Source: an uncultured Erythrobacter sp. (GTDB taxonomy: Bacteria > Pseudomonadota > Alphaproteobacteria > Sphingomonadales > Sphingomonadaceae). Taken from it: DNA of 64,000 nucleotides. Position 1 is the stretch's first letter. Each line of letters starts with the position of its first letter. Below, one piece after another: positions 1-64,000 of this stretch. The stretch spans positions 124,001 to 188,000 of the forward strand of contig NZ_CANMIJ010000002.1 in assembly GCF_947497915.1 (NCBI RefSeq). The letters are read 5' to 3'. Under the pieces are notes generated by a model. The model was not told the origin of the DNA and ran no database searches. It worked only from the letters and a program-made list of their open reading frames with translations. Made by a program: the position numbers and the translations under genes.

Positions 1-184
1 AGTCATGTGCCTGCTGCGGAATGCCGCTCTCTTCTTCGCGGTCGTGGCGATAGATCGGCATCTCGTAATCATGGATGTCCAGCATTTCGATTTCTGCGTC
101 GTCAGCAAGGCTGGCAGCATAGGCAGCAAGTTGCTGATTGATCGAAATGGATGAATTGCTGGCTGCAAAGGCGAGGATACGCAT
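1..184 (-). CDS. NADPH-dependent FMN reductase family protein (partial, runs off window start)
   Basis: Reverse-strand translation MRILAFAASNSSISINQQLAAYAA...YEMPIYRHDREEESGIPQQAHD resembles the N-terminus of the NADPH-dependent FMN reductase family. Confidence 0.75.
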   Translation of the reverse strand, partial: MRILAFAASNSSISINQQLAAYAASLADDAEIEMLDIHDYEMPIYRHDREEESGIPQQAHD

Positions 185-214
185 CTTGCTCTCCTGATTA
201 TGGACGGATCGAGG

Positions 215-748
215 TTATCCCCGCCACGCGCGGCGCTCCTCTGCGGCGCGCAGCACTTCGTAGCTGACCTGGATGGCTTGAAACTGCTTGGCGGCCTCTT
301 CGTCGCCCGGCTTAACGTCGGGATGCACTTCTTTGGCTTTCGCGCGGTAGGCCTTCTTAATAGCCGGGTAATCGGCGTCGGCCTCCAATTCCAGCACCTC
401 GAGAGCCATCATCTCGTCGGCGCTGCGGCTTCCATCGCCCGATCCGGTCCATCCGTAGTGCGAAGCCTCGGCATAGCCTGCGCTTTCCTGACGCTCTGAC
501 TTGGCTCGCTCTTCCTTTTGCTCTTTGTCGAGCCCTTCGAAGTAATCCCAGCCCTTGTTGTATTCCGCCGCGTGCTTTTGGCAGAAATACCACTTGTCCG
601 GGCTATTGGGTGATTTGGGCGCAGGGCACAGGCCCGGTTCGCCGCAGCCGTGCCGGTCGCACTCACGCTGAGCCACTGTCTCGCGCGAGGATTCATACGA
701 ACGCCAGCGTGGGAAGCCCCAATCGTCGGACCGGCGCGCCTTAGGCAT
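215..748 (-). CDS. J-domain (DnaJ-like) protein
   Basis: C-terminal ALEVLELEADADYPAIKKAYRAKAKEVHPDVKPGDEEAAKQFQAIQVSYEVL = J domain with HPD motif. Confidence 0.9.
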   Translation of the reverse strand: MPKARRSDDWGFPRWRSYESSRETVAQRECDRHGCGEPGLCPAPKSPNSPDKWYFCQKHAAEYNKGWDYFEGLDKEQKEERAKSERQESAGYAEASHYGWTGSGDGSRSADEMMALEVLELEADADYPAIKKAYRAKAKEVHPDVKPGDEEAAKQFQAIQVSYEVLRAAEERRAWRG

Positions 749-920
749 GGGGAGCTGTGCTGTTAGTCGGTGACATATTGCGTTTCACCTAGGCGAGGTG
801 GCGAGGAAAGCCAATGCAATCAATATGGGAACCAGTTGCGATGTGAAATGTTGCATTGCAATAACACGTTTGCCTATCGGCGGTATCAGACCCAATGATC
901 CCGCCTAACACGAGACTTTG

Positions 921-1082
921 ATGAGCCAACAACTCGCCCTTTCCAGTCTGTTTTCCGTGCTTGCATTGGCAGTGCTGAGCCTTGCCTCGGTGAACGGTAT
1001 GGTCGGCGTTGACGGATCTGGCGCGGCGCCGATCCAGCCGTTTGCAATTCAGGCCGAGCTCGCGCCCGGCCTGAACAAGTAA
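921..1082 (+). CDS. small hypothetical membrane/secreted protein (53 aa)
   Basis: ATG at 921: MSQQLALSSLFSVLALAVLSLASVNGMVGVDGSGAAPIQPFAIQAELAPGLNK*; hydrophobic N-terminal segment; not overlapped by another credible gene. Confidence 0.55.
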   Translation: MSQQLALSSLFSVLALAVLSLASVNGMVGVDGSGAAPIQPFAIQAELAPGLNK

Positions 1083-1100
1083 TCACACAGAGTTCACCGA

Positions 1101-1619
1101 TTAGTTGATGATGATACTCGCGGCGCGGCGGTTCTGCGCCCAGGCTGCTGCGTTAGAGGCGAGCGCGACAGGGCGTTCCTTGCCATAGCTAACGGTGCGA
1201 ACACGGTTTGCATCCACCCCCAGGCTGACGAGGTAATTCTTCGCGGCATTGGCGCGTCGTTCACCCAGTGCAAGGTTGTATTCGCGCGTACCGCGTTCAT
1301 CGGCGTGGCCTTCAACGGTGAAGGTCAGTTGCGGATATTGCGCAAAATACTGCGCCTGCGCCTGAAGCGCGGCAGCATCGGAGCTGTCGATATTGAAACG
1401 GTCTGTATCGAAATAGATCACCGACGAACTGCCGACGGCCCCTGCGAAATGCTCTTGCGAGCCAACAATCGGGCCGGACTGGCTCGGCGTGTTGTCAATC
1501 GGCGCAGGCGTTGGCGATGTGACCTGCGCAGGTGGCAGGATCTCGGGCGGCTTTTTCGAGCATGCAGCAAGCGCGGTGGCCGAAGCGACCAGCAGCATTG
1601 TGGCTTTCATCGAATTCAT
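1101..1619 (-). CDS. pal: peptidoglycan-associated lipoprotein Pal (OmpA family)
   Basis: Lipobox ATALAACSKK; OmpA-like TVEGHADERGTREYNLALGERRANAAKNYLVSLGV; adjacent to tolB. Confidence 0.95.
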   Translation of the reverse strand: MNSMKATMLLVASATALAACSKKPPEILPPAQVTSPTPAPIDNTPSQSGPIVGSQEHFAGAVGSSSVIYFDTDRFNIDSSDAAALQAQAQYFAQYPQLTFTVEGHADERGTREYNLALGERRANAAKNYLVSLGVDANRVRTVSYGKERPVALASNAAAWAQNRRAASIIIN

Positions 1620-1688
1620 AGTCTTATCCTTTCGAAAACGGCCTTCGGTGTTCGGGCTGAGCGCCCAATTGGTTTCAATTCAATCTGG

Positions 1689-3104
1689 TCAATCGCGGAT
1701 CGGGCCCCACGCAGGGTCCGATGCATCGACCGGTGTTGGCAGGCGGCGTTCATTGTCGCCGGTCAGATCGACTTGCCACAGCCCCGAACGGCCCGAATTG
1801 CGTGTGGTGCGGAAGAACTGAATGATCCGGCCATTGGGCGCCCATGTCGGTGCCTCATCCTGCCAACCATTGGTCAGCACGCGCATGCCGCGCCCGCTTG
1901 GTGACATCACTGCGATATTGAAATCGCCAGCGATACGGGTGAAAGCAATCTGATCGCCGCGCGGGCTCCATTCCGGCGTTGCGCAGCGGCCACCAGAAAA
2001 GCTGATGCGTTTCTGGTTCGATCCGTCGGCATTCATGACATAACATTGCTGCGATCCGGAACGGTCGCTTTCAAAAACGATCTTCGATCCATCGGGGGAA
2101 TACGATCCGCCGATATCGATACCCGGCGTGTTGGTGAGCCGTACGCTGCGCCCGCCCGTGACAGGCACGCGGTAAATGTCGGTGTTGCCTGCGACCGCCA
2201 TCGAATACAGCACAGAGCGTCCATCGGGCGACCAGCGCGGAGCAAGCGTTGGGCTTGTGTTTTCAGTCACCAGCGTCTGTTTGCCGGTGCCGATATTATA
2301 GACGTAAATACGCGGATTGCCGTCGACATAGCTGAGATACATGATCTTCGAATAGTCGGGCGAATAACGCGGGGTTAGCGCAGTCGCGCTGCCCAGAGTT
2401 AGGAAGCGGTGGTTTGCCCCGTCGCTATCCATCACGGCCAGACGCTTCACCCGCTTATCTTTCGGGCCGGTCTCCGCGATATAGGCGATACGGCTGTCAA
2501 AGAACGGACTTTCACCGGTGAGCCGCGAGTAAACAAGGTCGGAGCATTTGTGCGCCGCGCGGCGCCAATCGGCCGGGCGCACTTCGTACCCTTCGCGGAT
2601 CAATTCATCCTGAAGCGCGACATCATAAAGGTAGCAACCGACAACAAGCGTCCCGTCATCCTGCGCAACCACAAAACCATGCACCAACATTTCCGCGCCG
2701 CGCCCGCTCCATGTGCCCCATGAAGGGGATTTGGTTTGCGGAAAACTTGGCTGCGGCAGGCTGTCAGGGCCAACCGGTTTAAACAGGCCGTTATTGCGGA
2801 GATTGGCAGTGATCACGCGCGCAACTTCGCGGCCCAAAGCCTCTGTTCCATCAACATTGGCAGGGGTTGTACGGTTGCGATCCGTGGCAAAAGCGGGGAT
2901 TGCGATGCCGATATCGGACCAGTCGCTTTCATCGGTCACCGTACCGCGCAGCGGGCCGTCATCTGCAAGTGCCTCACCATCCAGCGCGACATCGGCAACA
3001 TCGCCGCCTTCACCCAAAGCCTCGCCTAGATCCTGATTCTGCGCGAGCGCCGGGGCAGCCATCAGGCCCGCTATTGCTGCAAAGAACACCGTAAATTTCA
3101 TCAT
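1689..3104 (-). CDS. tolB: Tol-Pal system protein TolB
   Basis: WD40-like beta-propeller repeats (SPDGSKIVFESDRSGSQQ, SPRGDQIAFT), signal peptide, synteny. Confidence 0.95.
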   Translation of the reverse strand: MMKFTVFFAAIAGLMAAPALAQNQDLGEALGEGGDVADVALDGEALADDGPLRGTVTDESDWSDIGIAIPAFATDRNRTTPANVDGTEALGREVARVITANLRNNGLFKPVGPDSLPQPSFPQTKSPSWGTWSGRGAEMLVHGFVVAQDDGTLVVGCYLYDVALQDELIREGYEVRPADWRRAAHKCSDLVYSRLTGESPFFDSRIAYIAETGPKDKRVKRLAVMDSDGANHRFLTLGSATALTPRYSPDYSKIMYLSYVDGNPRIYVYNIGTGKQTLVTENTSPTLAPRWSPDGRSVLYSMAVAGNTDIYRVPVTGGRSVRLTNTPGIDIGGSYSPDGSKIVFESDRSGSQQCYVMNADGSNQKRISFSGGRCATPEWSPRGDQIAFTRIAGDFNIAVMSPSGRGMRVLTNGWQDEAPTWAPNGRIIQFFRTTRNSGRSGLWQVDLTGDNERRLPTPVDASDPAWGPIRD

Positions 3105-3928
3105 CAAAGCCTTCTGTCGAATTGCCATTCGAGATCGTCCCAGCGACTATAGAACTGCTCGGGTAAGTTAAAAGGCGCAGCGCGCCGAACCGCGCGGATT
3201 GCACGGTCGCAATGCAGACCAGCCTGCGGTTTGTTGGACGGAGTGATGCTCGCTGGATCGGTTCGGCAGGTCGGCGTCCCGCTCAATGATCCATTCTCGT
3301 TGAGCTTCCACGACACCGTGGAAATGAGCTTATCAGCCTCGACCCCGTTGGGAGCGGTCCAGTGACGGCGGAGCTGCCGCGTAATCGCAGAGGCGAGCGC
3401 GGCTCGCTCCCTACGGCCAAAATTCGCTGCGGGCGCGCGCGTTTCCTCGGTCGTGGTTGAACTGCCCTGCCCCGGCAGGAAATCATCGCCGATCCGGCTA
3501 CCGCCGCCGCGCTGAGCCGCGCGCGTGGGTGATGGAGAGGGCTGCGGAGTTGTACGATCAGGGCGTGACCTGTCTCTTGGCGGGCTTGTCGTCCTCGAAG
3601 TGTTACTTCGGGTCGTTCTCTCGGGCGGCGGCGCGGTTTCGGGCACGATCTCTGACGGTGTTTCGGCCGTATCCGGCGCAAGTTCTTCACCCAGTACGGG
3701 CGCAATGGCGGCGCTGCTTTCCAGCACAGGCTGCGGCGCCGTAGCCTCCAGACTGACTTCGGTCGCAAGGCTGACGTTCATGCTTTGCGGGAATTCCGCG
3801 ACTTCGTCACTTGGCGGTTGCAGCATAAGCACCGCCGCGACTGCCACATGCAGCGCAATCGCAATCGGCAGCGCGATGCTGTCCTCTTTGCGGAAAATGC
3901 CGCCGTCCTGAATGGTCGCCTCTCCCAT
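3104..3928 (-). CDS. tolA: TolA-like cell envelope protein
   Basis: Single N-terminal TM, Pro/Thr/Arg-rich linker, TonB/TolA-like C-terminus; between tolR and tolB. Confidence 0.8.
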   Translation of the reverse strand: MGEATIQDGGIFRKEDSIALPIAIALHVAVAAVLMLQPPSDEVAEFPQSMNVSLATEVSLEATAPQPVLESSAAIAPVLGEELAPDTAETPSEIVPETAPPPERTTRSNTSRTTSPPRDRSRPDRTTPQPSPSPTRAAQRGGGSRIGDDFLPGQGSSTTTEETRAPAANFGRRERAALASAITRQLRRHWTAPNGVEADKLISTVSWKLNENGSLSGTPTCRTDPASITPSNKPQAGLHCDRAIRAVRRAAPFNLPEQFYSRWDDLEWQFDRRL

Positions 3929-3939
3929 ATTGCGTGAGG

Positions 3940-4383
3940 CTATGGCGGTGAGACTGAACCGCTGGTGACCAGCGATATATTGGTGAAGCCAGCGCGGTTC
4001 AGCTCGCCCAGCACAGCCATGGTGCGACCATATTCGACCGCGCGGTCGCCGCGGAACACGACAATCGGCAGCTCGCCGTTCGCCTGACGATCAATCGCGC
4101 CAAGTGCCGCAGGGAAACCGCCTGTCGCAACGGCTTCGCTATCGATATAGATCACCCCGTCGCTATCGACCGAAATGGTGATCTGCTCCGGCGTCTGCTC
4201 CACCGCATTGGCGCGGCTATCAGGCAGTTCAATCGGCACACCCACCGCGAGCAGAGGAGCGGTGACCATAAAGATGATGAGCAGCACCAGCATCACGTCC
4301 ACAAATGGCGTGACGTTGATCTCCGCCATAGGCGCACGCCGAGACCGGCGGCCTGAACGGGAGGAAGCTACGCCCATCCCCAT
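3940..4383 (-). CDS. tolR: biopolymer transporter ExbD/TolR
   Basis: MAEINVTPFVDVMLVLLIIFMVTAPLL. Confidence 0.95.
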   Translation of the reverse strand: MGMGVASSRSGRRSRRAPMAEINVTPFVDVMLVLLIIFMVTAPLLAVGVPIELPDSRANAVEQTPEQITISVDSDGVIYIDSEAVATGGFPAALGAIDRQANGELPIVVFRGDRAVEYGRTMAVLGELNRAGFTNISLVTSGSVSPP

Positions 4384-5084
4384 TACTTCTTATCCAGCTC
4401 ACGGCTCAGGCCAGCGTGCACGCGGTCGGCAAAGCGCTGCAGCTTTGCTTCATAACGGTTCACGCGGTTCGAAAACCGGTTGTAGGCAATGACGGCCGGG
4501 ATAGCAGCGAACAGGCCGATCGCTGTCGCAAACAACGCTTCGGAAATGCCAGGCGCAACCACAGCAAGCGATGAGCTTTCCTGAGCGCCGATCTGGAAAA
4601 AGCTGTTCATGATGCCCCACACAGTGCCGAACAGGCCGACAAACGGCGCGACAGATCCCGTGGTGGCGAGGAAGTTCAGCCGCCCCGCCAGTTCATCCGC
4701 TTCGTGGGCAACCTGCCCCTCCATCGCGGCGTTGATCCTGTCTCGTGCAGCCCCTGTATCAATCGATGAACCAGATGTGGAACGTTTCCATTCATCCAGA
4801 CCAGCCGATGCCACCCGGGCCGAGGCGACTTCGCGGCGCTGTTGTTTTGTCAGCAAGCCATCACGGTCACGCGTTCCCCAGAAATCAGCCTCATATTCGC
4901 GCGAACGACCCTCCATCCGGCTCATCCGCAGGCTGAATGAAACGATGATCGTCCACACCCACAGACTAGCCAGCAAAAGCCCCGCCATCACGGCCTGAAC
5001 CACGATATCGGCGTCCAGAAACAGTTCGAGCGGGTCGAGCCGCGTCGTCGGAACAGCTGCGAGAAGTTGAAGCGAAAGTGTCAT
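4383..5084 (-). CDS. tolQ: TolQ proton channel family protein
   Basis: GSVAPFVGLFGTVWGIMNSF; start at MTLSLQLL gives a 4-nt overlap with ybgC. Confidence 0.95.
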   Translation of the reverse strand: MTLSLQLLAAVPTTRLDPLELFLDADIVVQAVMAGLLLASLWVWTIIVSFSLRMSRMEGRSREYEADFWGTRDRDGLLTKQQRREVASARVASAGLDEWKRSTSGSSIDTGAARDRINAAMEGQVAHEADELAGRLNFLATTGSVAPFVGLFGTVWGIMNSFFQIGAQESSSLAVVAPGISEALFATAIGLFAAIPAVIAYNRFSNRVNRYEAKLQRFADRVHAGLSRELDKK

Positions 5085-5539
5085 GAGGCCTTGTGATCCA
5101 TGAATGATTGGAATGCGGCGCGCCACGGCGCAGGCTGGCGTTTGGGCCGCCCTTCGAGTGAGATATATCCAACGCGCAAAGTCGCTTCGCAGAGCTTTTC
5201 GTCACCGCGCCGGGCAATCTGGTGCATCCGGCAACTCGCCGCGCCCAATTCCATGCAGGTGGTTTCGATCACTACGTCATCATCCAGCTTGGCCGGACGC
5301 AGATATTTGAGATTGATCTCTGACACGGCATAGGCGCCGCCTTCTGCGCCCGCCTCGATCTCCGCGCGCTGATCAATTTCCAGCATCCGCAGCAGATCAG
5401 AGCGCGCGCGTTCGAACCAGCGCAGATAGTTCGCGTGATAGGTGATGCCCGATAGATCGGTATCTTCGTAATAGACGCGCACGGCATACAGGTGCCTAGG
5501 GCCGTCAAATACGCCGCCGGGAGGAGTTGGGTTAACCAT
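5081..5539 (-). CDS. ybgC: Tol-Pal-associated acyl-CoA thioesterase YbgC
   Basis: VYYEDTDLSGITYHANYLRWFERARSD hotdog motif; start of the tol-pal operon. Confidence 0.93.
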   Translation of the reverse strand: MVNPTPPGGVFDGPRHLYAVRVYYEDTDLSGITYHANYLRWFERARSDLLRMLEIDQRAEIEAGAEGGAYAVSEINLKYLRPAKLDDDVVIETTCMELGAASCRMHQIARRGDEKLCEATLRVGYISLEGRPKRQPAPWRAAFQSFMDHKAS

Positions 5540-5635
5540 TACGTGAGCGTTTAGCCTAGCCGCGATTCAGTGCAAAGCTGAGATTGCGCGCAACGGTATG
5601 AATGGTGGTGAAACGAGTCTCGCGCGCGACGAAAC

Positions 5636-6016
5636 TCAATTTCTACAAATCATACGCCCTAATGGCTGACCGCCAAAGATGTGCACGTGCAGGTGCGGAA
5701 CTTCTTGCCCGCCATGCGCGCCGATATTGGCCATTGCGCGGTAACCCGGCTCAACCAGCCCCTTCATCCGCGCCACTTCGCCCACCGCACGTACAAAGCC
5801 GCCAATCTCCGCGTCCGACGCTTTGGCAGAGAAATCATCCCAGCTGACATAGCGCCCTTTCGGGATCACCAGCGTGTGCACCTCGGCCTGAGGATTGATG
5901 TCTTCAAATGCGAACGCCCATTCATCTTCATAGACTTTGCTCGACGGGATCTCCCCGCGAAGGATCTTCGCAAAGATGTTGTCGTCGTCATAGGGCAGCG
6001 TCGGATCAATCGGCAT
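5636..6016 (-). CDS. HIT family (histidine triad) protein
   Basis: GGQEVPHLHVHIFGG histidine triad. Confidence 0.95.
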   Translation of the reverse strand: MPIDPTLPYDDDNIFAKILRGEIPSSKVYEDEWAFAFEDINPQAEVHTLVIPKGRYVSWDDFSAKASDAEIGGFVRAVGEVARMKGLVEPGYRAMANIGAHGGQEVPHLHVHIFGGQPLGRMICRN

Positions 6017-6019
6017 GTG

Positions 6020-6334
6020 TCACTCCGTACGTGATGCTTTTTCATCGAGGCCCGAAAGCCCCTCTCGCCGGTCAAGTTCGGCCAGCACATGGTCAAACGA
6101 GACGCCTTTTGCGTTCAAAAGCACCATCAGGTGAAATAGCAAATCGGCGCTTTCTCCAACCAGTTCCTCATTGCTTCCCGAAAGCGCGGCGATCACCGTT
6201 TCGGTGGCTTCCTCACCAACCTTTTGCGCGATCTTCGGCACGCCCTTCGCATTGAGTTTCGCGACATAGCTGCTGTCGGGAGAGGCTGCACGCCGTGCGG
6301 CGATGGTCTGTTCAAGGCGGTCTAAAGTGCTCAT
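6020..6334 (-). CDS. hisE: phosphoribosyl-ATP diphosphatase
   Basis: [32 protein letters not shown]; next to hisF. Confidence 0.95.
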
Positions 6335-6349
6335 CGCTCAGCTTTTCCC

Positions 6350-7132
6350 TCAAAGACCGCGCGCGGGCAAGCCTGCACTGCGAAGCGCCGCATGTGCATC
6401 AGAAATCGAGTATTCACCAAAGTGGAAGATCGAGGCCGCCAAAACCGCGCTGGCATGCCCCTCTTTCACGCCGTCCACCAGATGATCGAGCGTGCCAACC
6501 CCGCCGCTGGCGATCACCGGAATGCTCACTGCGTCGGCGATAGTGCGCGTTAGCTCTAGATCATATCCGGCTTTCGTCCCGTCGCCGTCCATGCTGGTGA
6601 CAAGCAGTTCGCCTGCGCCCAGTTCGGCCATTTTGGTCGCGTGTTCGACGGCGTCAATTCCGGTGGGCTTGCGCCCGCCATGGGTGAAGATTTCCCAGCT
6701 GGGCGCCGCCTCACCCGTGGCCGGTACAACGCGCCGCGCATCAACGCTGGCGACAATGCACTGGCTGCCGAACCGCTCCGCAATCTCGCGAACGACTTCG
6801 GGGCGTTTGACCGCAGCGGAATTCACCGCAACTTTGTCCGCGCCCGCGAGCAAGAGCGCGCGCGCATCCTCGACCGATGCAACCCCGCCGCCGACCGTCA
6901 CCGGCATAAAGCACACCTCTGCCGTACGCTTCACAATGTCGAGCAACGTGCCGCGCCCTTCATGGGTGGCGGAAATATCAAGGAAACACAGCTCATCCGC
7001 GCCCGCCGCATCATATGCGCGCGCCTGCTCCACCGGATCGCCTGCGTCTTTCAAATCGACAAAGTTCACGCCCTTAACGACGCGCCCATCGGCGACGTCG
7101 AGGCAAGGGATAACTCGGATACGGACGGTCAT
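6350..7132 (-). CDS. hisF: imidazole glycerol phosphate synthase subunit HisF
   Basis: [37 protein letters not shown]; start refined to 7132. Confidence 0.97.
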
Positions 7133-7428
7133 TGTGTGCCTTCCGGAGGGGTAGCAAGGTAAACACCGGGCTCTGGGCAATCATTGTTCTCACAATCGTT
7201 ATCGATCGAAAAAACAAGTAGGAAAGGCCACAAAAAGCTAACGAAAAACGCGCCTGCCATACCGTAGACCAATCCTTCCTGACCAAAGCGCGGCTCAAGA
7301 AATTTCGCCACCCCGAGCGCAAGCACCAAGAACACAACCACATTGATCAGCGCGATCTCAAGCGTCGCCACCGTAATCCCCGCAAGGAATGTTAGGATCA
7401 GGAAGAGGGAGCCGATTAGACGGATCAT
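7129..7428 (-). CDS. hypothetical membrane protein inside the his operon
   Basis: Hydrophobic [20 protein letters not shown] start gives 4-nt overlaps with the genes on both sides. Confidence 0.6.
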
Positions 7429-7748
7429 TGTGGGACTAAAGCTTTCAGGAAATAGATGCCGACCCAAAAGCTGAAGCCTGCCAGCAACAGGTGGATGCCA
7501 ACTATGAGCTTAAAATAATAATCATGGCGTTTCCAATCGATTCCCAAGGAACGGATTTCGCCAGTGCGCAATGCTCTCCAAATGTCAATTAAGAGCGACA
7601 TTCCGCATATGGATAAGAGTAATCCAAGTAATCCGTCGCGCCAAGTTTGTCCGAACCCAAACCAAACGTCGAGGATTGTAGCTGTGCCAAAAAGTATCGG
7701 GAACCCCCAGGCAGCGGTGCTCATGAGGTTTTTTGGAACCAGCTTCAC
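7425..7748 (-). CDS. hypothetical membrane protein inside the his operon
   Basis: Multiple hydrophobic segments; start overlaps the hisA stop region by 4 nt. Confidence 0.6.
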   Translation of the reverse strand: MKLVPKNLMSTAAWGFPILFGTATILDVWFGFGQTWRDGLLGLLLSICGMSLLIDIWRALRTGEIRSLGIDWKRHDYYFKLIVGIHLLLAGFSFWVGIYFLKALVPQ

Positions 7749-8482
7749 GCCCGCGCGCCCATCGCAATCGCCGCCGCCAGATCGAGCTTGCCTTCATACA
7801 GCGCGCGGCCTGTGATGACGCCTTCGATGCCTTCTTTGGCGTTCAGCGAAAGGACGTGAATGTCATCAATGCCTTTGACGCCGCCGCTTGCGATAACGGG
7901 AATATCGACCTGCCGCGCCAATTCGACGGTCGCGTCGATATTCACGCCTTTCAGCAAGCCGTCGCGGCCAATGTCGGTGAACAATAGGCTGGCAACGCCC
8001 GCATCTTCGAACCGGCGGGCGAGATCGACGACGGGTACATCGGATACCTCGGCCCAGCCCTCGGTCGCGACCATGCCGTCCTTCGCGTCCACCGCGACGA
8101 CGATGCCGCCTTCCCATTCTTTCGCCATGTCTTTCACGAATTCGGGATTTTTGAGCGCAGCCGAGCCCATCACAACGCGCGAGACGCCAAGGTTGAACCA
8201 GCCTTCGACGCCAGCCGCATCGCGGATACCGCCGCCCAGTTGCACATGGCCGGGAAACTCTTTGATGATCGCCTCGACAGCCTCGCGGTTCTCCGCCCGA
8301 CCAGCAAAGCTGCCGTCCAGATCGACCACGTGAAGATGCTCCGCACCAGCCTCGGCGAACATCATCGCTTGGGCAGCGGGATTGTCACCGTAAACGGTCG
8401 CGCGGTCCATATCGCCTTCGGAAAGGCGCACGACTTGGCCGGATTTCAGGTCAATGGCCGGAAACACAATCATACTTTCCAC
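7745..8482 (-). CDS. hisA: 1-(5-phosphoribosyl)-5-[(5-phosphoribosylamino)methylideneamino]imidazole-4-carboxamide isomerase
   Basis: MIVFPAIDLKSGQVVRLSEGDMDRATVYGDNP. Confidence 0.97.
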   Translation of the reverse strand: MESMIVFPAIDLKSGQVVRLSEGDMDRATVYGDNPAAQAMMFAEAGAEHLHVVDLDGSFAGRAENREAVEAIIKEFPGHVQLGGGIRDAAGVEGWFNLGVSRVVMGSAALKNPEFVKDMAKEWEGGIVVAVDAKDGMVATEGWAEVSDVPVVDLARRFEDAGVASLLFTDIGRDGLLKGVNIDATVELARQVDIPVIASGGVKGIDDIHVLSLNAKEGIEGVITGRALYEGKLDLAAAIAMGARA

Positions 8483-9108
8483 TCCAGAAAGCGGGTTAGG
8501 GTCGCGAGGCCATAAGCCTGGCTTTTTTCAGGGTGAAATTGCACGCCGAGGATATTGCCGCGCGCCACTGCGGCGACAAGGCCTTCACCGTGATCCGTCA
8601 TCGCCGCCACATCCTGCGGATCGTCAGCGGCAAAGTGATAGGAATGCAGGAAGTACGCCTCACCCGCCTCAACCACAGCGTGGTCTTTCGCGTGAAGCAT
8701 CGGCGCGACATCGTTCCAGCCCATATGCGGAACCTTGATTGCGGGGTCGGTCGGTTCGATTTTGCGCACTTCGCCCGAAATCCAGTCGAGGCCAGCGGTC
8801 GTCCCATGCTCCAGCCCGCGCGAGCTGAGCAATTGCATGCCGACACAAATGCCAAGAAACGGCGCGCCGCCAACGTGAACACGCTCGGTCATCGCCTCGA
8901 CCATGCCGCCGATTGCATTCAGGCCTTCGGCGCAGGCTTTGAATGATCCCACACCGGGCAAAACTATCCGATCAGCCGCGCGCACGACCTGCGGATCAGC
9001 GGTGACGCAGACATTCGCCCCCACCGCTTTACCCGCGACCTTTAGGGCATTGTGAACCGAATGAAGATTGCCCGCGCCGTAATCGATCAGGGCGATGACT
9101 TCAGCCAT
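8470..9108 (-). CDS. hisH: imidazole glycerol phosphate synthase subunit HisH
   Basis: IALIDYGAGNLHSVHNAL; PFLGICVGMQLL glutaminase motif. Confidence 0.97.
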   Translation of the reverse strand: MAEVIALIDYGAGNLHSVHNALKVAGKAVGANVCVTADPQVVRAADRIVLPGVGSFKACAEGLNAIGGMVEAMTERVHVGGAPFLGICVGMQLLSSRGLEHGTTAGLDWISGEVRKIEPTDPAIKVPHMGWNDVAPMLHAKDHAVVEAGEAYFLHSYHFAADDPQDVAAMTDHGEGLVAAVARGNILGVQFHPEKSQAYGLATLTRFLEWKV

Positions 9109-9397
9109 TGAATGCCTCAAATCCCGGGCCGACAAAGCGAGGTGTCCATTCGATCATCTGGCTGTTTGCCACGCCTTGGGTGATGAAAGGGTCGCTCGCG
9201 GCGAGGCGCTCTGCCTCTTCGCGGCTTTCTGCGCGAATGAAAATTAGCCCGCCGTCGCGCGGTTCTTTCGGCCCCCACGCCATAAAGTGGCCGGAGGCGT
9301 GTCCGGCCTTCAGCCATTCCAGATGCGCAGCCAACAATGCATCGATTTCCTCGATCGGCACCGTGTAAGTCAGCGACGCGATAAAGATGCTAGCCAC
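9101..9397 (-). CDS. YciI-like protein
   Basis: [47 protein letters not shown] typical YciI; probable GTG start at 9397. Confidence 0.85.
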
Positions 9398-10017
9398 CAA
9401 GCTGCCCCTTTGTGCTCGGGATAGCGCCGCCTTTGCGCGGATCGCGTTCGACGGCGGTGCGCATGGCGCGGGCAAAGCCTTTATACAGGCTTTCGCAAAT
9501 GTGATGGTTGTTGGTGCCGTATAACAGCTCGCAATGCAGCGTCAGACCGGCGCTTTGCGAGACGGAATGAAACCAGTGCTCGATCAGCTCAGTATCCCAT
9601 TCGCCAAGGCGTTCCTGCGTGAATTTCGCCTTCCAAATAAAGAACGGGCGGCCCGAGATATCCAGCGCGACGCGGCTGAGCGTTTCGTCCATCGGCGAAT
9701 AGGCGTGGCCATAACGGCCAATGCCCGCCTTATCGCCGAGCGCATCGGACAGGGCCTGACCCAGCGCAATCGCGGAATCCTCTGTCGTGTGATGCTGATC
9801 CACGTGCAAATCGCCTTCGACCTTCATCGTCACATCGATCAGCGAGTGTTTGGAAAACTGCTCAACCATATGATCGAGAAAGCCGATGCCGGTAGACACG
9901 TCATACGCGCCTGTCCCGTCGAGGTTGACGTGGATCGAAATCGACGTTTCGGCGGTCTTGCGTTCAACCGAGCCTGTGCGCGCGGCGGCTTGGGGAATAT
10001 TTGGGGTATCAGACATG
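9390..10017 (-). CDS. hisB: imidazoleglycerol-phosphate dehydratase
   Basis: [47 protein letters not shown]. Confidence 0.97.
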
Positions 10018-10154
10018 GCTAGCGCTATAGGCGGGTGAGAGCGTGTTGCAAGATGCACAGACGCCTCGTTTTCATTGCTGGCACGCTGATTTTGCGCACC
10101 AATCCCGCTAAAGGCTTGACCAGCGCGGCGCGCCTCGCCACGACTCTCAGCGAT

Positions 10155-10655
10155 ATGAATGACGAGACACCCGACAGCATGATCCCGTATGACGAGATCG
10201 TTCAAGAGGCGCTCCGCGCTGTGGTTGGGCGTGTGCTCGGCGAAATTCAGGAAGGCGGCAGCGAGCTTCCCGGAACGCACCATTTCTACATCACGTTCAA
10301 AACCGAAGCGCCCGGCGTTTCGATTCCCGCTCATTTGAAAGAGCGTTTTCCGGACGAGATGACGATCGTTTTGCAGAACAAGTTCTGGGAACTCGAAGTG
10401 CGCGAAGACGGCTTTTCAGTCGGGCTTTCGTTTAATCAGATCCCGGCGAAGCTCTCTGTGCCATTTGCAGCGATCACCGCATTCGTTGACCCGGCGGTGG
10501 ATTTTGGTCTGCAATTTCAGGCCTCTGGCGAAGAAACCGCGCCAGAATCGCATGAAGATGCGGAGAATGACGGTTCAGAAGGCGCGATTGCCGCTGAACC
10601 GCCGGCGGATGACGGTTCCAACGTCGTCACGGTCGATTTCGGCAAGAAAAAGTAA
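10155..10655 (+). CDS. sspB: SspB-family ClpXP adaptor (alphaproteobacterial type)
   Basis: [19 protein letters not shown]...[41 protein letters not shown]. Confidence 0.85.
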
Positions 10656-10706
10656 TCTTTCCTCTGCGCCGGATCATATCGCGGCGGTGAGGGTTGATAA
10701 GATACA

Positions 10707-11081
10707 ATGACTGATCCTGAAACCAAAGATACAGCTTCACAAGAGCGCTCTGCGCCCCAGAAAAAGGGGACGCTACTCCCGCTTAGCCCCAATCCGGCCA
10801 CTAACCTTGTGATCGCCGATATTGTGGTGCGCGGCGCTTCGAGCCTGTTCCGCAAAGGCGTAGAACAAAAGGTTGCCGAGAAAACTGCACATGATCAGAA
10901 CGAAGCTCGCCAGGTTCTGGACGGGCGCGGTATCGTCACCACGCTTGGCCTGTACGGCGCCAGTAAGCTTGCGACCCGTTCTCCGGTTGGGCTTGGCATT
11001 GTGGCGGGCGGATTGGTGCTGAAAACGCTGTATGACCGGGGCAAAGACCGTCAGCGCCGGCTCCGCAAACGCTCAAAATAA
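10707..11081 (+). CDS. hypothetical protein
   Basis: 124-aa ORF with basic C-terminus, between sspB and gmk. Confidence 0.65.
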   Translation: MTDPETKDTASQERSAPQKKGTLLPLSPNPATNLVIADIVVRGASSLFRKGVEQKVAEKTAHDQNEARQVLDGRGIVTTLGLYGASKLATRSPVGLGIVAGGLVLKTLYDRGKDRQRRLRKRSK

Positions 11082-11144
11082 CGCGCAACTCCCCCCGCAT
11101 TTCGCACTCTTGATTTTTGGGCGCGTTTCGCGGCAGAGGGGTGC

Positions 11145-11789
11145 ATGGGCGATTTCAAAACCATCGATAAACTCGCACGGCGCGGCCTGCTCTTCATCCT
11201 GTCCTCGCCATCGGGCGCGGGCAAGACCACCCTTTCGCGCAAATTGCTGGGCGCAGATGAAGACATTAAATTGTCCGTTTCCGCGACAACGCGCCCGCCC
11301 CGTCCCGGCGAAGTGGACGGCGTGCATTATCAGTTCGTCTCCGATGCCGATTTTGACCGGATGGTGGAAGAAGATGACTTTTATGAATGGGCCCACGTCT
11401 TCAATCACCGTTACGGAACGCCCAAAGGTGCAATCCGTGAGGCGTTGAAAGACGGGCAGGATTTCCTGTTCGACATCGATTGGCAGGGCACGCAGCAGCT
11501 TTATCAAAAAGACCAGCAAGACGTGGTCAGCGTCTTTATTCTCCCACCCAGCCTCGATGAATTGCGCCGCCGTCTCGAAAGCCGCGCGCAGGACAGCAGC
11601 GATGTGATCGACGGCCGGATGGAGCGCGCCCGAGCAGAAATCAGCCACTGGGCCGAATATGATTACGTCGTAATCAACGACAACATCGACGAATGCTTCG
11701 ACCGCGTTCGCGAAGTGCTTGACGCAGAACGCATGAGGCGGACACGGCAGACCGGGCTTATCCCGTTTGTGCGGGAGTTAATGGGTTAG
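11145..11789 (+). CDS. gmk: guanylate kinase
   Basis: LFILSSPSGAGKTTLSRKLL; SVSATTRPPRPGEVDGVHYQFV. Confidence 0.97.
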   Translation: MGDFKTIDKLARRGLLFILSSPSGAGKTTLSRKLLGADEDIKLSVSATTRPPRPGEVDGVHYQFVSDADFDRMVEEDDFYEWAHVFNHRYGTPKGAIREALKDGQDFLFDIDWQGTQQLYQKDQQDVVSVFILPPSLDELRRRLESRAQDSSDVIDGRMERARAEISHWAEYDYVVINDNIDECFDRVREVLDAERMRRTRQTGLIPFVRELMG

Positions 11790-11929
11790 GTGGAGGCGGG
11801 CCGGATTGGTTGGCTGAGCGCCCATTTGCGGACTTCGACCGCCGGTTCAATATTCTAGCGAACATTGACGCTCGATTCTTTATCCTCCAGCTTCTTGCTT
11901 GTCCGAAATCAGTCAGGATTGATAATTGT

Positions 11930-12589
11930 ATGCGTGTGCTTTTGCTTGACGGTCATCCTGACGATGGTCGGTTTTCTTCGCATCTTCTAAAGCAGTACGA
12001 GGACGCTCTGCCGCAAGAAGCAACCGTCAAAAGGGTCGCAGTTCGCGACATGGATTTCACCCCGATCTTGCGGTTTGGATATGCAAAACGCGTAGAGTGG
12101 GAACCGGACATTGTAAGCTTCGCGAAGCAACTCGATGAGTGTGATCATTTAGTGGTCAGCTTTCCGATGTGGTGGGGAAGCGAGCCTGCCGAACTGAAAG
12201 GCTTGCTCGACCGCTTGTTTTTGCCCGGCTTTACATTTGCATATCATTCCGACGACCCTTGGTGGGATAAGCACATGGAAGGGCGATCTGCCGATGTGAT
12301 CGCAACTATGGACACGCCGCCTCTCTTCTTGCGTCTAACCTACGGCAATGCATTGATCACACGATGGAAGCGCCAGATCCTTGGCTTCTGCGGTTTCAAG
12401 CCAGTTCGATTTCTGGCTTGCGGGCCTATCAAGCATGGAAACGCAGAAAAGCATGCCGCTAAATGGGAAAAGAAGATTCAGCGAATGGCTCGATCGATCC
12501 GAGTGGCGTCCGAAGATAAAAAGCAACTTCGGCTTGAGAAATTCCTCAATCGAAAGCGTGCGCCTTCGGCTTCCCGTCTCGGCCAATAG
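11930..12589 (+). CDS. NAD(P)H-dependent oxidoreductase, flavodoxin-like (KefF/MdaB type)
   Basis: MRVLLLDGHPDDGRFSSHL; LVVSFPMWWGSEPAELKGLLDRLFLPGFTFAY. Confidence 0.88.
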   Translation: MRVLLLDGHPDDGRFSSHLLKQYEDALPQEATVKRVAVRDMDFTPILRFGYAKRVEWEPDIVSFAKQLDECDHLVVSFPMWWGSEPAELKGLLDRLFLPGFTFAYHSDDPWWDKHMEGRSADVIATMDTPPLFLRLTYGNALITRWKRQILGFCGFKPVRFLACGPIKHGNAEKHAAKWEKKIQRMARSIRVASEDKKQLRLEKFLNRKRAPSASRLGQ

Positions 12590-12690
12590 TCGAAAGCTTG
12601 CCAAACGTCCGCTTTCCAACCCAAATTCGGACATTAGAACCGCCAAAGGATTGGATAAGTGTGAAGCAAGCCAACATGCCGCAGTCACAC

Positions 12691-12722
12691 GAAAAAGCCC
12701 GCCGGATTGCTCCAGCGGGCCA
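12691..12722 (-). terminator. Rho-independent terminator downstream of SDR gene
   Basis: Minus strand GCCCGCTGGAGCAATCCGGCGGGCTTTTT. Confidence 0.75.
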
Positions 12723-12752
12723 TTCCAAATCAAGAATTTCAGTGCGGCTTGA

Positions 12753-13556
12753 TTAGCCAGCAGGATCGTTGAACATGCTTGGCACCGCTGCGTTCACCAC
12801 GCCGCCATCGACAGTAACTGTGTCGCCGATGACATAATCGCCTGCGCGGCTGCAAAGATAGATCGCGGCCGCTGCCATGTCTTCCTTTGTTCCGACCCGT
12901 TTGGCCGGGATCATAGCAGCCGAGGCGTCTGGCGCATTCTTCGCCGCCTTGTTCATCTCGCTCGGGAATGCGCCCGGTGCGATGGAGGTGACGATGATGT
13001 TATCCTGTATAAGACGCGCGGCCATGCGGCGGGTCAGTTGGATCACGGCAGCTTTCGATGCCTGATACGGGTATGTTTCCCACGGATTGATCCGCTGCCC
13101 GTCGATAGACGACACATGGATCACCTTAGCCGGATGATCGCCCTTGCCGCCTGCAACCAGCAGATCGTGCAGTTTCTGCGTCAGGAAAAACGGCGTTTTG
13201 ACGTTCAAATCCATTGTGCGGTGCCAGCCCGCTTCGCTGAATTCGAGGTAAGGCTGGCCCCATGCAGCGCCCGCATTGTTAATCAGAATGTCGAGCTTGT
13301 CTTCGCGCTTGGCCAATTCATCGGCGAGCGCCTGCATGCCGTCCATCTGGCTGAGATCAGCAGGAATGCCGATGACTTTATCCTCGCCAAACTCGGCAAT
13401 GGTTTCCTGCATCTGCTCAACTTTGCGCGCCGAGATATAAACCCGCGCGCATCCTGCGGCGAGCAAGCCTTCGACGAACATTTTGCCGATCCCGCGCGAT
13501 CCGCCGGTGACAAGAGCAACGCGGCCATCAAGGCCGAAAAGTGATTGAATATCCAT
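12753..13556 (-). CDS. SDR family oxidoreductase
   Basis: GRVALVTGGSRGIGKMF; YQASKAAV; start MDIQSLFGLDG. Confidence 0.93.
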   Translation of the reverse strand: MDIQSLFGLDGRVALVTGGSRGIGKMFVEGLLAAGCARVYISARKVEQMQETIAEFGEDKVIGIPADLSQMDGMQALADELAKREDKLDILINNAGAAWGQPYLEFSEAGWHRTMDLNVKTPFFLTQKLHDLLVAGGKGDHPAKVIHVSSIDGQRINPWETYPYQASKAAVIQLTRRMAARLIQDNIIVTSIAPGAFPSEMNKAAKNAPDASAAMIPAKRVGTKEDMAAAAIYLCSRAGDYVIGDTVTVDGGVVNAAVPSMFNDPAG

Positions 13557-13606
13557 AGTGTTCCTTTCTCTCTCGGTAACTCGGCTGCGCCGACTACCTC
13601 CGAGGG

Positions 13607-13657
13607 GCGGCCTTACGGCCGGAGGCCGCTTGGCCTTGCGGTCCAGCAAGCTGGACC
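13607..13657. repeat. two adjacent intergenic hairpins
   Basis: GCGGCCT-(9)-AGGCCGC and GGTCCAG-CAAG-CTGGACC. Confidence 0.6.
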
Positions 13658-13665
13658 GACGCTCC

Positions 13666-14805
13666 TCAATAACCACTCATTTCTGCAACGCGATTGGCGT
13701 GGAAATACGCATCGCCGAGGAATTCCTGCAAAGCGCGGTCGCGCTTCATGTAGAGGCCGATGTCGTATTCATCGGTCATACCGACGCCGCCATGCATCTG
13801 GACGCCCTCTTTCACGGCAAGCCCAGCAGTTTTGGCGACTTTGGCTTTCGCGACCGAGCTCATCAATTCGGCTTTCTCGCTGCCGCCATCGAGCAATTGC
13901 TGGGCCTTGATGACTGCAGCGCGCGCGATTTCGACCTCGGAATATAGGTGCGAGGCGCGGTGTTGCAGCGCCTGAAACTCGCCGATCAGTTTGCCGAATT
14001 GCTTGCGCTGTTTGAGGTAATCGACGGTGATATCCATCGCCCCGCTGGCAACGCCTACGCCTTCGGCAGCGGCTCCGATACGGCCTGCAGTGAGCATCGC
14101 ATTCAAAACTTCGCGTCCGCCATCGACTTCGCCGATAACCGCGTCACCGTCCAGCTCGACGCCGTCAAACTTGGTGTGGGTCGCCATCGAACTATCGACG
14201 AGACGTACGGAATTGTGACTCATATTCGCGGCATCTTTCGGCACAGCGAACAGAGTGATTCCGTCATCGTCCTCATCCGAGCCGCTGGTGCGGGCCGCAA
14301 CGACAAGCATGTCCGCGCTCGCGCCTTGAATGACGAAGCTCTTCGAACCACTGAGTTTGAATCCGTTGCCGGACTTCTCGGCGCGCGTCGTGATGCGGCT
14401 CGGGCGGTGTTTGGCTGTTTCGTCGATGGCGACCGCGAACACGCTGTCCCCTTCGATCAGGCCCGGCAGATAACGACCTTTCAGATCGTTCGAACCATGC
14501 TTGAGCGCAGTCGCGGCTAGCACGGACGATGTCAGGAACGGTGAAGGCGTGAGGTTGCGGCCGATCTCCTCGAGCACAATACCCGCTTCGACATGGCCCA
14601 TGCCAAGTCCGCCATCACCTTCGCCGACAAGCATGCCGGTGAAGCCCATTTCGGCCATCTGCTTCCACAGTCCGTGGCCAAACCCATCGGGGCAATCGCG
14701 GTCACGCCAGTGGCGCAGTTGGTCTTTGATGTTGCCTTGGTCGGCCATGAAACTGGTCGCGGTATCGGCCAGCATCGCCTGATCTTCGTCGTGATAAAGG
14801 GGCAT
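13666..14805 (-). CDS. acyl-CoA dehydrogenase family protein
   Basis: KQFGKLIGEFQALQHRASHLYSEVEIARA; QMHGGVGMTDEYDIGLYMKR. Confidence 0.93.
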   Translation of the reverse strand: MPLYHDEDQAMLADTATSFMADQGNIKDQLRHWRDRDCPDGFGHGLWKQMAEMGFTGMLVGEGDGGLGMGHVEAGIVLEEIGRNLTPSPFLTSSVLAATALKHGSNDLKGRYLPGLIEGDSVFAVAIDETAKHRPSRITTRAEKSGNGFKLSGSKSFVIQGASADMLVVAARTSGSDEDDDGITLFAVPKDAANMSHNSVRLVDSSMATHTKFDGVELDGDAVIGEVDGGREVLNAMLTAGRIGAAAEGVGVASGAMDITVDYLKQRKQFGKLIGEFQALQHRASHLYSEVEIARAAVIKAQQLLDGGSEKAELMSSVAKAKVAKTAGLAVKEGVQMHGGVGMTDEYDIGLYMKRDRALQEFLGDAYFHANRVAEMSGY

Positions 14806-14886
14806 ATCCCTTGGTCCTCTCTGGAGAATTTTTGAGCGGGCCGCCCTCGTTTGTGCGGGGCGGCCCTGCTGAATTGATGCGGTGGT

Positions 14887-16077
14887 TTACGAACCGGGCA
14901 GATCGAGAATGCGTTTGGAAATCACATTGAGCATGACTTCCGATGTGCCGCCTTCGATCGAGTTCGCTTTGGTCCGCAGCCAGCCGCGCGATGGCTTGCC
15001 GCCGCTTGTTTCTTCGCTTTCCCATTCGAGAGAGCGCGAACCACCTGCCGACATCATCAATTCGTGCCGCCGCTTGTTAAGCTCGGTGCCCGCATATTTC
15101 ATCATGTTCGGCTGCGCTGGATGCGCTTTGCCGACTTTGATCTCGTCGAGGAATTTCTCCCCCATCGCGCCGTATGCCAACGCATCGACATCAAACATCG
15201 CCAATTCAGCGCGAAGGACCGGGTCAAGCTCATCACCGCCCTTGGCTGCGTGGCGCGACATTGCCGAACCGACCGTGCCGGTGTTGCCGCCATCCGCGCC
15301 GGAAATCATCTCGCGCTCATGGCCGAGCAGATATTTCGCCACGTCCCAGCCGCGATTGATCTCTCCGACATATGCAGGAATGCCCTCGCCGTAGGATTTT
15401 GGCACCTTCACATCTTCCATGAAGGTTTCGCAGAACGGTGAATTGCCGCTGATCAGTTTGATCGGCTTGGTCGAGCAGCCTTCGCTGGCTGTGTCGAACA
15501 GCATGAAGGTGATGCCTTTATACTTGTCCTCTTTGTCGGTGCGCACGAGGCAGAAAATCCAGTCGGCCTGATCGGCATAAGACGTCCAGACCTTCTGACC
15601 GTTGACGACCCAATGATCACCTTTGTCTTCGCCGAATGTCTGCAGGCTGACGAGATCGCTGCCCGAACCTGGCTCTGAATATCCCTGGCACCAACGGATT
15701 TCGCCGCGGGCAATCTGTCCGAGGAAGTGTTTCTTCTGCTCTTCCGTGCCGAAATGAAGGAGTGCTGGGCCGAGCATCCAAATGCCGAACGAACTGAGCG
15801 GGATGCGCGCTTTGATGCGGGTCATTTCCTGACGCAGCACTTTGGCCTCGGCTGGTGAGAGGCCCGCACCGCCATATTCTTTCGGCCATGCAGGCACGGT
15901 GTAGCCTTTGGCAACGCAGGCATCGAACCACGATTTTTGCGCGTCACTTTTGAAGGTGGCGCGGCGGCCGCCCCAATAAATGTCTTCCTCATCACGAACA
16001 GGCTCGCGCATTTCGGCGGGGCAGTTTGCCTCCAGCCAGCTGCGGGTTTCTTCGCGGAATGTTTCCAGATCGGACAT
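14887..16077 (-). CDS. acyl-CoA dehydrogenase family protein
   Basis: RWCQGYSEPGSGSDLVSLQTFGEDKGDHWVVNGQKVWTSYADQADWIFCLVRTD; EGGTSEVMLNVISKRILDLP. Confidence 0.93.
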   Translation of the reverse strand: MSDLETFREETRSWLEANCPAEMREPVRDEEDIYWGGRRATFKSDAQKSWFDACVAKGYTVPAWPKEYGGAGLSPAEAKVLRQEMTRIKARIPLSSFGIWMLGPALLHFGTEEQKKHFLGQIARGEIRWCQGYSEPGSGSDLVSLQTFGEDKGDHWVVNGQKVWTSYADQADWIFCLVRTDKEDKYKGITFMLFDTASEGCSTKPIKLISGNSPFCETFMEDVKVPKSYGEGIPAYVGEINRGWDVAKYLLGHEREMISGADGGNTGTVGSAMSRHAAKGGDELDPVLRAELAMFDVDALAYGAMGEKFLDEIKVGKAHPAQPNMMKYAGTELNKRRHELMMSAGGSRSLEWESEETSGGKPSRGWLRTKANSIEGGTSEVMLNVISKRILDLPGS

Positions 16078-16106
16078 TTGCCGACTCTCCTCTTTGTGAT
16101 CCCAAT

Positions 16107-16120
16107 TAACGCTAACGTTA
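16107..16120. promoter_or_regulatory. candidate palindromic operator upstream of acyl-CoA dehydrogenase
   Basis: TAACG-CTAA-CGTTA, about 30 nt upstream of the 16077 start. Confidence 0.3.
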
Positions 16121-16299
16121 TGGGAAATTTGCGCGTCCCTGCAAGCGATCAAATTCAGGAAAGCCGCCAAATGGGCATGCCGTAACGTCATACCGGTTTC
16201 ATTTCGCTATGGATTGACGCGCGCCGCAGTGTCCGTAGGTTCATGCGCAATGAGTTGGGAGAGAAATGTGACCGGATTCGGTAACGCCGCTGAGCGCGC

Positions 16300-17745
16300 A
16301 TGGTGCCACGCATGAGCCTTGTTCAAGGCAAATTGCCGTTGCGGCTAAAGCTGATCCACGGCTTTGGCGCGGTTGCATTCGGTGTGAAAGACACCGGATT
16401 TTCGTTCTTCCTATTGCTATTCTACAACCAAGTTCTCGGCATGGATGCTGGACTGGTCAGCCTTGCATTGTTGATCGCGCTGCTGGTGGATGCGGTGGTT
16501 GATCCGATCCTTGGGAACCTGTCCGATCGCACATATACGCGCTGGGGCCGCCGCCTGCCGTGGCTTTATGCCGCGCCGATCCCTCTTGCATTTGCATGGG
16601 TCTTCCTATGGTCGCCGCCGGGCGCGGAGGCTCCGAGCTTTATGGGTCTTGTCGGCATCGCGGTGGTCGTGCGGATCCTTTTGTCAGCCTGCGAAGTCCC
16701 CTCGATCTCGCTTCTGCCGGAGATCACCTCCGACTATGTCGAGCGCACCACCCTGTTTCGCTACCGCTATCTGTCCGGCTGGCTCGGCGGATTGTTTATG
16801 ATGGTGCTCGCCTACAGCGTGTTCCTGTCGGGCGAGAACGGTCTGTTGCAACGCGATGGCTATTATAGTTTCGGCCTGTTCGGGGCAATCCTGATGGTCA
16901 TATCGGTGATGGGATCGGCGCTTGGCCAGCATAAACTGGTGGCCAACCTGCCCGAGACAAAGCCCGCGCCGTTCAGCATCAAAGCCTGCTTTGCCGAGAT
17001 TTACGAGGCATTCAGCGAAAAGGCATTCCTGATCTTCGCCGCCGGCGGCCTTGCTGCCTATATCAGCCAGGGCATGAGCTTTTCCATGTCGAACTATCTC
17101 AATGTCTTCGTCTGGCGGCTCGATGCGACCCCGCTTGGCGAAGGCGGAATGACGATGCTGAACCTTTATCCATTCGCGCTGTTCCTGTCGGTGATCGTGA
17201 TGTTCTTCATTGTCGGTCCGATGCACGCCAAGCTGGGCAAACCGAAAAGCGCAGCGATTTCTGCGCTTATCTCGCTTGTGATCCTGCTTTCGCCATACGG
17301 TGCTTTGTTGATGGGCGCGTGGCCTCAAGTCGGCTCGATGGGATCGGCGCTGCTGCTTTATGGCCTGCTGGTGCCGGGCAATGCGCTCGCGATTGTTGTG
17401 ATGGTTTCAGCATCCTCGATGATTGCGGAAATTGTCGAGGCGTACCAGGAGCGCACCGGAATGCGGGCCGAGGGCGCGTTTTATTCGGGCAACTGGCTGG
17501 TTCAGAAATGCGCCACTGGCGTGGGTATCTTCCTATCTGGCCAGTTTTTGTCACTGGCACAGCTTTCGCCCTCGGCAGACCCGGCCGGCGTGCCCGACAG
17601 CGTGATCAGCGATCTGGTGATCTATTTCGGCAGCGCGACCATCGTGCTGGCCTGTATTGCAGCCTATTGGCTGGGCCGGTTCCCTATCAATCGCGAAGAT
17701 CACGAGGCGCGCGTGGCCGCGATGGCGGCAAAGCCAACCGAGTGA
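16300..17745 (+). CDS. MFS transporter (GPH sugar:cation symporter-like)
   Basis: About 12 hydrophobic segments; GFGAVAFGVKDTGFSFFLLLFYNQVLGMDAGLVSLALLIALLVDAVVDPILGNLSDRTYTRWGRRLPW. Confidence 0.88.
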   Translation: MVPRMSLVQGKLPLRLKLIHGFGAVAFGVKDTGFSFFLLLFYNQVLGMDAGLVSLALLIALLVDAVVDPILGNLSDRTYTRWGRRLPWLYAAPIPLAFAWVFLWSPPGAEAPSFMGLVGIAVVVRILLSACEVPSISLLPEITSDYVERTTLFRYRYLSGWLGGLFMMVLAYSVFLSGENGLLQRDGYYSFGLFGAILMVISVMGSALGQHKLVANLPETKPAPFSIKACFAEIYEAFSEKAFLIFAAGGLAAYISQGMSFSMSNYLNVFVWRLDATPLGEGGMTMLNLYPFALFLSVIVMFFIVGPMHAKLGKPKSAAISALISLVILLSPYGALLMGAWPQVGSMGSALLLYGLLVPGNALAIVVMVSASSMIAEIVEAYQERTGMRAEGAFYSGNWLVQKCATGVGIFLSGQFLSLAQLSPSADPAGVPDSVISDLVIYFGSATIVLACIAAYWLGRFPINREDHEARVAAMAAKPTE

Positions 17746-17841
17746 TTTTGGTAAAATGAGACCTTGGCGCGGCCTGCGCGAACTGCCACGGTCGCCCGCA
17801 AGAGATTCGATTTCAATTAAGGACTAGAGAGGAAAACCCCC

Positions 17842-19179
17842 ATGGATTTTCAGCCAACCGAACGCCAGGTTTATTGGCGCGACCGCGTGCGCGATTTCAT
17901 CGAAGCGCATGTTCGCCCGAATATGGACGTCTATAAAGAGCAGGACATGGCGGGTGATCGCTGGAAAGTGATCCAGATCATCGAAGACAAAAAGAAGCTC
18001 GCGAAAGAAGCGGGCATCTGGAACCTGTTCATGCCGCCGCGCAATGAAGGCCATCACCACGTCGAGGAAACGTTCGAATTTGAAGGCCCCGGCCTCACCA
18101 ACCTCGAATACGCTTTGTGCGCCGAAGAGATGGGCCGCATCGGATGGGCCAGCGAAGTGTTCAACTGCTCTGCACCAGACACCGGCAATATGGAAGTGTT
18201 CCACCGTTACGGTACGATCGAGCAGAAAGAACAGTGGCTGCGCCCGATCATGAACGGCGAGATCCGCTCTGCCTTCCTTATGACCGAGCCATTCACCGCA
18301 TCGTCTGACGCGACCAATATCGAAACCCGGATTGAGCGCGACGGCGATGAATATGTCATCAATGGCCGCAAGTGGTGGTCTTCGGGACTCGGCGATCCGC
18401 GTTGCAAGGTCTCAATTGTGATGGGCAAGACCGATCCGACAGCGGGCCGCCACGCGCAGCAATCCATGCTGCTCATGCCGAATGACGCACCGGGCGTGAA
18501 CATCATCCGCCACCTGCCAGTGTTCGGATATGACGATGCCCCGCACGGCCATATGGAAGTTGAGATGAAGGACGTTCGCGTTCCTGTCACCAACATGCTG
18601 CTGGGTGCAGGTCGCGGTTTCGAGATCGCTCAGGGACGCCTCGGCCCAGGCCGTATCCACCACTGCATGCGCACCATTGGTGTTGCTGAGGAAGCGCTAG
18701 CCAAGATGTGCAAGCGCCTTCAGGAGCGTGAGGCATTCGGCAAACCGATCTATAAGCATTCGGTATGGGAAGAGCGTGTCGCGCGCGCCCGCATCGATAT
18801 CGACATGACCCGTCTGCTCTGCCTGAAGGCAGCGGATATGATGGACAAGGTCGGCAACAAGTCGGCCAAGCAAGAAATCGCGATGATCAAGGTTCAGGCG
18901 CCGAACATGGCTCTGAAAATCATCGACGACGCGATTCAGGCTCATGGCGGCGGCGGCGTTTCGAACGATTATGGCCTTGCCAATGCTTACGCGCATCAAC
19001 GTACGCTGCGCCTGGCCGATGGCCCTGATGAAGTTCACGCCCGTTCGATCGCACGGATGGAGTTTGGCAAGCACGTTCCGGAAGCCGGTCCGACTGCCAA
19101 CGCTCTGCGCGGTGACAGCGGCCGTGCGGCCAATGATGGCGGCAACATGAGCTCGGGCGACATGGGCGCCACGCGCTAA
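17842..19179 (+). CDS. acyl-CoA dehydrogenase family protein
   Basis: [38 protein letters not shown]; long ACAD. Confidence 0.93.
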
Positions 19180-19207
19180 ACCACGCGGGCAAGGGAGAGA
19201 GCCTGAC

Positions 19208-20296
19208 ATGGCGAAAGCAGCAATTCTGAAAACACCCGGTGAAGGCCTTGAGATCGGCGAGATTGAACTCGCCGATCCCATGCCGCACGAGGTTCTGATC
19301 GACACCAAGGCCTGCGGCCTTTGCCATTCAGACCTGCACTTTATCGACGGACACTACCCCCATGCTCTTCCGGCTGTGCCGGGGCATGAGGCAGCCGGTG
19401 TTGTGCGCGCTGTGGGATCAGAAGTGAAAACGGTGAAGCCGGGCGACCATGTCGTCTCTTGCCTCAGCGCGTTTTGCGGAACCTGCGAATTTTGCGTCAC
19501 AGGCCGGATGGCGTTGTGCCTTGGCGGTGCGACCCGCCGCGGTAAGGGCGATGCGCCGCGGCTGACGCTGGCTGGCGGTGATCCGGTCAATCAGATGCTC
19601 AACCTTTCGGCTTTGTCATCCCAGATGCTGATCCATGAAAATGCCTGCGTCACAATCGACAAGAACATGCCGCTCGACCGGGCAGCCGTAATTGGCTGCG
19701 CTGTTACGACCGGCGCAGGCACGATCTTTAACGCCTGTGCAGTGACACCGGGTGAAACGGTGCTCGTGGTTGGGTGCGGCGGAGTTGGCCTTGCGGCGAT
19801 CAACGCAGCAATGATTGCTGGCGCTGGCAAAGTGATCGCCGCTGATCCGCTTCCGGAAAAGCGCGCGCTCGCTGAAACCCTCGGCGCGACGCACACCGTC
19901 GATGCCTTGGCAGACGATGCAGCCAAGCAGATCATCGCCATTTCCGGCGGCGGTGTCGATTGGGGCATCGAAGCGGTTGGGCGTCAGGCGTCTGCGGATC
20001 TCGCGGTAGCAAGTTTGCGGCGCGGCGGCACAGCCGTGATCCTCGGCATGATGCCGCTGGATTGCAAAGTCGGCCTGGGCGCGATGGACTTGCTCGGCGG
20101 TAAGAAACTGATGGGCGCGATCATGGGAATGAACCACTTCCCGGTTGATCTCCCGCGCCTCGTTGATTTCTACATGCGCGGAATGCTCGATCTCGACACG
20201 ATCATCGCAGAGCGGATCAGCCTCGATGATGTAAATGCCGGTTTTGATAAGATGCGTGGCGGCAGCCATGCACGCAGTGTGGTGATGTTCGACTGA
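19208..20296 (+). CDS. zinc-binding alcohol dehydrogenase
   Basis: CGLCHSDLHFIDGHYPHALPAVPGHEAAGVV; VVGCGGVGLAAINAA. Confidence 0.93.
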   Translation: MAKAAILKTPGEGLEIGEIELADPMPHEVLIDTKACGLCHSDLHFIDGHYPHALPAVPGHEAAGVVRAVGSEVKTVKPGDHVVSCLSAFCGTCEFCVTGRMALCLGGATRRGKGDAPRLTLAGGDPVNQMLNLSALSSQMLIHENACVTIDKNMPLDRAAVIGCAVTTGAGTIFNACAVTPGETVLVVGCGGVGLAAINAAMIAGAGKVIAADPLPEKRALAETLGATHTVDALADDAAKQIIAISGGGVDWGIEAVGRQASADLAVASLRRGGTAVILGMMPLDCKVGLGAMDLLGGKKLMGAIMGMNHFPVDLPRLVDFYMRGMLDLDTIIAERISLDDVNAGFDKMRGGSHARSVVMFD

Positions 20297-21369
20297 TGGA
20301 TATTGATTTCGACAAAGAGATGGTCGGCACGGTCGAAGTGCCTGAAGCTGACAAGCTGGATATGGAGAAGCTAACGGCGTGGTTTGAAGCCAATGTCGAA
20401 GGCTTCGCTGGCCCGATCAGCTACACCAAGTTCAAGGGCGGCCAATCTAACCCAACCTATAAGATTGAAACACCGGGTCAGAATTATGTCCTGCGCCGTC
20501 AGCCTTTTGGCAAATTGCTGCCTAGCGCGCATGCTGTGGACCGCGAATATAAAGCGATGACGGGCCTGCATCCGACAGGCTTTCCTGTGCCCAAAACATA
20601 CGGCCTTTGCGAAGACCCTGAAGTGCTCGGCTCCAAATTCTTCGTGATGAGCATGGCCGATGGACGCTCGCTGTGGAACGGAGCGCTGCCGAACAGCTCT
20701 CCCACTGAGCGGCGCGAGCTTTACAACGCGCTGATCGATACGATCGCCGACATGCACCTTAACAAGCCGGACGAAATCGGTCTGGGCGATTACGGCAAGC
20801 CTACCGACTATTGCGCGCGGCAAATCTCGCGCTGGTCAAAGCAATACAAGCTCTCCGAAACCGAGCATATGCCGGATATGGAAAAGCTGATCGAATGGCT
20901 GCCACAAACGATACCCCCGCAGCATGAAAGCAGCGTTGTTCACGGCGATTACCGGCTCGACAATGTCATCTTCGCGCATGACGAAAGCCGCGTCATCGCG
21001 GTGCTCGATTGGGAGCTTTCGACGCTCGGCGATCCGATTGCCGATTTCAGCTATTTGATGCTCAACTGGTTCCAACCGTCAGATGATGGCCGCGCGGGCC
21101 TGCTGGGTCTCAATCTAGAAGAGCTAGGCATTCCGACAGTCGAAGAAGCCGTTGAACGCTATGTTGCGCGCACGGGCTATCCTGTGCCGCCGATGGATTG
21201 GTATTTCGCCTACAATCTGTTCCGGCTCGCTGGCATTATGCAGGGTATCAAGAAGCGCGTCATTGATGGCACGGCTTCGTCGGCTCACGCCAAGGCGATG
21301 AGCGACCGTGTGGCTCCATTGGTTGAACGGGCGGCGCAGTTTGCCCGCTCCGCCGGGATGCCGGACTAA
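20296..21369 (+). CDS. phosphotransferase family protein (APH/ACAD10-like kinase domain)
   Basis: SVVHGDYRLDNVIFAHDESRVIAVLDWELSTLGDPIADFSYLM. Confidence 0.92.
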   Translation: MDIDFDKEMVGTVEVPEADKLDMEKLTAWFEANVEGFAGPISYTKFKGGQSNPTYKIETPGQNYVLRRQPFGKLLPSAHAVDREYKAMTGLHPTGFPVPKTYGLCEDPEVLGSKFFVMSMADGRSLWNGALPNSSPTERRELYNALIDTIADMHLNKPDEIGLGDYGKPTDYCARQISRWSKQYKLSETEHMPDMEKLIEWLPQTIPPQHESSVVHGDYRLDNVIFAHDESRVIAVLDWELSTLGDPIADFSYLMLNWFQPSDDGRAGLLGLNLEELGIPTVEEAVERYVARTGYPVPPMDWYFAYNLFRLAGIMQGIKKRVIDGTASSAHAKAMSDRVAPLVERAAQFARSAGMPD

Positions 21370-21377
21370 ACCAAGCG

Positions 21378-23807
21378 TCAGAACGAAGCGGAGAAGCTTA
21401 CGAGTGCGCCCATATCATCGGGTGCGCTCGCAAAGTGGCCTGGCTCGCTGCGATAGAACACGCTGGCGCGGGCATAGCCGATAAACAGCGGCGATCCCCA
21501 TGTGACCTCACCCATCATCTCGCGGCCTTCCGGCGATAGCGAAAGCGTTTGCTGTCCGATAATCGGCGTTTCGCTCGCATAATCATATGCCACCGGCAGA
21601 TCGAAATTGATCCCGCCGCCGCTCACACGAAGAGGCTGGCTGACGCGAAAGCCGATTGCATCGCCGGCGGCAAAGGTGCCGCGCCGGGTCAGATCAAGCG
21701 ACCAAGCCTCGCTTTGCAATTGCGATCCGCTGCCCAGCAAATCACCGCCAAGCGGCCGCGTAAAGCCCGCCCTGCCCGATGCGCCAAGCCGCCAATTGGG
21801 CGCGAAACGCCATGCGGCATCGGCATCGACAAACAGCGTATCTGCCCCGCGCAGACCGAGCGCGGAATTAAAATGCCCGCCCAAAAGCGTGTTCTCTTCG
21901 GAAAGCCACGTTATTGCGGCGCTCGCGTCAATGTTACCAAGGCTTCGGTCTGCAGCGATCGCGAAGCTGGACGTTGGTCTGCGTTCCTGAACACCAAACA
22001 CCACATCGCCAGCGCGGCGATTATCACCAAGCCACGCATTTCCGCTTTCGGCTGAGACTGTCAGGCCCCACGCACCAATTTCGCGCCGTGCAGCAAACGA
22101 TACATCGCTGGTTGCCAGAAAACCGCTGTCACGGCCTGCCTGCGGCGCGATAGCGAAAGCCGCACGGTCCGCACCCTGCAATTGGCCGACGAGCCCTTTT
22201 GATCCTTGCGATATGGCAAAACCTAACTGGAGATCAGGCGCAATTCGCGCAGCAACGCGGGCCGCCAAAACGCGCGCTCCCAGGGCCTCGTCAGGCGTCA
22301 GTTGGAGATTGCTCGACCAGTTGAGGCCCGCTGCACGAGTCCCTTCATCGATCGTCACCGCCAGCGACAGACCATCGCCTCCAGCCGAGCGGGTAATCCC
22401 GCCGCGATCAACAGCGCCGCGAAGCCGTTGAATTTGCGCAGCAGAGCGCGATTGCCCGCCAAGCGCGGCATTGTATGCGCGCTTATACTTGTCGAGCACC
22501 ACGGTCGTCAGCGATGCACCAGACAGCGCATCCCCCATTGCGGCCGAACCCAGCGCAAAGTCGTCTGCGAGTGCCAGCGCATTTCCCGTGCCAGCGATGC
22601 TGGTCGTGCCCTGCGGCGCAATAGCCGCTCTAATATCTAGAATACCGGTTCCGAATACGGCGTCTGTTCCTGCATCGCCCGCATCCCGAGCGGTATCGAG
22701 CAATATCTCGACGATCTCTTGCGCTGATAGGTTAGGGAAAGCCTGCGCGAGCAAAGCGACTGCACCTGACACTTGAGGCGCGGCAAAGCTTGTACCGGAA
22801 AATACGGTCACAAAACTCTGCCCGTCGATCTCCTCAACGAACAGGTCGCCCTCATCATAAACGCAACATATACGCTCCCCGAGTGCGGTCAGGTATGATG
22901 CTGCATCATTGCCCGCTCGGTTGCTGAAATCTGAGATATTGCCGTTATCATCAACAGAACCGACGATGATGACGTTGCCGTTGCCCGCAGCCAGAATGCT
23001 CGAGGCAAAAGGATCAGGTTGATCGGGATCAATGCCAGGTTCCGAACCGTCACCGCCATTGCCAGCAGCAACGATGACAACGATCCCTTGATTTGCGGCC
23101 TGCGCCACTGCGTTCAGCACGGATTGCGAGGCGCTGCCTCCCCCAAGGCTGAGATTGATGACGGTTGCGCCTTCCGCGATGGCGACTTGCATGGCGCGCG
23201 CGATATCGCGGTCGGCAAAGGTACAGCCGAGCGTTGGGTCATCAGGCGTATCGGTGCCGCATGTATCAACCCCGTCACCGCGCAGTCCCAGTATTTGAGC
23301 TTCAAACGCGATACCAACAACGCCGATATTATCGCGTCCAGCAGCGGCAACTAAGGAAACATTGGTGCCATGGTCGTCCTCTGGATCGACACCGCGATTG
23401 GCCACCACATCTTGCGATGCAGGGTGCACACGTCCCGCAAATTCGGGGCTATCGCTGTCGATCCCGGTATCGACCACAGCAATTATCTCGCCTGCACCCG
23501 TGAAGCCGTCGCGCCACGCATCATCCGCTCCGTGAAATGATGGACCATCCGAACGCCGGAATTCTGCCGTGTTGAAATCGGTCGAAGGCGGTGGGGGCGG
23601 AGGAGGTGGAGGTGGAGGTGGCGGAGGTGGCGGAGGAGGAGGAGGCGGGATGTTCGACACCGATGGCCCGCCGCCCGAACCGCCGCCGCATGCTGTCAGA
23701 GCCGCGCAGGCTACTGCCGCAATGGCGGTTTTACCGACAACTGACCACTTGATCGGCGCGCTCGCATCCGGACTCGGAACTTTGGGAGCATGCGGGGACT
23801 TCGGCAT
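21378..23807 (-). CDS. S8 (subtilisin-like) serine peptidase with lipobox and C-terminal autotransporter-like barrel
   Basis: AVVDTGIDSDSPEF, HGTNVSLVAA, GTSFAAPQVSGAVALL catalytic motifs; AALTACGGG lipobox; terminal residue Phe. Confidence 0.9.
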   Translation of the reverse strand: MPKSPHAPKVPSPDASAPIKWSVVGKTAIAAVACAALTACGGGSGGGPSVSNIPPPPPPPPPPPPPPPPPPPPPSTDFNTAEFRRSDGPSFHGADDAWRDGFTGAGEIIAVVDTGIDSDSPEFAGRVHPASQDVVANRGVDPEDDHGTNVSLVAAAGRDNIGVVGIAFEAQILGLRGDGVDTCGTDTPDDPTLGCTFADRDIARAMQVAIAEGATVINLSLGGGSASQSVLNAVAQAANQGIVVIVAAGNGGDGSEPGIDPDQPDPFASSILAAGNGNVIIVGSVDDNGNISDFSNRAGNDAASYLTALGERICCVYDEGDLFVEEIDGQSFVTVFSGTSFAAPQVSGAVALLAQAFPNLSAQEIVEILLDTARDAGDAGTDAVFGTGILDIRAAIAPQGTTSIAGTGNALALADDFALGSAAMGDALSGASLTTVVLDKYKRAYNAALGGQSRSAAQIQRLRGAVDRGGITRSAGGDGLSLAVTIDEGTRAAGLNWSSNLQLTPDEALGARVLAARVAARIAPDLQLGFAISQGSKGLVGQLQGADRAAFAIAPQAGRDSGFLATSDVSFAARREIGAWGLTVSAESGNAWLGDNRRAGDVVFGVQERRPTSSFAIAADRSLGNIDASAAITWLSEENTLLGGHFNSALGLRGADTLFVDADAAWRFAPNWRLGASGRAGFTRPLGGDLLGSGSQLQSEAWSLDLTRRGTFAAGDAIGFRVSQPLRVSGGGINFDLPVAYDYASETPIIGQQTLSLSPEGREMMGEVTWGSPLFIGYARASVFYRSEPGHFASAPDDMGALVSFSASF
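23578..23650. repeat. GGN trinucleotide tract encoding a polyproline linker
   Basis: ggcggtgggggcggaggaggtggaggt... on + strand = PPPPPPP... on -. Confidence 0.9.
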
Positions 23808-23977
23808 AGTGCGGACCTCTTCCAGAAAACCCCCCTAGACCTTTGCAACTAAGCGGGTTCGCATCGAATTGACAAGTGAGCATTGCCTGCGCCCGCGTTA
23901 CGCTTCGCGCTTGTGGCATTTGTCCCACGCGTCTAGCAGCGGTATCGCCTATTCGTTTATAAATTGCCTGAGGAAAC

Positions 23978-24814
23978 ATGACCGAAACTCTTATCACCGA
24001 TATCGAAGCCGCTTGGGAAGACCGCGCCAAAGTCACACCGGGCAGCGACGTGCGTCATGCCGTAAGCGAAGCCTTGGGCATGCTCGATGATGGCAAGGCC
24101 CGGGTTGCGGAGCCGGATGGCAATGGCGGATGGCGGGTAAACCAATGGCTCAAGAAAGCGGTGCTGCTGTCTTTCCGGCTGCGCGACAACGGCGTGATGG
24201 AAGGCGCTTCTGCTGGCGAGCCAGCTTTTGACAAGGTGCCGAACAAGTTTGCCGGATGGGGCGACAATCGTTTCCGCGAAGCCGGTTTCCGCGTTGTTCC
24301 GGGCGCTGTGGCCCGCCGCGGTAGCTTTATCGGCAAAGGTGCTGTCCTGATGCCAAGCTTTGTGAACATCGGCGCTTATGTTGATGAGGGCACGATGATC
24401 GACACATGGGCAACCGTCGGATCATGCGCGCAGATTGGCAAGAACGTGCACATTTCAGGCGGCACAGGCATTGGCGGTGTTCTTGAGCCGCTTCAGGCGG
24501 AGCCCGTTATCATCGGTGACGGCGCATTTATCGGCGCACGCAGCGAAGTCGCAGAAGGCGTGCGCGTTGGCGAAGGCGCTGTTCTTTCAATGGGCGTCTA
24601 TCTCGGCGCCTCGACCAAGATCGTAGACCGCGCCACCGGCGAGATTCATATGGGCGAAGTTCCGCCCTACGCTGTCGTTGTGCCTGGATCGTTGCCGGGC
24701 AAGCCGCTGCCTGATGGCACGCCCGGTCCGTCGCTCTATTGCGCGGTGATTGTTAAAACTGTCGATGCGCAAACCCGCTCAAAAACCGGGATTAATGAGC
24801 TGCTGCGCGATTAG
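23978..24814 (+). CDS. dapD: 2,3,4,5-tetrahydropyridine-2,6-dicarboxylate N-succinyltransferase
   Basis: [51 protein letters not shown]. Confidence 0.97.
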
Positions 24815-24817
24815 TCT

Positions 24818-24842
24818 GGAACGAGGCTTTGAGGCTGCCGTT
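24818..24842 (+). promoter_or_regulatory. EcfG-type (general stress response) promoter
   Basis: GGAAC-N16-CGTT, 33 nt before ATG of the 50-aa ORF. Confidence 0.7.
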
Positions 24843-24875
24843 AGGTAGGCTATATTGAAATTTACGGAGGGCAAA

Positions 24876-25028
24876 ATGGCCGACAACAAAGACGAAATTC
24901 ATATCGAAGACGATGACGCACGTGCAGCCCACACAACGGGGCATATGCGTTATGTGCTTGGAATTGGCCTTGTAATCGCAATTATCGCGATGAGCGCCAT
25001 CTGGATTATCCCAGCTCTTTGGGGCTGA
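24876..25028 (+). CDS. small single-TM protein (50 aa)
   Basis: MADNKDEIHIEDDDARAAHTTGHMRYVLGIGLVIAIIAMSAIWIIPALWG*; RBS-like ggagg upstream; EcfG-type promoter. Confidence 0.7.
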   Translation: MADNKDEIHIEDDDARAAHTTGHMRYVLGIGLVIAIIAMSAIWIIPALWG

Positions 25029-25093
25029 CCGCTAGCGGGGAACCTCTTTAGCGATCTGCGCATTACGTCCCTGTACACACACAGGAGGCAATC

Positions 25094-25327
25094 ATGAGCA
25101 ATTCCAACAGTTTCCAGACAAACCAATACGTCAAATGGAACTGGGGAAATGGCGAAGGCAAAGGGCAGATCACCGACCGATTTGAAAAAGAGGTGACCCG
25201 CACTTTACAGGGTTGAGAAGTCACGAAAAACGGTGACGGTGATAACCCGGCCTATCTTATTGAACAGGCAGACGGCGACCGGGTTCTCAAACGTGGAAGC
25301 GAATTGTCCGCTTGGGACAAGGAGTAA
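25094..25327 (+). pseudogene. DUF2945 (hypervirulence-associated TUDOR)-like gene with one in-frame TGA
   Basis: MSNSNSFQTNQYVKWNWGNGEGKGQITDRFEKEVTRTLQG*EVTKNGDGDNPAYLIEQADGDRVLKRGSELSAWDKE*; TGA at 25214-25216; RBS aggaggc upstream. Confidence 0.7.
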
Positions 25328-25336
25328 CTCCGACAA

Positions 25337-26638
25337 TCACTCGGTTTCGAGGATCGTTTCAATCGGCGGCTGATCCGAGACGCGCGATGCGTATTGCTCT
25401 GCTTCGCGGAGCACGCGCACCGCGTTTCGGCTTGAGATAAGCTCCAATTCCACTTGCGAATATCCGCGCCGCGCCAGTTCGATGAACAGCGCGGGATAAC
25501 CGCTGACGTCCTCCATCCCGACAGGGCCGGTGGGCATCCCGTCATAATCCGCACCGATGCCGATATATTCGACACCGGCGACGGCTTTGATATGGTCAAT
25601 GTGATCGGCCATATGGGTGATCAAAGTTTGCGGTTCAGGATTGGCCTCGTCCCATGCAAGGATGGCTGTTTCCCAGACGTCAGGCTGGCCGCCGAAGAGT
25701 GATTTTTGCCGCGCAACCTCTGCCTCCCGCTCGGCATACCACTGGCGGCGCTCATCATTGAGGAAGCCCGGAAGCCCGACGACCATCACAACACCGCCAT
25801 TCTCCGGTAGGCGCGCGAGCACGCTATCGGGCACATTGCGCGCATGGCCGTTGATCGCGCGCGCACCGGAATGGCTGAAGATCACCGGAGCCTTCGCCAC
25901 GTCGAGTGCGTCCATCATGGCATCTTCGCTAACGTGGCTAAGATCAACCAACATGCCGATGCGGTTCATTTCGCGGATCACGTCTTTGCCAAAATCATTC
26001 AAACCGCCATGGTCTGGCTCATCCGTTGCGCTGTCGGCCCACGGCGTGTTGCGCGAATGGGTGATCGTCATATAGCGCGCGCCGAGCGCATACATCTGGC
26101 GCAGCACAGCAAGGCTCGAACCGATAGAATGGCCGCCTTCCATACCGAGCAAAGACGCGACTTTGCCTTGCGCCATGGCGCTTTCGACCTGATCGGCATT
26201 CTCGGCATAGGTCAGACTGTCTGGATAGCGCGCGATCAAACGTTTCATCACGTCGATCTGCTCCATGGTCATTTGCACGGCTTCTGGCTCGGTCAAGCTG
26301 GCGGGCACATAGACCGACCAATATTGTGCGCCCACCTTACCCTCTGAAAGGCGCGCCAGATCGGTATGCATGGTCCGCCCCTGCGGATGGGTGTCACCCG
26401 TGGAGAGCGTGTCGCTAAAATCGAGATCATTGATCTGATTGTCAAAGCGTGAGCGCAGCTGGATCGGCACATCATTGTGCCCGTCAAACACCGGCGCCGC
26501 CTCCAACGCGGCGGTCGCAGTGATTACTGCCGGATCGATCTCACCGGCCGGAGCGCCGTCATCCTCTACGCTTTGCGCTGAGGCAGAGGCAGCGAGACAG
26601 GTTGCGATGGCGGCGAGCGAAAGAGCGCGGTAGGGCAT
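25337..26638 (-). CDS. membrane dipeptidase (peptidase family M19)
   Basis: VFDGHNDVPIQLR; MLVDLSHVSEDAMMDAL; VIFSHSGARAI; IGIGADYDG. Confidence 0.95.
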   Translation of the reverse strand: MPYRALSLAAIATCLAASASAQSVEDDGAPAGEIDPAVITATAALEAAPVFDGHNDVPIQLRSRFDNQINDLDFSDTLSTGDTHPQGRTMHTDLARLSEGKVGAQYWSVYVPASLTEPEAVQMTMEQIDVMKRLIARYPDSLTYAENADQVESAMAQGKVASLLGMEGGHSIGSSLAVLRQMYALGARYMTITHSRNTPWADSATDEPDHGGLNDFGKDVIREMNRIGMLVDLSHVSEDAMMDALDVAKAPVIFSHSGARAINGHARNVPDSVLARLPENGGVVMVVGLPGFLNDERRQWYAEREAEVARQKSLFGGQPDVWETAILAWDEANPEPQTLITHMADHIDHIKAVAGVEYIGIGADYDGMPTGPVGMEDVSGYPALFIELARRGYSQVELELISSRNAVRVLREAEQYASRVSDQPPIETILETE

Positions 26639-26659
26639 TGAAGACGATACTCCCGGTGG

Positions 26660-27136
26660 ATGGGCACAAAGGAAACGGACTTGGCGAAGAGTGATAGCGC
26701 GGACGCACTGATCGAACAATTGCAGCTTGAACGCCATCCCGAAGGCGGTTGGTACCGCGAAACGTGGCGCGCGCAGAACGATGAAGCGGGCCGGGCGCGC
26801 GGGACAGGAATTCTCTTTCTGCTCAAATCCGATGAAAGCTCACACTGGCACCGTGTCGATGCGGACGAGCTTTGGATGTGGCAGTCGGGTGATCCGCTTG
26901 AACTGCGCATCGCAAAGGACGACACCAGTTCTCCGCAAAGCACCGTGCTAAGCGACGACATCGCAGCAGGCCACAGCTTGCAGGGATTGGTGCCGACGGG
27001 CGAATGGCAGGCCGCGCGTCCGTCCCCGCCCAATGACAACGCTGCAGGTTATAGCCTTGTCTCCTGCGTTGTCGTACCGGGGTTTGACTTTGCAGGCTTC
27101 GAACTTGCGGATGAAGGTTGGGAGCCGGGAATATGA
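26660..27136 (+). CDS. cupin domain protein (DUF985-like)
   Basis: LERHPEGGWYRETWRA...LLKSDESSHWHRVDADELWMWQSGDPLEL. Confidence 0.9.
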   Translation: MGTKETDLAKSDSADALIEQLQLERHPEGGWYRETWRAQNDEAGRARGTGILFLLKSDESSHWHRVDADELWMWQSGDPLELRIAKDDTSSPQSTVLSDDIAAGHSLQGLVPTGEWQAARPSPPNDNAAGYSLVSCVVVPGFDFAGFELADEGWEPGI

Positions 27137-27555
27137 TGCCAATACTCAAGATCGCACTGCGGGCGCTGCTCGCGCTGTTCTACGCCTATGCCGGATACGC
27201 ACATTTGGTGAGGCCAGAGCCGTTTTTGGCGATCACACCCGATTGGGTGCCGTATCCCGGCGCGGTTGTCTGGTGGACCGGCATTGCCGAGATTGCTGGC
27301 GCGATTGGCTTGCTTCAACCATTCTCAAAGCAGTTGCGGCGCGCGGCAGGGATCGGTCTTGCTCTTTATGCGCTGTGCGTCTGGCCGGCGAACATCAACC
27401 ATTTCATCATGGATATGGGACGCGCCGATGGCGGGCTTGGCCTTGGCTATCACATCCCCCGCATGATCGCGCAGCCAATCATTATCTGGCTGGCTCTTTG
27501 GGTCGGCGATGTGGTCGGCCCGCATTCCAAACCAAAAAGCGGTATTCAATCGTAA
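27133..27555 (+). CDS. DoxX-like family membrane protein
   Basis: ALRALLALFYAYAGYAHLVRPEPFLAITPDWVPYPGAVVWWTGIAEIAGAIGLL. Confidence 0.85.
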   Translation: MMPILKIALRALLALFYAYAGYAHLVRPEPFLAITPDWVPYPGAVVWWTGIAEIAGAIGLLQPFSKQLRRAAGIGLALYALCVWPANINHFIMDMGRADGGLGLGYHIPRMIAQPIIIWLALWVGDVVGPHSKPKSGIQS

Positions 27556-27571
27556 GCAGCACAAGAAAGTA

Positions 27572-27600
27572 GCGGCGCAAACCCCATGGGGCTGCGCCGC
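27572..27600. terminator. hairpin between convergent genes
   Basis: GCGGCGCA-...-TGCGCCGC; weak T tract. Confidence 0.45.
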
Positions 27601-27632
27601 TGCATTTGATCATCTCTTACGAGACGATGAAC

Positions 27633-27881
27633 TTAGGTGAGGTGCTTAGAAACAGCAGCGGTCATCTTGAACATCGAGATCTGGTCTTTGCCGATCACAG
27701 CGCCAAGTTTGTCGTCTGGGTTGATCTGGCGACGATCCTTCGAATCCTGAAGGTCTTTGCCTTTGATGTATTCCCAGACTTTCGAAGTGACCTGAGCGCG
27801 TGTCATCGGGCCTTTGCCGACTACGTTCTCGAGTTCGCTTGAAAGTGTCACTGGTTTCTGCAGTGCGTTGGTCTTAGCCAT
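27633..27881 (-). CDS. SWIB/MDM2 domain protein
   Basis: ELENVVGKGPMTRAQVTSKVWEYIKGKDLQDSKDRRQINPDDKLGAVIGKDQISMFKM. Confidence 0.95.
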   Translation of the reverse strand: MAKTNALQKPVTLSSELENVVGKGPMTRAQVTSKVWEYIKGKDLQDSKDRRQINPDDKLGAVIGKDQISMFKMTAAVSKHLT

Positions 27882-27908
27882 GGTATTTCTCCCTTTTATA
27901 ATGGCGTC

Positions 27909-28502
27909 TTAGTCAAGTTCTTCATCTTCCCATGCCGACCCGTCATCGGCTTCTACACCGGTAAAGGGCGCCGTCAGAACTGCGCAAGCTGTGACGGTGC
28001 CTTTCAGCGTCGCCATCAGATCATCGCGGCTCGCGCCGGGCATAAGAGTGAGCGGAAGGTCGGTCGCGAATAGCTGGAACACGTAATTGCGTGTTTCGCC
28101 GACCGGTGGGTCGGGCAGCAGCCATTCGGAATTTCCAAGGTGGTTCTTGCCAGCGCGCGGCGGCACTTCACCTTCAAGCAGTTTGCCGCGTTGTCCTTTA
28201 AGGCCCCAGACGAGCCAATGGCAGTGCGGGGTCTCACCAGCAGTCGTTGCGTCTTCAACGATCAGGATCAATTCCTGAGCGCCGGGAGGCGGCGCTGTCC
28301 ATTCCAGAGGCGGCGCAACGGCGTCTTCCTCTTTCGCGGTAAAGCACGGGTCCAGTTCTTCGCCTGCATCAAAGGCCGGGCTGGAAAGGGCAAAGCCCCC
28401 GCGCCCGAATGAGCGTTGGTCACCCAGCGTCGCGATTGCGAGGCCGGGATGGCGCGCAGCGGCGGGTAGGCCCTGAACGAGCCAATCGGGAAGGTCAGTC
28501 AT
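27909..28502 (-). CDS. YbhB/YbcL family Raf kinase inhibitor-like protein
   Basis: PPLEWTAPPPGAQELILIVEDATTAGETPHCHWLVWGL. Confidence 0.9.
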   Translation of the reverse strand: MTDLPDWLVQGLPAAARHPGLAIATLGDQRSFGRGGFALSSPAFDAGEELDPCFTAKEEDAVAPPLEWTAPPPGAQELILIVEDATTAGETPHCHWLVWGLKGQRGKLLEGEVPPRAGKNHLGNSEWLLPDPPVGETRNYVFQLFATDLPLTLMPGASRDDLMATLKGTVTACAVLTAPFTGVEADDGSAWEDEELD

Positions 28503-28764
28503 GATTCTGTCTTTCCATATCTCTTTTGCTAGTCGGATAAGGGGCAGTAAACGAGGCGTTCGCGCGGAAATTACGCTGCTTTCTGAGGAAAACTCGGCAA
28601 ATTGCCGCGATTTTCCATGAAATTTGCCGAATTTTACCTCCTTGGACGGCTGGGGGGGGGTGAACCGCCTTGCAGTGGATGTAAGAGCATTGCATGATCC
28701 TTCCACCGTCCGAACGCGAATTTTTGCGTTTTTCGAACGAATTTTTACTGGAGTTCATCCCCCT

Positions 28765-30195
28765 ATGAATATCGGTCGCACCGCCATTTCCTCAACTCTT
28801 GCGTTCGCCTTGGTGGCTTGTGGAGGGGGCGGAAGCGCTCCGCCGCCGACCACCGGTGGGCCCACGCCAACCCCGACACCAACAACCGCCACTTGTGGGA
28901 TCAGCGAACAGCTCGATTTCGCCGACGCCGTGCTAGACCAATGGTACCTATTCCCGGATTTGCTCGACAACACTGTGAGCCGGACAGGCGTGACCGATCT
29001 GCAAGATTATCTGGATGACCGCGTCGCACCGGCGCGCGCGCAGAACCGTGATCGAGGGTTTACCTTTGCAACGTCGATTGCCGAAGAAAATGCCCTGATC
29101 AACTCAGGCTCCAGTGCGGGCTTTGGGATCCGTCTGGCCTATGACACCGTCAATAACCGCGTCTTCCTGCTCGAAGCATACGAAGCGGGCAACGGATTTC
29201 AGGCTGGCATGGATCGCGGCACAGAACTGCTTGAGATCGGAACGACCGCAGCAAACAAGCAAACAGTCTCTTCGCTAATGGCATCCGGCGGCCCGCAAGC
29301 TGTTGTCAATGCGCTTGGCCCGTCCGATCCGGGGATCACACGTGTGATCCGCTTTGCCGAAGCTGGCGGCACAGTCATCGAACAAAGCATTTCGAAGAGC
29401 GATTTCTCGCTCGACCCGATTTCGGATCGATACGGCGCGCTTGTGCTGGATGATGGCGGTAAAAAGGTCGGCTATATAAACCTGCGCACATTTATTGTTG
29501 CCGACGCGGCTGACCAATTGCGTGCTGCATTCGCTCAGTTCGGCACGGAAGGTGTGACCGAATTGATCATCGACTTCCGTTATAATGGTGGCGGTCTGGT
29601 AAGCGTGGCGGACACGTTCGGCGATCTTATGGGGGCCGGACGCACCGGCCAACTGTGGAGCGAGACGGTCTTGCGACCTTCCCAGTCTGCCGAAAACTCG
29701 ACCAGGTTCTTCCAAAACGAAGTAAATGCCATCCAACCGACAAAGATTGCCTTTATTGGGAGAGGCGGCACTGCATCTGCGAGCGAGCTCGTGATGAATT
29801 CGATGATACCCTATGTCGATCCGGCAAATCTTGCGCTGATCGGTGCGAACACGTTCGGTAAACCTGTTGGCCAGTTCGGCTTTGACCTTGATACGTGTGA
29901 TCTGCGCGTGCGGGCTGTGACGTTCAAGACAAACAACGCCGATGGTCAGGGAGAATATTTCTCAGGGCTTGCCAGCGAAATGCCAAACACATGCCGGGCA
30001 AGCGATGACATCTTCACGCCTCTGGGCGATGCGACGGAGACATCGATCGCGACCGCGCTCGACTTCCTAGCTGGCCGGACATGCACCGCGATCAGCGGCG
30101 GTCCGGGCCAGAGCACGCAGAGTGTTGGCGGGCGCGAAATACTTCAGCCTGAACGGCCCAATGCCGCTCAGTATGAAATCCCGGGTCTCTTCTAA
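28765..30195 (+). CDS. S41 family peptidase (C-terminal processing type), lipoprotein
   Basis: LVACGGGG lipobox, Pro/Thr linker, GYINLRTFI, ELIIDFRYNGGGLVSVADTFGDLM, TASASELVMNSMIPY. Confidence 0.9.
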   Translation: MNIGRTAISSTLAFALVACGGGGSAPPPTTGGPTPTPTPTTATCGISEQLDFADAVLDQWYLFPDLLDNTVSRTGVTDLQDYLDDRVAPARAQNRDRGFTFATSIAEENALINSGSSAGFGIRLAYDTVNNRVFLLEAYEAGNGFQAGMDRGTELLEIGTTAANKQTVSSLMASGGPQAVVNALGPSDPGITRVIRFAEAGGTVIEQSISKSDFSLDPISDRYGALVLDDGGKKVGYINLRTFIVADAADQLRAAFAQFGTEGVTELIIDFRYNGGGLVSVADTFGDLMGAGRTGQLWSETVLRPSQSAENSTRFFQNEVNAIQPTKIAFIGRGGTASASELVMNSMIPYVDPANLALIGANTFGKPVGQFGFDLDTCDLRVRAVTFKTNNADGQGEYFSGLASEMPNTCRASDDIFTPLGDATETSIATALDFLAGRTCTAISGGPGQSTQSVGGREILQPERPNAAQYEIPGLF

Positions 30196-30223
30196 AACAC
30201 CGCTTTGGCGATAGATTAACGCG

Positions 30224-30622
30224 CTATTCGGCGGCGAGACGGAATTGATCCGTTTCGCCGCTTTCAGCGTGTGCGATCGCTGCGCCGATAACTTTCTCAG
30301 CCGCTGCGGGCTTTGCAATCAGCGCCGCGTTCAATGAGCGGATATGCTCATCATGACGATCCAAATCGCCGGAATGCAGAATAAACGGAATGCCCCGTTC
30401 ACGCAGAGCATCGGCAATTGGAAAGCAAGTCTCGCCCTGACCAAGCGAAACGTCCAGCACCGCAGCATCAATGCCGCCCGGCGCCTCATCAAGGATATCC
30501 AGCGCGTGGGCGCTTGACGTCGCAGAGTGCACTTCGCAGCCGCGATCTTCTGCTGCAAATTCCAGATCCATCAGGATCAACGGTTCGTCTTCGACGAGGA
30601 GGAGGCGGTATTGGCGGCTCAT
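30224..30622 (-). CDS. single-domain response regulator (receiver only)
   Basis: LLLVEDEPLILMDLE; AAVLDVSLGQGET; start overlaps the kinase stop by 4 nt (ATGA). Confidence 0.9.
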   Translation of the reverse strand: MSRQYRLLLVEDEPLILMDLEFAAEDRGCEVHSATSSAHALDILDEAPGGIDAAVLDVSLGQGETCFPIADALRERGIPFILHSGDLDRHDEHIRSLNAALIAKPAAAEKVIGAAIAHAESGETDQFRLAAE

Positions 30623-31734
30623 GTGTCGTTGCGCGTCGGCACCTTCACAGTCACAGCGAGGCCGCTCTCACGCCAATCCCGCGTGATGGAGCCCCGACCG
30701 CCCGAAAGCAGGCGATCAACAATCGTTGTGCCAGTACCAGCTTCAATGGCCTCGCAATCAACCTGAGGGCCGCCTTGTTCTTCCCACGTAATGGTGAGCG
30801 CATTGTCCGCTTCATCTAAGAACCAGTTCACGGCGACCGTGCCGCCTTCCGATGCCCATGCGCCATACTTCGTCGCATTGGCGGCGAGTTCGTGCAGGAT
30901 CAGGCCGATGATTGAAATCGTCGTGAACGGCATTCGTACACCGTTGCCATTCAGCTTCAGCCGTTCTTCATCGCGGTCATATGGTGACAGAACGGCGCGG
31001 ATAGCCTCGCCGATTTGGATGCTGCCGCTTGAGGCGTCGTCCAGCGTCGTTTCATAAGCGCGGCCGAGCGCCTGAATGCGCGAATTGATCTCCGCCGCCT
31101 CACCCTGGATGCCGCGCACGCGGCCCGTCACATTGACGATGCCAGAGATAACCGCGAACATATTCTTCATCCGGTGCGAGAGCTCTCGCGCCATTTCCTT
31201 GGCGTGCTGTTCCTCGGCCCGCGCAGCGCGGACATCGGAAACGTCCCACTGGCTGCCAAAGAAATACACCAGATCACCCACATCATTGTAGATCGGGCCA
31301 AGGTGCAGCGCGTTCCAGAAAGTCGTGCCGTTTTTGCGGTAATTCAGCAGTTCGACCACCACCACGTCTTCGTCTGCAATCGCTTTGCGAATGCGCGAAA
31401 CCGGTTCGGGATCGGTTTTTGGCCCTTGTAGAAATCGGCAATTGCGGCCCAGGATTTCATCCTCGGAATATCCGGTGAGCTGGCGAAAGGCGCGGTTGGC
31501 AAACACAATTGGCAGGCCTTCATCGTGCGGGTCGCACAGGCAAATCGCCATGCGCGTTTGCGCCATAGCTTGCTCGAACAGGACTCCGGATGCGCCAGAG
31601 AACTGGTCGCTCGTATTGCCTGCTTTGAATCTATCGGGGGCGTCATCAAACCGCATAGCAGCCTGGCTAGACCGCTTTGGTTCGCGTTCGTCGTCGGTAT
31701 TCACAATTCCTACTTTCCCGTTCGTTGCGCCCAA
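30619..31734 (-). CDS. LOV-domain HWE/HisKA_2 sensor histidine kinase
   Basis: LOV core GRNCRFLQGPKTDP with photo-adduct Cys, NYRKNGTTFWN, FFGSQWDVSD; kinase ELSHRMKNMFAVISGI and LILHELAANATKYGA. Confidence 0.93.
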   Translation of the reverse strand: MGATNGKVGIVNTDDEREPKRSSQAAMRFDDAPDRFKAGNTSDQFSGASGVLFEQAMAQTRMAICLCDPHDEGLPIVFANRAFRQLTGYSEDEILGRNCRFLQGPKTDPEPVSRIRKAIADEDVVVVELLNYRKNGTTFWNALHLGPIYNDVGDLVYFFGSQWDVSDVRAARAEEQHAKEMARELSHRMKNMFAVISGIVNVTGRVRGIQGEAAEINSRIQALGRAYETTLDDASSGSIQIGEAIRAVLSPYDRDEERLKLNGNGVRMPFTTISIIGLILHELAANATKYGAWASEGGTVAVNWFLDEADNALTITWEEQGGPQVDCEAIEAGTGTTIVDRLLSGGRGSITRDWRESGLAVTVKVPTRNDT

Positions 31735-31785
31735 GTTTTAAGGAGGGGGTGAGACGCAAGAACGGCTGTTGTCCGTCACTAAACC

Positions 31786-31810
31786 AACGAGACTGCAAGG
31801 GTCATGTTCC
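31786..31810 (-). promoter_or_regulatory. EcfG-type promoter for the LOV-HK/receiver operon
   Basis: Minus strand GGAAC-ATGACCCTTGCAGTCT-CGTT, about 50 nt upstream of the 31734 start. Confidence 0.75.
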
Positions 31811-31944
31811 GAGAAATCGGCGCGCAAAGCCAAAGCGCGCGGCGTTTGCGATGAGCTGGCACAAAGAATGGCGAGCAATTTCAATATGGTGACGCGAAAT
31901 AAAAAATCGCGCAAAGGTCCGAAAAAATTCCGAGCAGGACGCGC

Positions 31945-32328
31945 CTAATCAATGCCATCCTTGCCTAGCAAGAATGCCAGAAAGCCGAGCGCAAAGACCG
32001 TATCGATTGCAATAATAATCAGTCCAAGAGCGCTGCCGTCCGCCCCGAAAGCTGCGGGTGCCATCAATCCGGCGATGCCAAGCTTTCCGATCACACCCGC
32101 CCAAAGCACCCTGCCATAACGGATCGGGTCGCGGGCGACGATGACGTAGATCACGCCAAATGAGAACACGAGCAGGCCGATGATCCGCTCATCGATGCTG
32201 GGTACGGGCGCCAACATCCCGGCAAGGCCGATCAGGAAATTGAACAATGCAGCCGCCCAAAAGAACATGCGCCAGTATGATCCCGCCTCGCTGCCGCCGA
32301 CTGGCGATCCAACTCTACCTTCGCTCAT
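31945..32328 (-). CDS. hypothetical membrane protein
   Basis: Four hydrophobic segments. Confidence 0.7.
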   Translation of the reverse strand: MSEGRVGSPVGGSEAGSYWRMFFWAAALFNFLIGLAGMLAPVPSIDERIIGLLVFSFGVIYVIVARDPIRYGRVLWAGVIGKLGIAGLMAPAAFGADGSALGLIIIAIDTVFALGFLAFLLGKDGID

Positions 32329-32786
32329 TGCACGGCTCCTTCTTGAATGGGCTCATCACTGGTGTAGCCGCAGCCCATCAGGGTTTGATCGCCCCATGAA
32401 ACGGTGGCGGTGTAGGGGTATAGGTTGTCGCTCATCGTATCGTTGCATGTTCCCGGTGTCAGCGCGATCTGAAGCGGCGCGTCATCTAATTCTCCGGAAA
32501 AGCCAAGGCCGTTATTCCCTGCAAAGCGGGTAACAACCGCCCTCGTGCCCTCAATATCTTCGGGAGTAGTATAAGTCGCGACATAGCCCATGCCTTCAGG
32601 CACGATCTCGATACCCCAGAACGGCTCATTGCCCAGCAAGTTGATCGTTGCCTCTGCGCTCACACTGTCGAAGATTTCGCCGCCTTCATTGATGCTGTCT
32701 CCCGATGCACAAGCCGACACGGCCGCGGAGGCCGCAATGGCAATGGCTGGCAATCGCAGGCGTGATTTTGAAGTCTTATCCATCAT
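32325..32786 (-). CDS. hypothetical lipoprotein (COG3650-like)
   Basis: SAAVSACASGDS lipobox; NLLGNEPFWGIEIVPEG...MSDNLYPYTATVSWGDQTLMGCG. Confidence 0.75.
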   Translation of the reverse strand: MMDKTSKSRLRLPAIAIAASAAVSACASGDSINEGGEIFDSVSAEATINLLGNEPFWGIEIVPEGMGYVATYTTPEDIEGTRAVVTRFAGNNGLGFSGELDDAPLQIALTPGTCNDTMSDNLYPYTATVSWGDQTLMGCGYTSDEPIQEGAVQ

Positions 32787-32819
32787 GCCGGTGGCCTAAC
32801 GCGGCGGCACCATAAACGC

Positions 32820-32846
32820 AAAAGGCGGACCCACCGGGCCCGCCTT
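32820..32846 (-). terminator. Rho-independent terminator downstream of fasciclin gene
   Basis: Minus strand AAGGCGGGCCCGGTGGGTCCGCCTTTTGCG. Confidence 0.6.
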
Positions 32847-32870
32847 CGCGTATTCAGTCGTGGTCTGCAA

Positions 32871-33443
32871 TTATGCAGGCATCAGAACCGTGTCGATCAC
32901 ATGGATCAGGCCGTTCGATGCTTCGACATCGGTGGCTGTCACGGTCGAGGTGCCGCCTTTCGCGTCGGTTAGGATCACTGCGCCGTCTACGACAGTCGCG
33001 GTGAGCGTACCTCCGTTTACGGTGGTGACAGTGTAGCCTGCGTCACCAGCTTCGCCGATGGCCGCTGTCAAAGTGGCTGCATCGACTTTACCTTCGACAA
33101 CGTGGTAGGTCAGAATGCCTGCCAGCGCTTCGGTGTTGTTCGTCGTCAGGTCAGTCAGCGTCTCTGCCGGGATTTTTGCGAATGCATCATTGGTCGGCGC
33201 GAATACGGTGAACGGGCCTTCACCCGACAGCGTTTCGCCAAGATCGGCTGCAGTTACGGCAGCAACCAAAGTCGAGAATGTTTCGTCGCCCTGCGCGACT
33301 TCAACGAGAGTGCCAGCGGCAGTTGCTTCTTCAGCGACCGCTGTATCGTCGGCTGTCATTGCGTCGCCGGTTTCGGCTTCTGGCGAACATGCGGCCAGTG
33401 CAAGTGCGATGGTTGATGCGAGGGTGATATTGAGCTTCTTCAT
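32871..33443 (-). CDS. fasciclin domain lipoprotein
   Basis: TLVAAVTAADLGETLSGEGPFTVFAPTNDAFAKIP; LTYHVVEGKV; NGLIHVIDTVLMP; lipobox ALAACS. Confidence 0.95.
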   Translation of the reverse strand: MKKLNITLASTIALALAACSPEAETGDAMTADDTAVAEEATAAGTLVEVAQGDETFSTLVAAVTAADLGETLSGEGPFTVFAPTNDAFAKIPAETLTDLTTNNTEALAGILTYHVVEGKVDAATLTAAIGEAGDAGYTVTTVNGGTLTATVVDGAVILTDAKGGTSTVTATDVEASNGLIHVIDTVLMPA

Positions 33444-33541
33444 AGGAAATCCTTGAATTTGCGAGTTTCTTTGTTTGATCGGGAACGGCGGGGGAGCCGC
33501 GGCTTTGCTTCGTGCATTGCCTTACCCACTTGTAACTACGA

Positions 33542-33566
33542 ACGGACAGGCCGTTTGGATGTTCCG
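33542..33566 (-). promoter_or_regulatory. EcfG-type promoter upstream of fasciclin gene
   Basis: Minus strand GGAAC-ATCCAAACGGCCTGTC-CGTT. Confidence 0.7.
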
Positions 33567-33654
33567 AAATTTATGTCTTTTCCTGGTAATTAAATTACAA
33601 TTCGGTGCAGTGCTGACCTGTGGAACCGCAGCTTAGCCAGACGGTTTAACGGGC

Positions 33655-34887
33655 ATGACTTTTCAACCTAATCGCTCAGCGGCCCTTACCCGCCTCGACG
33701 AGTTTCTGCCTTGCGCTGGACGGCATTATGCCAACAGCCGCAATTATGATGACAGTGTGCCCACCGACGGTATGCGTCAAAACGTCTCGCAGCTTTCCCC
33801 GTGGCTGCATGCTGGCTTGATCTCCGAAGTCGAAGTTGTGGAAGCGGTGCTGGATCAGCACAGCCCGGATGCCTCGGATAAATTCATCGCCGAGGTGTTT
33901 TGGCGGGTTTACTTTAAAGGGTATCTCGAACAGCGCCCAACGATCTGGCGTGCTTTTTGCGATCAGCGTGATGCGGCGATGGCGCAGATGGCCTCCAATT
34001 CGGGCCTGCAACGAGCCTATGGCGAAGCGACCGAAGGCCGCACCGGCATTGCCGCATTCGACCACTGGGCCCGCGAGCTTGCCGAAACTGGATACCTCCA
34101 CAACCATGCGCGTATGTGGTTCGCCAGTATCTGGATATTCACGCTCAAACTCGACTGGACATTGGGCGCAGATTTCTTCCTCAGGCACCTGATCGATGGT
34201 GATGCGGCGTCGAATACGCTCAGCTGGCGTTGGGTTGGCGGGCTTCACACCAAAGGGAAAACCTATCTCGCGCGGGCAGACAATATTGCGCGCTACACTG
34301 CCAATCAAAATGGCGGGCCTTTGAGTGTCGCAGGTTTGGCCGAAGATGCGCCCGCTTTGCACGAAGACACAGAGCACGAGCGGCAAGCGTTGGAGCTACC
34401 GCCTGCGCCGCCTCCAATCGCGTTCGATGCCCCATACGCGTTGCTGTTGCATGATGAAGCCGCGAGCCATGTCCCGTTGAACCTGCCTAAGGCACCGAGC
34501 CTCATAATCGGCGCGGCGAGGCCTGATGCACGATCATCAGAACCCGTTGGCGATCTCGCGCTCGACTTCGCCCACGGCTCGGTGGAAAGCGGCGCAGCAG
34601 AAGCGGCACAGGCATTCGGGTGCGATGCGAAACGGTGGGGTGAAGCTGGCGATCTTGCAGGATTGCTCAAAGATGCGGGCATTGATCGCATCCTAGTACC
34701 CTATCTGCCGGTTGGCTGGACCCGCGATGCCTTGATGGCCGACCTCGCGCCGCTGATCGAAGGAGGCAACGCCGCCGTATTGCTCGATGATTTGCGCCGG
34801 ACAACTTGGCCACATGCCAAAGCAGGTTTCTTCGGCGTCAAAAAGAAGATCGAAAGCGTGCTCGGTGAAATTGGAGTGGCGGCGTAA
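33655..34887 (+). CDS. FAD-binding photolyase/cryptochrome-domain protein lacking the N-terminal antenna domain
   Basis: VSQLSPWLHAG...FIAEVFWRVYFKGYL...ETGYLHNHARMWFASIWIFTLKLDWTLGADFFLRHLIDGDAASNTLSWRWVGGLHTKGKTYL starts within about 45 aa of the N-terminus. Confidence 0.88.
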   Translation: MTFQPNRSAALTRLDEFLPCAGRHYANSRNYDDSVPTDGMRQNVSQLSPWLHAGLISEVEVVEAVLDQHSPDASDKFIAEVFWRVYFKGYLEQRPTIWRAFCDQRDAAMAQMASNSGLQRAYGEATEGRTGIAAFDHWARELAETGYLHNHARMWFASIWIFTLKLDWTLGADFFLRHLIDGDAASNTLSWRWVGGLHTKGKTYLARADNIARYTANQNGGPLSVAGLAEDAPALHEDTEHERQALELPPAPPPIAFDAPYALLLHDEAASHVPLNLPKAPSLIIGAARPDARSSEPVGDLALDFAHGSVESGAAEAAQAFGCDAKRWGEAGDLAGLLKDAGIDRILVPYLPVGWTRDALMADLAPLIEGGNAAVLLDDLRRTTWPHAKAGFFGVKKKIESVLGEIGVAA

Positions 34888-34988
34888 ACAAGTGAGCAGG
34901 CAATAATTTCTGGCAATCCAGTCTGTGCCAAGGCAGACATTGTGCCGAGGCCGCGCGGTGCGTCGCGGCCGTTCGAAAGGGGACGATC

Positions 34989-35969
34989 ATGGCAGGTGGA
35001 CTGGGACTGGCACTTAGCGGGGGCGGAGCGCACGGCGCTTTTCAAGTTGGCGTGCTGGATGAATTGATCGAACGGCGCGGGGTCGATTTTGAGACAGTCG
35101 TGGGTACATCCACCGGTGCCATTCAGGCCGCTGGCGTCGCACAAAACGATATTGCGCGTTTGCTGGATCTGTGGACCGGTATTCGCGGGAATGACGACAT
35201 TTATCGCAGCCGAGGCGGCGAGCTTTGGGCAGTCATAACCGGTAAGGACTCCATGTTCAGCACTGGACCTCTGCGTGAGTTGCTGCACAAGACATTCGAC
35301 GATGCGAAAATCCGCGCCACTGGCAAAAACCTGCGTCTGGCGGTTGCGAACCTGACCAACGGGCAGCTTCGGATTGTGGGCGAAAACACCGATAATATTG
35401 CCGACTGGGTCTATGCCAGCGCCGCGCAACCGCCCGCATTCCCACCTTTCAGAACAGTCGATGAGAACGGCCAGTTGGAACAATGGGTCGATGGCGGCCT
35501 GCGCGATGTCACACCGTTCCGCGCGGCACTTCGCGAGAAACCGCGTGCGATCCTTGCCGTGCGGGCCGAAGGGCCAAAGGATGTCGAGCCCAAGGAATAC
35601 AAAAGCCTTGTCAAAATAGGACTGCGCTCGGTCGATCTGTTGACCGAGGAAGTCGCCGACAACGATCTTGGCAATGTCGACCTCATCAACAATCTGCTTC
35701 AGGCGGAAAGCAAACAGCGCGCCGAATTGGAGGCGTTAAACCTTGAACCAGCACAGATCGCGCAAGTGATGGAACCGCTCAGCTCACAGATCGAGCGATA
35801 TAACTTCGTGCCAACCATGGTGCTGCGCCCGCCAACCAATCTTCACAAAACGCTCGAATTCGTGCCCGAGCTGATCGCGGAAAACATTGAACGCGGGCGG
35901 CAAATTGTGCGCGACAATTGGGATGAGCTTGGCCCGTTCCTCGGATTAGTCGAAGCAGGCAGCGAGTAA
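34989..35969 (+). CDS. patatin-like phospholipase
   Basis: LGLALSGGGAHGAFQVGVLDEL; GTSTGAIQAAG; DGGLRDVTPF. Confidence 0.95.
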   Translation: MAGGLGLALSGGGAHGAFQVGVLDELIERRGVDFETVVGTSTGAIQAAGVAQNDIARLLDLWTGIRGNDDIYRSRGGELWAVITGKDSMFSTGPLRELLHKTFDDAKIRATGKNLRLAVANLTNGQLRIVGENTDNIADWVYASAAQPPAFPPFRTVDENGQLEQWVDGGLRDVTPFRAALREKPRAILAVRAEGPKDVEPKEYKSLVKIGLRSVDLLTEEVADNDLGNVDLINNLLQAESKQRAELEALNLEPAQIAQVMEPLSSQIERYNFVPTMVLRPPTNLHKTLEFVPELIAENIERGRQIVRDNWDELGPFLGLVEAGSE

Positions 35970-35973
35970 CGCC

Positions 35974-35999
35974 GGAACCGAGAGGTCGCGCCTGCCGTT
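35974..35999 (+). promoter_or_regulatory. EcfG-type promoter motif upstream of lipocalin gene
   Basis: GGAAC-N17-CGTT, 8 nt before the annotated ATG. Confidence 0.5.
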
Positions 36000-36007
36000 G
36001 ATAGGGT

Positions 36008-36589
36008 ATGACTATTTCCAAACGCCTTCTCGCAGGTTTCATCGCCGTTTCTTCGTTGGGACTCTCAGCTTGTGTCGGTTCGCCCGGCCCTGTCGGAAAC
36101 ACAGCTGTGCCCCAGCCCGCAAAATCAGTCGCCCTGCCCGCCTATCTCGGCACATGGTACGAGTATGGCCGATACGAAGCGCCGTTTCAAAAGGGCTGCG
36201 AAGGTGTCACCGCGGACTATTCGATGCGGGAGACATCAGGCGATGCCAAAATCCGTGTCGTCAATTCCTGCTACAAAGACAGCCTTGATGGTGAGTTCGA
36301 TCAATCCACCGGCAAAGCCAAAATCGTCGAAGACAGCGACGGTGCGAAACTGAAAGTCAGTTTCTTTGGCCCGTTTTACGGCGATTACTGGGTGCTCGAT
36401 CGCGGTGAGCCCAATGCGGACGGTCAATACCCTTGGTCGATCGTGGGGGAGCCCAGCGGGCGGTATCTCTGGATGCTAACCCGCGAGGCCCGCCCTTCAG
36501 CCGAGCTACGTTCGGCCTTGGAAGCGCGGGTTCGCGAGCTTGGATATAATTGGAACCTGGTGCGACTGACGCAGCAACCAGGCTCCTAA
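36008..36589 (+). CDS. lipocalin (Blc-like) lipoprotein
   Basis: LGTWYEYGRYEAPFQKGCEGVTADYSMR; YWVLDRGEPNADGQYPWSIVGEPSGRYLWMLTR. Confidence 0.93.
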   Translation: MTISKRLLAGFIAVSSLGLSACVGSPGPVGNTAVPQPAKSVALPAYLGTWYEYGRYEAPFQKGCEGVTADYSMRETSGDAKIRVVNSCYKDSLDGEFDQSTGKAKIVEDSDGAKLKVSFFGPFYGDYWVLDRGEPNADGQYPWSIVGEPSGRYLWMLTREARPSAELRSALEARVRELGYNWNLVRLTQQPGS

Positions 36590-36595
36590 GCCAGG

Positions 36596-36949
36596 TTACA
36601 ACACCTTATCAGGCCGGGCATCGTGCTTGTGCTTTTCGCCCTTGCCAAAAATGCGCTCTAACCGCTGAGCCATCGTGTTCGCAGCTTTGCGAGCCGCGGA
36701 GTCTACGTCAGAGGCGTGTTCGGTAACGCCAATCGGTTTGCCGCCGCGCGGGCGCGCTTCGATCAGGCATGTCTTGTCATCCGCACCGCCTTTGCGAGCG
36801 TTTTCATCGGACACGTGCACTTCGAGCCGCGTCAGGCGATCCTCGAACCGTGCAAGCTTGTGCCGGACGTTATGTTCGATGCGTTCGGCCACATTCTCTG
36901 TGCCCATCACCGAGCTATCGGAATTAAACTGAAACTGCATGTCGGACAT
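36596..36949 (-). CDS. HPF/RaiA family ribosome-associated protein (short form)
   Basis: MQFQFNSDSSVMGTENVAERIEHNVRHKLARFEDRLTRLEVHVSDENARKGGADDKTCLIEARPRGGKPI. Confidence 0.85.
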   Translation of the reverse strand: MSDMQFQFNSDSSVMGTENVAERIEHNVRHKLARFEDRLTRLEVHVSDENARKGGADDKTCLIEARPRGGKPIGVTEHASDVDSAARKAANTMAQRLERIFGKGEKHKHDARPDKVL

Positions 36950-37035
36950 CGGGGTTCTCCTCTAGTTTTACTCTCTCAGGCGTAGGGACGCCCTAGAGAA
37001 TATATGGGGAGGAACCGCCCGATTTCGAGTCCGAA

Positions 37036-37251
37036 TTATTCCTGAGCCGCCGCTTCTGCAGCCCGCTTTGCCGCGCGCTCTTCTTCGGCTTTCGCACGGT
37101 CGGTTGCGACCTTTTCCGCCTGATTGGCAAGCGCCCGCCAGGTCTTTTCCGAACGCAGTTCGCGGTCACGAACATTGTCGAGTGTGGCTTCTTTCGCTTT
37201 GGCCGCAGCTTCATCAGCGCGATCGCGATAGAATTCGAATGTCTGGGCCAT
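37036..37251 (-). CDS. small charged hypothetical protein
   Basis: 71 aa, Ala/Glu/Lys-rich helical. Confidence 0.65.
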   Translation of the reverse strand: MAQTFEFYRDRADEAAAKAKEATLDNVRDRELRSEKTWRALANQAEKVATDRAKAEEERAAKRAAEAAAQE

Positions 37252-37285
37252 CTAGAGGCTCCTGCTGGAGTGGATGGTTCGTCTT

Positions 37286-37330
37286 AAAAAGGATGCGGGC
37301 GCAGCAGCAATCCGCCGCGCCCGCGCATCC
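37286..37330 (-). terminator. probable terminator of cold-shock gene
   Basis: Minus strand GGATGCG...CGCATCC bulged stem followed by TTTTTAAGA. Confidence 0.5.
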
Positions 37331-37333
37331 AAT

Positions 37334-37546
37334 TTAGTCAGCAGCCGACAGGTTTACGGCGCTTTCTTTGCCGTTGCGGCCAACTTCGACGTCGAAGTTG
37401 AGACGCTGTTCTTTGTCGAGGCCCTGCATACCAGCGGCCTGAACGGCAGTGATGTGAACGAAGCTATCGTTCGAGCCATCGTCAGGCTGGATAAAACCAT
37501 AGCCTTTGTCGTTGTTGAAAAATTTTACGGTGCCAGTCTTGGCCAT
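37334..37546 (-). CDS. cold-shock protein (CspA family)
   Basis: GTVKFFNNDKGYGFIQPDDGSNDSFVHITAVQ. Confidence 0.97.
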   Translation of the reverse strand: MAKTGTVKFFNNDKGYGFIQPDDGSNDSFVHITAVQAAGMQGLDKEQRLNFDVEVGRNGKESAVNLSAAD

Positions 37547-37804
37547 GAAGAGTTCCTTTCAAGAACTAGTATTCCCCGGACGAAATGCCCGTGGTCGTGC
37601 TTCAAATCGTTCTGGAAAAGGAAGTCGTCGTCCGGTTTACGCCGGGGGCCTGAAAGACCAAACGGCGGAGCGCAAATTTCGAAGTCCGTCGCAAATTCCG
37701 ACGTCAGCTTGATCTATGTAGCATGTCTTTGTCACATTACCTAATTATTGCTCATTCGCGTAATATTTGGCCTCTCGGGCGAAGTCGCGCTACGTCACTG
37801 TTCC

Positions 37805-38278
37805 ATGACCATTTCCATCCTGATCGACGCCGATGCCTGTCCGGTGAAAGACGAAGTGTACCGCGTGGCGGAGCGTTTTAAGGCGCAGGTCCGCGTCGTC
37901 AGCAATTCCGCCTTTCGCATTCCCGACCATCCGCGCATCAAACGGGTGGTGGTCGATGACGGGTTCGACGCGGCGGATGACTGGATCGCAGAAGAAGCCG
38001 TGCGCGCCGCCCCGAAATGCGTCGTGATCACCGCCGACATTTTGCTGGCCGAACGCTGCCTGAAAGCGGGCGCGGTGGTGCTCAAACATAACGGGCGCGA
38101 ATTTGACGCCGCCAGCATTGGCGGAGCCATCGCGACCCGCGCGATTATGGAGGATCTGCGCGCCGGAATGGACGGGCCGCTGGGCGCGAGCGGCGGCGGC
38201 CCGCCGCCGTTTTCCAAATCGGACAGATCGGCGTTCCTGCAATCGCTCGACCGGGTGATGGTGAAGCTGCAAAATTGA
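37805..38278 (+). CDS. YaiI/YqxD family protein (DUF188)
   Basis: ILIDADACPVKDEVYRVAERF; VVITADILLAERCLKAGAVVL. Confidence 0.95.
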   Translation: MTISILIDADACPVKDEVYRVAERFKAQVRVVSNSAFRIPDHPRIKRVVVDDGFDAADDWIAEEAVRAAPKCVVITADILLAERCLKAGAVVLKHNGREFDAASIGGAIATRAIMEDLRAGMDGPLGASGGGPPPFSKSDRSAFLQSLDRVMVKLQN

Positions 38279-38294
38279 CGAAGGTGACACCCTG

Positions 38295-38924
38295 TCACTT
38301 TTCCAGATCATCATCAAAGCCCTCTAAAGCTTCCATAATCTCCTCATCGCTATAGCTTTGCGGACAGGGAAGCGGCGCGGAAACCCGATCCGTGATCAGC
38401 ACCGCCGATCGCACCGCCTCAAGCTCACCCGGATCGTCCACCGCCAAAGCGCCCGTTGGCACGTCCTCGCCGCGCTCCAGCATGCCGAGCAACCCTTCAA
38501 AATCGCGCGCATGTTTTTCCGCGCTGTTGACCAGTCGCCCGAACACCGGATTGCCGCCATGCGTTGATTTGCCGAGCAAGGCGACGGTCAGCCGCTCATC
38601 ATAGCGGCGATACGCGCCCACCTGCTCCCCCTGATAAAACACCGGCACTTCCACCCCGTTGAGCGCCCGTTCCAGCGCGGCATGCGCCAGCACATCAAAA
38701 GAGTGATGAAACGCCACCTCCCAAGCAAGATCAAACGGCTTACCCTTAAGCCGCGACCGCAAACGATAGGCCGATTGCCGCGTCATCCCAGCAGCCCGCG
38801 CAGCCTCGGTGACGGAGTGGGTCGCCGAGAGTTGTCGCAGGAACATCGCCTGTTTGGCGAGGGTCCAGCCATCGTGGCGGGTAATTTGAGGGGTTTTTTG
38901 TGGGGAGTTTTCGGGTGTGCTCAT
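38295..38924 (-). CDS. HTH-containing hypothetical protein
   Basis: LRQLSATHSVTEAARAAGMTRQSAYRLRSRLKG helix-turn-helix. Confidence 0.75.
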   Translation of the reverse strand: MSTPENSPQKTPQITRHDGWTLAKQAMFLRQLSATHSVTEAARAAGMTRQSAYRLRSRLKGKPFDLAWEVAFHHSFDVLAHAALERALNGVEVPVFYQGEQVGAYRRYDERLTVALLGKSTHGGNPVFGRLVNSAEKHARDFEGLLGMLERGEDVPTGALAVDDPGELEAVRSAVLITDRVSAPLPCPQSYSDEEIMEALEGFDDDLEK

Positions 38925-39081
38925 CAGGCAGGATAATGCACAAAGGGCGCAAGTAGGAAATCACTCTGGCCAAGCGCGGTTTTTCGGGGCGCGCTTAGCC
39001 GCCATATCCGAATTCATGCGCCATGCCCGTTGAAAAAGCGTAGGCCATCAAGGGGGCATTCCGCCCCGACTGGAAAATGTG

Positions 39082-39213
39082 ATGGCCAAAGGTCAACAAA
39101 AGAAGAGCCGCGAAGCCCGCAAGCCCAAAAAGGAAAAAGTAAAAACCAACGCCTCGCAGCCGTCGCAAAAGCCCGGCGGGATTAAGGGTCTGGAGAATAT
39201 GAAGAACAATTAG
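39082..39213 (+). CDS. small Lys-rich hypothetical protein (43 aa)
   Basis: MAKGQQKKSREARKPKKEKVKTNASQPSQKPGGIKGLENMKNN*. Confidence 0.6.
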   Translation: MAKGQQKKSREARKPKKEKVKTNASQPSQKPGGIKGLENMKNN

Positions 39214-39450
39214 GCAAATGTGCGGCGAGGCAGCGCGCCGCGCGCCTCGCTGGTTGCCCAGCCTTTAACGTAAGAAGGCCAGTGAGGTGAGCGCGCCAAA
39301 GGACGCGGCGATGGTACGGGGTTCAGGTGTGTGTGCCGGCTGCGATCTTAAGACAGAATATGGCGGGGTAGGAAAGACAAATGGCCGCTCGCGTGTAGTT
39401 AGCATTAAGAAATGGATCTATTCGAGCAAGAAACGTGCTAGCATAGTCAA

Positions 39451-39882
39451 ATGAACAAGATTCAACGAATTTGGCAACAAAAGTACGTCCCTGTCATAGT
39501 AAGGCGCAGCGGCAATGGCAAACAACATCGCGTTCGCCTACCATTTCGCGGCGACAATCGAGAATGGCTAAGAAACGAGCGCCGCTCGCGACCTGTTTGG
39601 GTGTCCGACAGAAAGTTTTGGGAAATTCCGAAGGCTTGGTTCAATGATTTTGTCGAGCGCAGCTTAGATCGTTTCGAAGTAGTCTGGATTATTCAGCCTT
39701 ACCGCGAACAAGAGGTTTGTGCATCGGCATGCCTTAACGCTCAAGGCCACGAGTGCCAATGTTCTTGTATGGGGGCGAACCATGGAACTGGAAATGATGG
39801 CTCTTGGTTCGAAGTAAGCGAAGCATTCGCTGTCAAATGGGGCGAGAGTAAATGGGCCTGTAGACTGCTGGAAAAGAAATGA
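39451..39882 (+). CDS. Cys-rich small protein, candidate metal-binding partner in a two-gene cassette
   Basis: CASACLNAQGHECQCSCMGANHG (C-x3-C-x7-C-x-C-x-C-x4-H); ATGA overlap with next ORF. Confidence 0.75.
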   Translation: MNKIQRIWQQKYVPVIVRRSGNGKQHRVRLPFRGDNREWLRNERRSRPVWVSDRKFWEIPKAWFNDFVERSLDRFEVVWIIQPYREQEVCASACLNAQGHECQCSCMGANHGTGNDGSWFEVSEAFAVKWGESKWACRLLEKK

Positions 39883-41063
39883 GCACGCCAGCACTTACAT
39901 CTAGAGAGAAATCCATCACGAAGAAGCTGATCGCTGATGGCGAAGCTTATCAAGATGTTCAGCAACTAATCAATACCGGACGAAACCCAACTATAAACCC
40001 CGGGCGTTTGGCTGGCTCAGCGAATTGGGATGTTGAATCAGCGACTGACGACGAGGTTGCACGGTATCGCTATGAAAAATCACTAGTGGACTTGAAGAGT
40101 GGGTTATCACCGATCGATAACGAGCGGCTCTTTAGAGCGCGTGAGGCGATGATCGCTGCCGTCGACGCATTTAACAGCCCCACTCTTTTGTTCAAAGTTC
40201 AAATATTCCCAGTATTGAGCCAGATCGCATGGACATATTTGCTTCATGAATACTATTTTAGAAAAGGCGTCGAAATCATTAACGGTGATGGAAACTCACT
40301 TTTGCTTAGTCAAATTTTAAATCGAGAAGATTGCCCTCTCGAGGGCGATGTTGCTAAGAATTTGCGTGCCGTGAAGATTCTACGCGACGAGGTTGAACAC
40401 AAACTGCTCGCATCCATCGGACGAGCCTATTGGCCTCTTTTTCAAGCCAATTGCCTAAACTTTGATCAAACAATCAGAAAGCTATTTGGGGAAGATGCAG
40501 GTCTGCGTGACGTGCTCTCTTTATCCCTACAATTCGGACAGATGCAGCTCGACCAACTTTCGAAGCTACAGCAATACGATCTATCGCCAGCCATCGAAGC
40601 AATCGACACGGCTATTGCTGTTGCCACAGGGTTAGATGGTAACGAAGGTCCGAACTACCAATTCAAAGTAAGTTATCATTTCGAGAAAGCCACTAAAGGT
40701 GATTCTCACATAGTATTCTCTAAGAACAATCCCGGCTCTTCTACTGTGGCTAATGTCCTCACGCAAAAAGTAGTCGGAGATGAGCTTTGGCCGCACAAGC
40801 CATCACACGTAGTGCGAAAAGTAAGAGAGCAAACGGGAGAGAATTTCAATCAACACCAGCATACACTAGCCTGGAAAAAATACGGCGCGAGGCCTCGGAG
40901 TAATGCAAAGAACGCAAACGACTGCAAAAAGGATTTTTGCCACTACCACTCAGCACACAACGACTACACTTACTCCGATAAGTGGATCGAGTTTTTAGTC
41001 GGTGTGGTGACCGATGCCGACGAATTCAAAAAGCTGAAGATATATCAACCAAAAACTGGATGA
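39879..41063 (+). CDS. DUF3644-like protein with N-terminal HTH
   Basis: N-terminal LTSREKSITKKLIADGEAYQDVQQLINTGRNPTINPGRLAG; AVDAFNSPTLLFKVQIFPVLSQIAWTYLLHEYY; LRDEVEHK. Confidence 0.75.
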   Translation: MSTPALTSREKSITKKLIADGEAYQDVQQLINTGRNPTINPGRLAGSANWDVESATDDEVARYRYEKSLVDLKSGLSPIDNERLFRAREAMIAAVDAFNSPTLLFKVQIFPVLSQIAWTYLLHEYYFRKGVEIINGDGNSLLLSQILNREDCPLEGDVAKNLRAVKILRDEVEHKLLASIGRAYWPLFQANCLNFDQTIRKLFGEDAGLRDVLSLSLQFGQMQLDQLSKLQQYDLSPAIEAIDTAIAVATGLDGNEGPNYQFKVSYHFEKATKGDSHIVFSKNNPGSSTVANVLTQKVVGDELWPHKPSHVVRKVREQTGENFNQHQHTLAWKKYGARPRSNAKNANDCKKDFCHYHSAHNDYTYSDKWIEFLVGVVTDADEFKKLKIYQPKTG

Positions 41064-43092
<2,029 letters not shown>

Positions 43093-43166
43093 TGGAAATT
43101 GTCTAGGCGTTTCGCGTGGCTGCGTCCAGCCGATTGCTCGACCCGGCGCAGCCGCGCGGATTACAG

Positions 43167-43766
43167 TCAGTCTTCGCGGACGGCGCTCATCAAACATACC
43201 GCGAGCAGCACCGTGGCAAGAACGCCGGAACCGCCTGCGAGCGGCAGTTCACCAGAGAATTCACGGCCAAGAGCCATCGACAATGCGTTGGTGATGAAGG
43301 CGACCGCGCCGACAATCGCGGTAAGCACGCCTAGAGCTTTCGCGCCGCCATTCAGCTTGGCCATGCCGAACACGATTGCGGCGAGAGCCAGCAGCACCTT
43401 CGCCGCATTATATACCATGAAGGAGAAGGCGACGACGGCGCTGGCTGCCGGTGCGAAGGCTTCAACTTCGCCAGCAACCTCGAAAAACGGGCCAAACATA
43501 GTGAGCCCGGCGCCGACTTGCACGATATTGAGAACAGACGCGAATGCAATCGCGGCCCAGCCCAGATGCTGGCTTTTTGCCTGCACCATCGCAGATCCAG
43601 CAAAGGCCGCGAGCACCACGAACAGGAACCCTTCAGCGCCCCAGAGTAGCTGACGCGGAACATCCGCCTCAGAAATATAGAGCGCGGTGTAGATCGCCTG
43701 CGTGACGGCAGCGATGATAAGCAGCCCAGCAACAATCTGAGCCGTGCGTTTCAGTGTGAATTCCAT
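43167..43766 (-). CDS. hypothetical membrane protein
   Basis: Multiple TM segments; start MEFTLKRTAQ. Confidence 0.75.
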   Translation of the reverse strand: MEFTLKRTAQIVAGLLIIAAVTQAIYTALYISEADVPRQLLWGAEGFLFVVLAAFAGSAMVQAKSQHLGWAAIAFASVLNIVQVGAGLTMFGPFFEVAGEVEAFAPAASAVVAFSFMVYNAAKVLLALAAIVFGMAKLNGGAKALGVLTAIVGAVAFITNALSMALGREFSGELPLAGGSGVLATVLLAVCLMSAVRED

Positions 43767-43929
43767 CTTATGTGTCCCTATTCCTTCCCCGAAGATAGGA
43801 CGTATACGCTGCAAGCGCGCAGATAGTTACAGGAATTGCACGTCAGGCCGCTGCCCCAACGCCGTATCAGCTTGCCTGCCCGCACCAACAGCCTACGAAT
43901 GAAGGCCTGAATACCAATTGGGGGGCAAT

Positions 43930-44604
43930 ATGAACAACGATAGCGTCAACGACCTACAAAAACTCGACACCAATCTGGACAACACTCTCGATGCGATGCT
44001 CGCACCGATCATGGCAGTCGATGAAGAGGCGTTTCCAAAGTCTGTCCGCCAAATGCTGAAAAGAGAGATTGACGCGCAGAGCCCTAGCGGAACCTTCTGG
44101 ACGTCCAGTGATGATGCCTTGGATGACAGCATCCAAACGATCTCTGAGAAGCGAACCTTCGAAAAGAGAATGGCAGAGATTAAGCACGGAGCGGAGACTG
44201 CGACCTACGCCGCGAGCAGTGCGTATCACGACGCAAAGCTGGCCTGGAAACTGGCGCGCAACACCTATGACGACAGCAAAACCGCCATGCAGGCCGATCT
44301 CGAATACAGCGATCGGATGGCCATGAATGGGTACAAAGAGGAATTTAGCGACGATTCAAAGTCGGGTGTGTTCGCGCTCATCGCGAAATTACAAACCAAT
44401 CAGATCGCTGGCCGCAACACCCGTTCCGTTGATACAGCGGCGGCCAATACCGTTCTTAGCGAACAAGCGAGCATTCTCATCAAAGCGTATACTACGTTCA
44501 TGGACGTCACTTTCGAAATTGAGTTAACCCGAATGGAAAATCAGGCCATCGCGTTCAAGGAGTATTGGCAGGCGGTCGAAGCGATCTTCGGCACCGATGA
44601 CTGA
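43930..44604 (+). CDS. hypothetical helical protein (224 aa), no recognised family
   Basis: Long ORF without competing frame; start MNNDSVND. Confidence 0.6.
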   Translation: MNNDSVNDLQKLDTNLDNTLDAMLAPIMAVDEEAFPKSVRQMLKREIDAQSPSGTFWTSSDDALDDSIQTISEKRTFEKRMAEIKHGAETATYAASSAYHDAKLAWKLARNTYDDSKTAMQADLEYSDRMAMNGYKEEFSDDSKSGVFALIAKLQTNQIAGRNTRSVDTAAANTVLSEQASILIKAYTTFMDVTFEIELTRMENQAIAFKEYWQAVEAIFGTDD

Positions 44605-44654
44605 ACTCGATAATTGACTTAAGCCTTCGGTGCCGACGCAGTTTTCGCTCACGC

Positions 44655-45323
44655 ATGATCCATGTAAAGCGGCTCGCAATCGTGACCGCGCTTTACCGCC
44701 TTGATTGCTCTGCTGCTCAGATCGCCTCCCGCTTTGGTGCGAGGCTTGGGGATGATCCGTGGGCGGGTGGCTATGTCGCGCCGCTCAAATTCGCACCTGT
44801 GGTTACGGCAGGGCGGGAATTCATTGCAGGGCCGCGGCCTGCGGGCGGGAGGCTACAGCCGCGGATCACGCCGCGATTGTGGGGCGTGGAGCCGCCGCCG
44901 AACTCCGATGATCCGACACGGCGCATCGCGACGGTTCGCAACCATGACAGTCCGTTCTGGATCGGGAACCTGCGCAACAGCGAATTTCGCTGCCTGATCC
45001 CTGCCACATCCGTAATGCTTTGGGGCAGCGGCACGGATTACGAAGGGCGCAGGCTCAAACACTGGTTCGCACCGAAAGACGAACCGATCTTTGCCATGGC
45101 CGCTGTCTGGAAAGACGAAGACGTTCCCGCTTTCGCGATCCTGACGACCAAAGCACGCGGCGCGGCGCAGGATGCGGGGTGCAAGGCGATGCCAATAATC
45201 CTGCCAAACCACGAGGGCGCACGGCAATTCTGGCTCCACGGCGGATGGGATAAAGTGCGCAGCCTGATCGAACGGCCAGAGCCTATCGAATTGATCGAAA
45301 CCAGCGATCCGGCGCACACGTGA
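44655..45323 (+). CDS. SRAP/YedK-like protein with apparently degenerate active site
   Basis: ALYRLDCSAAQIASRFGA...FAPVVTAGREFIAGPR...FRCLIPATS...FAILTTKARGAAQDAGCKAMPIIL pattern of the SRAP family; start may be GTG 44682. Confidence 0.8.
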   Translation: MIHVKRLAIVTALYRLDCSAAQIASRFGARLGDDPWAGGYVAPLKFAPVVTAGREFIAGPRPAGGRLQPRITPRLWGVEPPPNSDDPTRRIATVRNHDSPFWIGNLRNSEFRCLIPATSVMLWGSGTDYEGRRLKHWFAPKDEPIFAMAAVWKDEDVPAFAILTTKARGAAQDAGCKAMPIILPNHEGARQFWLHGGWDKVRSLIERPEPIELIETSDPAHT

Positions 45324-46214
45324 TCAGTCGGTTTCGGGGATGTCCGCCGTCTGCCCTTCGCCGGTGAAGTAAGCGCGATCTGAACCTGCAAGCCACTCCG
45401 GCACATTGGCGGGCACATGCATACCGACAGTCGTTTCTGCGTTGAATGTCTCGTCAAACAGCTTGTCTGGATTGGCAGTGCCGAAATGCCAATAGGGCAC
45501 AATCGCAAGTCCGGTTCGCGCCGATGACAGGAATTCCGCGTGATCGGTAAAGTGCTTTCGCGCCGGATCGGCATCGCCGAAATGCATGACCCGCATATAT
45601 TGATTGTCGCTTGTCGGGGCAGAGACGCGGTAAGTGATGTTGTGGACATCGCTGTGCCGATCAGGCCAGCCGGTGTGGGGCGATCGCATGGCGACAACCT
45701 CAACCCCGTCAATCTCGAACGCGCGCGATTGTTCACCGTTGCGGAGAGTTATGGCGCGAACCTGAGTTTCAAGGCCGAAATTCCAGCCTGCTTCTTTGCG
45801 AAGTTGGTCTAACGCCTGAGCAGGTGCGACCAGTTTCAGATCGGGTTGATAGGCCAACATTTCGGTCATGTATTTGGCGGAAAAATGATCGTCATGCGCG
45901 TGGGTGACAAACACTGCCGTTACCGCGTCATAAGGCGCTTCGCCTTTGACGATTTTGTCGATCAACGCATCATCCAATGGCTCAAGCGAGCCGAAATGAT
46001 CATCATAAATCGGATCGAAAAGGAATTTTGCTGCCGCATTCTCGGCGCCTATTTGCGTCATTACGCCCGCGTTCAAAATTGATGTCGCGCCTGTTCCGCT
46101 GGCAACGGCTGAAGGCAGTTCAGCAGGCGGCGGTGCGGCCACGTCCGCCGATCCGCATGCTGGCAAAGTTAAGGCTGCGGCAAACAAGACGGACGCACTG
46201 AAATACGGTTTCAT
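45324..46214 (-). CDS. MBL-fold metallo-hydrolase
   Basis: VFVTHAHDDHFSAKYM; signal/lipobox ALTLPACGS. Confidence 0.9.
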   Translation of the reverse strand: MKPYFSASVLFAAALTLPACGSADVAAPPPAELPSAVASGTGATSILNAGVMTQIGAENAAAKFLFDPIYDDHFGSLEPLDDALIDKIVKGEAPYDAVTAVFVTHAHDDHFSAKYMTEMLAYQPDLKLVAPAQALDQLRKEAGWNFGLETQVRAITLRNGEQSRAFEIDGVEVVAMRSPHTGWPDRHSDVHNITYRVSAPTSDNQYMRVMHFGDADPARKHFTDHAEFLSSARTGLAIVPYWHFGTANPDKLFDETFNAETTVGMHVPANVPEWLAGSDRAYFTGEGQTADIPETD

Positions 46215-46224
46215 GGGATCACTT

Positions 46225-47142
46225 TCACGTCGACAAACACATCCGCATTCCGCGCCGCGCGATGTTAAATCCGCGCGCTTCGACTTGCTTGCTTTGGGCG
46301 CTGGCAGGATCGCGGATCGGATTGGTGTGATTGTAATGGATAAAGTGCACCTTGGCCCGCTCGCTTTTCGGCAGATCGGCCAGCTGATCCATCGTGCCGG
46401 CGACGCGCGGATGCGGGATCGCGCTCATATCGCGGCCTTTCAACTCGTTATCGTCCCAGAATGTCGCGTCGATAAAGGCATAGTCCACGCCGCCGATCAG
46501 GTCCGATAATTCCCCCCCGCCATTTTGCGCAAACTCATCCCAGCTATCGAGGTCGGGCACATACAGAGCGCGCTTATCCGGTGTCATAATCAGGAAACCG
46601 ACCGTCTCGGAAAACTCGTCGCGGTGAGGGACGGTGATCGGGAGCACGCCGAATTCATCGGTCAGAACGGTAAAGCCGCCCTGCTCCATTTCGGTGACTG
46701 CGATATTGTCGAGCGTCAGCAGCTGGCTCCACGGGGCGTTTTCCCGCAGGAATTTGGCCATACGCCACATAGCGAACACCGGCACTTTATCAGCGCCCGC
46801 CGCTTCTCGCCCGAAATAGGCAAGGCCCAGATAATGCCCGATATGCGCATGGGTCAGGAATACGCCGTCTATGCCCAAGCCTTCTTTCGGCGGTTCGATC
46901 CGGTCAAGCATTGCGAGTTGCTGTGTGATCGCAGGGGTCGCATCGAACAGAAAGCGCTGGCCATTTTCGCGGTCGATAATCGCGATAGAAGACGGCAACA
47001 GCGCAGGCGCTGTATCATCCGCATTGCCTATCTGCGGCGCGCCTGCATCTTGCCCCGCGCCCAGAACAACGATCTCGCGAGCGCAGGCCTCTGGCGCGCT
47101 CACCGATAAAGCGAGCGCGCCAAGCGTGGTTGCAAAGCTCAC
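46225..47142 (-). CDS. MBL-fold metallo-hydrolase (PqqB-like)
   Basis: IVVLGAGQDAGAPQIG; VFLTHAHIGHYLGLAYFGREA; HFIHYNHTNP. Confidence 0.9.
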   Translation of the reverse strand: MSFATTLGALALSVSAPEACAREIVVLGAGQDAGAPQIGNADDTAPALLPSSIAIIDRENGQRFLFDATPAITQQLAMLDRIEPPKEGLGIDGVFLTHAHIGHYLGLAYFGREAAGADKVPVFAMWRMAKFLRENAPWSQLLTLDNIAVTEMEQGGFTVLTDEFGVLPITVPHRDEFSETVGFLIMTPDKRALYVPDLDSWDEFAQNGGGELSDLIGGVDYAFIDATFWDDNELKGRDMSAIPHPRVAGTMDQLADLPKSERAKVHFIHYNHTNPIRDPASAQSKQVEARGFNIARRGMRMCLST

Positions 47143-48455
47143 TCGATAACTCGCCCGCGAACCATCACGAAACCGACATCTTCCAGCACCGTGACATCGG
47201 CCAGCGGGTTGCCATCAACGGCGATGATATCCGCCGAATATCCAACGGCGATGCGCCCGATCTCGCTTTCCATACCGAGGATTTCGGCAGCGACAGTCGT
47301 CGCGCTGGCCAATGCCTGGCGGTCGCTCATCCCGCCCGCTTTCATCAGCGCAAATTCGCCTGCATTTTCGCCGTGCGGGAACACGCCCGCATCCGTGCCG
47401 AATGCGACTTTCACATCATATTCGATCGCGCGTTCAACGATGGTTCCGGCAAAGGCTGCCACCGCGCGGATCTTGTCCTCGACCACTGGCGTGTAGAACC
47501 CTTTGCCAAGGTTTTTCTTGATCCCTTCAAATGCCATCAGTGTCGGGACAAGCGTGGTGCCATTGGCGTTCATCGCCTGCGCTGCGGCTTCGTCGATATA
47601 GGTGCCATGCTCGATTGTGTGGACGCCTGCGCGCGCGGCGGCTTCGATACCGCGAGCGCCGTGTGCGTGGGCTGCGACTTTCAGGCCGAGCGTTTCTGCC
47701 GTGTCGACAATCGCTTTCATCTCGTCATCGGTAAAGTGCGCTTCCAACCCGCGCCCTTGCTGTGACAGCACCCCGCCGGTCGCGGTGATCTTGATCAGGT
47801 CAGCTCCGTATTTCGATGCGGTGCGCACTTTCTCGGAGCATTCAATCGGGCCGGTGCAGGAAAAGTCCGATCCAATCGCATCATTCACGTGCTTGTTAAA
47901 ACCGTTCGTATCCCCGTGGCCGCCAACAATCGCGATGGTTCGCGCGCTGGTGACAATGCGCGGTCCGGCGACAACGCCGCTGGCCGTGGCGCGGCGCAGG
48001 CTTTGTGTGACCTGATCCGTGCGAGAGCCCAGATCGCGAACCGTGGTAAAACCGGCGAGCGCCGTGATGCGCGCGTTCTTCGCCGCGATCAGCGTGTACC
48101 ATTCCGGCGGATTGGTCGCCGCGCGCCAGAACTCACCCGAAGGGTCGCCAGAAAGGTGGGTGTGGAGGTCGATCAGGCCTGGAACCAGCGTTCTGTCCGA
48201 CAGATCGGTAAATTGGGCCATGTTGTTGTCAGCCACGAGCTCGGCGACAATTGCATTCGCGTCCGCGCCGCCGACAGGAAGCATTTCCTTGATCCGGCCA
48301 TCCTCGATCACGATCAACATCGGGCCCGTAGGCTCGGTATCGGCATCGGTGATAACACTGCCCGCTTTGATATACATATCTTGGGCCGCAGCACTCGTGC
48401 TCATCATCGCCAAAGCGGCTGCTGCGGGAACCGCTAGTTTCGTCAGGAATTTCAT
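47139..48455 (-). CDS. amidohydrolase family protein
   Basis: LVPGLIDLHTHLSGDP; VAAHAHGARGIEAAARAGVHTIEHGTYID; AFGTDAGVFPHG. Confidence 0.93.
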   Translation of the reverse strand: MKFLTKLAVPAAAALAMMSTSAAAQDMYIKAGSVITDADTEPTGPMLIVIEDGRIKEMLPVGGADANAIVAELVADNNMAQFTDLSDRTLVPGLIDLHTHLSGDPSGEFWRAATNPPEWYTLIAAKNARITALAGFTTVRDLGSRTDQVTQSLRRATASGVVAGPRIVTSARTIAIVGGHGDTNGFNKHVNDAIGSDFSCTGPIECSEKVRTASKYGADLIKITATGGVLSQQGRGLEAHFTDDEMKAIVDTAETLGLKVAAHAHGARGIEAAARAGVHTIEHGTYIDEAAAQAMNANGTTLVPTLMAFEGIKKNLGKGFYTPVVEDKIRAVAAFAGTIVERAIEYDVKVAFGTDAGVFPHGENAGEFALMKAGGMSDRQALASATTVAAEILGMESEIGRIAVGYSADIIAVDGNPLADVTVLEDVGFVMVRGRVIE

Positions 48456-48610
48456 ATTCACCATCTCCCCTTTGGAAACTTGATGCAGCGCAACTCGGCG
48501 CAGCACAAGAGGGAACGAGAGTCGAAGATGCCGGGATGCTTCATTTGCCATCAAGCCACCGTTCGTTATGACTGACAGCAAGAATCGAATAACAAGGGAC
48601 AACTATTTTC

Positions 48611-50698
48611 ATGATCCGTAAGTTCGCCAAGCCTTTCGCCCTCACCGCCACATTGCTCGCCGGCGCTTCGCTCGCCGCGACGGCTCAGGCCCGACCGATG
48701 ACGCCGGAAGACGTCGCCAAGCTGGAAAGCGTTGGCGCGATGGCGATCTCTCCTGATGGCACCCGTGTTGCCTACACCACGTCCAGCCTGCCGGATGTCA
48801 CCGAAGGCGAAAAGAACGGCAGCTTCAAATCCGAATTGAAAGTCGCGACCGGCCCCGATGCGGCCCGCGCTTACCTGCCCGATGATATCAGCCCGCGCGG
48901 CGTGGCGTTCTCTCCCGATGGCAGCATGGTCACGTTCCTCTGGGCCAAGGGTAAAGAAGACACCGCAGTATGGGGCATCCCCGTTGATGGCGGCACCTAT
49001 CGCAAACTGGCCGCGGTGAAAGACACAGGCGTTCGCTCTTATGAAATGAGCGCGGATGGCAGCATGATCTACCTTCTCACCGGAGCGGGCGAAGACAAGC
49101 AGCGCACAACGCAAAGCAAGGCCGGCTTTAACGCCCGCATCTACGAGGAAGAATTCCGCCCCGCGCGCATGTTCGCCGCGAAAATCGGCATGGAAGTCGA
49201 CAAAGAACCGACCGAGATCGCTGTGCCCGGCTTCGTCAGCGCATTCGACATTTCGCCTGACAATTCCTTCGCTCTTGTCGAAACCGCACCGACCCCGCTC
49301 GTCGATGACAGTTACACCAGCAAGCGGGTGAACATCATCGATCTGGCGACCGGCAATGTCCGCGCCGTGGTCGAAACACCGGGCAAAATCGGCGACGTTG
49401 AAATCTCGCCCGACAGCTCGCAGCTTTCGCTGATCGCGGGCGTTGATATGAACGACCCTGCGGCAACTACCCTGCACCTCGTCGATGCATCCAACGGCAG
49501 CTACCGCGCTTTGAACGAAGGCGCAGCCGAAGCCGCCGTTGATGCGGAATGGCTGGCCGATGGCCGCCTCGCCGCTGTGATTCACACAGGCGCGCAAAGC
49601 TCCCTGCGGATGTATGCACCAGACGGCGCAGAGCTGACCGAAATTGACGGCGGCGATCTGATCCTCAGCCGCGTCGAATCCGCCAATGGCACAGTTGTCG
49701 TTGCAGCGAACTCTCCAAAACACCCGACAGAAATGTTCGCATGGTCGGGCGGATCATTCCAACGTTGGACCAATCACAACGATTGGCTGTCAGAAATCGA
49801 TTTCGGTGAGCAGCGCGCCTACACCTACACCGCGACCGATGGCCGACAGGTCGAAGGCGTCCTCATCCTGCCTGTGGGCGGCGTTCCAGAAGGCGGCGCG
49901 CCGACCATCATGAACGTCCACGGCGGACCGGAAGCGCATGACAGCAATGGCTGGCAAACCGCCTATTCCAAGCCGGGCCAGGTCGCCGCGGGCCAAGGGT
50001 ATGCCGTATTCCTGCCTAACTATCGCGGTTCAACCGGTTACGGTGTCGACTTCGCAAAGCAGCATCAGGGCCGCTACACCGATCCTGAATTCCGCGATAT
50101 TGTTGATGCAAAGAGAGCTCTTGTCGCCGACGGCATTACCGATGGAGACCGCACCGGCATCACTGGCGGTTCGTATGGCGGCTATGCCAGCGCATGGGGC
50201 GCGACGTTCTATTCGGATGAATATGCCGCCGCTGTCATGTCCGTGGGCATTTCCAACCAAGTGTCGAAATTTGGCACCGGCGATATCCCGTATGAAATGT
50301 ACAATGTGCACAGCCGCAAATGGCCATGGGATGATTGGCAGGCAATGCTCGAAATCTCGCCGATCTACCACGTTGATAAAGCCAACACGCCAATCCTGAT
50401 CCTGCACGGTGAAGACGATACGCGCGTTGACCCGGGTCAGAGCCTTGAACTGTATCGCTCGCTGAAAGTGCGTAAGCCTGACGTGCCTGCGCGCCTCGTA
50501 TTCTACCCGGGCGAAGGCCACGGCAACCGTCTGGCGGCGGGCCGTTACGACTTTAACCTGCGTATGATGGACTGGTTTGAAACCTACTTGAAAACCGGTG
50601 ACCGCGATGCGGACATGCCAACCACGCGCCCGCAACTGGCAGACGGCGCGAAGGGGGCAAAGGTTAAGGACGAGGACAAGGATGACGGCGAGGATTGA
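48611..50698 (+). CDS. S9 family peptidase (prolyl oligopeptidase family)
   Basis: GDRTGITGGSYGGYASAWGATF; ILILHGEDDTRVDPGQSLELYRSL; GEGHGNR. Confidence 0.95.
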   Translation: MIRKFAKPFALTATLLAGASLAATAQARPMTPEDVAKLESVGAMAISPDGTRVAYTTSSLPDVTEGEKNGSFKSELKVATGPDAARAYLPDDISPRGVAFSPDGSMVTFLWAKGKEDTAVWGIPVDGGTYRKLAAVKDTGVRSYEMSADGSMIYLLTGAGEDKQRTTQSKAGFNARIYEEEFRPARMFAAKIGMEVDKEPTEIAVPGFVSAFDISPDNSFALVETAPTPLVDDSYTSKRVNIIDLATGNVRAVVETPGKIGDVEISPDSSQLSLIAGVDMNDPAATTLHLVDASNGSYRALNEGAAEAAVDAEWLADGRLAAVIHTGAQSSLRMYAPDGAELTEIDGGDLILSRVESANGTVVVAANSPKHPTEMFAWSGGSFQRWTNHNDWLSEIDFGEQRAYTYTATDGRQVEGVLILPVGGVPEGGAPTIMNVHGGPEAHDSNGWQTAYSKPGQVAAGQGYAVFLPNYRGSTGYGVDFAKQHQGRYTDPEFRDIVDAKRALVADGITDGDRTGITGGSYGGYASAWGATFYSDEYAAAVMSVGISNQVSKFGTGDIPYEMYNVHSRKWPWDDWQAMLEISPIYHVDKANTPILILHGEDDTRVDPGQSLELYRSLKVRKPDVPARLVFYPGEGHGNRLAAGRYDFNLRMMDWFETYLKTGDRDADMPTTRPQLADGAKGAKVKDEDKDDGED

Positions 50699-50730
50699 TC
50701 GCACGCGTCATGCCGCATCAAATTGAAAAG

Positions 50731-50766
50731 GGCCGCGCCGGGAAACCAGCGCGGCCTTTTTCGTTT
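50731..50766 (+). terminator. Rho-independent terminator downstream of S9 peptidase
   Basis: GGCCGCGCCGGGAAACCAGCGCGGCCTTTTTCGTTTT. Confidence 0.85.
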
Positions 50767-50820
50767 TGCTTGTGCACGGGAAACTACGCTAAAGTCGCGG
50801 CGTAAACACAGGGGCAATCA

Positions 50821-51561
50821 ATGACTTCGGTACCAATTCGCAATGCAATTTTCGCTTTGTTCGCAGCCATTTGGGCGGCATTCTCTTTGCCAGCTTACGC
50901 GCAGGATACGAGTGATGATGCGGCAGTTTCACAAGTCGATGCACACGCCGATCTTCATGCCGCGATCCAGTCCGGTCTTGATCAAGACACAATGCTCCAA
51001 AACACACTTGATTCAATCGAGCGTGAATATGCGCGGATCCCGGATTTCATTCAGTTGGAAGCTTCCAGCCCCGGTTTTATCAGCGCGTATGTCGAGGCGC
51101 TCCGACCTGTTTTTGAAACGTCAATGGCGCGCGCCAATGCCGAGATGAAGGCAAACATGATCAACCTGTTCCGCGAAGAATTTACGCGGGAAGAGGCGAG
51201 CGAAATTGCCGCGCATTACCGCACAGATGCGATGAAACGCCTGCTCGGCAATGTCTCGCGCAGCTTTTCACCTGACAGCACAATTTCCAATATCGAGGAA
51301 GGCGCGCCGATCTCACAAAACCAGGTCGACCGCGACCTTACCCGCGCTGCTGTTTCAGGCGCGGTGCAATTATCGGCAGATGACCGCGCAGATATCCAGA
51401 AACGGATGGCCGAGAGCGCGGCGTTGAGAAAATTCGAAGCGCTCACTCCGAAAATTCTCGAAATTCGCACAGCGCAGGAAAATCAACCTTTGCGGCCTGA
51501 TGAAGAAGCCCAGCTGATGAAGCTCGCAGAAGCGTTCTTTGCCGAGCGTTTCGGCAACTAA
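50821..51561 (+). CDS. DUF2059-like exported protein
   Basis: Signal peptide; NLFREEFTREEASEIAAHYRTDAMKRLLGNVSRSF. Confidence 0.7.
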   Translation: MTSVPIRNAIFALFAAIWAAFSLPAYAQDTSDDAAVSQVDAHADLHAAIQSGLDQDTMLQNTLDSIEREYARIPDFIQLEASSPGFISAYVEALRPVFETSMARANAEMKANMINLFREEFTREEASEIAAHYRTDAMKRLLGNVSRSFSPDSTISNIEEGAPISQNQVDRDLTRAAVSGAVQLSADDRADIQKRMAESAALRKFEALTPKILEIRTAQENQPLRPDEEAQLMKLAEAFFAERFGN

Positions 51562-51612
51562 CAGACCGAAAGGGTGCGGGCCGTCACCGGCCGTCTCATA
51601 TCCCGCTTCGAA

Positions 51613-52620
51613 CTAAAACGTGTAACCCAGCCCGATACCGGCAATAAACTGGCTCGCATTGCCGCGCTGGCTGGTGAATGGCGTATCCGCTGCATCACCC
51701 ATCAGGCGCGAAAATCCGCCTACGCCGTAGATATTCAGTCCGCCATTCAGCACGTCCCCGTCCAGATCGACGGTCGCAATCGCCGTCACACCCAGGCTGT
51801 TTAAACCGCCATCGGCGTCGAATTGCGGCAGGCCTGTCGCAGTGCTTTGCGCGGGCGATACCGAGTAATAATAATCCGCAAACTCGTCATCGACGAAGCT
51901 TGCGCTGCCGATCAATTGAATGGCTGAACCGCGCCCCAGAGGAGTGAAATAAGAAATGCCCGGCTCGATCAGCATCCCGTCATGCGCGCCCAAAACGTCC
52001 CAGCGCACAGCGGTGGAAATGCCGACACGGTCAAACCGGTTGAGCACTCCGGGGAAACTGACGCCGCCCTGCACACCCACTTCGAGAGCGGTGTCCAGAT
52101 CACCGGCGAGCTCGACAACCGGATCTTTAATCTGGCCATTGCGATCGCCGCGAATGCGGAAGGTTGGGCCAAAGGAGAAGCTCGTCTCTGGCGGGCCGGC
52201 ACCCGGAGCCTCCGACAAAAGATCGAGGTTAAAGCCCGGGCCATTGGGCGAAATGCCCACGCCGCCCACTCGCCCGACGATCAAAGGCAGCGGGATCACG
52301 ACATAATCGTCCGATCCGGAATAACTCGGGGTAAGGCCCGCGCCGACACCGACGGTCAGCCACGTTTCGTCAAACACACTGTCAGCAAAACCGGGAGGCG
52401 GGCCGCCTGATGCAACAACCTCTGGCGGGCCGCCAGCGCCCTGCGGACGGCCATCCTGCGCAGCCGCATCGACAGCTGCTGGCTTATCGACTGCCTCATC
52501 AACCGCTTCATCGGCATGTTCTGCGTCCGCATCATCGGCAAGCGCCGGAGCGGACAAGGACACGCAGCCAGCAAGTGCAACCGCTTTAAGCGAGGTGGAA
52601 AGGAGGCGTTTTGTTTTCAT
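51613..52620 (-). CDS. MipA/OmpV family outer membrane protein
   Basis: WLTVGVGAGLTPSYSGSDDYVVIPLPLIVGRVGGVGI; C-terminal GIGLGYTF. Confidence 0.92.
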   Translation of the reverse strand: MKTKRLLSTSLKAVALAGCVSLSAPALADDADAEHADEAVDEAVDKPAAVDAAAQDGRPQGAGGPPEVVASGGPPPGFADSVFDETWLTVGVGAGLTPSYSGSDDYVVIPLPLIVGRVGGVGISPNGPGFNLDLLSEAPGAGPPETSFSFGPTFRIRGDRNGQIKDPVVELAGDLDTALEVGVQGGVSFPGVLNRFDRVGISTAVRWDVLGAHDGMLIEPGISYFTPLGRGSAIQLIGSASFVDDEFADYYYSVSPAQSTATGLPQFDADGGLNSLGVTAIATVDLDGDVLNGGLNIYGVGGFSRLMGDAADTPFTSQRGNASQFIAGIGLGYTF

Positions 52621-52805
52621 GGCGGGGTTTTGCATAGCGTTACACTTACTCTTGCTGAACGCGATGGTTTCCCGAATTGCGCCAAAGGGTTGGTTTTTCA
52701 CGAAGTAGGCACGAAACACTGCGCCGGATAGACGAATAATGAATCTGACCAAGCGGTCTGTCTTGCATTGCCCCGCGAGAGCCGGTGGACTAGGGCACAG
52801 CCTGC

Positions 52806-54050
52806 ATGACACCTTCAACCCGCGATACCGGATCTGACCCCGCCAATCCTGCCGTATGTGATGTGGCGATCGTGGGCGGCGGCCTGTCAGGCGGACTCAT
52901 CGCGTTGGCGCTGCATCAGGCAAGGCCAGATTTTCGCATTGCCTTGATCGAAGGCGGTAAAACGCTGGGCGGCAACCACCGTTGGAGCTGGTTTTCCAGC
53001 GACCTGTCGGACGAAGGCCGCGCTCTGTTGTCCTCGTTCCGCAAGGAAGGCTGGGATGACGGATACGAAGTTCGCTTTCCCAAATACAAGCGCAAGCTAA
53101 AAACCGGATATCGCTCGCTTTCGTCGGTCAATTTTCATGAACGGCTTTCCCGTGCACTGCCCGAAGGCACCCTGCATCTGGGTCGCCGTGCGAGCGGCAT
53201 CGATGCGCGCGGGGTCGACTTTGACGATGGCTCGCGCATCAATGCACGCTGCGTGATCGATTGCCGCACTTTTTCGAGTAGCCAGCATTTGCGCGGCGGC
53301 TGGCAGGTGTTTCTGGGCCGCCATATGAAGCTGGAAGAAGCGCACGGCATCGCCCGCCCTGTGATCATGGACGCCGCCGTCGATCAGGTCGCACCGCACG
53401 GCAATGGCGGGGCATATCGGTTTGTCTATGTCTTGCCGCTGGGCGCGCATGATGTGTTTGTCGAAGACACCTATTACGCCGATGATCCAGACCTTGATCG
53501 AAGCGCGCTTTCGGCGCGGATTGATCAATATTGCCACCAAAACGGCTGGCAGGACGGGACGCCCGTGGGCCATGAAAGCGGCGTTCTGCCGGTGCTGACG
53601 GGAGGCAATTTTTCCGCCTATCAGGACGAAGTGAGGATCGAAGGCGTCACCATTGCCGGGGCACGGGGCGGATTCGTACACCCACTCACCAGCTACACCA
53701 TGCCAATGGCGGTTGAAAACGCGCTCGCCATCGCGGCAGAGGCCGATTTGCCCGGGCCTCAGCTTGCCGCGATGATGGAAGCGCGCGCCAAAACCCATTG
53801 GCGCAAAACCGGCTATTACCGCTTGCTTGGAAGATTTCTTTTCTTCGCGGCGAAACCAGACAAACGCGTAAACGTATTCCAAAGGTTCTACAGTCTTCGC
53901 GAAGGGCTGATCGAGCGGTTCTATACAGGCAAGTCCACGGCGTTTGACCGGGTGCGCGTCCTGTGGGGTGATCCGCCCGTATCTATTCCGCGCGCAATCA
54001 CTGCGATGTTCAAGCGGGGTAAGCCCCTCAAACCGGAGAAAACGGCATGA
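52806..54050 (+). CDS. crtY: lycopene beta-cyclase
   Basis: CDVAIVGGGLSGGLIALALHQARPDFRIALIEGGKTLGGNHRWSWF; followed by crtI. Confidence 0.95.
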   Translation: MTPSTRDTGSDPANPAVCDVAIVGGGLSGGLIALALHQARPDFRIALIEGGKTLGGNHRWSWFSSDLSDEGRALLSSFRKEGWDDGYEVRFPKYKRKLKTGYRSLSSVNFHERLSRALPEGTLHLGRRASGIDARGVDFDDGSRINARCVIDCRTFSSSQHLRGGWQVFLGRHMKLEEAHGIARPVIMDAAVDQVAPHGNGGAYRFVYVLPLGAHDVFVEDTYYADDPDLDRSALSARIDQYCHQNGWQDGTPVGHESGVLPVLTGGNFSAYQDEVRIEGVTIAGARGGFVHPLTSYTMPMAVENALAIAAEADLPGPQLAAMMEARAKTHWRKTGYYRLLGRFLFFAAKPDKRVNVFQRFYSLREGLIERFYTGKSTAFDRVRVLWGDPPVSIPRAITAMFKRGKPLKPEKTA

Positions 54051-55636
54051 ATGCCCCCGTAGCGGAAAACGCTAAACTTGATTTGGGTCTGCCCACCGCA
54101 GGCGGCAAAGGGATCAATCCCGCAATGGCCGAGAAATACGCTGGCAAAACTGTTTGCGTAATCGGCGCCGGTTTCGGCGGCATGGCGCTTGCCCTTCGTC
54201 TGCAATCGCACGGCATCAAAACCACCGTCGTTGAATCGCGCGACAAGCCCGGTGGCCGCGCATATTTCTGGGAAAAAGACGGCTTCACGTTCGATGCCGG
54301 CCCGACTGTCATCACCGACCCGCCTTGCTTGAAAGAGCTGTGGGAGCTGACCGGCCACGACATCGCCGAAGATGTCGAGTTGATGAAGGTTCATCCGTTT
54401 TACCGGCTCAATTGGCCCGACGGCACCAACTTCGATTATTCGAACGTCGAGGACGAGCTCTACGCCGAGATTGCCAAGCTAAACCCCGATGATGTGATCG
54501 GATACCAGCGCTTCCTAGAATATGCCGCGGGCGTATACGAAGAAGGTTATGTGAAGCTGGGCCATATCCCGTTCCTCGATTTCAAGAGCATGTTGAAAGC
54601 GGCCCCTGCGCTGGTCAAGAAACAGGCATGGCGCAGCGTTTACAGCATGGTCGCCAGCTACATTCAGGATGAACGCCTGCGCGAAGCATTCAGCTTCCAC
54701 ACCCTGCTGGTCGGCGGCAGCCCGATGAAAACATCGTCCATCTACGCCCTGATCCACAAGCTGGAGAAAGACGGAGGCGTTTGGTGGGCGCGCGGCGGCA
54801 CCAACCGTTTGATCGCGGGCATGGTGCGCCATTTTGAACGCCTCGGCGGGACGATGCGCGTCGGTGACGGGGTGAAACAGGTTCACACCATCGGCACGCG
54901 GGCGACCGAAGTCGAAACGGAAAGCGGCTGGAAAGAGCGTTTTGACGCGGTCGCATCCAACGCCGACATCATGCATTCATACAAAGACCTGCTGAGCGAA
55001 AGCGCGCGCGGCCCGAAATACGCGAAATCATTGGCTCGCAAAAGCTATTCGCCGTCGCTGTTCGTGGTGCATTTCGGGCTTGAGGGAACATGGCCGGGTA
55101 TCCCGCATCACATGATCTTGTTCGGCCCGCGCTACAAAGGCTTGGTCGATGACATCTATAAAAACGGTGTCTTGCCGCAGGATTTCTCGATCTATCTGCA
55201 CCACCCGACCGTGACCGATCCGAGCATGGCACCCAAGGGCAAAAGCACATTCTACGCGCTGGTTCCGGTGGCTCACATGGGCAAGATGCCGATCGACTGG
55301 GATGTCGAAGGGCCGAAGCTGGAAAAGGCGATTCTCGACGAAGTGGGCCGCCGCCTGATCCCCGACATTCACGACCGGATCGTGACGAAATTTCACTACG
55401 CACCGAAGGATTTCTCGGCCGATCTCAACGCGCACCTTGGCAGCGCGTTCAGCCTTGAGCCTGTGCTGTGGCAGAGCGCGTATTTGCGCGGTCACAACCG
55501 CGACGATGTGATCGACAATTTCTACCTCGTCGGCGCGGGCACCCACCCGGGCGCAGGCATCCCCGGCGTGGTCGGCAGCGCGAAGGCCACCGCCGGTATT
55601 GTGCTGGAGGATTTGGCAGCTAAAGCGAAGGCATGA
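54047..55636 (+). CDS. crtI: phytoene desaturase
   Basis: VCVIGAGFGGMALALRLQSHGIKTTVVESRDKPGGRAYFWEKDGFTFDAGPTVITDP; GAGTHPGAGIPGVVGSAKATA. Confidence 0.97.
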   Translation: MNAPVAENAKLDLGLPTAGGKGINPAMAEKYAGKTVCVIGAGFGGMALALRLQSHGIKTTVVESRDKPGGRAYFWEKDGFTFDAGPTVITDPPCLKELWELTGHDIAEDVELMKVHPFYRLNWPDGTNFDYSNVEDELYAEIAKLNPDDVIGYQRFLEYAAGVYEEGYVKLGHIPFLDFKSMLKAAPALVKKQAWRSVYSMVASYIQDERLREAFSFHTLLVGGSPMKTSSIYALIHKLEKDGGVWWARGGTNRLIAGMVRHFERLGGTMRVGDGVKQVHTIGTRATEVETESGWKERFDAVASNADIMHSYKDLLSESARGPKYAKSLARKSYSPSLFVVHFGLEGTWPGIPHHMILFGPRYKGLVDDIYKNGVLPQDFSIYLHHPTVTDPSMAPKGKSTFYALVPVAHMGKMPIDWDVEGPKLEKAILDEVGRRLIPDIHDRIVTKFHYAPKDFSADLNAHLGSAFSLEPVLWQSAYLRGHNRDDVIDNFYLVGAGTHPGAGIPGVVGSAKATAGIVLEDLAAKAKA

Positions 55637-56214
55637 AACGTCTCGCTGTCTATTGCGGTTCGGCCACGCCCGAAGATCCGCGCTACATGGAACTCGCACG
55701 CAGTGTCGGGACCGGCCTTGCAGAGCGAGGTATTGGCGTCGTCTATGGCGGCGGCAGGCTCGGCCTGATGGGAGCGGTTGCGAATGGCGCGAAGGATGCT
55801 GGCGGCGAGGTGATCGGCGTGATCCCCGAGGCTCTCGTCAATTCAGAGGTCGCCAATCACAATTGTGATGAGCTGATCACAGTCACCGGCATGCACGAGC
55901 GCAAACAACGCTTTACCGATCTGTCAGACGGCTTCGTGACCATCCCCGGCGGCGTCGGCACGATGGATGAATTGTGGGAAGCGATGAGCTGGGCCCAGCT
56001 CGGTTATCATTCCGATCCGGTCGGCCTGCTCAACGCCTTCGGGTTTTACGATGATCTGATCGCGTTCAACGCCAAGATGGCCAATGTCGGATTTGTTCGG
56101 CCAGCTCACCAGAACATCCTGATCTCGGCGGATACTTTACCCGATCTCCTCGATAAGATGGCGGCTTATGTGCCCCACACGCCGATCTTCAAGATGAAGG
56201 CAGACGACCTTTAA
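55633..56214 (+). CDS. LOG family / TIGR00730 Rossmann-fold protein
   Basis: LAVYCGSA...GRLGLMGAVANGAKDAGGEVIGVIPEAL; FVTIPGGVGTMDELWEAMSWAQLGYH (PGGxGTxxE). Confidence 0.93.
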   Translation: MKRLAVYCGSATPEDPRYMELARSVGTGLAERGIGVVYGGGRLGLMGAVANGAKDAGGEVIGVIPEALVNSEVANHNCDELITVTGMHERKQRFTDLSDGFVTIPGGVGTMDELWEAMSWAQLGYHSDPVGLLNAFGFYDDLIAFNAKMANVGFVRPAHQNILISADTLPDLLDKMAAYVPHTPIFKMKADDL

Positions 56215-56239
56215 GGCATGCTTTTGTTACGTCGACCAA

Positions 56240-56319
56240 GCCGGCCCGCGCCCTCCACCCTTCCACCTGGATTAGTTTCCGGTAGGCTCCGGGTGGAAGG
56301 GTGGAGGGCGCGGGCCGGC
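56240..56319. repeat. perfect 28-bp inverted repeat (hairpin) between LOG gene and crtB
   Basis: 56240-56267 GCCGGCCCGCGCCCTCCACCCTTCCACC and 56292-56319 its exact reverse complement. Confidence 0.95.
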
Positions 56320-56333
56320 GCGGAACGCTCATC

Positions 56334-57287
56334 ATGAAAGTCGACGCCGCCCGCCGCACCGCTTTGGTTGAACACGCTCGCCAGACGATAAAGGTTGGCT
56401 CGCAAAGCTTCTCCGCTGCATCGCGCCTGTTTGATCCAGAAACGCGTGAGCGCGCTTGGCTGCTTTATGCGTGGTGCCGCCAGTGTGACGACATCGCCGA
56501 TAACCAAGTGATGGGCGGCGAATTGGGCGACCAATCAGACCTCGACAGCCGCCTAAACCTGATCCGCAAACTCACAGCCAAAGCCTTCGCTGGCGAGCCC
56601 ACGGGCGATCCCGCTTTCGACGCGCTCGGTGTGGTGGCGGAGGAGTGCGGGCTTACCCCCGCCATGGCCGAGGATGTCATCGCTGGATTTGCGCTGGATG
56701 CCGAGGATTGGCGCCCGCGCGAAGAGGGCGACATGCTGCGCTATTGCTTCCATGTCGCAGGCGCCGTGGGCGTCATGATGGCCGTGGTGATGGGCGTCGA
56801 TCCCGAAGATCAGGATACGCTCGACCGCGCCAATGATCTCGGCCTTGCCTTCCAGCTATCCAATATTGCGCGCGACATTGTCGAAGATGACGCCGTGGGC
56901 CGGTGCTACTTGCCGCTGATGTGGCTGGTGGAAGAAGACATTGAACCGGGCCAGCACACCAAGCCGCACCACCGGCAGGAACTGGCCGATATGGCCGAAC
57001 GTCTCGTTGAACTCGTCGAAAAACACGAAGCCGCCGCGCGCGTTGGCGCGTCCCGCCTCCCCTTCCGCAGCCGCTGGGCTGTGCTGTCCGCCGCGCGCAT
57101 TTACGGCGCGATTGGACGCAAAGTGCGAAAGCGCGGGACCGAAGCGTGGAACAGCCGCACCTATGTGCCGCGCTACGAAAAAGCATGGCACGGCGCGCGC
57201 GCGTTCCTGTCGGCGGCCATCAACCGTGAGAAACATCCTGACGGCCCAATCACATGGGGCATTGCGGATTTCCGACCAAACGCTTGA
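56334..57287 (+). CDS. crtB: phytoene synthase
   Basis: LLYAWCRQCDDIADNQ; AFQLSNIARDIVEDDAVGRCYLP; start refined to MKVDAARRTA at 56334. Confidence 0.95.
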   Translation: MKVDAARRTALVEHARQTIKVGSQSFSAASRLFDPETRERAWLLYAWCRQCDDIADNQVMGGELGDQSDLDSRLNLIRKLTAKAFAGEPTGDPAFDALGVVAEECGLTPAMAEDVIAGFALDAEDWRPREEGDMLRYCFHVAGAVGVMMAVVMGVDPEDQDTLDRANDLGLAFQLSNIARDIVEDDAVGRCYLPLMWLVEEDIEPGQHTKPHHRQELADMAERLVELVEKHEAAARVGASRLPFRSRWAVLSAARIYGAIGRKVRKRGTEAWNSRTYVPRYEKAWHGARAFLSAAINREKHPDGPITWGIADFRPNA

Positions 57288-57318
57288 AGCGATTGGCGCG
57301 CGGGACTAATCCCGAAAC

Positions 57319-59220
57319 ATGATCACAAAACTCCTCATTGCCAATCGCGGCGAGATTGCCTGCCGCATCATCCGCACCGCGCGCGAAATGGGCGTGGCGA
57401 CCGTCGCGGTCTATTCCGATGCCGATGCCAAGGCGCTGCATGTGCGCCAAGCCGATAAGGCGGTGCATATCGGCCCCTCACCCGCAGCGGAAAGCTATCT
57501 GGTCGGTGAAAAGATCATCGCTGCTGCGAAGGAAACCGGCGCGGAAGCGATCCATCCCGGTTATGGTTTTCTGTCGGAGAATGCCGACTTCGCCCGCGCT
57601 GTGATCGCGGCGGGCCTGATCTGGGTCGGGCCGAAGCCTGAGAGCATCGAGGCGATGGGGCTTAAGGACGCCGCCAAAGAACGAATGATCGCAGCAGGCG
57701 TGCCAGTAACGCCGGGCTATCTGGGCGAGGATCAATCGGTCGAACGTCTAAAGAAAGAGGCCGACGCCATCGGCTACCCCGTGCTGATCAAAGCGGTCGC
57801 AGGCGGCGGCGGTAAGGGTATGCGCAAAGTCGACGCTCCCGAGAACTTCGCCGCCGATCTGGAAAGCTGCCGCCGCGAGGCCAAGGCGAGCTTTTCCAAT
57901 GACGAAGTGCTGCTGGAAAAGTGGATCACCTCGCCCCGCCATATCGAGGTGCAGGTGTTCGGCGACAGCCACGGCAATGTCGTCCACCTGTTCGAGCGTG
58001 ATTGCTCGCTGCAACGCCGCCACCAGAAAGTGATCGAGGAAGCCCCCGCCCCGGGCATGGACGAGGCGACCCGCGCAGAAATCTGCGCCGCCGCCGTGCG
58101 CGCGGCGAAAGCGGTCGATTACGAAGGCGCTGGCACAATTGAGTTCATCGCCGACGCCAGCGAAGGCCTGCGCGCCGACCGCATTTTCTTTATGGAGATG
58201 AACACCCGCCTTCAGGTCGAGCACCCGGTGACCGAAGAGATCACCGGGGTGGACTTGGTGGAATGGCAATTACGGGTCGCAAGCGGCGAGCCGATCCCGC
58301 TGAAGCAGGAAGAGCTGAGCATCAATGGCCACGCGATTGAAGCGCGGCTCTATGCGGAGGATCCGGCAAAGGGATTTTTGCCGAGCCCTGGTACGATCTC
58401 AAATCTGGAGTTTGCGCGCGGTCCGCGCATTGAAACTGGAGTAGAGGAAGGCGACAGAGTTAGTCCAAACTACGACCCTATGATCGCCAAAATTATTTTT
58501 CACGCGACTAGCCGAGACGATGCGATCGAAGGTCTACTTGCAAGCCTCAATTACAGTTACTGCGCACCACTTAACACGAACCAAGGGTTCCTGTTCGAGT
58601 GCTTGGACTTGGCTGAGTTCCGGGGAGGCCAACTGGACACGGGATTGATTGAACGAAAAAGTGATGTCCTGCTCTCACCTGACAGTCCAAGTCAAAGTGC
58701 CGTCAATGCTGCTGCGAACCGCTATCGCGGCGATTTTCTTGATTGGAGCAATAGCCTTAGCCCGTCAGGTGTGCTCCGAACTGGCATGTTCGGCTTCAGA
58801 CTGAACCGGTCGGCGCAGGAGCAAGTGACCCTTCACTCGAATGGCGATGCAGTTGTTGGACACACGGTGCCAAGTGGTATTGACGTGGCGGTCTGCACCA
58901 CCATGACTGCAGAAATGCTTATTTTTGCAACTGAGCGAGGTCAAACCTACACCCTCTCCGCTAGAGGCCCAGATGGAACCGGGGCAACCTCCGCCGCAGA
59001 TGGCGCGATCCTCGCGCCCATGCCGGGCAAGGTGATCGCGGTCGATGTGAGCGATGGCCAAGCGGTTAAAGCCGGCGACCGCCTTATGGTGCTCGAAGCG
59101 ATGAAGATGGAGCACGCGCTCACCGCGCCGTTTGACGGCACTGTCACAGAGCTTGCGGCGAGCGAAGGCGGGCAGGTGCAGGTTGAAGCGGTGCTTTGTG
59201 TGGTGGAGCCAACCGAATGA
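57319..59220 (+). CDS. acetyl/propionyl/methylcrotonyl-CoA carboxylase alpha subunit (biotin carboxylase + biotinyl domain)
   Basis: KLLIANRGEIACRIIRTAREMG; VLIKAVAGGGGKGMRKV; biotinyl motif VLEAMKMEHAL. Confidence 0.95.
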   Translation: MITKLLIANRGEIACRIIRTAREMGVATVAVYSDADAKALHVRQADKAVHIGPSPAAESYLVGEKIIAAAKETGAEAIHPGYGFLSENADFARAVIAAGLIWVGPKPESIEAMGLKDAAKERMIAAGVPVTPGYLGEDQSVERLKKEADAIGYPVLIKAVAGGGGKGMRKVDAPENFAADLESCRREAKASFSNDEVLLEKWITSPRHIEVQVFGDSHGNVVHLFERDCSLQRRHQKVIEEAPAPGMDEATRAEICAAAVRAAKAVDYEGAGTIEFIADASEGLRADRIFFMEMNTRLQVEHPVTEEITGVDLVEWQLRVASGEPIPLKQEELSINGHAIEARLYAEDPAKGFLPSPGTISNLEFARGPRIETGVEEGDRVSPNYDPMIAKIIFHATSRDDAIEGLLASLNYSYCAPLNTNQGFLFECLDLAEFRGGQLDTGLIERKSDVLLSPDSPSQSAVNAAANRYRGDFLDWSNSLSPSGVLRTGMFGFRLNRSAQEQVTLHSNGDAVVGHTVPSGIDVAVCTTMTAEMLIFATERGQTYTLSARGPDGTGATSAADGAILAPMPGKVIAVDVSDGQAVKAGDRLMVLEAMKMEHALTAPFDGTVTELAASEGGQVQVEAVLCVVEPTE

Positions 59221-59272
59221 CGGCAACTGCGCTGCACCGAACGGTTGCGCAGCAACCGCAAGGGCGACCGCC

Positions 59273-59333
59273 CGCCCGCAGCGCCGACAGGCGCGAGGAA
59301 ATCGCGCGCCGAATGGCGCGCGGAACACAAAAA
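59273..59333. repeat. 61-bp intergenic repeat, copy 1
   Basis: CGCCCGCAGCGCCGACAGGCGCGAGGAAATCGCGCGCCGAATGGCGCGCGGAACACAAAAA. Confidence 0.9.
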
Positions 59334-60883
59334 TGACCTGGGAACGCGAACTCGAAGAACTACGCCATCGCGAAGCCCTCGCCGAACAGATGGGCGGCGC
59401 GGACAAGGTCGCGCGCCAGCATGGACGCGGCAAGATGGATGCCCGCGCGCGGCTTGCTGCGCTTTGCGACGAAGGCTCGTTCCGCGAAATCGGCAAGATT
59501 GCGGGTAAAGGGCATTACGACGAGAACGGCGATTTAACCGGCGTAACCCCTGCCCCGTTCCTGTTCGGCAAAGCGACCGTCAATGGTCGGCCTATCGTTG
59601 CCACAGCCGATGATTTCACTATTCGCGGCGGCGCGGCGGATGCGGGGATTAAACGCAAGATGGTCCAAGCCGAGCAGATGGCGCACGAGTTGAAATTGCC
59701 CATCGTCAAGATGATCGACGGCACCGGCGGTGGCGGCTCGGTCAAAACGCTCGAACAGATCGGCGCGACTTATATTCCGGCGGTTCCCGGCTGGGGCGAC
59801 ACGGTCAAAAACCTTGATACTGTGCCCGTTGTCGCGCTGGCGCTTGGTCCAACCGCAGGCCTTGGCGCGGCGCGGATTGTCGCCAGTCACTACTCGATCA
59901 TGGTGCGCGGGCTCTCGCAGCTTTTCGCCGCTGGCCCCGCGGTCGTCGATGGCCTTGGCGCAGGCTACAAAAGCGCGGACGATCACCAGCAAGCCAAAGA
60001 AGAGCTCGGCGGGGTGGACATCCACACCCGCAACGGTGTGGTCGACGATGAGGTGGCGAGCGAGGCAGAAGCCTTTGCCCGCGCGCGGTATTTCCTGTCT
60101 TTTATGCCGGAGCATGTCGGGCAGCTTGCCCGCCGCGCTGCGCCCACCGATCCGGTTGACCGGCGCGAGGACGCTCTGCTCAGCCTCGTCCCGCGCGATG
60201 ATAAACAGGTCTATTCCATGCGCCGCGCGATGGACATGATCCTCGATAGCGGCACCACTTTTGAAATCGGCAAGAATTGGGGCCGCGCCGCGATCACAGC
60301 GCTCGCCCGCCTCGATGGTTATCCCGTCGCCGTTATCGCCAGCGACCCCAGCTTTTTGGGCGGGTCATGGGAAGCCAAAACCAGCGAGAAAGTCGAACGC
60401 TTTGTCAAACTGGCCGATCAATTCCGCCTGCCCATCGTCCACCTCGTCGACAATCCCGGTTTTATGATCGGGCGAGAGGCAGAGATGGCGGGCACGATCC
60501 GTTACGGCGTGCAAGCGATGAACGCGATCTACAAGGCCACCGTGCCGCTCGCCAGTATCGTGATGCGGCGGGCATACGGGATCGCGGGCAGCGCGATGAG
60601 CAATGCGGACCTGTATCAATACCGGTTCTGCTGGCCATCTGGGGATTGGGGCAGTCTGCCCATCGCGGGCGGCCTAGAGGTTGCTTACAAGTCCGAAATC
60701 GCAGCGAGCGATGATCCGGCAGCGGAGCTGGAGGCGATCAAAGAGCGGCTCAACAAGGTCACCTCACCCTTCCGCAGCGCAGAGTTGTTCAATGTCGAGG
60801 ATATCATCGACCCGCGCGACACAAGGCCATTGCTGTGCGAATTTGCCGAGCTGGCGTGGCGTAAACTCAACGCAGAGCACTAA
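59334..60883 (+). CDS. acyl-CoA carboxylase beta subunit (carboxyl transferase)
   Basis: MTWERELEELRHREALAEQMGGADKVARQHGRGKMDARARLAALCDEGSFREIG; ASDPSFLGGSWEAKTSEKVERFVKLADQFRLPIVHLVDNPGFMIGREAE. Confidence 0.95.
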
Positions 60884-60914
60884 AACGGGCCGCAGGTCCG
60901 CAAGCCCGACTGGG

Positions 60915-60975
60915 CGCCCGCAGCGCCGATAGGCGCGAGGAAATCGCGCGCCGGGTGGCGCGAGGAAAACAAAAA
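60915..60975. repeat. 61-bp intergenic repeat, copy 2
   Basis: CGCCCGCAGCGCCGATAGGCGCGAGGAAATCGCGCGCCGGGTGGCGCGAGGAAAACAAAAA; 5 differences from copy 1. Confidence 0.9.
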
Positions 60976-60978
60976 GTC

Positions 60979-62208
60979 CTAACCGTTAGGCCGCGTGAAC
61001 AGCTTTCCGCGTTCGCTGAACAGTACGATCGCGAGCGTTAGCAACGAACAGATCAGCATCGACATGGCGAGCGGCACAGTTGTCCCGTCATAGGCCGCGC
61101 CAATCGTTACGCCCAAGACTGCGCCCAATGTCATGCGCAAGGCCGCGTGAACGGAGCTTGCCGCGCCTGCGATATGGAAGAACGGCTGCATCGCAATCGA
61201 GCTGAAATTCGCGCCGACAAAGCCCAGCATTGCCATATTGAAACTCATCAAGGGCACGAACTGCCAGATTGTCTGGTCCGGCTGATTGGCAGACCATAGC
61301 TGGGCAAGCGATGCAGCGATAAACAGGAACAGCGCGGTATGGCTCACCCGCCGCGCACCGAACCGTTCGACGATCCGCGAATTGAGGAAGTTTGCGGCCA
61401 CCATGCCCAGCACAGCGCCGCCAAATATCACCGCGAAATAATCGCCCATGCCAAACGCTTCGCCGATCAGTTGCTGCGATGAATTGAGGAAGCCGAACAG
61501 AGACCCGAACACCAGCCCGCTGCCGATGACATATCCAATGGCCTGACGATTGAAGAGCGCCTGCCCCATATTCGCAGAGACCGTCGAAAGGTCGATTTTC
61601 TGGCGGCTTTCCTCCGACAAGGTTTCAGGCAATCTCAGCCACACCCACACCGCAACCAATATGCCGACAATGGCCATGGCGTAAAAAATAGCCTGCCAGC
61701 CGGCGAAGATCAGGATGACCTGACCAATCGCAGGGGCGATGATCGGCACGATTAGAAAGATCATCATGATGAGGCTCATCAGCCGCGCCATACGGTCTCC
61801 GCCGACTTGATCGCGGACGATCGCGGCGGGCACCACGCTAAGGCCGGCGCAGGAAAACCCCTGAACAAACCGCATCGCGATCAGCATGTCGAAACTGGTC
61901 GCCAAAGCGCAGGCAACCGATAGGCCGATATAGGCTGCAAGACATATGGCGAGCACCGGACGGCGACCGAAACGGTCTGCGAACATGCCCGGGAACAGCG
62001 CGCCTATGCCAGAGCCTAGGAAATAGGCTCCGATCACCTGCTGACGATCATTACCCTCTGCGCCAAAGTCATTTGCCATCTCGCCTAACGCGGGAAGCAT
62101 GGCATCAATGCCAAACGCCTGAAGGCTCATCAAAAGCGCCATCAGCACGATCATTTCACGCTCGCCCAAAGACTTGCGTATGGCAGGCGAGGCGGCAGAT
62201 GCGTTCAT
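60979..62208 (-). CDS. Bcr/CflA-type multidrug efflux MFS transporter
   Basis: QAFGIDAMLPALGEMANDFGAEGNDRQQVIGAYFLGSGIGALFPGMFADRFGRRPVL. Confidence 0.93.
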   Translation of the reverse strand: MNASAASPAIRKSLGEREMIVLMALLMSLQAFGIDAMLPALGEMANDFGAEGNDRQQVIGAYFLGSGIGALFPGMFADRFGRRPVLAICLAAYIGLSVACALATSFDMLIAMRFVQGFSCAGLSVVPAAIVRDQVGGDRMARLMSLIMMIFLIVPIIAPAIGQVILIFAGWQAIFYAMAIVGILVAVWVWLRLPETLSEESRQKIDLSTVSANMGQALFNRQAIGYVIGSGLVFGSLFGFLNSSQQLIGEAFGMGDYFAVIFGGAVLGMVAANFLNSRIVERFGARRVSHTALFLFIAASLAQLWSANQPDQTIWQFVPLMSFNMAMLGFVGANFSSIAMQPFFHIAGAASSVHAALRMTLGAVLGVTIGAAYDGTTVPLAMSMLICSLLTLAIVLFSERGKLFTRPNG

Positions 62209-62292
62209 TGCGCGCAGCCTTGGGCGCTTGCGCGCAATAAGGGAAGCCGATTTTCGTGACGTGAGCGCAATCATGCGGCTATTGTCGCGGAT

Positions 62293-63411
62293 ATGTCTGA
62301 CCACACGCCCGACAAAGATGATGAAGCCGCGATGGGCCTTCGCAAGATCATCCATGTCGATATGGATGCGTTCTTTGCCAGCGTGGAACAGCGCGACAAT
62401 CCGGAACTGCGCGGAAAGCCAGTGGCGGTTGGCGGATCAGGCGGGCGCGGCGTGGTGGCTGCGGCCAGTTACGAAGCGCGCAAGTTCGGCGTAAAAAGCG
62501 CGATGCCGTCTGTCACAGCAAAGCGGCTGTGCCCTGATCTGATTTTCGTGCGGCACCGCTTTGACGCGTATAAAGAAGCCAGCCGCCAAATCCGCGCGGT
62601 GTTTCATCACCATACGCCGCATGTCGAACCGCTAAGTCTGGACGAGGCCTATCTCGACGTGACCGAGGATTTGCTTGGCATTGGCAGCGCAACACGGATC
62701 GCCGATCTGATCCGGCAGGAAATCCGCGCCAAAACCCGGCTGACGGCGAGCGCAGGCGTATCGTACAACAAATTTCTGGCAAAGCTGGCGAGCGACCAGA
62801 ACAAACCCGATGGCGTATGCGTGATCCGTCCCGGACAAGGGGCAGATTTTGTGGCGGGCCTACCGATCCGGCGTTTCCACGGGGTTGGCCCGAAAGCCGA
62901 GGAAAAGATGAAACGGCTTGGCATTGAAACCGGCGCCGATCTGGCGGCGAAAGATATCGAGTTTCTGCGCACCAATTTCGGATCGTTTGCCGATTATCTG
63001 TTCCGCGCGGCAAGAGGCATCGATCTACGCCCCGTGAGCGCGCACCGGCTTCGCAAATCTGTTGGCGGAGAGCGGACGTTTAGCGACGACATCTCCAGCG
63101 GCGCGGCGCTGCGCGAAACGCTGGAAAACATCATCGAGATTGTGTGGGAGCGGATTGAAAACGCAAAAGCGCGTGGGCGCACCGTTACGCTGAAGATGAA
63201 ATACACCGATTTTCAGAGCATGACCCGTTCGAAATCGGTGACACATTGGGTCGAAAGCAAGGATGAGCTGGGACGGCTTGGCCGCGAATTGCTGGAGGAG
63301 GCATTGCCTTTGCCGATGCCGATCCGGCTGATGGGCCTTACCCTCTCCAATCTGGATCACGGCGACGCGAAACAGCCGGCGAAAGACAACGCGCAGCTAT
63401 CCCTGCTTTAA
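62293..63411 (+). CDS. dinB: DNA polymerase IV
   Basis: IIHVDMDAFFASVEQRDNPELRGKPVAVGG; VEPLSLDEAYLDVTED; SAGVSYNKFLAKLASDQNKPDG. Confidence 0.97.
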   Translation: MSDHTPDKDDEAAMGLRKIIHVDMDAFFASVEQRDNPELRGKPVAVGGSGGRGVVAAASYEARKFGVKSAMPSVTAKRLCPDLIFVRHRFDAYKEASRQIRAVFHHHTPHVEPLSLDEAYLDVTEDLLGIGSATRIADLIRQEIRAKTRLTASAGVSYNKFLAKLASDQNKPDGVCVIRPGQGADFVAGLPIRRFHGVGPKAEEKMKRLGIETGADLAAKDIEFLRTNFGSFADYLFRAARGIDLRPVSAHRLRKSVGGERTFSDDISSGAALRETLENIIEIVWERIENAKARGRTVTLKMKYTDFQSMTRSKSVTHWVESKDELGRLGRELLEEALPLPMPIRLMGLTLSNLDHGDAKQPAKDNAQLSLL

Positions 63412-63418
63412 ACCGGCG

Positions 63419-63889
63419 TCAAAGCCCGCGCGATTTCCATTCGTTCAGTCGGCGCCGGGTCGCGGTGCCCAACGGTTCGGGCAGCGAATGAGACGGGAAA
63501 AATCGTGCCTCGTCCACTTCGCGGCCATCGGGTTTAGGCCGCGCATCACAGGTCGCCGTAAATAGATGCGCAGTGTGCGGTGAGCCGGACAATTCCTCTT
63601 CAATCGCGCCAACCAATTGGATCGCCGCGATTTTGATGCCGAGCTCTTCCATCACTTCACGCCGTGCGCATTCTTCGGGATCTTCGCCCGTTTTCAGGCC
63701 ACCGCCTGGCAGCGCCCAGACCTTTGGCCCGTAGGAATGACGCAGCAGCAGCACATCACCCTGAAGATTGGTAAGAACGACGCTTACCCCTGCAATCGGC
63801 ACCTTGCGAAATTTGCGCCAGCGATGGCGCACCTTGTGTGCAATCGGCAATAGTGCGCGGTGCAATGGAGCAGGGATCAGGTTTGCCAT
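63419..63889 (-). CDS. NUDIX hydrolase
   Basis: WALPGGGLKTGEDPEECARREVMEELGI Nudix box. Confidence 0.95.
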   Translation of the reverse strand: MANLIPAPLHRALLPIAHKVRHRWRKFRKVPIAGVSVVLTNLQGDVLLLRHSYGPKVWALPGGGLKTGEDPEECARREVMEELGIKIAAIQLVGAIEEELSGSPHTAHLFTATCDARPKPDGREVDEARFFPSHSLPEPLGTATRRRLNEWKSRGL

Positions 63890-64000
63890 TATGTAAAGCA
63901 GGTGATCCGGGGGCCTTCGGGCTCCCATTCCTTCGCCTGTGTCAAAAGCCGCGCAATCGGCAGATCGCTATCGCCCGCCGCCGCCGCATCAAACACGGCG
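63889..64000 (-). CDS. unidentified protein, C-terminal fragment (runs off window end)
   Basis: Open reverse frame ending ...AVFDAAAAGDSDLPIARLLTQAKEWEPEGPRITCFT*, stop overlapping NUDIX start. Confidence 0.5.
   Translation of the reverse strand, partial: AVFDAAAAGDSDLPIARLLTQAKEWEPEGPRITCFT

Follow-up and report, generated by a model that had tools for sequence, protein, structure and literature searches.

The closest described relatives of the locus reported here are HEPN proteins. In the part of their 2013 survey that treats these families, Anantharaman et al. (PMC3710099) listed DUF3644 among the new HEPN families and described EC042_2821, which overlaps DUF3644, as an active HEPN domain that occurs in R-M operons, in fusions with wHTH, REase and ZnR domains. 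This survey was the only paper naming DUF3644 in the literature searched, and the PDB copy searched held no solved structure of the family. HEPN proteins are also the toxins of known toxin-antitoxin pairs (HEPN/MNT; PMC7641770, PMC4621449).

We analysed a stretch of 64,000 nucleotides from an uncultured Erythrobacter sp. (the window), in which two genes, ORF1 and ORF2, lie next to thiC. On balance, we think it probable that they form a horizontally acquired defence cassette, composed of a HEPN ribonuclease effector (ORF2) and of a metal-binding, probably nucleic-acid-binding partner (ORF1). The features of the locus are the following (positions in the window).

39376-41063, no strand: cargo slot next to the thiC 3' end (from the G012 alignment)
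39451-39882, plus strand: ORF1, small Cys-rich protein of an unnamed family, 143 aa (ORF list, library searches, purifying selection)
39490-39699, plus strand: ORF1 alpha/beta N-terminal domain, residues 14-83 (AlphaFold2, pLDDT ~90)
39718-39783, plus strand: ORF1 C-x3-C-x7-C-x-C-x-C-x4-H, residues 90-111, probable metal site (invariant ligands in relatives)
39879-39882, plus strand: ATGA overlap of the ORF1 stop and the ORF2 start, translational coupling (same overlap in 5 of 5 pairs)
39879-41063, plus strand: ORF2, DUF3644 / PDC-S19 HEPN-family protein, 394 aa (Pfam and PADLOC matches)
39900-40082, plus strand: ORF2 N-terminal helix-turn-helix-like domain, residues 8-68 (structure model)
40128-40598, plus strand: ORF2 DUF3644 (HEPN) core, residues 84-240 (Pfam; all-helical model of low confidence)
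40383-40400, plus strand: ORF2 HEPN R-x4-H catalytic motif, R169-x3-E173-H174 (conservation in relatives)
40791-41048, plus strand: ORF2 C-terminal winged-helix-like domain, residues 305-390, with a subgroup-specific C-x2-H-x2-H-x-D patch (model, weak PF18740 match, alignments)

The two ORFs and the ATGA overlap reported by an earlier, sequence-only reading of this DNA were confirmed at these positions, as was its remark that they sit in DNA richer in A/T than the surroundings. Indeed, the GC content of the pair is 46.9%, whereas the window averages 58.2% (sd 2.3); the pair is its AT-richest 1.6 kb, with none of the 312 blocks of that size lower in GC. In a comparison with three other genomes, pN/pS ranged from 0.13 to 0.39 for ORF1 and from 0.10 to 0.29 for ORF2, with synonymous sites near saturation. 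Both genes are under purifying selection, and these values indicate that they are real and old protein-coding genes.

The content of the slot next to thiC differs between genomes. G012, which belongs to the same genus and has a thiC 98.5% identical over the compared part, aligns with the window up to position 39375 and again from 41064, the thiC stop, onwards; instead of the pair, its slot holds a gene for a 657-aa GHKL ATPase in DNA of 44% GC. This GHKL-type ATPase (L185:694-2667) weakly matches PADLOC TmtA. The slot of G282 contains one lipocalin-like and one membrane-protein ORF of native GC, and that of G153 contains DUF488/PDC-M19A-like and PDC-M19B genes. In addition, five genomes of the family (G235, L157/L186; G153, L184/L187; G313, L162; G224; G329) carry a partial second thiC 3' coding end about 0.5-1.7 kb downstream of the intact thiC, which suggests that insertions have occurred here more than once; in the window, no thiC 3' remnant was found to the left of the cassette. 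From the differing contents of the slot and the second thiC ends, we conclude that the thiC 3' slot is a recurrently exchanged cargo site. The thiC-HTH locus of the sister strain G012 thus lacks the pair and carries another AT-rich gene, which, together with the composition of the pair and its presence elsewhere in Henriciella, supports the horizontal acquisition that the earlier reading had proposed.

ORF2 matches the Pfam model of DUF3644 (PF12358) with 115.9 bits (gathering cut-off 27.6, E=2e-33), as do 12/12 of its relatives tested, which bears out the DUF3644-like core claimed from sequence. It also matches six PADLOC PDC-S19 models (best E=1.6e-46), one of which, PDLC04950, spans residues 83-386 (E=1e-43). 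The claim that no nuclease motif was recognisable proved wrong: the RDEVEH segment (R169-D-E-V-E-H174), which lies within the quoted 'LRDEVEHK' and had been overlooked, is the HEPN R-x4-H signature, and R-x3-E-H is kept in 35/35 scorable DUF3644 relatives, a count that leaves out three further loci with no matched segment containing the motif. The structure model of ORF2 is confident only at both ends, and these parts support the HTH-like regions proposed there: N-terminal helices cover residues 8-19, 24-32, 41-44 and 57-68 (pLDDT mostly 78-92), and the C-terminal part follows a helix-helix-hairpin-helix order (HH-EE-H, pLDDT 60-91). The HEPN core is helical with low confidence (mean pLDDT 60.9), and a fold search of the PDB with this model, poor in its core, gave no match; the HEPN assignment therefore rests on published profile work and on the motif. 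Judged from its sequence, ORF2 is a member of the HEPN superfamily, of the already known DUF3644/EC042_2821 type, and a candidate RNase. Two genomes carry divided DUF3644 genes, in two pieces with about 2.3 kb between them in G215 (L012, L019, L029) and in two nearly adjacent frames in G246 (L013, L020).

The Pfam name of PF18740 would make ORF2 a DNA restriction enzyme, and its C-terminal part does match this model weakly, below the cut-off (20.3 bits against 24.9, E=8.7e-4). We find this hardly credible: only 4/12 relatives match PF18740, all of them weakly, and no conserved PD-(D/E)xK motif was seen in the alignment, inspected by eye. This reading was rejected on the sub-threshold score and on the model, in which the matching C-terminal domain looks like a winged helix and not like a REase. 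The two HTH-like domains of ORF2 and the Cys-rich ORF1 might instead point to an ordinary regulator pair with a housekeeping role, in which ORF1 would sense metal and ORF2 would be a transcription factor of the HTH type. Such a role is very improbable, since the genes are sporadic (ORF1 in 6/301 and ORF2 relatives in 12/301 genomes of the order), the composition is foreign and the HEPN motif is invariant, and on these three points a regulator-only reading was rejected; the PADLOC match also argues against it. The anti-phage role that the sequence-only reading had raised as a possibility appears likely, given the PDC-S19 matches and the HEPN family.

The ORF1 family is new to the libraries searched, having no name, domain or fold match in them. 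No family reached threshold for ORF1 in Pfam, NCBIfam or PADLOC, none of its 56 relatives matches Pfam (0/56), and the comparison with solved structures gave nothing convincing by sequence or by fold (best E=0.09). The sole library match is weak: over the Cys cluster, ORF1 matches phrog_6842, an entry of unknown function, with E=7.6e-4. The AlphaFold2 model is fair (pLDDT 82.4, pTM 0.81). The Cys/His cluster is exactly as the earlier reading had written it (C90-x3-C94-x7-C102-x-C104-x-C106-x4-H111); none of its six residues (five Cys and one His) varies in the 56 close relatives, and the same six are invariant at about 30% identity in relatives from Streptomyces, Nocardia and Arthrobacter, including Streptomyces phages. 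In two Streptomyces phages, the ORF1 relative adjoins helicase or primase genes. On the S. rimosus plasmid pPZG101 (L202:2327-3157), an ORF1-like domain and an endonuclease VII domain are encoded in one continuous open frame; the start annotated for the gene falls within the ORF1-like part. These neighbours and this fusion suggest that ORF1 works on nucleic acids, and we infer that it binds metal and probably also nucleic acid.

The ORF1-ORF2 pair is real but rare. Five adjacent pairs were found (the window, G051, G192, Sphingomonas arenae and Henriciella (H. barbarensis)), in the same order, and a further class-level draw of 385 genomes gave no additional one. Four pairs lie at thiC in Sphingomonadales, and their ORF1s form a supported clade (99/97); the fifth lies in Henriciella, at another locus whose 14 kb contain no thiC, and its ORF1 is a long unplaced branch. 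All the ORF2 relatives found at 60% identity or more have ORF1 upstream; more distant ones have no ORF1 within the flanks examined. The ATGA overlap is kept in 5/5 pairs despite the near-saturated synonymous change, which supports the coupled unit proposed earlier, and this conservation is partly co-inheritance because four of only five pairs share one locus in related genera.

Decay was seen in two places: the Sphingomonas arenae pair has a frameshifted ORF2 and an intact ORF1, and in Sphingosinicella YJ22 a broken ORF1 alone is left at thiC, ORF2 being gone. An intact paired-type ORF2 together with a broken ORF1 was seen in no genome, which would suit a toxin-antitoxin system. In such a system, the leading gene, ORF1, would neutralise the HEPN toxin encoded by ORF2 and serve cassette stability and possibly abortive infection; the antitoxin-first order with coupling and the HEPN toxins of HEPN/MNT pairs (PMC7641770, PMC4621449) would suit it as well. 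Yet ORF1 is widespread alone, carries no MNT or known antitoxin domain, and most DUF3644 genes are without such a partner, so that we consider this system improbable.

A scan of genome contigs returned about 150 stretches encoding ORF1, mostly from alphaproteobacteria and usually without ORF2, the best 80 of which were kept. Among 111 ORF1 loci from all sources, 49 have a member of ten gene clusters within three genes, these ten being nine clusters from named systems plus ORF2 itself. By neighbour cluster, the loci comprise CBASS (13), E1/JAB (9), AbiE (8), Gabija-like (6), IetAS (5), Shedu (4) and ORF2 (4). The CBASS effector, E1/JAB, GajA and IetS clusters were identified by PADLOC or Pfam tests of representatives, Shedu and, in one plasmid, AbiEii from the annotation of the plasmid record, and the others, AbiE included, by reading the cluster sequences. 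Further neighbours that were tested are GajB, a Swt1-type HEPN protein, a Schlafen AlbA_2 protein and a DUF3800/PDC-S51 protein. As a control, a total of 147 kb with 120 annotated genes, drawn from three of the same plasmids, showed only toxin-antitoxin pairs; the enrichment is a count against this small control and is given no P value, since the loci, chosen by similarity, are related to one another. The ORF1s of Acetobacter fabarum and of G128 (L050, L025) are nearly identical, a sign of recent transfer between orders.

ORF1 is therefore not an obligate partner of ORF2, as most of its relatives stand without ORF2, beside other defence genes, and its gene is often outside the operon of its defence neighbour. 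This raises the question of whether two independent genes of a defence island share an operon by chance, ORF2 being a stand-alone HEPN protein and ORF1 a separate cargo with its own role. The numbers lend this some force: ORF1 occurs in 150 stretches, only a few of which also have ORF2 alongside, most DUF3644 relatives are without ORF1, and beside CBASS, ORF1 usually faces the effector gene from the other strand, in convergent orientation and outside its operon (for the effector cluster, 11 neighbours at position 1-). A chance association fits poorly with the overlap maintained in every pair through near-saturated synonymous change and with the occurrence of the pair at two different loci in two families; we hold it to be unlikely, while giving it serious weight. 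The same neighbourhoods might also make the ORF1 family a shared accessory of alphaproteobacterial immunity, that is, a small metal-/nucleic-acid-binding protein recruited beside unrelated systems (CBASS, Gabija, AbiE, IetAS, Shedu, E1/JAB and HEPN/DUF3644) and aiding phage sensing or effector control, a generalisation that we put forward as speculative and rather doubtful.

In the two-gene defence cassette that we favour, ORF2, with its N-terminal HTH, HEPN core and C-terminal winged helix, would be the ribonuclease effector. Upon infection it would probably cut host or phage RNA and growth would stop (abortive infection). ORF1, translated just ahead of ORF2 and coupled to it, would most likely sense phage-derived nucleic acid or restrain ORF2. 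The ORF1 family is well conserved, has no name and recurs beside many defence systems; should ORF1 prove a functional partner, it may represent a common accessory step across unrelated systems, and this small, translationally coupled pair is a convenient case for testing such a partnership.

Compared with known systems, ORF1 bears a loose likeness to the SMARCAL1 HARP domain: its residues 14-83 weakly resemble in structure a phage SMARCAL1/HARP-like protein (viral A0A8S5QI99; Foldseek TMt 0.69, rmsd 2.9, E=0.82). ORF1 differs from it by the added Cys/His cluster and by having no helicase, and HARP membership was dropped as no Pfam HARP match appeared even at E up to 10. With HEPN/MNT modules (HepT/MntA), the pair shares an arrangement of two adjacent genes, one of them HEPN; the gene families differ, and ORF1 is not a nucleotidyltransferase, no such domain being found with Pfam, NCBIfam or PADLOC. 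PADLOC PDC-S19, whose six models ORF2 matches, is a single-gene candidate judging by its label, whereas the ORF2 of this locus is coupled to a second gene. Finally, ORF2 has in common with the EC042_2821/DUF3644 family (PMC3710099) the domain and the R-x4-H motif, together with an HTH-like part at the N-terminus and, at the other end, a weak match to the EC042_2821 C-terminal model. It differs from the family, as characterised in the relevant part of that survey, by a winged-helix-like and not REase C-terminus, by standing in no R-M operon and by its coupling to ORF1, a gene absent from that description. The sequence-only reading had put forward the whole module as a candidate undescribed one; this does not hold for ORF2, whose family was put in the HEPN RNases in 2013 and is listed by PADLOC, and which alone is one more member of a candidate defence family, but it holds for ORF1, undescribed in the libraries searched and the new part of the pair.
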